32,174 bases of DNA from an uncultured bacterium (GTDB lineage Bacteria; Bacillota_I; Bacilli_A; RF39; UBA660), in assembly GCA_900314465.1 (NCBI GenBank), contig OMVK01000022.1, forward strand, positions 1-32,174. Direction: 5' to 3'. The translations under genes were made by a program, and so were the position numbers. The first letter of the stretch is position 1; each line of letters opens with the position of its first letter. This document shows positions 1 through 32,174 of this stretch, piece after piece. The notes under the pieces were generated by a model. It was not told the DNA's origin. It did not search any database and saw only the letters and a program-made list of their open reading frames with translations.

Positions 1-416
1 TTATCTGTAAATAGGATATTTCTAAAATATCTATTTCTTTTCTTATTATATTTAATATATGATTTAAAATATTCATCTGTTATATATTCAAGATAATTAT
101 CACTAGATATTGAATAATTATATTTAGATAAGATATTTAAACTTAATTTATGAAATGTAAATACGTCAATATTATATCCTAGATTAGATAGTTTATTTTT
201 AAGTGATTTAACTGATTCGTTAGTAAATGATATACATAATATTTCTTGTTCTTTATATTGTTTAATTTCAATTAAGTATTTTATTTTACCTAATATAGTA
301 AGTGTTTTACCTGAACCAGCACCTGCTACTACTAGTGTATTAGAATATTCACTTTCAATTGCATCTATTTGCGTATTATCTAAATTACAGTTATTTATAT
401 TAAAAAAATCATTCAT
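1..416 (-). CDS. UvrD/Rep-family (SF1) helicase, N-terminal part, cut by window edge
   Basis: The minus-strand reading frame starts at ATG 416 and runs open past the left edge, so only about 138 N-terminal residues are present. A UvrD-type N-terminus is visible: a Q-motif-like stretch (NTQIDAIES), then Walker A AGAGSGKT at about residues 32-39, then motif Ia-like ISFTNESVKSLKNKL, the usual spacing for an SF1A 3'-5' DNA helicase. The ribosome-binding site is a weak AGAGAT about 6 bases upstream. It lies just downstream of addA on the same strand but is separated from it by a terminator, so it is probably its own unit. Which UvrD-like subfamily it belongs to cannot be told, because the C-terminal half, including any nuclease domain, is missing. 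Confidence 0.85.
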   Translation of the reverse strand, partial: MNDFFNINNCNLDNTQIDAIESEYSNTLVVAGAGSGKTLTILGKIKYLIEIKQYKEQEILCISFTNESVKSLKNKLSNLGYNIDVFTFHKLSLNILSKYNYSISSDNYLEYITDEYFKSYIKYNKKRNRYFRNILFTD

Positions 417-479
417 AAGTAATCTCTTTCTTACTTATTTATTACATGTATATTTGTTAATTACTTTATTTTTTAATAA

Positions 480-507
480 AAAAATCACATCAATTAAGAT
501 GTGATTT
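480..507 (-). terminator. Rho-independent terminator of the addBA operon
   Basis: A perfect 10-bp inverted repeat (482-491 with 498-507) has a 6-base loop. Read on the minus strand it is followed by a T-rich run. It begins 7 bases after the addA stop codon. Confidence 0.85.
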
Positions 508-513
508 AATATA

Positions 514-3500
514 CTATAATTTCTTAAAAGTATCTTTATTTATCGAATATAGATAAATATTAGTTTTTTTAGAATATGTATCTTCGATATAGTTCTTATA
601 ATTAGTAAGTTGTAATATATATTCAGGACTAGAAGTATCTGATAATTTATAATCAATAATATCAAAGTGATCTAGATACTCAACAAGTAAATCAATAAAT
701 CCATGATAATCATTATTATCTTTTGTAAATTTTATTTCGTGTTCTTTATATACTTTAGCATTTTTTATATCTTTAACTTCTTCATGTGCTAAAAATTTAT
801 TTAAGTGTTCCCTAGCTTCTTTACTTATATTTAATTTATTTATATTAGGATTATTAAAATTATATACTTCAAATACATAATGCATATATGTACCAAAAGA
901 TAATTTATAATGCAAATCTTTATCGATAATATCATGCATGTCTTTAGAAAATTTCTTGCTTTCTAATGGTTTACTATCAATATTTATTTTCTTTGTTGTT
1001 ATTTTTTCTTGTGTATTTGTTATTTTATCTAAATAATTATTTTTAGTTGTCTTTTTATAATCATCAGTTATATTTAGTTCATCTATATTAATATCTTTAG
1101 TATATTTACTTAATTTATTTCTTAATAAATCTAGAATATATGAATAACTTTTAGCAATAGATAAGTTAGAATAATTTATTTCACTTGGTGTTTCCATTTC
1201 ATTATCAAAAGAATTAGTGATAATAAATTGTTCTTTGGCCCTAGTTACTGCAACATAAAATAGTCTTATTTTTTCTGATAAACTTTCTAATAAATTATTA
1301 GTATTATATAATTTTCTTATAAATGTACTTCCAATACCATTATCAAAGAATGGTAGAATCATTCCATAGTCTTTACTAAAATCAAAGTTACTGACTGTAT
1401 CTCTTTTTCTAAAGTCACTATTTAAATATGGTAAATAGACATAATTAAACTCAAGACCTTTAGAACCATGTATAGTCATTATTTTGACAGAATTAGAATC
1501 ACTTTTAGCAGTTTGCATAGTAACATCATTATCAGTACTAGATAATTCATCAAAATAATCTTTTAAATTATAGATATTCATACCAAATTTATTTAAAGAA
1601 TCAGCATTATTAATAAAATATTCTAATTTAGTTAATCTTTCATCTATATCACCTACATTAGGTAATTTATTAATAATATCAAATTTATCTATGATAAGTG
1701 ATAATAACTCTTTATTATCAAGTGAATCTATAGATTTGGATATATTTATACATAATTTATATAAGTCAGTATCTTTATATGTTTTATTAGTTATGATATC
1801 AAATAAAGTATTATCATCTATCTTATATATATAAGATCTTGCTACACTTAAGTAATAGTGTTTAAAATCTTCATTTAACTTATAATCATAATATTTATCA
1901 TCACTAGTTTTATTCATGTTATTTATTTCATTTTCATGTATTTGAATAATAAGATTAATAATATTTTTTAAGATATATATTTCATCGTCTTCTTTAATAG
2001 ATAAATCTTTATCTATAGATACTGGGATATGTTTATATTCAAGTATTTTCTTTAATGTAGTAAAGTTCTTACTTTTATCTATAAGTATACAAAAATTTTT
2101 ATATGTTATATCTTTAAGAGTACCATCTTCATCATATACTTTATAATGTTTATTTATTTTATCTTCGATATCATTAGCTATGATGAAACCTTCTACTTCG
2201 GTTCTGTTATATTTATTTTTATCTATTTCATAATTTAGTATTTGCATATTATAATCTTGATTACTATCTTTTACTTCATCATATGATGTATTACCAAAGA
2301 CCATTTCATGTTCTTGTTTGTAATTAGCTCCACCAATTTCATCAGTCATAATATTATCAAATATTAAATTAATGTTATTTACTACTTCATGACGTGATCT
2401 AAAGTTCTTATTTAAATCTCTTTTATATCCGATATCATTGTTTTTATATTCATCATAAGTTTTCTTAAATATATATGGATTAGCATTACGGAATCTATAA
2501 ATAGACTGTTTAATATCACCAACCATATAAACATTATTATTCTTTATATAAGATATAAATGTATCTTGGATATCATTAGTATCTTGATATTCATCTATCA
2601 TTATTTCATATGTATTATTTTTTATTTTATTTCTTACTGCTTCATTATTTTTAACTAAATCAATAGCTTTATATGCAATATCTGTATAAGTATATGAATT
2701 ATGTTCTTGTTTAAAATTCATTATTTCTGAATCTAAATCTTTAAGTATATTAATTAATACTGATGCACTATCTTTAGTAAGTTTATAGTGACTTATTAAA
2801 TCTTTTTTACTATCTATTAATTCTTTAGATAAACTAGTTTTAATCTCAGATATTTCTTTTTTTATCTTAGCACCTTCATCAGTATATTTATTACCTCGGT
2901 TATCTGTTAATTTAAAATTAATACTATCTACTAATTCATCATATGTAGATGCATTTAGAAAATTATCAATAGCTTGTATATTATTTAATCTAGCATTTTC
3001 ATCAATAGTTTCATTACATAAATTATCAAATAAAGAAGCTATATCATCTCTTTTACGAAAATAATCTTCAGCATATTTATCAAATAAGTTATTTATTGTT
3101 TCTTCATTATAAAATTTATCTATATAATTATCTAAATATTTACTTCTATCAATAACATTTTGTAGTTGTTTATATATATTTTTTATAGATAATCTTATCT
3201 GGGTATCATCTTTAATACAAAAATCTTCGATAAATTTATGAAATTTAGGTTCATTTACTTTATAATATTTTTCTAATATTTCATCCAATTTTTTGTCTAT
3301 TTCGATATCTAACATAGAATCATCAATAATATTAAAATCAGAATCAATATTTAATAGATAATTATATTGTCTAACAAGACTACCTGCATATGAATCAAAT
3401 GTTGTTATATATGAAGATTCAAGTAATTCATTTTCTTCTTTTAAGTCTTCATGTTTATTTATTATCTTTCTGATTCTTTCTTTCATTTCAGCAGCAGCAT

Positions 3501-3711
3501 TTTTAGTAAATGTTAGAATTATTAAATTATTTATATGTACTTTATTACCATTAGGAAAATAATCATTTTGAAGTATACGCAATACACGTTCTTTTAGTAC
3601 AGCAGTTTTACCTGAACCAGCACCAGCAGATACGATTATATTTTTACCTGATAAAATGGTTGCATCATATTGTTCATCAGTAAATATTTTATTTCTTACA
3701 TATTTACTCAT
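514..3711 (-). CDS. addA: ATP-dependent helicase/nuclease subunit A (AddA)
   Basis: AddA is the motor and nuclease subunit of the AddAB double-strand-break resection complex, the Firmicutes counterpart of RecBCD. Walker A (SAGAGSGKT) lies at about residues 28-36, SF1 motif Ia is ILTFTKNAAAEMKERI, Walker B is IDEYQDTN, motif III/IV includes GDIKQSIYRFRNA, and motif VI is RLFYVAVTRAKE. The C-terminal PD-(D/E)XK nuclease core shows a Gly/His helix (FGTYMHYVFE), then HGFIDLLVEY and IIDYKLSD. I chose ATG 3711 (1065 aa) because AAGGAAG sits 8 bases upstream. ATG 3717 and TTG 3732 are in frame but badly spaced. The first codons overlap the end of addB by 8 bases, which implies translational coupling. 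It is slightly shorter than typical AddA (about 1200 aa). Confidence 0.95.
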   Translation of the reverse strand: MSKYVRNKIFTDEQYDATILSGKNIIVSAGAGSGKTAVLKERVLRILQNDYFPNGNKVHINNLIILTFTKNAAAEMKERIRKIINKHEDLKEENELLESSYITTFDSYAGSLVRQYNYLLNIDSDFNIIDDSMLDIEIDKKLDEILEKYYKVNEPKFHKFIEDFCIKDDTQIRLSIKNIYKQLQNVIDRSKYLDNYIDKFYNEETINNLFDKYAEDYFRKRDDIASLFDNLCNETIDENARLNNIQAIDNFLNASTYDELVDSINFKLTDNRGNKYTDEGAKIKKEISEIKTSLSKELIDSKKDLISHYKLTKDSASVLINILKDLDSEIMNFKQEHNSYTYTDIAYKAIDLVKNNEAVRNKIKNNTYEIMIDEYQDTNDIQDTFISYIKNNNVYMVGDIKQSIYRFRNANPYIFKKTYDEYKNNDIGYKRDLNKNFRSRHEVVNNINLIFDNIMTDEIGGANYKQEHEMVFGNTSYDEVKDSNQDYNMQILNYEIDKNKYNRTEVEGFIIANDIEDKINKHYKVYDEDGTLKDITYKNFCILIDKSKNFTTLKKILEYKHIPVSIDKDLSIKEDDEIYILKNIINLIIQIHENEINNMNKTSDDKYYDYKLNEDFKHYYLSVARSYIYKIDDNTLFDIITNKTYKDTDLYKLCINISKSIDSLDNKELLSLIIDKFDIINKLPNVGDIDERLTKLEYFINNADSLNKFGMNIYNLKDYFDELSSTDNDVTMQTAKSDSNSVKIMTIHGSKGLEFNYVYLPYLNSDFRKRDTVSNFDFSKDYGMILPFFDNGIGSTFIRKLYNTNNLLESLSEKIRLFYVAVTRAKEQFIITNSFDNEMETPSEINYSNLSIAKSYSYILDLLRNKLSKYTKDINIDELNITDDYKKTTKNNYLDKITNTQEKITTKKINIDSKPLESKKFSKDMHDIIDKDLHYKLSFGTYMHYVFEVYNFNNPNINKLNISKEAREHLNKFLAHEEVKDIKNAKVYKEHEIKFTKDNNDYHGFIDLLVEYLDHFDIIDYKLSDTSSPEYILQLTNYKNYIEDTYSKKTNIYLYSINKDTFKKL

Positions 3712-6085
3712 TTTCATCACTTCCTTTTTCAATTACTTGATTATTAAAGTCTTTATATTTACGATAACAAATATCTTTATATGGACAAAAACTACAGGCA
3801 TTTTCTTTAGCTTCGATCATTAATGGATAAATATCAAATTTACCATCACTTACTGAATCAACAGCTTTATAAATTAAATCTAGTGCTGTTTTTTTAATAT
3901 CATCACGTTTATTAATATCAATAATATGTTTACTTTTAGAAAATTCCCCATCTTTTTTCTTACTTAAACTTAATATATTAACTGATTTTTCGTAAGTATC
4001 ATCAAATAAAGATATATCATCACTAGTAAATGTTATACCATCTAATTTCATTTTCTTTTTCTTATTTTCTATATAGTCACCTTTAGGATCATATTTAATA
4101 TCTAAATCTAAGATATGTTGTATATATAAACCTAATACTTCGATATCTGGATTTTCATTATTAAGTAAATATAAATAGATTGGTAATTGAAGTGATAAAC
4201 CAAATTTTAATAAATCTAAATCAATACTTTCATTATTAGTCTTATAATCTATGATAATAGCTTTATTGTTAATATGTATTATCTTATCAACATAACCCTT
4301 AATTACAGTATTAATCTTTCTATTTATTGGTAATTCTATTTCTTTTTCAGTATCATCTATATGATTACTATCCATATGTGAATATTGTTCTTTGATAGTA
4401 TCTACTACAAAATGTATATTAGGTTTTAATATGTCTAAAAAGAAATATTCTTTATTATGTAATTCACACTTATCTTGATTATCTTTAATATAATTATCAT
4501 ATAAAATATCTATATCTTTATTAGTATCATTTAAACAATTTTCTAATATATAATGAAATAATGAACCTACAAATCCACCAAAGTTTTGTTCATATGTACC
4601 TATTTTAAGAACATAATTTAAATAAAAAGAGAATGGACATAAATAATAATTTTTAATATTGGAATAAGAAAACTTTATATTATTATTAATTAAATCTATT
4701 AGTTTATTATTATCTATACCAGTAAATTTATTATCATAACTTTTATAATCTATATGATAACTATTATTTAAAATACTTAAATTAGGATTATTTTCATTAA
4801 ATTTAATTAGTTTATCTATTTCACTTGCTAGTTCAAGTTTATTTAAATTAGCATTATATTTAGATGGTTTTAATTTTTCTTTGATAACCTCATAATTATT
4901 ATCAGTTATTAATATACTTGGACTATAAGTATTAAATGGTGAATTTAATTTATAAGTAATTATAAGATTCTTAATATTTTTAATAGCATTAGTATATATA
5001 TTCTTTTGTACTTTATTATATTCGATAGTATTATCTTTATTATCTAAATGTAAATCATCACTTAGATAATCTTCATCTTTTTTAAATTTAGGTATTGAAC
5101 CTAGATTAAAACCTATTAAAAATACATATTCATTATCATCAAATATATTATCAGTTAGTGAAATAGTTTTTACTACATGTGTGTAATGTGTACTTGAAAT
5201 AGTCGTATGTTTCATTTCTTCAGTTAGTAAGTTTTTACAAGTAGATAAGTCATCTATCCAATAATAAGTATTTATTAAATCAAATAATTTATTATAGATA
5301 ATTTCATTATCTTTATTATTATCTATATCATATTTAGCTTTAATTTTATTTAAAATAGTTTCTTTAGGATTATCTAATATACTTAAAAAATATGAACCTA
5401 TAGATGTTTCATATAAAGATACTTCATTTTTTATATAATAAGGTATTCCATAAGAATTAAATATTCTTTTCATAGTAAAATAATATTCATCAGAATAATT
5501 AGCTATATATATATTATTTAAATCAATACCTGATTCATATAAATCCATGATAGATTCTGCTACATAAGTTATTTCATCATTCATAGTTTTAAACTCATGT
5601 ACTGAATGTGTATAATTAGAGTTTTTAGACTCAATAACTTCGATTTTTATATATTTACTACATAAATCTAATAAATACTTATTAAACTTATTAAGATAAC
5701 TATAACCATATACATATAATTTATTCTTACTTTTAAGTAAATTAATAAATAAATTATCTTTGATAAGTAAATTATTATCTTCTAAATACTTTTTTATATT
5801 AGATAAATATCTTAATTTATCTTCAGTATAATTATCTTTATTTAAATAATATATATCATTTAAGTATTCTTTAGATTGATTATAAGATATATTATATTTA
5901 TTCATAAGATTATATATAGTTTCATTATTATAATCATATAAGATACCTATTTTAATGTCATTAAATGTTTGTATTTTAATATCTAGTAATAATTTATTGC
6001 TATTAATATAATTTAGTGTTTTATCTCTTAGATTATCAGGTATTACCAAGATTGAATTATTTTCTAAGTTATTAATAAAGTCCAT
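3704..6085 (-). CDS. addB: ATP-dependent helicase/nuclease subunit B (AddB), short form
   Basis: Second subunit of AddAB. The C-terminal nuclease domain is clear: IKGYVDKIIHI, then IIIDYKTN and QLPIYLYLL, the D...DYK...Q pattern of PD-(D/E)XK enzymes. The family's iron-sulfur cysteines are present, one before the nuclease (YYLCPFSFYLNY) and three at the end (CSFCPYKDIC). The N-terminus (MDFINNLENNSILVIPDNLR) shows no Walker A where the B. subtilis type has one, and at 793 aa the protein is far shorter than the usual ~1150 aa, so the inactive helicase part is reduced. Start ATG 6085 has GGTGAT about 5 bases upstream; TTG 6097 and GTG 6094 are less likely. It is the first gene of the addB-addA operon, with its own extended -10 promoter. 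Confidence 0.9.
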   Translation of the reverse strand: MDFINNLENNSILVIPDNLRDKTLNYINSNKLLLDIKIQTFNDIKIGILYDYNNETIYNLMNKYNISYNQSKEYLNDIYYLNKDNYTEDKLRYLSNIKKYLEDNNLLIKDNLFINLLKSKNKLYVYGYSYLNKFNKYLLDLCSKYIKIEVIESKNSNYTHSVHEFKTMNDEITYVAESIMDLYESGIDLNNIYIANYSDEYYFTMKRIFNSYGIPYYIKNEVSLYETSIGSYFLSILDNPKETILNKIKAKYDIDNNKDNEIIYNKLFDLINTYYWIDDLSTCKNLLTEEMKHTTISSTHYTHVVKTISLTDNIFDDNEYVFLIGFNLGSIPKFKKDEDYLSDDLHLDNKDNTIEYNKVQKNIYTNAIKNIKNLIITYKLNSPFNTYSPSILITDNNYEVIKEKLKPSKYNANLNKLELASEIDKLIKFNENNPNLSILNNSYHIDYKSYDNKFTGIDNNKLIDLINNNIKFSYSNIKNYYLCPFSFYLNYVLKIGTYEQNFGGFVGSLFHYILENCLNDTNKDIDILYDNYIKDNQDKCELHNKEYFFLDILKPNIHFVVDTIKEQYSHMDSNHIDDTEKEIELPINRKINTVIKGYVDKIIHINNKAIIIDYKTNNESIDLDLLKFGLSLQLPIYLYLLNNENPDIEVLGLYIQHILDLDIKYDPKGDYIENKKKKMKLDGITFTSDDISLFDDTYEKSVNILSLSKKKDGEFSKSKHIIDINKRDDIKKTALDLIYKAVDSVSDGKFDIYPLMIEAKENACSFCPYKDICYRKYKDFNNQVIEKGSDENE

Positions 6086-6101
6086 TTTAATCACCAAGTT
6101 T

Positions 6102-6110
6102 ATTATATCA
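6102..6110 (-). promoter_or_regulatory. Extended -10 promoter of addBA
   Basis: The minus strand reads TGATATAAT (TGn plus a perfect TATAAT at 6107-6102), with the addB start 17 bases below. No good -35 box is visible, as expected for an extended -10 promoter. It follows directly on the upstream terminator. Confidence 0.6.
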
Positions 6111-6129
6111 TTTATATATTTTTATAAAA

Positions 6130-6157
6130 TAAAAAGTGAATAGTAAAATATTCACTT
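6130..6157 (-). terminator. Terminator of the M15 peptidase operon
   Basis: A perfect 9-bp stem (6134-6142 with 6149-6157) and 6-base loop are followed on the minus strand by TTTTTATTTTA. The stem overlaps the stop codon of the M15 peptidase gene. Confidence 0.85.
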
Positions 6158-7187
6158 AACTTCCAATTGGTGTATCATCATAATTTGATGTTATTCCAAA
6201 ATATCCTTCCATTGATAACCAATTACCATTGTTATATAAAGTTTCTGCAAGTTCTGTTCCAACATATCGAAGATGCCATGATTCATATTTATAACCAGTT
6301 TCATCTTCTTTATTTTTAGGAAATCTGATAATAAAACCATATTTCCAGCAATTATTATTAACCCATTTTCCTTCTTTAGTATTACCAAAAGAATCAGAAA
6401 CAGAGTTAAGATCAAATGCTAGACCAGTTTGATGATCAGAGTGCCCTGGTCGAGAAGAGTAGGTATCAGCTTTATCTGCACCATCACTTGCAACATATCT
6501 TTCATATATTGTCTTTTGAGAAATATATGGTCTATAACCTGATTGAATCCAAATATTTAAGCCTTCTTTACTTGCATCATTAATCATATCTTGAGCAGCA
6601 TTATATGCTGTTAAGACTAAGCATGAATTACATACTGATGTAACACCTTTAGCACTTTTGTATGTATTAGTTGGATAATAATCACTTGGTAGTGCATAAG
6701 TTTTATTAGCCATCATGTAGCCATCAATATAATAAACACCATTAACCGTATCTACAGAGTAACCTTTACTAGTTGTACCAACATGTTTAACTGACCCATC
6801 TATCATATCCACTTTTGGATAGTTATTACTAGATGTATTAGTTGTTTTAGTAGTATTTTCTGTTGTATTTACTTGTTCTATAGATGTACTTGTACTTTCA
6901 GTAGTTACTTCAGATGTTTCAGTATTTTCTATTTTATTTGTTGTAGTTTCACTACAATTATTATTTAAATAGCATTCATTACAATTAATAGGTAATAATA
7001 AGATAATAAATCTTAATGCTAGTAAAAGTATAAAAATAATAAATCCAACAAGTAAGGCATGATCCCAATGTTTCTTTTTCTTCTTTTTTCTACTTATTTC
7101 ATATAAGATTATATATATTATTGGTATTATAAATATTAATAGTTTACTTATTAATGAAGTTAATTCACTAATATTAGTATTACACAT
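6156..7187 (-). CDS. M15-family D-alanyl-D-alanine carboxypeptidase (VanY/DdcY type), membrane-anchored
   Basis: Zinc peptidase expected to trim the terminal D-Ala from peptidoglycan stem peptides outside the cell. Residues about 10-30 and 45-68 are hydrophobic membrane segments separated by a run of six lysines and a WDHA stretch. A long Thr/Ser/Asn-rich linker (about 80-125) follows, then the M15B catalytic domain. Zinc ligands are H252 and D259 in SDHQTGLAFD and H305 in ESWHLRYVG, with E302 as the catalytic base. SGYRPY at the domain start is also typical. The start has AAGGTG placed 4 bases upstream, inside the end of the sirtuin gene. It is the last gene of a three-gene operon. The wall role is from family knowledge; the exact substrate is inferred. 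Confidence 0.9.
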   Translation of the reverse strand: MCNTNISELTSLISKLLIFIIPIIYIILYEISRKKKKKKHWDHALLVGFIIFILLLALRFIILLLPINCNECYLNNNCSETTTNKIENTETSEVTTESTSTSIEQVNTTENTTKTTNTSSNNYPKVDMIDGSVKHVGTTSKGYSVDTVNGVYYIDGYMMANKTYALPSDYYPTNTYKSAKGVTSVCNSCLVLTAYNAAQDMINDASKEGLNIWIQSGYRPYISQKTIYERYVASDGADKADTYSSRPGHSDHQTGLAFDLNSVSDSFGNTKEGKWVNNNCWKYGFIIRFPKNKEDETGYKYESWHLRYVGTELAETLYNNGNWLSMEGYFGITSNYDDTPIGS

Positions 7188-7188
7188 A

Positions 7189-7923
7189 TTACACCTTCTT
7201 ATTCACTTTGATTTTAGAAAATACTTCACCAATTGGTTCATTTATTTCAAGTGAACCAGGTACATTTAAATGTTCCTTATTAATTATTACTAAGTTATTT
7301 CCATTAAAATAATTAATTAAACCAGCTGCTGGATAAACATTAAGTGAAGTTCCACCGATAATTAAGGTATCACATTCACTTATGGCTTTGATTGCTTTTT
7401 CTACTGTTTCTTCTGGTAGCATTTCTTCATATAAAACGACATCAGGTTTTATATATCCACCACATTTACATGTAGGTATTTCTTTTTTATCTTTAAATTT
7501 TAACATATAATCTAAATTATATTCTTTATGACAATTCATACAATGATTTGAATAAATAGTTCCATGAATATTATAAACAACTTTAGAACCTGCTTGTTCA
7601 TGTAGTCCATCAATGTTTTGAATTACAATTGCTTTTAATTTACCTGAATCTTCAAGTTCTTTTAATTTCTTGTGGCAGGCATTTGGTTTTATTTCTGGAT
7701 GCACTAATTTATCAAAATAAAATTCATAAAACTCTTTAGTATTTGACATATAAAAAGTATGTGAAAGCATATATTCAGGTGGATATTTATATTTTTGATT
7801 ATATAATCCGTCTTTAGAACGAAAATCAGGGATTCCACTTTCCGTTGAAACCCCAGCTCCGCCAAAAAACACGATATTATTAGATTTATCAATTATTTTT
7901 TGTAATTCTTCGATTTTATCCAT
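7189..7923 (-). CDS. cobB: NAD-dependent protein deacylase, sirtuin (Sir2/CobB family)
   Basis: Removes acetyl or related acyl groups from protein lysines, consuming NAD and giving nicotinamide and O-acyl-ADP-ribose; cytoplasmic. The NAD-binding motif GAGVSTESGIPDFRS is at residues 22-36, QNIDGLH at 102-108, and the catalytic His is H120 in NIHGT. A complete structural zinc site is formed by C128, C131, C152 and C154. GGTSLNVYPAAGL is the C-terminal Rossmann motif. At 244 aa it is a normal single-domain bacterial sirtuin. Three bases separate it from the upstream Lys-rich membrane protein and one base from the M15 gene below, so the three are probably co-transcribed. The ribosome-binding site (AGAGAT) is weak, which suggests coupling. 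The symbol follows family usage; orthology to a particular CobB is not shown. Confidence 0.93.
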   Translation of the reverse strand: MDKIEELQKIIDKSNNIVFFGGAGVSTESGIPDFRSKDGLYNQKYKYPPEYMLSHTFYMSNTKEFYEFYFDKLVHPEIKPNACHKKLKELEDSGKLKAIVIQNIDGLHEQAGSKVVYNIHGTIYSNHCMNCHKEYNLDYMLKFKDKKEIPTCKCGGYIKPDVVLYEEMLPEETVEKAIKAISECDTLIIGGTSLNVYPAAGLINYFNGNNLVIINKEHLNVPGSLEINEPIGEVFSKIKVNKKV

Positions 7924-7926
7924 ATA

Positions 7927-8652
7927 TTAATCTCTAAAAGTATTTATTGTTATTATAACAATACCTATTGCTTCGACTACAAGTGATACTATTACTAAAG
8001 TATTTAATGTATTATCTGGTAGTGTAAATGCAGATGAAACAAATGATGATACTATTAGAATAATAAGACCAATTAAAACAATAAAGATGCCTAGGTTAAC
8101 AAGTTTATCTTTTTTACTTTTATTTTTCTTTTCTTTAGTCTTTTTAGATGTACCTATGATGATATCTGGTTCATCATCTTTTTCATCAGATTTTTTTTCA
8201 TCAGTATCATCAGAATCTTTATTATTAGAATCTGTCTCTTTTGATTCTTCATTTTCAGGTTCTTCTTCTTTTTCTGAGTTATCAGAATCTTCATCTATTT
8301 TAATTTCTTTACTTTCTTCTTTGATATCTTCTTTAACTTCAGGTTCATCTTTTTCAAGAGAAACTTCTTCTTTAACAGTTTCTTCTGGTTTTTCTTCTTT
8401 AACTTCAATTTCTTCTTTTACTTCAGTTACTTTAACTTCATCATTTATTTTATTTGTATCTTCTTTTTTTACACTTTTAGTTGTTTTAGTACTCTTTTTT
8501 GAAGTATTCTTAGTACTAGTATTCTTTCTTGTATTCTTTTTAGTACTAGTAGTTTTCTTAGTACTTGTTTTACTAGCTGATTTACTAGTAGTCTTTTTAG
8601 TATTTTTCTTTTCTGTGTCCTTATCACTATTCTTTTTAGTTGTATTTGCCAT
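7927..8652 (-). CDS. Unknown membrane-anchored protein with Lys/Thr-rich and acidic blocks
   Basis: I do not recognise this gene. The 241-aa product has four zones: residues 1-70 are almost only Lys, Thr, Ser and Asn (repeats like STKKTTSTKKNTRKN); about 70-165 are acidic, Glu/Asp-rich; about 166-185 is a second basic Lys stretch; and 186-240 hold two hydrophobic helices (LGIFIVLIGLIILIVSSFV and LVIVSLVVEAIGIVIITI) with a short loop. The long disordered N-terminus is probably cytoplasmic. The start ATG 8652 has GAGGTGA 5 bases upstream. An upstream TTG in the same frame lacks this spacing. First gene of the operon with the sirtuin and the M15 peptidase. The Lys-rich tail resembles histone-H1-like tails by composition only. 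Confidence 0.75.
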   Translation of the reverse strand: MANTTKKNSDKDTEKKNTKKTTSKSASKTSTKKTTSTKKNTRKNTSTKNTSKKSTKTTKSVKKEDTNKINDEVKVTEVKEEIEVKEEKPEETVKEEVSLEKDEPEVKEDIKEESKEIKIDEDSDNSEKEEEPENEESKETDSNNKDSDDTDEKKSDEKDDEPDIIIGTSKKTKEKKNKSKKDKLVNLGIFIVLIGLIILIVSSFVSSAFTLPDNTLNTLVIVSLVVEAIGIVIITINTFRD

Positions 8653-8670
8653 ATAAGTCACCTCATTAAC

Positions 8671-8698
8671 ATTATACACTAGTTAAATAAATTTTGAA
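8671..8698 (-). promoter_or_regulatory. Sigma-A-type promoter of the charge-block protein/sirtuin/M15 operon
   Basis: On the minus strand, TTCAAA (8698-8693), a 16-base spacer and a perfect TATAAT (8676-8671) lie just upstream of the GAGGTGA ribosome-binding site. Confidence 0.6.
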
Positions 8699-8732
8699 TA
8701 ACAAAAACTATCTTAAAATTAATAAAATTATA

Positions 8733-8738
8733 TATAAT
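8733..8738 (+). promoter_or_regulatory. Probable -10 box of the pseudouridine synthase gene
   Basis: A perfect TATAAT lies 21 bases before the start codon in a very AT-rich stretch. No convincing -35 box is visible, so the exact promoter is uncertain. It faces away from the minus-strand promoter at 8671-8698. Confidence 0.4.
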
Positions 8739-8759
8739 ATATATAAAAGAGGAGATATT

Positions 8760-9431
8760 ATGCCTAAAAATAAATTAGATATTATATATGAAGATAAAAA
8801 TATATTAGTTATTAATAAGAAAAGTGGACTTAATACGATAGGTACTGATAAAGATAAATATCATTCTTTATATCACTATGTATATGAATATGTTCATAAA
8901 AAGAATAAGAATAATAGAATATTTATTGTACATAGATTAGATAGAGATACATCAGGTGTTATTTTATTTAGTAAATCAGATAAGTTAAAGAAAGACTTGC
9001 AAGATAATTGGGATAATTACGTAACTAATAGGGAATATATTGGTATTATCGAAGGTCATTTAAAAGATAAAAAAGGTAGTATTAAATTATATCTTAATGA
9101 AAATAGCGAACATTATGTATATGTAACTGATAATAGACATGGGCATATTAGTATTACCAATTATGAAGTTATTAAGGAAACTAAGAATAATTCTGTAGTT
9201 AGAATTAATATTGAAACAGGAAGAAAGAATCAGATAAGAGTAGTATTTGCTTATTTAGGTCATCCACTTATTGGTGATAAGAAATATGGTTCTAAATATA
9301 ATAATACTAATATGTTATTACATGCTTATAAGTTGAAATTATATTATCCAGTTATAAAAAAAGAAATAGAGTTTGTAGCTCCACTTCCAAGTTATTTTAA
9401 TAAATATATTGATTATACTGAATTAAAGTAG
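8760..9431 (+). CDS. RluA-family RNA pseudouridine synthase
   Basis: Converts specific uridines in rRNA or tRNA to pseudouridine. The family core is present: YEDKNILVINKKSGL, the catalytic motif HRLDRDTSG at residues 58-66 with catalytic Asp61, and the C-terminal ETGRKNQIRVVFAYLGHPLIGDKKYG. No N-terminal S4 RNA-binding domain is present: at 223 aa it is a minimal catalytic domain. The start ATG 8760 follows AAGAGGAGAT with ideal spacing. An upstream in-frame ATG at 8694 lies before the promoter and lacks a ribosome-binding site. The 3' end overlaps the convergent regulator gene by 9 bases. The target uridine cannot be told from sequence. Confidence 0.93.
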   Translation: MPKNKLDIIYEDKNILVINKKSGLNTIGTDKDKYHSLYHYVYEYVHKKNKNNRIFIVHRLDRDTSGVILFSKSDKLKKDLQDNWDNYVTNREYIGIIEGHLKDKKGSIKLYLNENSEHYVYVTDNRHGHISITNYEVIKETKNNSVVRINIETGRKNQIRVVFAYLGHPLIGDKKYGSKYNNTNMLLHAYKLKLYYPVIKKEIEFVAPLPSYFNKYIDYTELK

Positions 9432-9650
9432 TTTATCAGGCGAATCATCTTCAGAATATTCAAGTATATTACCAGGTTGGCATTTTAATACATGGCATAT
9501 CTTTTCTAATGTTGAAAATCTAATTGCTTTGGCTTTACCAGTTTTTAAATTAGATAAATTGGCATTAGTTATACCAACATTTTCTGCAAGTTCATTTAAA
9601 CTTACTTTTCGATCTGCCATAACTCGATCAAGTCTTACTATTACACCCAT
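9423..9650 (-). CDS. Small Cro/CI-type helix-turn-helix regulator (YozG-like)
   Basis: A 75-aa protein that is nearly all an HTH_3/XRE DNA-binding fold: VRLDRVMADRKVSLNELAENVGITNANLSNLKTGKAKAIRFSTLEKICHVL in pieces, with helix 2 SLNELAENVG, recognition helix NANLSNLKTGK and the conserved TLEKICHVLKCQPGNILEY ending. There is no effector domain. A strong ribosome-binding site (GGAGGA) lies 6 bases before ATG 9650, and it has its own promoter with a palindrome over the -35 box, so autorepression is plausible. Convergent with the pseudouridine synthase gene. Target genes are unknown. Confidence 0.9.
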   Translation of the reverse strand: MGVIVRLDRVMADRKVSLNELAENVGITNANLSNLKTGKAKAIRFSTLEKICHVLKCQPGNILEYSEDDSPDKLL

Positions 9651-9683
9651 ACTTTATCCTCCATTATATATCTTATATATCAA

Positions 9684-9711
9684 ATTATAACATATAATTA
9701 TTGATAATCAA
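9684..9711 (-). promoter_or_regulatory. Promoter of the HTH regulator
   Basis: On the minus strand TTGATT (9711-9706), 16-base spacer, TATAAT (9689-9684), then GGAGGA and the regulator start. The -35 box lies inside a palindrome. Confidence 0.65.
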
Positions 9712-9713
9712 TA
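9699..9713. promoter_or_regulatory. Palindrome over the -35 box, candidate operator of the HTH regulator
   Basis: TATTGATAATCAATA has perfect 7-bp arms around a single centre base and covers the -35 box of the regulator gene. It ends directly at the stop codon of the next upstream gene. That it is bound by the adjacent regulator is an inference from position. Confidence 0.45.
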
Positions 9714-9962
9714 CTATTTAGGATAATTTTCATAATAATCTCTTTCACTTAATACATCTAGTAAATTAGATAATACATCATCATTAGTATTATCATATAC
9801 AATATTTATCTTATATATTAATTCATTTAAAGACTTACATTTCTTATAATTAATATTATAAGAATCTAAGATATCTATTTGTTCTTGTGAAAGTTTTAAC
9901 CCATTAGGTAACTTTTTCATCATGGTATAGTTAGGATTAATATCAATATCTATTTTATCCAT
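9714..9962 (-). CDS. Small protein of unknown function (82 aa)
   Basis: I do not recognise a named family. The 82-aa product is soluble and slightly acidic: an N-terminal segment NPNYTMMKKLPNGLKLSQEQ, then helix-rich sequence (IDILDSYNINYKKCKSLNELIYKINIVYD) and a C-terminus with LLDVLSERDYYENYPK. The order of a short proline/asparagine N-terminus, then LS.EQI.IL..YNI, gives the impression of a conserved small protein rather than a chance frame. One base separates it from the upstream membrane-protein gene, and it has only a weak ribosome-binding site, so it is probably translated by coupling. Its stop codon abuts the palindrome of the HTH regulator promoter. Confidence 0.7.
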   Translation of the reverse strand: MDKIDIDINPNYTMMKKLPNGLKLSQEQIDILDSYNINYKKCKSLNELIYKINIVYDNTNDDVLSNLLDVLSERDYYENYPK

Positions 9963-9963
9963 A

Positions 9964-10335
9964 TTACTTATTCAATAACTTAGAAAAATCAAAATCATTT
10001 AAGAAATAATAACCTGCATATACTATAATAACAAACATTATTATAAAGAATAATACAGGAAGAAAATCAGTAAATTTAGCCTTTTGTTTTTCTTCAATCT
10101 TATTTATTTTTATACTTGTATTAGTATTTTTTATTTCTTTCTTTTCTTTAATATTTTCTTGTATTTCATGTATTTCTTTTTTATTAAATAGACGTGTATC
10201 TACATAATCTTCATCTTTATCAAAATAATTATTACCATGAATAGACTTTTCTATTTCATCAATCTTACTATCAAAGTCCGGTAATAAGTTATTATCAGTA
10301 TCATATAATTTAATTGTATTATTACTATTATGCAT
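9964..10335 (-). CDS. Unknown protein with one C-terminal membrane helix (123 aa)
   Basis: Not recognised. Residues 1-90 are polar, highly charged and probably disordered or coiled (HEIQENIKEKKEIKNTNT and similar). Residues about 95-114 (FLPVLFFIIMFVIIVYAGYYF) form a single membrane helix, followed by a short tail DFDFSKLLNK. This tail-anchored-like arrangement puts the charged part in the cytoplasm. First gene of a two-gene operon with the 82-aa gene; a sigma-A-like promoter lies about 25 bases upstream. Codon use matches the neighbours. Confidence 0.7.
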   Translation of the reverse strand: MHNSNNTIKLYDTDNNLLPDFDSKIDEIEKSIHGNNYFDKDEDYVDTRLFNKKEIHEIQENIKEKKEIKNTNTSIKINKIEEKQKAKFTDFLPVLFFIIMFVIIVYAGYYFLNDFDFSKLLNK

Positions 10336-10358
10336 AAGATCATCTCTATGTGAATATT

Positions 10359-10386
10359 AGCATAAAGTAGCGATAAAAGCAATCAA
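10359..10386 (-). promoter_or_regulatory. Promoter of the two small unknown genes
   Basis: On the minus strand TTGATT (10386-10381), 16-base spacer, TATGCT (10364-10359). It is back to back with the plus-strand promoter at 10405-10433. Confidence 0.5.
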
Positions 10387-10404
10387 ACATATGTTTATTA
10401 ATTA

Positions 10405-10433
10405 TTGAATGAAAAGCCGATATATGCTATTAT
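10405..10433 (+). promoter_or_regulatory. Promoter of the helical-repeat/DacA operon
   Basis: TTGAAT (10405-10410), 17-base spacer ending in TGC, then TATTAT (10428-10433), an extended -10 promoter. A full AGGAGG follows at 10445-10450, 7 bases before the start codon. Confidence 0.7.
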
Positions 10434-10457
10434 GTTCATAGAATAGGAGGCTAATTA

Positions 10458-11666
10458 ATGGATTTGAATATTAAATCTAGTATATTAAGCTTTCAAAATG
10501 AACTTAATGCTCGTGAAGAAATATTTAAGAATTCTAAAGTAGTAAATAATTTAGATTCTAATAATATTACTTCAATTAATAATATAATTAGTAAATATAC
10601 TAAGATACCTCCTAAAGATATTAATTATGAAGTAATAACTAGTATAAATAATAATGATTTAGAAAAACTACTTTTATTAGTTGGACTAAATGATACTGAA
10701 GTAAAACACTATTTAAAAGATTTTAATGCTAATTTATATTTATATAATAATTTAAGTGATATAAAAGAATTATCTAAAATAAAAAAATATTTTGAAAGTA
10801 TATCAGCATTAATAACTAATTATATAAATGATTATGAAGAAATAAGATTATCACAAAAGAAAATGCGTGAAGATAAAATAAAATTATACGATAAATATTT
10901 AGATTTAACTAAAAAAGATCATTTAGATATAGTATTTAATGACTTTGATGAACTAAGTGACTTATTAAGTAAATTAAGTATACCTATATCTGATAGAATA
11001 AATATTATTAATTATTTTAATAATATGAATTTAAATATTAAACCGTATGGTATAGAATCTATTAATATTAACAATAAGATAAATAAATTAAGTAAAATAT
11101 ATTTAACTGATAATAAAGTTAATAAGATTATTAAAGAGTATCTTAAAGATAATGATATAGATATCGATTTAATACCATCTATTAGTAGAAAAATAAGTGA
11201 TAAATATAATATTGATTATAATAAAGTAATTAATATATTAAGTTTATATATTATTATTAATTTATATAATTTATATAGTAAATATGTACTAGATGATAGT
11301 ATAGATTTAGAAGATAATGTACTTGAGATGATTAAACAAGTATTTAGTTATATAGATGATGATAGTATGCGTATTATTAATAAAGCTAAAGATATCTTAG
11401 TAAGTGATCAAGAATTATATAATGATGAACTTAATAAAGGTAATGATATAATGAAATATGTCGATATACCACTTAGTGATTTAGAAAATAATGGTATAAG
11501 TAAATCTAATGCTATTAAGTTAAAAGAACTTCCATTAACTAAGACTATCTCAGATACACTTGATAAAATAGATATGTTAGATAGACATAGTGATGATTAT
11601 AATAAATCATGTAAATTATTAAATAGTTTAATTGATGCATATAACGAAATGGAAAAGAGTAATTAA
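10458..11666 (+). CDS. Unknown all-helical protein (402 aa), first gene of operon
   Basis: I do not recognise this protein. It is almost free of Gly, Trp and Cys and rich in Asn, Asp, Ile, Leu and Lys, with short amphipathic helices throughout (for example NNDLEKLLLLVGLNDTEVKHYLKDF at about 70-94 in pieces). There is no signal peptide or membrane helix, so it should be cytoplasmic. It has a strong AGGAGG ribosome-binding site and a good promoter. It is followed after 11 bases by a second helical protein, then by a third and by a DacA-like peptidase, all on one strand. The frame is open over 1.2 kb with normal codon use, so a real gene is near certain. Confidence 0.8.
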   Translation: MDLNIKSSILSFQNELNAREEIFKNSKVVNNLDSNNITSINNIISKYTKIPPKDINYEVITSINNNDLEKLLLLVGLNDTEVKHYLKDFNANLYLYNNLSDIKELSKIKKYFESISALITNYINDYEEIRLSQKKMREDKIKLYDKYLDLTKKDHLDIVFNDFDELSDLLSKLSIPISDRINIINYFNNMNLNIKPYGIESININNKINKLSKIYLTDNKVNKIIKEYLKDNDIDIDLIPSISRKISDKYNIDYNKVINILSLYIIINLYNLYSKYVLDDSIDLEDNVLEMIKQVFSYIDDDSMRIINKAKDILVSDQELYNDELNKGNDIMKYVDIPLSDLENNGISKSNAIKLKELPLTKTISDTLDKIDMLDRHSDDYNKSCKLLNSLIDAYNEMEKSN

Positions 11667-11677
11667 GGGATGATAAA

Positions 11678-13063
11678 ATGAATGAAGGGGAAAAGATATT
11701 AGAATCTTCGATTAAAGCATATCGAGAAAAGATAAATAATTTACTTAAAACTAATATTATATATGATGATATAGATTTATATAAATTATATTTAGATATA
11801 AATGATAAACCTAGTAATTTAAGAAAAGTATCTAATAACTTAATAGATACTATAATTAAAGAAAATAATTATGGTACACATATTATATTTAAAAAGAAAT
11901 TAATACAATTAAGAGATATGTATATAGGTTCTGAAGATTATGATTTAAAAGTAAATATAACTGATGATACTACTTTAAATACTTTTATGGAATTATTAAA
12001 AAATATTATTAATAGAGATGCACCAGGTTTAATAGATGCTAGTGATGATGAAGATAAATTAAATAAACTTCAAAGTGAAATAAATAATAATGAAATAATC
12101 ATAGATACTGATTTTATTAATAAAATAGTATTAAGTTATGATTCTAATAGTTATGATAATAACATAGTTAAAGTAATGAGTTATGTAGGTATATATAATG
12201 CATCTTTAGTATCTAGTAGTACTGATATAGATAATATAGATATAAGTAATATTAAAATAGAAGAAATTGATCCTAAAGTATTAGATATCTTAAAAAAGTG
12301 TGAGATAGATATAACTAACATACCTAATAATCTATTAAGTGATTTAAAAGATAGTAATGTATCAGATATAATAAATGTCTATGAATTAATAAGAAAAAAT
12401 AAAGCAGAAGATTATGGTATATTACATTTAATAAATAGAAGTAATCCAATAAGTAAATTAGTAATATTATTATACGCAACAGATGAATCTATTAAGGGTG
12501 TAATAGATTCTTTAAGAGATAATAATGGAGATTTAAATATTAAATTACTCAAAATAATAATAAATGAATGTATACAAGCATTAATAATAAAAGATAATAA
12601 TAATTTTGAACCTAAATATGATGATTTTATAAATAATATAATATTATTAAAGACATTAAATATAGATATAGATAATTTAATAAATAGAGAACCATTATTT
12701 ATTATATCTAGTAATGAAATAATTAATTATACATTAAATTATTTAGAAAGATATGGTGCATCTAAAAAGAAAATAATAAATAAATGCTATAAAACATTAA
12801 CTATTAATTCTAGTTTACTAATAACTAATATAGATTTATTAAAGAAATATAATGTAGATTTTAAAGAGTATTTTGGTACTAATAATACTAATTATAATTT
12901 ATTAAAAGTTAATGATTTAGATAAGAAATTAAATTATATTATTAAGAATAATAATATAACTGGTGAACATTTAGATTATGATAAAGTATCTAAATTAATA
13001 GTTGATAAAGTGTTTGATGATATTAAGAATAATAAAATACCATGGGGTGATATAAATGATTGA
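11678..13063 (+). CDS. Unknown helical-repeat protein (461 aa), mTERF-like repeat pattern in C-terminal third
   Basis: Not recognised by a firm family. The 461-aa cytoplasmic, helix-rich product has, at about residues 321-395, two or three units of roughly 35 residues that read L..L.ID...LI.R.P.FI..S...I...L.YLE.YG.SK..I, closely like mTERF-type helical repeats (LG.S...I..ll.r.P.ll..s...l). The N-terminal two thirds is charged and helical without a clear pattern. ATG 11678 has AAGGGATGAT upstream. The end overlaps the next gene by 8 bases, so they are translationally coupled. The repeat assignment is by eye and moderate only. Confidence 0.8.
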   Translation: MNEGEKILESSIKAYREKINNLLKTNIIYDDIDLYKLYLDINDKPSNLRKVSNNLIDTIIKENNYGTHIIFKKKLIQLRDMYIGSEDYDLKVNITDDTTLNTFMELLKNIINRDAPGLIDASDDEDKLNKLQSEINNNEIIIDTDFINKIVLSYDSNSYDNNIVKVMSYVGIYNASLVSSSTDIDNIDISNIKIEEIDPKVLDILKKCEIDITNIPNNLLSDLKDSNVSDIINVYELIRKNKAEDYGILHLINRSNPISKLVILLYATDESIKGVIDSLRDNNGDLNIKLLKIIINECIQALIIKDNNNFEPKYDDFINNIILLKTLNIDIDNLINREPLFIISSNEIINYTLNYLERYGASKKKIINKCYKTLTINSSLLITNIDLLKKYNVDFKEYFGTNNTNYNLLKVNDLDKKLNYIIKNNNITGEHLDYDKVSKLIVDKVFDDIKNNKIPWGDIND

Positions 13064-13355
13064 TTATATTAAAGATTATGGTGTTAGTAATATAGATTAT
13101 GATTATATAATTAATAATATGAAGAAATCTACTTTAGAAGCTTTATCTCTTGCATCAGATAATGTTAAAGAAACACTTAAATATTATAATAGTTTGGGTT
13201 TATCTAAAGATATAAGTAAGATTATATTAAAAAGACCAGACTTAGTATTAATGCCTAAAGATAATTTAGTTAATTTATTTAATAAGATAGATAAAAAAGT
13301 ACTAGCTATTATCATAGATAAGGATATAGATGATTTAATATTATTTGGTATTTGA
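13056..13355 (+). CDS. Small unknown protein (99 aa) with one mTERF-like helical repeat
   Basis: A 99-aa helical protein. Residues about 25-70 read as TLKYYNSLGLSKDISKIILK, then RPDLVLMPKDNLVNLF: the order 'LGLS..I.KI..RPDL...P..NL..L' matches the mTERF helical-repeat consensus well, better than in the preceding gene. GGGGTGAT lies 5 bases before ATG 13056, inside the end of the upstream gene (8-base overlap). It ends 1 base before the DacA-like gene. It may be a stand-alone repeat subunit, or a split-off C-terminal piece of the 461-aa protein. I see no frame evidence for a recent split. Confidence 0.75.
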   Translation: MIDYIKDYGVSNIDYDYIINNMKKSTLEALSLASDNVKETLKYYNSLGLSKDISKIILKRPDLVLMPKDNLVNLFNKIDKKVLAIIIDKDIDDLILFGI

Positions 13356-13356
13356 T

Positions 13357-14571
13357 ATGAAAAGATATTTAATATTATTAATAATATTATTATTACCTAT
13401 TAATATATATGCTCTTGATAATTTAACTTTAAATTCAAATGCATATATTATCTATGATAATACTAGTGATATGATTATATCTTCAAATAATGCTAGTAAT
13501 ATAACTAGTATAGCATCACTTACGAAAATAATGAGTGCAATTACAGTAATTGAAAATGTTAATAGTTTAGATGAGAGAGTTACAATTACTAATGATATGA
13601 TACAAAGTGTAGAATATGGTGCACAAGTTGCTGGATTACAAGTAGGTAATGTTTTAACTGTAAGAGAATTATTATATTTAACTTTACTAGCATCTGATGC
13701 TGATGCGATAAATTCACTTGCAATATATACAAGTGGTTCGATAGAAAACTTTGTAACTCTAATGAACAATAAAGCTTTTGAATTAGGATTAAATAGTACG
13801 CATTATAATAATCCGATTGGAATGGATGCAAGTGATAATTATAGTAGTGCAAGTGATGTCTTAACATTATTACATTATGCGCTTGATAATCATGATTTTA
13901 GAACAATATTTCAAACAAGTAGTTATACATTAAGTAATGGTATGAGTGTAGTAAGAGATATTGCTCATATTGGTAGTGTTAGAGGTATAGATGTAAGTAG
14001 AATAATAGGTAGTAAGACAGGATGGACTGATAATGCCGGATTGTGTCTTGCAGGTAATTTCAACTCACATAACCATGAGTACTTATTTGTAACTTTAGGT
14101 GCACCTACACTTAATTTTAGCGATTATTTAAATATCAGAGATGCACTAAGTATAATAGATTATGTAGATAATAACTATGACACTTATACATTAATGCATA
14201 AAGGCGATTTAATAAGAACACTAATAGTAAATAATTCACTTATAAGTAATTATAGTATTTATTTAGATCAAGATATAAATATGGTACTTCCAAAAGATTA
14301 TGATATAAATGATTTTACATATAAAGATAATTTACCAGATAGTATAGATTATAAGACTGATAATATACTAGGAGTAGTAGATTTTTATTATAAAGATAAA
14401 AAAATATATAGTGAAGAAGTAGTATTAGATAAAAGAATTAGACCCAATATAAAAGAAATACTTAAAAATAATATATATTTAGATATATTTATTGTTATAA
14501 GTATTATATTATTTGTAGTAATAATCTTATTTATATTATCAAGAAGATATGTTGTTTATAATAGAAAATAA
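13357..14571 (+). CDS. Serine D-alanyl-D-alanine carboxypeptidase, S11/DacA (PBP5-like) family
   Basis: Low-molecular-weight penicillin-binding protein that cleaves terminal D-Ala from peptidoglycan. A signal peptide lies at residues 1-19 (MKRYLILLIILLLPINIYA). The catalytic SxxK is S54-LTK57 and the third motif is KTG at 220-222 in GSKTGWTDNAG. The second motif reads S113-D-A115 (ASDADA) where PBP5 has SGN/SAN, so the Asn is replaced by Ala. A C-terminal membrane helix (about 375-395, IFIVISIILFVVIILFILS) anchors it. I chose ATG 13357 over an in-frame TTG 12 bases earlier, which overlaps the previous gene. No good ribosome-binding site is present, so coupling to the upstream gene is likely. 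It is last in the four-gene operon; no terminator before the tRNA is visible. Confidence 0.92.
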   Translation: MKRYLILLIILLLPINIYALDNLTLNSNAYIIYDNTSDMIISSNNASNITSIASLTKIMSAITVIENVNSLDERVTITNDMIQSVEYGAQVAGLQVGNVLTVRELLYLTLLASDADAINSLAIYTSGSIENFVTLMNNKAFELGLNSTHYNNPIGMDASDNYSSASDVLTLLHYALDNHDFRTIFQTSSYTLSNGMSVVRDIAHIGSVRGIDVSRIIGSKTGWTDNAGLCLAGNFNSHNHEYLFVTLGAPTLNFSDYLNIRDALSIIDYVDNNYDTYTLMHKGDLIRTLIVNNSLISNYSIYLDQDINMVLPKDYDINDFTYKDNLPDSIDYKTDNILGVVDFYYKDKKIYSEEVVLDKRIRPNIKEILKNNIYLDIFIVISIILFVVIILFILSRRYVVYNRK

Positions 14572-14616
14572 ATATTTAATATTGTTAAATAAATAATTAT
14601 TTGATAATATAAATTT

Positions 14617-14693
14617 GGTTCGTTGGTGAAGGGGTTTAACACATAGCCCTCTCAAGGCTACATTCATGAGTTCAAATCTCATACGAATCACCA
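14617..14693 (+). tRNA. tRNA-Glu (anticodon CTC)
   Basis: A complete cloverleaf: acceptor GGTTCGT (14617-14623) pairs with ACGAATC (14683-14689), anticodon stem TAGCC/GGCTA (14644-14648/14656-14660), 7-base loop CTCTCAA with anticodon CTC at 14651-14653, 5-base variable loop, T arm ATGAG-TTCAAAT-CTCAT, discriminator A and encoded CCA (14691-14693). The overall sequence follows bacterial tRNA-Glu (GG.CCGTTGGT.AAG.GGTT.A.ACA). CUC reads GAG. Position 36 is C and position 37 A, so no other amino acid fits. Confidence 0.93.
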
Positions 14694-14704
14694 TTATGTA
14701 TATG

Positions 14705-14730
14705 ACTAACGTTAAATCGTTAGTTTTTTT
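14705..14730 (+). terminator. Rho-independent terminator after tRNA-Glu
   Basis: Stem ACTAACG (14705-14711) with CGTTAGT (14718-14724), 6-base loop, then TTTTTT. It probably also ends read-through transcripts from the upstream dacA-like operon. Confidence 0.9.
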
Positions 14731-14746
14731 GTCATATATTATTTAT

Positions 14747-14774
14747 TTGCATTTAATAAAATACGTGTTAAACT
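14747..14774 (+). promoter_or_regulatory. Probable promoter of the Cys-rich unknown gene
   Basis: TTGCAT (14747-14752), 16-base spacer, TAAACT (14769-14774), followed by GGAAGTG and the start codon. Confidence 0.45.
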
Positions 14775-14800
14775 AAAGAATAAGTTTTGGAAGTGTATTT

Positions 14801-15817
14801 ATGAAAAATAATGAAATAATATTATTAATTGATCATGGTAAAATAACTGAATTAAATAATAATTATATTAATTCAATTAGTAAAAGAAAAAATAATGTAC
14901 ATATATTAGATAAATTCTTTTCTAGTGATATCAAAGTTACAGGTTTAACTGCTAGTGATATTAGAGATGCTTTAAATCTAATTATTAAACATAATTCTAA
15001 TATTATTAATGAATATTATAATAAAATATTAGATGCTAAAAGTATTACTGATTTAAATATTTTATATAGAGAAATGGTAAAAGATTATTTAAGTTATACT
15101 TGTTATAATAATAACAGAAAATCTATTAAATTATTAGACGCATTAAAAGAAGATAATTATTCTACTTTAACTAATTTTGTAAGATTAGTATTTTCTAAGT
15201 ATTATAATAATAAATTAAATAATATATATAATATTTATAAATATGCTAGTATTGATATAAATAAAGAATTAATACCTAAATTAAGTAAAGAGTTTACTCA
15301 AGATAATAAAGATAATAATTTAGATAAATTAGCTTTTGAAGTTGTTTCAAGACATATTAAGAATGAAATGGATGGTAAACACTTATGTGGTGCTTGTGCT
15401 CTTGATACTTTTATGAGTTGCCCTAAAGTACAAAAGTTTAATATGCCTTTTGATATATATACTTTTTTAACAGGAATAGTAGTACTTAAACCATATAATA
15501 AGGATAAAAAGTTGTATGAATATGATGACGGTATTTTAATACCAAAAGATTCCATTAATTATAATATTATTAACTATAAAGGCAATAAAATGTGTATTGA
15601 TGAATTTAGAGTACTTGATTGTGATAGACATAAAGAAATAAAAGAAGAACATAAAAATAATGATTTATATGAAGATGACAATAACGAAAATAAAGAAGGA
15701 GCTAGGAAAATAATATCTTCTGAAAAATATATACATAATGATGATGTTAAAAAAGAAAATAATGATAAGCCAGTAGCAAGAATAAAATTCATTCCAGCAG
15801 GAAGACATAATAAATAA
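14801..15817 (+). CDS. Unknown protein (338 aa) with a central Cys/His cluster
   Basis: Not recognised. Residues 1-190 are helical and polar. Residues 194-207 form the motif HLCGACALDTFMSC (H194, C196, C199, C207), and a second group is C265, C274 and H277 (MCIDEFRVLDCDRH). Together they could form a zinc or iron-sulfur site, with a predicted beta-rich region between. The last 60 residues are very charged and probably disordered. No membrane helix or signal peptide, so cytoplasmic. GGAAGTG lies 5 bases before ATG 14801. The first gene after the tRNA terminator; the next gene follows after about 40 bases with its own -10-like box. The metal site is an inference from Cys/His spacing. Confidence 0.8.
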   Translation: MKNNEIILLIDHGKITELNNNYINSISKRKNNVHILDKFFSSDIKVTGLTASDIRDALNLIIKHNSNIINEYYNKILDAKSITDLNILYREMVKDYLSYTCYNNNRKSIKLLDALKEDNYSTLTNFVRLVFSKYYNNKLNNIYNIYKYASIDINKELIPKLSKEFTQDNKDNNLDKLAFEVVSRHIKNEMDGKHLCGACALDTFMSCPKVQKFNMPFDIYTFLTGIVVLKPYNKDKKLYEYDDGILIPKDSINYNIINYKGNKMCIDEFRVLDCDRHKEIKEEHKNNDLYEDDNNENKEGARKIISSEKYIHNDDVKKENNDKPVARIKFIPAGRHNK

Positions 15818-15833
15818 AATTATCATATTATTG

Positions 15834-15839
15834 TATAAT
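15834..15839 (+). promoter_or_regulatory. Probable -10 box of the 191-aa unknown gene
   Basis: A perfect TATAAT (15834-15839) sits 18 bases before the start. No clear -35 box is seen. Confidence 0.35.
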
Positions 15840-15857
15840 TATAATGGTGAATATAAT

Positions 15858-16433
15858 ATGAATGATAAATTAAATGATATTGAAAAGTTTTTTGAATATG
15901 ATTTAACAGTTAAAAAATTATTAGTAGAGTGTTATCCAAATAGTTATTTAAAGGGTAATATTGATGGTTTAAATGATTATAGTGATCGTTTAGAAAAGAG
16001 CATTAAAGAAATTAAATATTGTATTAATTATATGATGGATTTTGCTAAATATTATGATTTTGATAAAAAGTCTGTTAATGACTTTTTTAATAATTTAGAA
16101 AGAGAATTTTATAATACTGAATTAAATTATGATGCTTATTCTAAATTTTATAACAAATATTTAGCTAATATGAGAGAAAAGTTTGTAAGTAAACTTGGTA
16201 ATGAAACATATGCTTATGGTGCTTTTAATAATCAAGTTAGATTATCTAGTGCTACATCAGTTAATGAGTTATTACATATTATACATATGTCAGTTACTAA
16301 TACTGAATATCTTTATGATGATATACCTAAATTAGAAGAAGATGTAGTAGATAAATATACTTCTAATGTTTTATATGGAAAAGAAAATGAACTTGCAAGT
16401 GATATTTTTCATGAAGTATGCAAAAAAAGCTAA
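15858..16433 (+). CDS. Unknown protein (191 aa), possibly the N-terminal part of a frame-broken gene
   Basis: Not recognised. A soluble, helix-rich acidic protein. ATG 15858 has GGTGA 7 bases upstream; an earlier in-frame TTG (15831) overlaps the TATAAT and is unlikely. It ends at TAA 16431 just after a run of seven A (16422-16428): the codons read TGC AAA AAA AGC TAA. With one A fewer the frame would pass into the next gene (…HEVCKKANKGFTMELSL…), giving one 293-aa protein. So this may be the first part of a single gene split by an indel or by slippage, or a separate gene coupled to the next. The smooth reading across the joint favours one ancestral gene. Confidence 0.65.
   Translation: MNDKLNDIEKFFEYDLTVKKLLVECYPNSYLKGNIDGLNDYSDRLEKSIKEIKYCINYMMDFAKYYDFDKKSVNDFFNNLEREFYNTELNYDAYSKFYNKYLANMREKFVSKLGNETYAYGAFNNQVRLSSATSVNELLHIIHMSVTNTEYLYDDIPKLEEDVVDKYTSNVLYGKENELASDIFHEVCKKS
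16422..16428 (+). other. Seven-A tract at a probable frame break
   Basis: AAAAAAA followed by GCTAATAAAGG. Removing one A fuses the upstream and downstream reading frames. It could be a genomic indel, a sequencing error or a slippage site. Confidence 0.5.
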
Positions 16434-16446
16434 TAAAGGATTTACT

Positions 16447-16755
16447 ATGGAGTTATCACTTGATAATAAAATATTAATTATTTCTCGTAATTATGGTCAT
16501 GCTTTAAGTGTTGAAATAACTAAGATTGATAATGATAGATATAGTGTTGATTATTTTATTCCTAAGATAACTAATTATGAGCTTGCATCTAAATTAAGAG
16601 GCATAAATAGATTAGATGAAAATAATCGTTATGGAACGGGTTCATTTGAATGTAGTGGTAGTGAACTTGCTGATGTTGTTTCTGATTTTATTTCTAAAGT
16701 ACCAACAGATGATGATATACCACGTTATCAAGATTTGTTAAAAGGTTCTAGATAA
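16447..16755 (+). CDS. Unknown small protein (102 aa), possibly C-terminal part of the preceding gene
   Basis: Not recognised. A compact alpha/beta-looking domain: beta-rich start (KILIISRNYGHALSVEITKIDNDRYSVDYFI in pieces), then helices with NYELASKLRGINRL and a C-terminal LADVVSDFISKVP. The frame is open upstream to 16366 but ATG 16447 has AAAGGA 6 bases before it and is the best start if it is translated alone. Its upstream part continues the sequence of the preceding protein if one A of the tract at 16422-16428 is dropped. Three bases separate its stop from the start of the YjbR/MGMT-like gene, so it belongs to the same transcript. Confidence 0.65.
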   Translation: MELSLDNKILIISRNYGHALSVEITKIDNDRYSVDYFIPKITNYELASKLRGINRLDENNRYGTGSFECSGSELADVVSDFISKVPTDDDIPRYQDLLKGSR

Positions 16756-16758
16756 TAT

Positions 16759-17700
16759 ATGCATAAGATAATAAATAATAACATAAATATAGATAAAGTT
16801 AATAAATATGGTTTTATTAACAATTATTATAAAACTAATTTAGATAATAACTTTTATATAGAAATAAATATTAAAGATAACATTATATATAGTAAATTAA
16901 TAGATAGTGATACTAATATTGAATATAATTTAGTAGATACTAATGCTATTGGTGAATATATATCTAATTTAAGAAATAAATATTTAAATAAAGTAAATGA
17001 AATAATAAGTAATATTACAAATAATACTAATCAATTAGATAATATTATTAATTATGTTAATAATAAATATCATAATAATGTAGAATATTTATGGGATGAT
17101 AAGAGTAATTATATTATTAGAAATAAATATAATAATAAATGGTATATATTATTTTCTAATATTACTAAGGATAAATTAGGTTTAGATAGTAAAGATAATA
17201 TTACTGTTATTACACTTATGTCTAATTCAGTAGATAAAATTATAGATAATAAGTATTATTTTAAATCTTATCATATGAATAAAAAGAAATGGTTTAGTAT
17301 TATCTTAGATAATGGTTTAGATATTAATAAAATATATGAATTAATAGATAATAGTTATATTATATCTATAGGTGAATATAAATATTTAGATAAGATACTT
17401 GAGTATTTACTTATGATACCTAAAGGGAAAGTGTCAACTTACTTGCTTGTTTCTGAATATTTGGGTGATAAAAATTTAAAAAGAGTTGTTGGTAATTTGT
17501 TACATAAAAATCCTGATGGTAATAAATATCCATGTTATAAAATAGTTAATAGTAAAGGTGAGCTTTCAGGTAATTTTGCTTTCGGTGGCGCTAATGAACA
17601 GGTGAAAAGATTACGCGATGATGGTATTGAAGTTATTAATAATAAAGTTGATTTAAATAAATATTTATGGGATATAAATTCTGATTTACAAAACAAATGA
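16759..17700 (+). CDS. MmcQ/YjbR-family domain fused to an MGMT/ATL-like DNA-repair domain
   Basis: A 313-aa fusion. Residues about 15-85 are an N-terminal alpha/beta region found with YjbR proteins; about 93-205 is a MmcQ/YjbR DNA-binding-like domain (VEYLWDDKSNYIIRNK, NKWYILFSNITKDKLGLD, SYHMNKKKWFSIILD); and about 206-300 is an O6-methylguanine-DNA methyltransferase C-terminal domain with the helix-turn-helix (IPKGKVSTYLLVSEYLG), Asn hinge (VGNLLHKNP) and active-site region PCYKIV at 258-263. Cys259, the methyl acceptor, is kept, but the usual His of PCHR is Tyr260, so activity is uncertain. It probably binds or repairs alkylated DNA. The strong rpsF promoter begins inside its last codons. 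Confidence 0.88.
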   Translation: MHKIINNNINIDKVNKYGFINNYYKTNLDNNFYIEINIKDNIIYSKLIDSDTNIEYNLVDTNAIGEYISNLRNKYLNKVNEIISNITNNTNQLDNIINYVNNKYHNNVEYLWDDKSNYIIRNKYNNKWYILFSNITKDKLGLDSKDNITVITLMSNSVDKIIDNKYYFKSYHMNKKKWFSIILDNGLDINKIYELIDNSYIISIGEYKYLDKILEYLLMIPKGKVSTYLLVSEYLGDKNLKRVVGNLLHKNPDGNKYPCYKIVNSKGELSGNFAFGGANEQVKRLRDDGIEVINNKVDLNKYLWDINSDLQNK

Positions 17701-17713
17701 TGTTTGCTATAAT
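17685..17713 (+). promoter_or_regulatory. Strong promoter of rpsF-ssb-rpsR
   Basis: TTTACA (17685-17690), 17-base spacer, TGC plus TATAAT (17708-17713): 5/6 and 6/6 matches with an extended -10. The -35 box lies within the end of the MGMT-like gene. Confidence 0.88.
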
Positions 17714-17738
17714 ACATTCGAGCAAAAAAAAGAACTTG

Positions 17739-17780
17739 CTCCTTGCTTAATTTATTTAAGCCGATTAGACCATAAGGAGG
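17739..17780 (+). promoter_or_regulatory. S6:S18-type autoregulatory leader of rpsF
   Basis: The leader folds into a perfect 6-bp stem CTCCTT (17739-17744) with AAGGAG (17774-17779), which hides the rpsF ribosome-binding site. It encloses a hairpin GCTTAA-TTTAT-TTAAGC (17745-17761), a CCG at 17761-17763 and an internal bulge running to ACCAT (17762-17773). This is the layout described for the bacterial rpsF leader bound by the S6:S18 heterodimer, with its conserved CCG and ACC elements. Binding by S6:S18 would repress the operon. Confidence 0.8.
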
Positions 17781-17787
17781 TGTATTT

Positions 17788-18084
17788 ATGAATAAATATG
17801 AAATGATGTTTATTGTTAAGTCTAATAGTGATGATAGTAAGATTCAAGCTACTGCTGAAAATCTTAAGAATGTTATTACAACTATGAATGGTGAAATAAC
17901 TGATTCAAAAGATTTAGGTAATAAAGAACTTGCTTATCCAATTAAGAAACAAACTACTGGTTATTATTTCGTTGTTGATTTCAATGGAACAACTGAACTT
18001 GTAGCTGAACTTGATAGAAAAGCTAGAATTGATGAATCTATTTTAAGACATTTAATTATTAGATTAGACGAAGAGGAGAAATAA
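17788..18084 (+). CDS. rpsF: 30S ribosomal protein S6
   Basis: Small-subunit protein of the platform that binds 16S rRNA together with S18. The 98-aa product has the usual S6 start (NKYEMMFIVKSNSDD), the central KDLGNKELAYPIKKQTTGYYFVV and the end LIIRLDEEEK; the length is normal. A perfect AAGGAGG lies 7 bases before the ATG, sequestered in the leader stem. First gene of the conserved rpsF-ssb-rpsR operon, with 1 base to ssb. Confidence 0.98.
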   Translation: MNKYEMMFIVKSNSDDSKIQATAENLKNVITTMNGEITDSKDLGNKELAYPIKKQTTGYYFVVDFNGTTELVAELDRKARIDESILRHLIIRLDEEEK

Positions 18085-18085
18085 T

Positions 18086-18547
18086 ATGAATAATGTTTGC
18101 TTAGTTGGTAGATTAACACAAGATCCTGAACTTAGAACAACTTCGACTGGACTAAGTACTACTAGATTTAGTCTTGCAGTTGATGGAAGACCAAATCAAA
18201 ATGGTGAAAGACAAACTTCATTTATAAATATTGTTGTTTGGAGAAACCAAGCAGAAAATGTTTGTAAATATTGTCATAAAGGTTCACAAGTAGGTGTTAC
18301 TGGTTATATTCAAACAGGTAGTTATACTGCACAAGATGGATCTAAGAGATATACAACTGATGTTGTTGCTCAAAGTGTTACATTCTTAGGTGGCAAAAAT
18401 GATTCAAATACTAGTGATAGTAATTCAAGCAATACAAATTATAATGGAGATAAAACTGAATCACAAGAAACTGTAGACTTAACAACTGATCCATATGCTA
18501 GTATGGGTGATGAAACAGTATTAAGTGATGATGATTTACCTTTCTAG
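18086..18547 (+). CDS. ssb: Single-stranded DNA-binding protein
   Basis: Binds ssDNA as a tetramer in replication, repair and recombination, and docks partners by its tail. The OB fold spans residues 1-105 (MNNVCLVGRLTQDPELRTTS start, FINIVVWRNQAENVCKY, GSYTAQDGSKRYTTDVVAQ). A short Asn/Ser/Thr-rich disordered linker follows, and the protein ends with the canonical acidic tip DDDLPF. 153 aa is normal. The ribosome-binding site (GAGGAG) overlaps the rpsF stop region. It is in the standard rpsF-ssb-rpsR order of Firmicutes. Confidence 0.98.
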   Translation: MNNVCLVGRLTQDPELRTTSTGLSTTRFSLAVDGRPNQNGERQTSFINIVVWRNQAENVCKYCHKGSQVGVTGYIQTGSYTAQDGSKRYTTDVVAQSVTFLGGKNDSNTSDSNSSNTNYNGDKTESQETVDLTTDPYASMGDETVLSDDDLPF

Positions 18548-18562
18548 AAAGGAAGATTATTA

Positions 18563-18778
18563 ATGGCTGAATTTTATAGAAAAAAGAAAAAAGTATGTCA
18601 AATGTGTGCTGGTAAAGATGTCGATTATAAAGATGTAGCTGTTATTTCTAAATATATTAATGAAAAAGGTAAAATAATGCCTAGAAGAATGACAGGTGCA
18701 TGTGCAAGACATCAAAGATATATAGCAAAACAAGTTAAAAGAGCACGTTTCATGGCTTTAATACCTGATGTTAAATAA
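18563..18778 (+). CDS. rpsR: 30S ribosomal protein S18
   Basis: Partner of S6 in the 30S platform. The 71-aa product shows CQMC near the N-terminus, the core YKDVAVISKYINEKGKIMPRR and TGACARHQRYIAKQVKRARF; the length is normal. The CxxC plus the later Cys and His (GACARH) fit the zinc-binding (C+) form of S18. Translation starts after GAAAGGAAG. It is the last gene of the operon and is followed by a terminator; S18 with S6 probably acts on the leader at 17739-17780. Confidence 0.98.
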   Translation: MAEFYRKKKKVCQMCAGKDVDYKDVAVISKYINEKGKIMPRRMTGACARHQRYIAKQVKRARFMALIPDVK

Positions 18779-18807
18779 GAGATTGTAAATATACAATCTT
18801 TTTTTAT
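18779..18807 (+). terminator. Terminator of rpsF-ssb-rpsR
   Basis: GATTGTA (18781-18787), loop AATA, TACAATC (18792-18798), followed by eight or more T. It directly follows the rpsR stop. Confidence 0.92.
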
Positions 18808-18852
18808 TGATAAATATTATTGTTTTGTTATTATTAATATAGAGATGAGAAT

Positions 18853-20403
18853 ATGAAAAGTAATAAGAAAAATATAATATTAATAACAATAATAATATTA
18901 TTAATTGTTATTGTGATAGGATATTTATTATATACTTAAGTATTAATAAAAGAAGATAATACAAATAAGAATATTGATGAAAAAACAACTACAACAACAA
19001 CTGCAACAACAACTAATACTGTAAAACAAACTAATTATGTATTAGGTATTAATTATAATAATTCAAAAAATAAGACATATATCGCAGATGATTTAATAGT
19101 TAATCAAGATGCATCTAGTATCAAAGCTCATAAATATAATGATAATACTAATATTATTGATGTATCACTTAATGATAGTGAATTAAAAGATAAAACTTGT
19201 GAATTAATAAATAAGATTAATAATGATTATTATATTCTTTGTTATAAAGAATATGGTTTAGATTTTAGTTTATATAAGATAAATAATAATAAAACAGAAA
19301 AAACTATGGAATAAACAGCTAGTCAAGATGAACAATTTGCTGATTTAAAAAAAGGTAATAGCATTATTGGTCAAATAAAAAGAAATTTAGCTAACAATAG
19401 TTCAACAATATATTTATTTAGTGGTGATTCAATAAGTACAAGTGATTTTACATTTGAAGGTAATAGCATAGTATCATCACCTGAAGTTCCAGTTACAACT
19501 GATAATAATTATATTATTGTAGAAAAGAATAACAAATATAGTTTATATGATTATTTAAATAAAAAAGTTATATTTGATTATATTTATGATGATATGGCTT
19601 ATATTAAAGATAATTTATATATAGCTAAATATAATAATAAATATGGTATATTAGCTACTAATAATAATTTATTAGTAGCATTTGATTATGATTTAATAAC
19701 ATATATTAAAGATTATGATTATTATATTGTATCTAAGAATAATAAACTTGCTATTATGAATAGTAATTATAAAATGATTACTGGATTTGATTATGATTAT
19801 CATGGTGATTATTCTAATTCAGCAAGAATGGATAATACTTATTTTACTAGTTATAAATATGTTGATAAATATATAATAGATTCTAATTATTCTTATCAAA
19901 CTGATATTGATGAAAGAACAGAAGATAAAAGTGATATTTATATAATTAATAGTAATGGCACTTTATTTAAGAAACTATCTGTTAGTAGATTTGGTATAGA
20001 TGGTGATTTTATTTATAGTTCTGATTGTAATACAAAAATGATTACAGTTTATAATAGTGATTTTAGTATTAAATTTACTATTAGTCCAAATACAACTACA
20101 AATGAATTAATTGTTAGTAAAGTAGATAAGTATTTAGTAGTTGATAATGAAAAAGTTTATAATGCTAATATTGGTAATGAAGTATTACCATATGATGTTG
20201 AATTTACTTTAAAATATGGTGATATTGAACTAGTTTATGAACCTGAAAATGGTAATGAACGAATAGATATAAAGGAAAATGGTCAATTAATTGATACATA
20301 TCATTATAGTATATTAAATGGTAAACCATTCATTGAAGGCAATGATTATTATTTAGCTTCTGATAATACAGATAATAAATCCATATATATTTATAAAATA
20401 TAA
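18853..20403 (+). pseudogene. Membrane-anchored WG-repeat-like protein gene broken by two in-frame TAA stops
   Basis: A single reading frame of 517 codons runs from ATG 18853 to TAA 20401 with only two interruptions, TAA at 18937-18939 (codon 29) and TAA at 19312-19314 (codon 154), and no frameshift. The translation begins with a Lys-rich start and membrane anchor (MKSNKKNIILITIIILLIVI), then a Thr-rich linker, then an extracellular domain whose C-terminal 320 residues resemble WG/KWG-type repeats (NKYSLYDYLNKKVIFDYIYDD, NKYGILATNNNLLVAFDYD, NKLAIMNSNYKMITGFDYDY). The rest of the frame keeps normal codon use, so the lesions look recent. The longest intact piece starts at ATG 19594 but lacks an anchor and a ribosome-binding site. 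It lies between two terminators, so it is a single transcription unit. Sequencing error or read-through cannot be excluded. Confidence 0.8.
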
Positions 20404-20428
20404 GATACTTATACTTGAGTATCTTTTT
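20402..20428 (+). terminator. Terminator after the WG-repeat-like gene
   Basis: Perfect 8-bp stem AAGATACT (20402-20409) with AGTATCTT (20418-20425), 8-base loop, then T-rich. Confidence 0.85.
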
Positions 20429-20429
20429 A

Positions 20430-20458
20430 TTTATATAAATTTTTAATAATGATATAAT
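20430..20458 (+). promoter_or_regulatory. Promoter of rplI-dnaB operon
   Basis: TTTATA (20430-20435), 17-base spacer ending TGA, TATAAT (20453-20458): an extended -10 promoter, followed by AAGAGGTG before the rplI ATG. Confidence 0.7.
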
Positions 20459-20479
20459 ACATACAAAAGAGGTGTTATC

Positions 20480-20929
20480 ATGAAAGTAATACTACTTGAA
20501 GATGTTAAAAAACAAGGTAAAAAAGATCAAGTTATAGATGTATCTGATGGATATGCTACTAACTTTTTGATTAATAAAGGTTTAGCTGTTCCATATAATA
20601 AAAGTAATAAAACTAAACTTGAAAGTACTTTAAAGCAAAGAAAAGAAAATGAAGATAAATTAATTGAAAAAGCTATCAAAGATAAAAAAGTATTAGAGAG
20701 TATCCAATTAAAATTTAAAGTAAAAACAGGTAATAATGGTAAAATATTTGGTACTATTTCTTCTAAACAAATAAGTGATGAACTTAAGAAAAAAGGATAT
20801 GATATTGATAAAAGAGATATTATATTAGATCATCAAATAGATTTTTTAGGTGTTCATTTTGTAGATGTAAGATTACATAAAAGTGTTATTGCTAAAGTTA
20901 GTGTTATTGTAGAACAATTAAAGAGGTAA
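20480..20929 (+). CDS. rplI: 50S ribosomal protein L9
   Basis: Large-subunit protein at the base of the L1 stalk, involved in frame maintenance. The N-terminal domain has the standard MKVILLEDVKKQGKKDQVIDVSDGYATNFLI order, a long connecting helix (LESTLKQRKENEDKLIEKAI) and the C-terminal domain with GKIFGTISSKQISDEL and VHFVDVRLHKSVIAKVSVIV. 149 aa is the usual length. AAGAGGTG lies 6 bases before the start. Three bases separate it from dnaB, as in B. subtilis where rplI and the helicase gene are neighbours. Confidence 0.98.
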   Translation: MKVILLEDVKKQGKKDQVIDVSDGYATNFLINKGLAVPYNKSNKTKLESTLKQRKENEDKLIEKAIKDKKVLESIQLKFKVKTGNNGKIFGTISSKQISDELKKKGYDIDKRDIILDHQIDFLGVHFVDVRLHKSVIAKVSVIVEQLKR

Positions 20930-20932
20930 TTA

Positions 20933-22273
20933 ATGAATAATGAACCAAATAATATAAATGCTGAAATAAATGTATTAGGTTGTGGTTATTTATCTAATGA
21001 AGCTCTTGATAAGATGTGTGATTCATTGACTGATGATATGTTTTATGATAAAAAGAATCAAATAATATTTTCAGCAATGAAAAGTGTTCATAAAAGAAAT
21101 GAAAACTTAGATGCTACTGTTTTAAAAAATGAAATAGAAAAAGTAACACCAATTAATAATATTGGTGGTATTGAGTATTTAACGGAAGTATTAGATTCTG
21201 CTGTATCTGCTGCAATGGTTGATTCTTATATTGAAATTATACGTGATAAATATATAAGAAGATTATTAATAGATACATGTCATAAGATTGAAAAGAATGC
21301 AAGAAATGAAGCTAATAATCAAAATGATGTAATTGATAGTGCAGAAAAAGAAATATTTGCTGTTACTAAGCAAAGAAAATCTGGTGAGTTTAAATCTGCT
21401 GGTGAAGTTGTTAATAGTTTCAAAATACAATTAGATGAATTATCTAAGAAAAAAGAAGATGTTACTGGTATACCAACAGGTTTTATTGATTTTGATAGAA
21501 TAACTAGTGGTTTACATCCTAATGAATTAATTATAATTGCAGCTCGTCCTGGTATGGGTAAAACAGCTTTTGCTTTAAATATATGTATAAATGCTGCTAA
21601 AGCTTCAGGTAAAAGCGTTGCTATATTCAATATGGAAATGAGTGCTGAACAGTTAATGTCTCGTATGATTGCATCAGTTGGTGGTGTTGATGGACTTAAA
21701 CTTGCTACAGGTAAATTAAGTAATGATGATTGGCAAAGAGTAAATGAAGCCATGAGTGAACTTTCTGAATTACCAATATATATTGAAGATACACCTGGTC
21801 TTACAATAGGTGAATTACGTGCTAATTGTAGGAGACTTGCCGAAAAAACTGATTTAGGTCTAATAATTATCGATTACTTACAGTTATTATCAGGTGGACC
21901 TGGATATGGTTCAAATAGACAACAGGAAGTATCAGATATTTCTAGAAATTTAAAGATAATGGCTATGGAACTTGGTGTTCCTGTTATTTCACTTGCACAG
22001 CTTTCAAGACAAGTTGAATCAAGAGAAGATAAAAGACCAATGCTTTCAGACTTAAGAGAGTCTGGTTCAATTGAACAGGATGCCGATATCGTATCATTCT
22101 TGTATAGTGATGATTATTATCGAAGAAAAGATGGAGAAAAAGAAAATCCAATTTCTTTAGTTGAATTAATTATTGCTAAACATCGTGCGGGGGCAACTGG
22201 TAAAGTAAACTTACAATTTGAAAAGAATATATCAGAATTTAGAACTAGTGTTCAACATCCTGATAATCAATAA
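20933..22273 (+). CDS. dnaB: Replicative DNA helicase
   Basis: Hexameric 5'-3' helicase of the replication fork (called DnaC in B. subtilis). The N-terminal primase-interacting domain (INAEINVLGCGYLSNEALDK, through about residue 150) is joined by a linker to the RecA-like domain. Walker A ARPGMGKT is at 204-211, Walker B LGLIIIDYLQLL at about 310, followed by RQQEVSDISRNLKIMA and the LAQLSRQVESREDKRPMLSDLRESGSIEQDAD block that is highly conserved in DnaB. 446 aa is normal. Start ATG 20933 has GAGGTAATTA upstream. Co-transcribed with rplI. Confidence 0.98.
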   Translation: MNNEPNNINAEINVLGCGYLSNEALDKMCDSLTDDMFYDKKNQIIFSAMKSVHKRNENLDATVLKNEIEKVTPINNIGGIEYLTEVLDSAVSAAMVDSYIEIIRDKYIRRLLIDTCHKIEKNARNEANNQNDVIDSAEKEIFAVTKQRKSGEFKSAGEVVNSFKIQLDELSKKKEDVTGIPTGFIDFDRITSGLHPNELIIIAARPGMGKTAFALNICINAAKASGKSVAIFNMEMSAEQLMSRMIASVGGVDGLKLATGKLSNDDWQRVNEAMSELSELPIYIEDTPGLTIGELRANCRRLAEKTDLGLIIIDYLQLLSGGPGYGSNRQQEVSDISRNLKIMAMELGVPVISLAQLSRQVESREDKRPMLSDLRESGSIEQDADIVSFLYSDDYYRRKDGEKENPISLVELIIAKHRAGATGKVNLQFEKNISEFRTSVQHPDNQ

Positions 22274-22288
22274 TTTGGAGGATAATTA

Positions 22289-23833
22289 ATGAAGTTAAAA
22301 ATAATAGGGGCTATAGTGACTGTGCTTCTTTCAGGTCTCTTATTTTTTGTTGGTGTTGATACAAGAGTATTAGGAGATGCTTATCAAGTATATCAAGTAT
22401 ATCTTGATGGAAATAAAATAGGTTTAATAGATTCTGAAGACGATTTATTAAATCTAATTGATAAAGAACAGGCAGAACTTAAAGATAAATATCAAGTAGA
22501 TAAAGTATATCCACCAACTGGATTAAATGTAGAAAAAGTATATACATATGATAATAATATAACTAATGTTGATGATATATATAGTCAGATAAAAGATACT
22601 GAACCATTTAGAATACAAGGTTATACAGTTACTATTAATTATAATGCTGATGGTGATGGTAATGTAAAAGAACCATTAAAAATATATTTACTTGATAAAG
22701 ATCTAATTAAAACAAGTTTATATGATGTAGCTGCAGCTTTTATTGGTAAAGATAATTTAAATGATTATGAAAATAATTTACAGACAAAAATAACAGATAC
22801 TGGTGAAATATTAACATCTGTTTATTTTGACGAAACTATTACTATTAAAGAAGATTTAATTAGTACTAATGAAAAGATATTTAATAATAGTGATGAATTA
22901 ACTCAATATTTATTATATGGTACTAATGATAAACAAGATACTTATGTAGTTAAAGATGGTGAAGATTTACAAAAGATTGCTGATGATCATTCACTTAATA
23001 TTGAAGAACTTTTAATTGCTAATCCACAGTATCCAAATAGTAAAGTATTACTTACTGCTGGTGAAGTATTAAATGTTGGATTAATTAATCCACTTGTTAG
23101 TGTTATGTATCGTAAAAATGTTGTTGAAGATGTTAATATTCCTCATGGTACAAGTTATGTTGATGATAATACAAAATATACTGATTATAAAGAGGTTACT
23201 CAAGATGGTGTCGATGGTGTATCTAGAGTAACTGAAGATGTTATTTATAAAAATGGACAAATACAGACTGTATATATTAATAAAACTGATGTATTAAAAA
23301 GTGCTGTTGACGAAATAATTACTAAAGGAACTAAGAAATATAGTAGTGGAAGTGGTAGTACTTATAATGGTGGTGGTAAATATGACCCAACTGCTGGTGG
23401 TACACAAGACTTCTATTGGCCGACACTTACCCCATATATTATTACATCTTATTTTGAGTATCGTTGGGGTACTCACCACGATGGAATTGATATATCTGGT
23501 ACTGGTAGAGGTTCACCAATATATTCAAGTACTGATGGTACAGTAATGGAAGTTGAAACAGGTTGTTCTAATACTGGTTGGTATGGTTCTAAATGTGGTG
23601 GTACTTATGGTAATCATGTATTAATTAGAACAAGTGATGGTAAATATGATATTATGTATGGTCACTTACTTACTAGTGTAAGAGTTAAAGTTGGACAGAG
23701 TGTAAGTAGTGGGCAAATAATTGGTTATATGGGAAGCTCTGGTTCATCAACTGGTAACCATTTACATTGGGAGATTCGTTATGCAGGTACATGGACAGCA
23801 TTAAATCCATGTAAGGTGGCATTTAAATGCTAG
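22289..23833 (+). CDS. M23 peptidoglycan endopeptidase with LysM and G5 domains
   Basis: Secreted or membrane-anchored wall hydrolase. An N-terminal hydrophobic segment (IIGAIVTVLLSGLLFFVGV) acts as signal/anchor. Residues about 30-215 are an unassigned domain. A LysM module at about 219-263 (YVVKDGEDLQKIADDHSLNI) binds glycan. A G5 domain at about 270-350 (EDVNIPHGTSYVDDNTKYTD) follows, then the M23 (lysostaphin-type) zinc peptidase with HDGIDISG, YGNHVLI and HLHWE at 491-495 (zinc ligands in the first motif and at H493). GGAGGA stands 7 bases before ATG 22289. The last 7 bases overlap walJ. The gene lies in the rplI-dnaB transcription unit. Specific bond cleaved is not known. Confidence 0.93.
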   Translation: MKLKIIGAIVTVLLSGLLFFVGVDTRVLGDAYQVYQVYLDGNKIGLIDSEDDLLNLIDKEQAELKDKYQVDKVYPPTGLNVEKVYTYDNNITNVDDIYSQIKDTEPFRIQGYTVTINYNADGDGNVKEPLKIYLLDKDLIKTSLYDVAAAFIGKDNLNDYENNLQTKITDTGEILTSVYFDETITIKEDLISTNEKIFNNSDELTQYLLYGTNDKQDTYVVKDGEDLQKIADDHSLNIEELLIANPQYPNSKVLLTAGEVLNVGLINPLVSVMYRKNVVEDVNIPHGTSYVDDNTKYTDYKEVTQDGVDGVSRVTEDVIYKNGQIQTVYINKTDVLKSAVDEIITKGTKKYSSGSGSTYNGGGKYDPTAGGTQDFYWPTLTPYIITSYFEYRWGTHHDGIDISGTGRGSPIYSSTDGTVMEVETGCSNTGWYGSKCGGTYGNHVLIRTSDGKYDIMYGHLLTSVRVKVGQSVSSGQIIGYMGSSGSSTGNHLHWEIRYAGTWTALNPCKVAFKC

Positions 23834-24594
23834 TTTCCGTATTATGTAGTGGCTCATCAGGTAATTCTACTTTAGTTTCATCGGGAAATACGCATATCTT
23901 AATAGATTTAGGTATGAATAATAAATATATATGTGAAAAATTAAAAGAAAATAATATAGATGCAAGTGATATCTCATGTGTACTTGTAACACACACGCAT
24001 AAAGATCATACAGGTGCTATGAAAGTATTCTTAAAGAAAAATAATCCTACATTATATATAAGTAAATCAATGATAAATGATATTCATGATTTAGTTGGTG
24101 ATTATGATAATATATCTCTTGAAGATGGTAAGTTTAATATTTCTGATGATATTAGTGTTGAAACTTTTAATACAAGTCATGATGCACCAGGAGCAAGGGG
24201 TTATATTATAAGTGATAAAAATACATCAATGGTTTATGTAACTGATACCGGTTATATAAATACTAGAATCTTAAATAAAATAAAAGATAAGAATATATAT
24301 GTATTTGAAAGTAATCATGATACTGAAATGCTTATGCATGGTAGATATCCAAGTTATCTTAAGAAAAGAATTCTTTCAGATGAAGGACACTTATCAAATG
24401 AACAAGCAGGATTTTATTTAAGTAAATTAGTAGGTAATAATACAAAATATATAATACTTGCTCACTTATCACATGAAAATAATACAGAAAAACTTGCATA
24501 TGAAACAGTAAAAGAAGCATTATTAAATGAAAATATTAATTTTAATAATATAATAACTGCTAAACAAAATGAAAGTGTAACAATTAATATATGA
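23827..24594 (+). CDS. walJ: Metallo-beta-lactamase-fold hydrolase WalJ/YycJ
   Basis: MBL-fold phosphodiesterase/exonuclease-like protein of the WalJ (YycJ) family, which in Firmicutes accompanies the WalRK system and helps to coordinate wall growth with replication. The start MLVSVLCSGSSGNSTLV is diagnostic. The metal motif THTHKDH holds H56, H58, D60 and H61; further ligands are FNTSHDAPG and VTDTGY. At 255 aa it is normal. It overlaps the M23 gene by 7 bases and rlmH by 4 (ATGA), so the three are translationally coupled. walR and walK themselves are not in the window. Confidence 0.92.
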   Translation: MLVSVLCSGSSGNSTLVSSGNTHILIDLGMNNKYICEKLKENNIDASDISCVLVTHTHKDHTGAMKVFLKKNNPTLYISKSMINDIHDLVGDYDNISLEDGKFNISDDISVETFNTSHDAPGARGYIISDKNTSMVYVTDTGYINTRILNKIKDKNIYVFESNHDTEMLMHGRYPSYLKKRILSDEGHLSNEQAGFYLSKLVGNNTKYIILAHLSHENNTEKLAYETVKEALLNENINFNNIITAKQNESVTINI

Positions 24595-25028
24595 TAACAA
24601 TATTATGTGTAGGTAAAATAAAAGAAAATTATTTAAAAGATATGATAGATGATTATCGTAAAAGAATAAATAAATATCATAAAATAGAAATAATAGAACT
24701 TAAAGATTCTAATATTAAAGATGAGGGAGATTTAATACTTAAACATATAGATAATTATAAGGGTTATATTATATCTATGGATATCGAAGGTATTAATTTA
24801 AATTCAGTTAGTTTATCTAAGAAAATTGAGAGTACTCTTATGAATTATGCTAATATTATGTTTATCATAGGTGGCTCTAATGGAGTAGATAAGAGAGTAA
24901 AAGAGAAAGCTAATTATCATTTATCATTTGGTAATAATACTTTCCCACATGGTGTATTTAGGGCATTATTGCTTGAACAAATATATAGATCATTTAAAAT
25001 TATTAATAATGAGACATATCATAAATAA
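24591..25028 (+). CDS. rlmH: 23S rRNA (pseudouridine-1915-N3) methyltransferase RlmH
   Basis: SPOUT-fold methyltransferase that methylates pseudouridine 1915 in helix 69 of 23S rRNA using SAM. The family motifs are clear: an MITILCVGKIKENYLKDM start, FIIGGSNGVDKRVKEKA (SAM-binding knot), and the C-terminal LSFGNNTFPHGVFRALLLEQIYRSFKI with NETYHK. 145 aa is close to the family norm (155-159). ATG 24591 overlaps the walJ stop by 4 bases. The last gene of the operon; a terminator follows. Confidence 0.97.
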   Translation: MITILCVGKIKENYLKDMIDDYRKRINKYHKIEIIELKDSNIKDEGDLILKHIDNYKGYIISMDIEGINLNSVSLSKKIESTLMNYANIMFIIGGSNGVDKRVKEKANYHLSFGNNTFPHGVFRALLLEQIYRSFKIINNETYHK

Positions 25029-25049
25029 GACATCAATAGATGTCTTTTT
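25027..25049 (+). terminator. Terminator after rlmH
   Basis: AAGACATC (25027-25034), loop AATA, GATGTCTT (25039-25046), then TTT. It starts within the rlmH stop codon. Confidence 0.88.
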
Positions 25050-25053
25050 ATGT

Positions 25054-25059
25054 TATTAT
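25054..25059 (+). promoter_or_regulatory. Possible extended -10 box of ung
   Basis: TGT plus TATTAT at 25051-25059, 17 bases before the ung start codon. No -35 box can be seen because the terminator hairpin occupies its place. Confidence 0.4.
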
Positions 25060-25075
25060 ATTTATGGTGATTTAA

Positions 25076-25738
25076 ATGATTGGTAATGATTGGGATCAAG
25101 AACTTTCAATTATATGGAATAGTAAGGGTTTTCATAATTTTTTAAAGATAGTTGATAATGAGTATAAAACTAAGACTATTTATCCACCTAAAGATGAAAT
25201 ATTTAATGCATTAAAATATACTCCATATAAAGATGTTAAAGTAGTTATTGTAGGACAAGATCCATATCATGGTGATGGGGAGGCTATGGGTTTATCTTTC
25301 TCAGTTAATGATGGTGTTAAATTGCCTCCATCACTAAAAAATATATATAAAGAGTTATATGATGATTTGGGAATAGAACCTGCTACTACAGGTAACTTAA
25401 CAAACTGGGCAAAGCAAGGTGTATTACTTCTTAACTCGACACTAACGGTAGTAAAAGACCAAGCTAATTCGCATGCTAATATTGGTTGGAGTTTATTTAC
25501 TGATTATGTTATTAAAAAAATAAATGCAAAAGATACTCCTGTTGTATTTATACTTTGGGGTAATTTTGCTAAATCAAAAAAAGTATATATAACAAATCCT
25601 AAACATTTAGTTATTGAATCAACACATCCAAGTCCATTTAGTGCATCAAGTGGTTTCTTTGGCTCAAGGCCATTTTCAAGAACTAATGATTTTCTAATAA
25701 AAACCAACCAAAAACCAATAGATTGGCATGTACAATAA
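25076..25738 (+). CDS. ung: Uracil-DNA glycosylase
   Basis: Family 1 UDG; removes uracil from DNA to start base excision repair. The water-activating loop GQDPYHG lies at 60-66 with catalytic Asp62. The uracil-recognition Asn segment GVLLLNSTLTV, the second motif (VFILWGNFAKSK) and the minor-groove HPSPFSA loop are all present. 220 aa is a usual length. ATG 25076 has GGTGA 5 bases upstream. Single gene between a terminator and a convergent LemA-like gene. Confidence 0.98.
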   Translation: MIGNDWDQELSIIWNSKGFHNFLKIVDNEYKTKTIYPPKDEIFNALKYTPYKDVKVVIVGQDPYHGDGEAMGLSFSVNDGVKLPPSLKNIYKELYDDLGIEPATTGNLTNWAKQGVLLLNSTLTVVKDQANSHANIGWSLFTDYVIKKINAKDTPVVFILWGNFAKSKKVYITNPKHLVIESTHPSPFSASSGFFGSRPFSRTNDFLIKTNQKPIDWHVQ

Positions 25739-25770
25739 AAGAGGACTTAACAATCAATCAAGTTCTCTTT
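25738..25770. terminator. Bidirectional terminator between ung and the LemA-like gene
   Basis: An 11-bp stem (25738-25748 with 25760-25770, one G-T pair) has an 11-base loop. A-rich on the left and T-rich on the right, it can serve both convergent genes. Confidence 0.75.
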
Positions 25771-26311
25771 ATATTTCTTTATCAGTATCAATTATTTCTT
25801 TTATATCATAACTAGGTTGTATATTAATATTTTTAATCCTAGCTATTAATTTAGAAGGAAATTTTTTTAATAATTCATTTAAACTATTATTATTTTTATT
25901 ATAAAAAGATTTAGCAGCTAAGATATTAGTATCTGATGTATTTAATTTACTTAATACTACATTTAAATCTTTTTTCTTAGCTATTTTAGGATAATCATCT
26001 TGTACCATATATATAGTATTAATTACTTCAGTTAATTTATTATCTAGTTCAATTGGAGACACTGAATTTTTTTCTTTTAAATCATCCAGTTCTTTGAATT
26101 CTTTTATTTCAATACGTGCACTTTTTTTAATAGCATTTTCTGCTTGTTTAACTAAACTATATCTATTTTCAAGTTCTGTTTCTATTTCTTTTTCTGCTTT
26201 ATCTACTCTTATTTTATAATATATTAATTTACCATAGTTATTAATATATATAGAATACATAATAGTAATAATAATTATAATTGTAAATAACACTATTAAA
26301 GTTGTTTGCAT
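25769..26311 (-). CDS. LemA-family membrane protein, divergent
   Basis: A 180-aa protein with one N-terminal membrane helix (TTLIVLFTIIIIITIMYSIYI) followed by a long helical domain, the LemA layout. Weak LemA signatures remain: the segment RVDKAEKEIETELENRYSLVKQAENAI stands where the family has the L..R.dLipnLv pattern, and near the end AKSFYNKNNNSLNELLKKFPSKLIA matches YN..V..FP..l.A. The function of LemA proteins is not established. GGTGA lies 4 bases before ATG 26311. It has its own extended -10 promoter (minus strand) that overlaps the plus-strand promoter of the next gene. Confidence 0.75.
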   Translation of the reverse strand: MQTTLIVLFTIIIIITIMYSIYINNYGKLIYYKIRVDKAEKEIETELENRYSLVKQAENAIKKSARIEIKEFKELDDLKEKNSVSPIELDNKLTEVINTIYMVQDDYPKIAKKKDLNVVLSKLNTSDTNILAAKSFYNKNNNSLNELLKKFPSKLIARIKNINIQPSYDIKEIIDTDKEI

Positions 26312-26335
26312 GCTATCACCTACGTTATAATTATA
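26302..26335. promoter_or_regulatory. Overlapping divergent promoters of the LemA-like and MBL-fold genes
   Basis: Plus strand: TTGTTT (26302-26307), 18-base spacer, TATAAT (26326-26331). Minus strand: TGC plus TATAAT at 26335-26330. The two -10 boxes share bases, so RNA polymerase can occupy only one at a time. Flanked by an 8-bp inverted repeat. Confidence 0.55.
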
Positions 26336-26340
26336 GCATG
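26309..26340. repeat. 8-bp inverted repeat across the divergent promoters
   Basis: CATGCTAT (26309-26316) and ATAGCATG (26333-26340) are perfect inverted copies. The left arm contains the LemA-like start codon (CAT on the plus strand). Confidence 0.6.
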
Positions 26341-26367
26341 TAAATATTAATAAAAAAAGGTGATATG

Positions 26368-26901
26368 ATGGTTGTAGATAGAGTAATTGTTGGTAGTTTA
26401 GATACTAATACATATATATTACGAAAAGATAATAAAGTATTAATAATAGATCCTGGTGCTGATGCAAATAAGATTATTAAGAAGATAGGTAATTATTTTG
26501 TAGTAGGCATACTTATTACCCATTCACATGATGATCATATAGGTGCTCTAAAAGACATTAGTAATTATTATCATGTTAATTATTATAATATGTATAATTT
26601 AAAAGAAGGTATTAATAATATAGATATATTTAATTTTGAGGTTATGTATACTCCTGGTCATATGAAAGATTCAGTATGTTATTATTTTAAAGAAGATAAT
26701 ATGATGTTTGTAGGGGACTTTATATTTAAAGATGGAATAGGTAGAACAGACTTACCATATGGTAATGATATAGATATGGTAAAAAGTATTAATAAGATAC
26801 TTAAATATGATGATAATATTATTTTATATCCTGGTCATGGTGATTGTACTAGTTTAGGTAATGAAAGAGATAATCTCTTATATTTTAGTACTAGAATATA
26901 A
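26368..26901 (+). CDS. Metallo-beta-lactamase-fold hydrolase (glyoxalase-II-like)
   Basis: A 177-aa MBL-fold hydrolase of the small GloB/YqgX-like group. The start VGSLDTNTYIL is typical, IIDPGADANKI leads to the metal motif THSHDDH (H52, H54, D56, H57), then TPGHMKDSVCYYF (third His), FVGDFIFKDGIGRTDLPYG (bridging Asp) and LYPGHGDCTSLGNER (last His). All metal ligands are kept. The substrate is likely a thioester such as a glutathione or bacillithiol adduct but is not known. ATG 26368 is preferred over ATG 26365 because GGTGA has better spacing (4 bases against 1). Confidence 0.93.
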   Translation: MVVDRVIVGSLDTNTYILRKDNKVLIIDPGADANKIIKKIGNYFVVGILITHSHDDHIGALKDISNYYHVNYYNMYNLKEGINNIDIFNFEVMYTPGHMKDSVCYYFKEDNMMFVGDFIFKDGIGRTDLPYGNDIDMVKSINKILKYDDNIILYPGHGDCTSLGNERDNLLYFSTRI

Positions 26902-26921
26902 AAAATGATTAACAATTAACG

Positions 26922-26935
26922 TTTTATGGTATAAT
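26922..26935 (+). promoter_or_regulatory. Extended -10 promoter of the membrane transporter-like gene
   Basis: TGG plus TATAAT (26930-26935) sits 21 bases before the start; no good -35 at the usual distance. Confidence 0.5.
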
Positions 26936-26956
26936 TAACTCATGGGAGGTAAAAGA

Positions 26957-28435
26957 ATGAAAAAGTTTTTTGAAAAACATGATTTAATTAAAATGGCTGG
27001 CATAATGGTCATTATTGCTGTCATATTTTCATGGATACTTAAGTATTGTTATTTTTCATCAGGTAGTTTAATTATTGCTGGTACAAGTGGTAATAATGTA
27101 GTTGATGGAAGTACTGCTGGTATTTATGATATGAATACTTATTCAATATTAGGTTTATATTATTTTACTAATATATTCGTTTATATTCTTGTAGTATTTG
27201 GTTTCTATAAGTTCTTAGGAACATTAGATTCATATCAAGCATTAACTGATAAAATTGCTAAAAAGTTTAAAGGAAAAGAAAAAATATTTGTTGCTATTAG
27301 TTTAGCTATTTATGCATTTCTTGCAAGTATATTCTCAAATGCATTTGCTTTAATAGTATTTGTACCATTTACTATATCTATAGCAAAGAAGTTACATTTA
27401 GATAAGATTACTAGTTTAATTTCATCATTTGGTGGTATTTTACTTGGTACTTTATGTTCAACTTATGGAACAGGTGTAGCTGGAATACTTACTGATTCAA
27501 GTAATGGTCTTGGTGTAACTTATGGTTATGCTATGTTACCTACAATTGTTATTGGTATTATAGGTTATATTATTTTACTTGCACTTACATTTAATAGAAT
27601 AAATGATGATAGTAATGAAGAAGTTAGTGATTTATTAACTGAAAAAGAAGAAAAAGTTGTTACTAAAAAAATGTCTAAGAGACTTAAGAGAAAAAAAGAA
27701 AATGTTGTACCAATCTTAGTAGTACTTATTATAATGTGTGCTTTATTTATTTTAGGTTATGTTGATTGGTCAACATCATTTGGATTTACTGGTTTTACTA
27801 ATTTACATACTAGTTTATCTGAAGCAACACTTGAGTCATCTCCACTTAATGCAATATTATTTGCATTATTAGGTAGTACTACTTTACCAGCATTTGGATC
27901 ATGGGATTTATTTACTGGTGCATCTACTTTAATAATTCTTTCATTCATTATTGCATTTATTTATAATACAAAACTAGATGATATGATTTCATCATTTGGT
28001 GAAGGTGTAAAAGATTCAATTAAATCATGTGGTATATTATTAATTGTCTATGCTGTACTAGTATTATCTGTTAGTTATCCAACTATACCAGGTATTATTA
28101 ATCAATTAGATTTATTACTTGATAATACAATTTTAAAACCATTTGGTTGGTTATTAAATAGTTTTATTACAAGTGCATTTACTATTGATTTCACTTATAC
28201 AGTTAGTTTAATTGGTAGTTTATTTGCTAAATTTTCAAATCTTAATGCAGCAGCATTAGCACTTCAAGCTGGATATGGACTATTTTGTTTCTTATGTCCA
28301 ACAAGTGTTGTTCTTGTATTAGGATTATCTACACTTGATATTAAATTTAAAGACTATTTTAAATTTATTTGGAAATTCTTATTAGCATTATTAATAGTAA
28401 TATTAATAGTTCTATACATTCTTATATATGTATAA
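26957..28435 (+). CDS. Multi-pass membrane protein, probable transporter (ion-transporter-like)
   Basis: The 492-aa protein is very hydrophobic, with about 12 membrane segments, Ser/Gly-rich loops (TLCSTYGTGVAGILTDSS, LGSTTLPAFGSWDLFTGAST) and a cytoplasmic Lys-rich loop at about 225-245. The duplicated layout, with re-entrant-like GxxxG/Ser segments in each half, resembles anion transporters of the YfcC/DcuC/AbgT (IT-superfamily) kind, but I cannot assign the family or substrate. GGGAGGT lies 6 bases before ATG 26957, which is preferred over ATG 26942. The gene stands alone between an extended -10 promoter and a terminator. Confidence 0.8.
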   Translation: MKKFFEKHDLIKMAGIMVIIAVIFSWILKYCYFSSGSLIIAGTSGNNVVDGSTAGIYDMNTYSILGLYYFTNIFVYILVVFGFYKFLGTLDSYQALTDKIAKKFKGKEKIFVAISLAIYAFLASIFSNAFALIVFVPFTISIAKKLHLDKITSLISSFGGILLGTLCSTYGTGVAGILTDSSNGLGVTYGYAMLPTIVIGIIGYIILLALTFNRINDDSNEEVSDLLTEKEEKVVTKKMSKRLKRKKENVVPILVVLIIMCALFILGYVDWSTSFGFTGFTNLHTSLSEATLESSPLNAILFALLGSTTLPAFGSWDLFTGASTLIILSFIIAFIYNTKLDDMISSFGEGVKDSIKSCGILLIVYAVLVLSVSYPTIPGIINQLDLLLDNTILKPFGWLLNSFITSAFTIDFTYTVSLIGSLFAKFSNLNAAALALQAGYGLFCFLCPTSVVLVLGLSTLDIKFKDYFKFIWKFLLALLIVILIVLYILIYV

Positions 28436-28440
28436 TTAAG

Positions 28441-28464
28441 ACTCTAGTAATACTAGAGTTTTTA
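28441..28464 (+). terminator. Terminator after the membrane transporter-like gene
   Basis: ACTCTAG (28441-28447), loop TAATA, CTAGAGT (28453-28459), then TTTT. Confidence 0.88.
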
Positions 28465-28465
28465 A

Positions 28466-28494
28466 TTGACTTAAAATATTTTATATACTAAAAT
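28466..28494 (+). promoter_or_regulatory. Promoter of the T-box/pheST operon
   Basis: TTGACT (28466-28471), 17-base spacer, TAAAAT (28489-28494). Both boxes match 5/6; transcription should begin near 28500. Confidence 0.85.
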
Positions 28495-28500
28495 ATAAAC

Positions 28501-28713
28501 GAAGTAATGCAAAGAAGAATATTAAGTAGTTATATATAATTATTATTAGAGAGGAAAATGTTTGCTGAAAGTTTTCTTAATAAATATATAATGAATTTCG
28601 TATTTGGAGCATTAAACGCATAGTCAGCGTTATTGATTAAAGTGCATGAATTACTCATGAATAAAGGTGGTAACACGGAAATTATTTTCGCCCTTTAGTT
28701 CATGAGTTTTTTT
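28501..28713 (+). promoter_or_regulatory. T-box riboswitch (tRNA-Phe) with terminator
   Basis: Reads uncharged tRNA-Phe to let pheST be expressed. Stem I spans 28505-28614, closed by TAATGC/GCATTA, with the AGAGAG element at 28548-28554 and an apical GCTG loop. The specifier region is GAATTTCG at 28593-28600, giving a Phe codon (TTT or TTC). AACGC/GCGTT (28615-28631) is a second stem. The T-box core AAGGTGGTAACACGG lies at 28664-28678. The terminator pairs 28653-28667 with 28692-28707 and ends in seven T; the alternative antiterminator uses the core. Confidence 0.95.
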
Positions 28714-28731
28714 ATTAGAAAGAGTGATATT

Positions 28732-29778
28732 ATGGATGATAAAGTAAAAGAAATACAAAATAATTTTGCTAGTGATATTAAGAATGTTAAGAAACTTCAA
28801 GATATCGTAGATATTAAAGCTAAATATATTGGTAAAAATGGTTGTATTACTGAACTTACAAAGAATATGAGAGATTATTCAGTTGAAGAAAGAAAAGAAA
28901 TAGGTAAGATAGCTAATGAATTAAAGAATAAAATAACTGAATCTATTAGTAATGAAGAAAATAGAATAAATAAAGAATTAATAGATGAAAAACTTAAGAA
29001 TGAAGCTATTGATGTTTCTCTTCCAGGACTTGAAATACCATGTGGTGCACCTAATATACTTGAAAAAACTATCGAAGAATTTGAAACAGTATTTATGTCT
29101 TTAGGTTATGATGTTGTTGATGGTCCTGAAGTTGAAGAAGATCACTATAACTTTGAACTACTAAATTTACCTAAAGGACATCCTGCAAGAGACGCACAGG
29201 ATACATTTTATCTTGAAGGTGAAGATTTACTTTTAAGAAGTCAAACAAGCCCTGTACAAGCAAGAGTTATGCTTCAAAATAAAGGAGAAAAACCTATAAG
29301 AATGATTTGTCCTGGTAAAACTTATAGACGTGATGATGATGATGCAACACATTCACATCAATTTACTCAGATTGAAGGTTTACTTGTTGATCATGATATA
29401 AGTTTATCTGATTTAAAAGGAACATTTGATATTATTGCTAAAAAATTATTTGGTGAAGATACAAAAACTAGATTTAGACCAAGTTATTATCCTTTTACTG
29501 AACCATCTGTTGAAATGGATATATCATGTTTTAATTGCAAAGGTAAGGGATGCAATATATGTAAAAATACTGGTTGGATTACGATAAGTGGTGCTGGTAT
29601 GGTTAATCCTAATGTACTTAAAATGTGTGGATATGACCCAGAAAAGTGGAATGGTTTTGCCTTTGGTTTTGGTGCTGAAAGATGTGCAATGCTTAAGTAT
29701 GATATAAATGATATTAGAACATTTTATAATACTGATTTAAGAGAAATAAAAGTATTTGATAGAAAAGATGGTGAGTAA
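28732..29778 (+). CDS. pheS: Phenylalanyl-tRNA synthetase alpha subunit
   Basis: Catalytic subunit of the alpha2-beta2 PheRS. A coiled N-terminal arm (residues 1-90) precedes the class II core: HPARDAQDTFYL (motif 2 region), LLRSQTSPVQARVM, YRRDDDDATHSHQFTQIEG and GFAFGFGAERCAML (motif 3). A Cys pair set CFNCKGKGCNIC near 265, then GWITISGAGMVNPNVL, looks like a zinc-binding insert common in some Firmicutes. ATG 28732 (348 aa) has AAAGAGTGAT just before it; an in-frame ATG at 28702 lies inside the terminator hairpin and is rejected. pheT begins 2 bases after the stop. Confidence 0.97.
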   Translation: MDDKVKEIQNNFASDIKNVKKLQDIVDIKAKYIGKNGCITELTKNMRDYSVEERKEIGKIANELKNKITESISNEENRINKELIDEKLKNEAIDVSLPGLEIPCGAPNILEKTIEEFETVFMSLGYDVVDGPEVEEDHYNFELLNLPKGHPARDAQDTFYLEGEDLLLRSQTSPVQARVMLQNKGEKPIRMICPGKTYRRDDDDATHSHQFTQIEGLLVDHDISLSDLKGTFDIIAKKLFGEDTKTRFRPSYYPFTEPSVEMDISCFNCKGKGCNICKNTGWITISGAGMVNPNVLKMCGYDPEKWNGFAFGFGAERCAMLKYDINDIRTFYNTDLREIKVFDRKDGE

Positions 29779-29780
29779 TT

Positions 29781-32150
29781 ATGATATCAATGAATTGGGT
29801 TAAAGATTATGTTGATTTAGATGGAATAGATTTAAAAGATTTAGCTGTTAAAATAACACAAGCTGGTGTTAATGTTGAAAAAGTTATTACTAATCATATT
29901 GATAATTTAGTTATTGGTGAAGTTATTGAGTGTAAAAGTATTCCTGATACTCATTTACATGATTGTTTGGTTGATGTTGGTAATAGCGAACCACAAAAAA
30001 TTGTATGTGGCGCACCCAATGTTAGAGAAGGCTTAAAAGTAATTGTAGCTCTACCTGGTGCTAAGCTTCCAGATGGTGAGATAAAAGCAAGTAAAATTAG
30101 AGGGCATGAGTCTAATGGTATGCTTTGTGCTTTATTTGAGTTAGGTTTAGAACCAAAAACGGAAGAAAATTATAATAAAGGAATATGTGAATTACCAAGT
30201 GATGCACCTGTTGGTAAAGATCCAATTGATTATTTAGGGCTTGAAGATACTTTATATGATTTAGATGTACATAAACATCGCAATAATGATTGTTATTATC
30301 ATATTGGTTTTGCTTATGAAGTAGCAACTATATTAAATAAAAAAGTTAAATTACCTAAAATTAAATATACCATAGATAAAAAAGATAATATATCATCACA
30401 TCTTAAAATTGAAGTTAAAACTGATAAATGTACTTATTATTCAGGTAAATATGTTAAAAATGTAACTATTAAAGAGTCTCCTGATTTTATTAAGAAAAGA
30501 TTAAATGCTGTTGGTATGAGATCTATTAATAATGTTGTTGATATTTCAAACTATGTTATGCTTGAATTTGGTCAACCTACGCACTTTTTTGATGCTGATA
30601 AATTAGGTGATAAAATTTTAGTAAGAGATGCTAAAGAAAATGAGAAGCTTGTAACACTAGATGGTAAAGAGAGAATTCTTTCACCAAGTGATATTGTTAT
30701 AACTGATGGTGAAAAACCAATTTGTCTTGCAGGTGTTATGGGTGGTGAAAATACCGAAGTAGATGATAATACTAAAAATATATTTATCGAAGCAGCAATA
30801 TTTAATCCAGTTAGTATTAGATATACTGCAAGAAATCATAATTTACCTAGTGAAGCATCTATTAGATATGGTAAAGGCTTAAATTATGAATATACTCAAA
30901 TGGCTTTAGATAGATGTGTTGAATTACTTGAAAAATATGCAGATGGTAAAGTAATTGATGGTGAAGTCTTATATGATAATGAAGATAAGAGTGAAAAAAC
31001 TATTGATTTTACTACTGATAAAATAAATAAATTACTTGGTATTGAAATAAGTACTAAAGATATGGAACATGAACTTGATAGACTAGATTTTAAATATAGT
31101 CTTAAAGGTAATAATTTTCATGTAATTATACCTAGAAGAAGATTAGATATAGATCCATATGTTAATGATATGGCAGAAGAGATAGGTAGATTATATGGTT
31201 ATCATAATCTAAAAAGTACATTACCTGTTATACCAGATAGAAGAGGTATTTATGTAGGTGATGTCTTAATTAGAAAAAATATTTCTAGAAGACTTAGAAG
31301 TCTAGGCTTAAATGAAGCACGTACTTATACTTTAGTATCACCTAGTAAAGCTAAATTATTTAATTATGAAAATAAAGAACAAAAAGTATTACCAAATCCA
31401 ATGAGTGTAGATAAAAGTGTTATGCGTACAACATTAATACCATCACTAATAGATACATATGAATATAATAAAGCTAGAAAAGTAGATAATATATTACTTT
31501 ATGAAATAAGTAAAACATATGATATTAATTATAATGAAGATAGTAAAGTATGTATGTTAATCGAGGGTAATTATATTGAATCTAAATGGAATAATACAAT
31601 TATTAAAGCTGATTTTTATACATTAAAAGGTATAGTTAATAATTTACTTATTTATCTTGGTTTTAAAAATCGTATTAGTTATGCTCAAAAAGAAATAGTT
31701 GATATGCATCCAGGTCAATCAGCTGAAGTATTAATAGATAGAAAACCAATTGGTGTTATTGGTAGAGTACATCCATCTTTATATAAAGATCCTATATATG
31801 TATGTGAAATATCTATGACTAAACTTTATAATATGAGTGTTAAACCACTTAAATATAAAGAAGCATCTAAATATCCGTTAATAGAAAAAGATGTAGCATT
31901 TGTAGTAGATAATAATATTACTAATGAAGAAATAGTTAATTTAATTAAAAAATCAGGTGGTAGATTACTTACTAATGTTGATATATTTGATATATACCGT
32001 GATATCGAACCAGGTAAAAAATCAATGGCTTATAATTTAATATTTAGTGATCAAACAAGAACTTTATCTGATGAAGAAGTTATGAAAGTATTTAATAAAA
32101 TAATAGATTATGTATGTGATAATTTACATGCTAGATTAAGAGATTCATAA
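29781..32150 (+). CDS. pheT: Phenylalanyl-tRNA synthetase beta subunit
   Basis: Noncatalytic partner of PheS that binds tRNA and carries the editing site. In order: the start MISMNWVKDYVDLD, the EMAP/OB tRNA-binding domain (VIGEVIECKSIPDTHLHDCLVDVG, KIVCGAPNVREGLKVIVALPGA), the B3/B4 editing domain (NVVDISNYVMLEFGQPTHFFD, AGVMGGENTEVDDNT), B5 (EIGRLYGYHNL region), the class-II-like core (LRSLGLNEARTYTLVSP) and a C-terminal ferredoxin-like anticodon-binding domain (KEASKYPLIEKDVAFVVD to the end). 789 aa is a full length. ATG 29781 has GGTGAG 6 bases upstream. The stop is 24 bases before the window edge, so no terminator is visible. Confidence 0.97.
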   Translation: MISMNWVKDYVDLDGIDLKDLAVKITQAGVNVEKVITNHIDNLVIGEVIECKSIPDTHLHDCLVDVGNSEPQKIVCGAPNVREGLKVIVALPGAKLPDGEIKASKIRGHESNGMLCALFELGLEPKTEENYNKGICELPSDAPVGKDPIDYLGLEDTLYDLDVHKHRNNDCYYHIGFAYEVATILNKKVKLPKIKYTIDKKDNISSHLKIEVKTDKCTYYSGKYVKNVTIKESPDFIKKRLNAVGMRSINNVVDISNYVMLEFGQPTHFFDADKLGDKILVRDAKENEKLVTLDGKERILSPSDIVITDGEKPICLAGVMGGENTEVDDNTKNIFIEAAIFNPVSIRYTARNHNLPSEASIRYGKGLNYEYTQMALDRCVELLEKYADGKVIDGEVLYDNEDKSEKTIDFTTDKINKLLGIEISTKDMEHELDRLDFKYSLKGNNFHVIIPRRRLDIDPYVNDMAEEIGRLYGYHNLKSTLPVIPDRRGIYVGDVLIRKNISRRLRSLGLNEARTYTLVSPSKAKLFNYENKEQKVLPNPMSVDKSVMRTTLIPSLIDTYEYNKARKVDNILLYEISKTYDINYNEDSKVCMLIEGNYIESKWNNTIIKADFYTLKGIVNNLLIYLGFKNRISYAQKEIVDMHPGQSAEVLIDRKPIGVIGRVHPSLYKDPIYVCEISMTKLYNMSVKPLKYKEASKYPLIEKDVAFVVDNNITNEEIVNLIKKSGGRLLTNVDIFDIYRDIEPGKKSMAYNLIFSDQTRTLSDEEVMKVFNKIIDYVCDNLHARLRDS

Positions 32151-32174
32151 ATATAAAAGACTACTAATAATCAT

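Follow-up and report, generated by a model that had tools for sequence, protein, structure and literature searches.

The 32,174-nt contig of an uncultured bacterium analyzed here (GenBank OMVK01000022.1, assembly GCA_900314465.1; GTDB lineage RF39, UBA660), hereafter the window, carries three consecutive unrecognized genes ending next to a dacA-like carboxypeptidase gene. This locus raises the question of what these genes, which we named A, B, and C, encode, and whether their products act together or with the neighboring enzyme. The three ORFs proposed in a sequence-only reading of the window were recovered at their proposed positions, all on the plus strand (table 1). They had been described as overlapping, which is true of B and C (8 nt) but not of A and B, separated by an 11-nt gap. 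As proposed, the set ends one base before the carboxypeptidase gene: the TGA stop codon of C occupies positions 13353–13355 and the likely dacA ATG lies at 13357, an alternative start at 13345 in the program-made ORF list being a TTG upstream of this ATG. The skewed composition attributed to the set is real for Asn, Asp, and Ile. A contains 12.9% N, 10.9% D, 13.9% I, and 11.4% K, and B 13.9%, 10.8%, 16.1%, and 10.4%, respectively, compared with 9.4%, 8.0%, 10.2%, and 9.7% in the 21 other long ORFs of the window; Lys is thus raised just slightly in A and B. A single terminator-like hairpin was detected between positions 9900 and 14900. As it follows dacA and none lies between A and dacA, a single transcript is plausible, and dacA is probably cotranscribed with A-B-C in the window. 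Promoter-like sites are no more common than in shuffled sequences.

Table 1. Positions of the A, B, and C genes and of associated features in the window
Feature	Positions	Strand	Description
Promoter-like site upstream of A	10405..10433	+	9/12 matches, TG preceding the second hexamer
GGAGG, ribosome-binding-site-like, just ahead of the A start codon	10447..10451	+	By reading the sequence
Gene A	10458..11666	+	402 aa; acidic and helical, evolving fast; remotely related to B by profile
Gene B	11678..13063	+	461 aa; mostly helical; residues ~193–454 match the mTERF fold
Predicted mTERF-like solenoid region of B, residues 193–454	12254..13039	+	Predicted model and structure alignment
Best-conserved stretch of B, NKxEDxGxLH motif, residues 241–250	12398–12427	+	Within the mTERF-like region of B
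Gene C	13056..13355	+	99 aa; mTERF-like along its whole length; most recognizable member of the set
mTERF motif proposed in C, LGLSKDISKIILKRPDLV, residues 47–64	13194..13247	+	From the sequence-only reading
dacA-like serine D-Ala-D-Ala carboxypeptidase	13357..14571	+	Pfam Peptidase_S11, E 3e-37
Terminator-like hairpin downstream of dacA	14704..14725	+	Sole one detected in 9900–14900

The resemblance of B, and especially of C, to mTERF proteins holds as a predicted fold, the evidence being the AlphaFold models of these two proteins. C was modeled with a pLDDT of 89.7 and a pTM of 0.81 (pLDDT 82–90 over five models), and B with a pLDDT of 85.8 and a pTM of 0.55, two of its five models being confident (85.8 and 82.8, followed by 67.4, 64.7, and 61.0). 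Foldseek searches of the pdb library returned nothing at E ≤ 0.001 for either model, the best E value being 3.9 in both cases (MTERF1 for C, a chain other than mTERF for B); the viral library gave nothing at this threshold with B. The mTERF match of both models became clear only in a second look with VIA-align. When 19 chains were realigned with the C model, the ten that reached Z ≥ 2 were all of the mTERF family; the Tetrahymena mitoribosomal protein mS93 came first (Z 10.3; 2.3 Å for 95 residues), and scores of 6.6–7.9 were obtained for MTERF1, MTERF3, and MTERF4. With the B model, ranks 1–11 were all occupied by MTERF1, MTERF3, or MTERF4 over residues 123–454, and these scores (Z 8.3–11.0), like those of C, are subject to the caveat of VIA-align that helical repeats with Z below about 13 may reflect a common arrangement. 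TAL effectors, which consist of long tandem repeats, form the second-best structural group for B and are clearly weaker (Z 4.7–6.4); unrelated chains follow at 4.5 or less. By VIA-align, both predicted models match the mTERF-type alpha-solenoid fold. Sequence identity in the structural alignments with human MTERF1, MTERF3, and MTERF4 and with mS93 is 10–18% for C and 10–14% for B. The fold of these proteins is the one predicted for C and for the C-terminal part of B but, unlike the set, they are single polypeptides of eukaryotic organelles.

Sequence comparisons point to the same family. The C protein of the window matches the Pfam mTERF profile (PF02536) with an E value of 0.016 and 14.6 bits, below the curated cut-off of 23.1 bits. 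Matches at E ≤ 1 were obtained for 6 of 14 close C relatives (best 2e-4) and for 13 of 38 diverse C members (best 6.7e-5). Neither A nor B matches mTERF in Pfam, and B has no Pfam match of any kind. As no protein of the window exceeds the Pfam cut-off, we call A, B, and C mTERF-like relatives rather than members of the family; at E ≤ 0.001, PF02536 is absent from all 11 genomes of the window's genus. In the published description of the mTERF repeat motif (PMC11417379), position 8 is a proline, and positions 11, 18, and 25 are hydrophobic. C of the window contains KRPDLV, and many relatives have another residue instead of the proline (A8, A10); R60 is invariant across 23 C sequences. TPR and Pumilio-type repeats had been put forward for comparison together with mTERF, and only the latter found a match, the weak one of C: at E ≤ 1, no TPR or PUF Pfam family matched A, B, C, the 14 close C relatives, or 13 B relatives, and none is among the best 25 of the 41 families listed for the 38 C members. 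HHH_RecD2 matches occur in 6 of these 38 members (best 4.5e-4). Profiles made from the B and C alignments found only chance-level matches among the sequences of solved structures. For A, the Pfam matches to GatC and ATP12 (E 0.037 and 0.19) and the NCBIfam match to gatC (0.0091) were dropped because they are far below cut-off. None of the PADLOC models for anti-phage defence matched A, B, or C at E ≤ 0.1.

The link between C and the Pfam family is provided by a genome of a sister genus (G018), in which six stretches are above the Pfam mTERF cut-off. Three small acidic proteins of this genome, among those above the cut-off, were found by both PF02536 and the C profile (E 4e-9 to 3e-6 with the latter), and their hhalign comparison with C gave an E value of 2.5e-7 (reversed control 0.12). 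By profile comparison, these intermediate proteins connect C to Pfam mTERF. Two longer G018 proteins, of 254 and 388 aa, come from the same bacterial family as the set and carry mTERF repeats above the Pfam cut-off; the C cluster aligned with each at an E value of about 0.003. The 254-aa protein has clear mTERF repeats, and its best match among solved structures is mS93 (E 1.2e-11). Both differ from the set in being basic (pI 9.2–9.3), in having longer recognizable repeat runs, and in the absence of a C gene after them. PF02536 stretches of G018 lie on the minus strand of contig C42 (locus L187, 4430–5194 and 2857–4023) and on the further contigs C75, C86, and C36 (L144, L146, and L147).

Nonsignificant Foldseek E values, Pfam mTERF scores under the cut-off, and the ease with which helical repeats give middling Z scores would all fit generic helical repeat proteins, whose mTERF likeness would be due to convergence or to a modeling effect. 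We consider this quite unlikely, as each of the two models drew mTERF matches unanimously, sequence comparison leads independently to the same family, and intermediate sequences were found with reversed and shuffled controls. It is on the strength of this independent sequence evidence that we accepted the mTERF likeness despite the middling Z scores and the Foldseek E values.

We then considered the three genes as a unit. The 87 loci scanned for gene order yielded 84 C domains, of which 77 are stand-alone genes and 7 end longer proteins; these 84 are not independent, since several come from near-identical species or are second copies from one genome. The three loci without a C entry are the G018 locus L187, which has no C, and L012 and L026, in which C is present and was dropped by the overlap filter. 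Upstream of 75 of the 77 stand-alone C genes, a gene of ≥100 aa on the same strand ends no more than 25 nt away; 55 of the 77 overlap the upstream gene, and 42 are spaced at −1 or −4, as is typical when translation is coupled. In 67 cases, a second same-strand gene is found further upstream (≤60 nt), ten of these being short ORFs of 61–78 aa rather than a full A. At other loci the counterpart of A is longer, helical as well, and by eye resembles a coiled coil.

Several loci encode fused forms. In all five A+B-type fusions the A HMM spans the first ~320–395 residues, and in two of them the remainder is covered by B HMMs. Two B+C fusions end in C, their first ~110 residues being in the place of B, and each is preceded by an A gene. 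Five other single proteins also end in C; the stretch preceding it is A-like by profile–profile comparison only (A0–F0, A versus C-ending fusions: E 1.2e-7, reversed control 0.22). The window A cluster itself matches the B cluster with an E value of 3.6e-5 (reversed control 0.11), and the four A clusters compared with B gave E values of 3.6e-5, 8.4e-6, 5.9e-6, and 2.3e-5, with 0.11–0.81 for reversed and 0.72–1 for shuffled controls. According to these profile alignments, A and B are distant relatives of each other. The earlier description of three related helical proteins is supported. The A–B fusions, the B–C fusions, and the single proteins joining an A-like part to C support the existence of one complex.

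The operon is conserved beyond the window, in related genomes. Among 98 genomes of the bacterial family, a search with B alone detected it in 3, one of them the window's own. In the window's genus, a profile recovered B from 10 of the 11 genomes, and 11 loci were found with it in public genomes of uncultured bacteria; where the flanks of B were long enough, relatives of A and C adjoin it at most loci. This conservation as a unit indicates that the ORFs and their resemblance are more than chance. The widened C profile detected C in 136 of the family's 386 genomes, covering 59 of 150 genera. An order-level draw gave 67 positives among 146 genomes, all within the window's family, and a class-level draw gave 12 among 198, 8 inside the family and 4 outside; the latter are borderline (E 2e-4 to 1e-3), two of them with stop codons. 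Universality of the C family in its bacterial family was rejected, as a further draw with the wider profile found C in only 56 of 145 genomes. The set is thus carried by part of one bacterial family, some genomes having two or three copies, and A-B-C represents a recurrent gene set in animal-gut bacteria. Identity to relatives is about 31–55% for B and C and 15–39% for A, and the length of B ranges from 114 to 795 aa across loci. A search of viral contigs for a phage origin returned 407 pattern stretches with the B profile and no relative.

C occurs a second time in the genome of the window, as the last domain of a 603-aa protein encoded on the minus strand of another contig (G000:C44, L196:5868–7679), which shows a weak YwqH-like match near its N-terminus (E 7.9e-5). 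In one relative (contig G267:C195, L039/L028), an in-frame stop codon splits B into pieces of 144 and 312 aa; this broken B is possibly a pseudogene or an assembly error.

Until pTERF was described, mTERF proteins were regarded as exclusive to organelles. The pTERF proteins, presented as the first prokaryotic mTERF-like family, consist of tandem repeats and come from a gut metagenome (Hu et al. 2024, PMC11417379). Since they were published in 2024, bacterial mTERF-like proteins are not new, and this part of the novelty claimed for the locus falls. What is new in the open PMC literature, as far as the papers retrieved from it describe such proteins, is a split, three-gene, acidic mTERF-like form of one bacterial lineage: no paper there joins mTERF with RF39, and mTERF, metagenome-assembled, and Bacillota are joined in the pTERF paper only. 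Going by the published description, pTERF and A-B-C are both bacterial and built of mTERF-like helical repeats, pTERF originating from a Bacillota gut metagenome, and pTERF1 binds DNA with a Kd of 1.87 nM. Unlike pTERF, in which 3 to 11 tandem units are found in one protein, A-B-C has diverged repeats spread over more than one gene, is acidic, and recurs as a gene cassette. Within positions 10458–13355, the sole array detected by Tandem Repeats Finder, which misses copies less than ~70% alike, is 29 bases long and has a 15-base unit. The mTERF-repeat proteins of G018 are probably pTERF-like. A widely carried three-gene form in small-genome uncultured gut bacteria would give the mTERF fold a much richer bacterial history and would bear on the origin of the organellar mTERFs.

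The three proteins of the window are acidic (pI 4.95, 4.87, and 5.27 for A, B, and C), as is the family as a whole. Median pI values are 4.83 for A (n = 67), 5.03 for B (n = 75), 4.68 for C (n = 77), and 4.47 for the C-ending fusions (n = 7), whereas the 538 neighboring ORFs at these loci have a median of 5.90; C is acidic in 77 of 77 cases (pI 4.1–6.6). The acidity of all three proteins speaks against a simple DNA-wrapping role. Being family wide, it also makes a serious rival of a protein scaffold, that is, an acidic solenoid of the same fold and in the same complex that would bind proteins, as a scaffold or assembly platform, and not nucleic acid. Such a scaffold would fit the fast sequence change, the variable length of B, and the helical N-terminal parts, coiled-coil-like by eye, present in A or in fusions elsewhere. 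However, overall charge tells little, given that acidity is also a feature of the three small PF02536-positive G018 proteins. Furthermore, pTERF1 and pTERF2 bind DNA in a sequence-specific manner (PMC11417379), MTERF4 and plant mTERF9 bind rRNA (reviewed in PMC8998825), and mS93 is an MTERF-family protein located on the expanded rRNA helix 44, h44-ES1 (PMC7326499, PMC8998825); all characterized mTERF relatives named in these three papers act on nucleic acid. We regard the scaffold as possible, with a chance well short of even.

Our preferred reading, to which we give a probability of roughly 0.55, is that A, B, and C would form one heteromeric, split mTERF-like alpha-solenoid complex of this uncultured Bacilli lineage, with action on nucleic acid as its most likely function. 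C would be its small mTERF-fold unit, the C-terminal part of B a larger mTERF-fold solenoid, and A a distant relative of B. We infer that the three proteins bind each other, and the complex may sit on rRNA, other RNA, or DNA and tune gene expression. The latter role is our best guess by analogy with the characterized mTERF relatives; because the proteins are acidic, we put the odds of a nucleic acid target at about even. A bolder and doubtful extension is that a lineage of genome-reduced gut Bacilli evolved a split A-B-C mTERF machine acting on the ribosome or the RNA polymerase, which one might, just as hesitantly, liken to the recruitment of helical-repeat proteins by organelles. If this were true, reduced genomes would have turned to mTERF-type regulation repeatedly, or such regulation would have bacterial roots.

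The position of the set next to dacA had suggested a tie to wall maturation, which the neighborhoods of C do not bear out. Where ≥500 nt of sequence follow C (106 distinct loci), the next gene is pcrA in 15 cases, dacA in 7, hsp20 in 7, tagO in 3, and rsmC in 3, these names resting on similarity to one query each, some queries having been named by eye. A role of A-B-C in cell-wall maturation with the adjacent DacA would account for the one-base spacing in the window and for the presence of dacA after C at six other distinct loci. However, other genes follow C elsewhere, the loci with dacA are all in close relatives, and profile scans revealed no wall-related domain in A, B, or C. From these counts we take the DacA link as local synteny and consider a wall function extremely improbable. 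A pcrA/uvrD-type helicase gene follows C in several genera (e.g., L091, L098, L202, L203, and L148), and this pcrA-adjacent position, found across two A classes, is perhaps an old ancestral location.

It is mainly close relatives that share the divergent block upstream of A, which encodes a membrane protein, a small protein, an HTH protein, and a pseudouridine synthase. In the window, the minus strand at 9423–10335 encodes an HTH protein and two further proteins, the first of 82 aa and the second of 123 aa, the latter with a single likely membrane helix; the corresponding genes remain upstream of A in 8, 13, and 10 loci of close relatives, respectively. Single loci have rpsF-ssb-rpsR, rplJ/L, rsmC, or rpoB (named by eye) nearby, which is no evidence of a link. 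Downstream of dacA, three unrecognized ORFs of 338, 200, and 129 aa (14801–16755) precede a YjbR-MGMT gene; the 200- and 129-aa ORFs, which lie in different frames, overlap each other, and Pfam gave nothing for either at E ≤ 0.001. The 313-aa product of the YjbR-MGMT gene (16759–17700) is a fusion of a YjbR domain with a 6-O-methylguanine-DNA methyltransferase DNA-binding domain.
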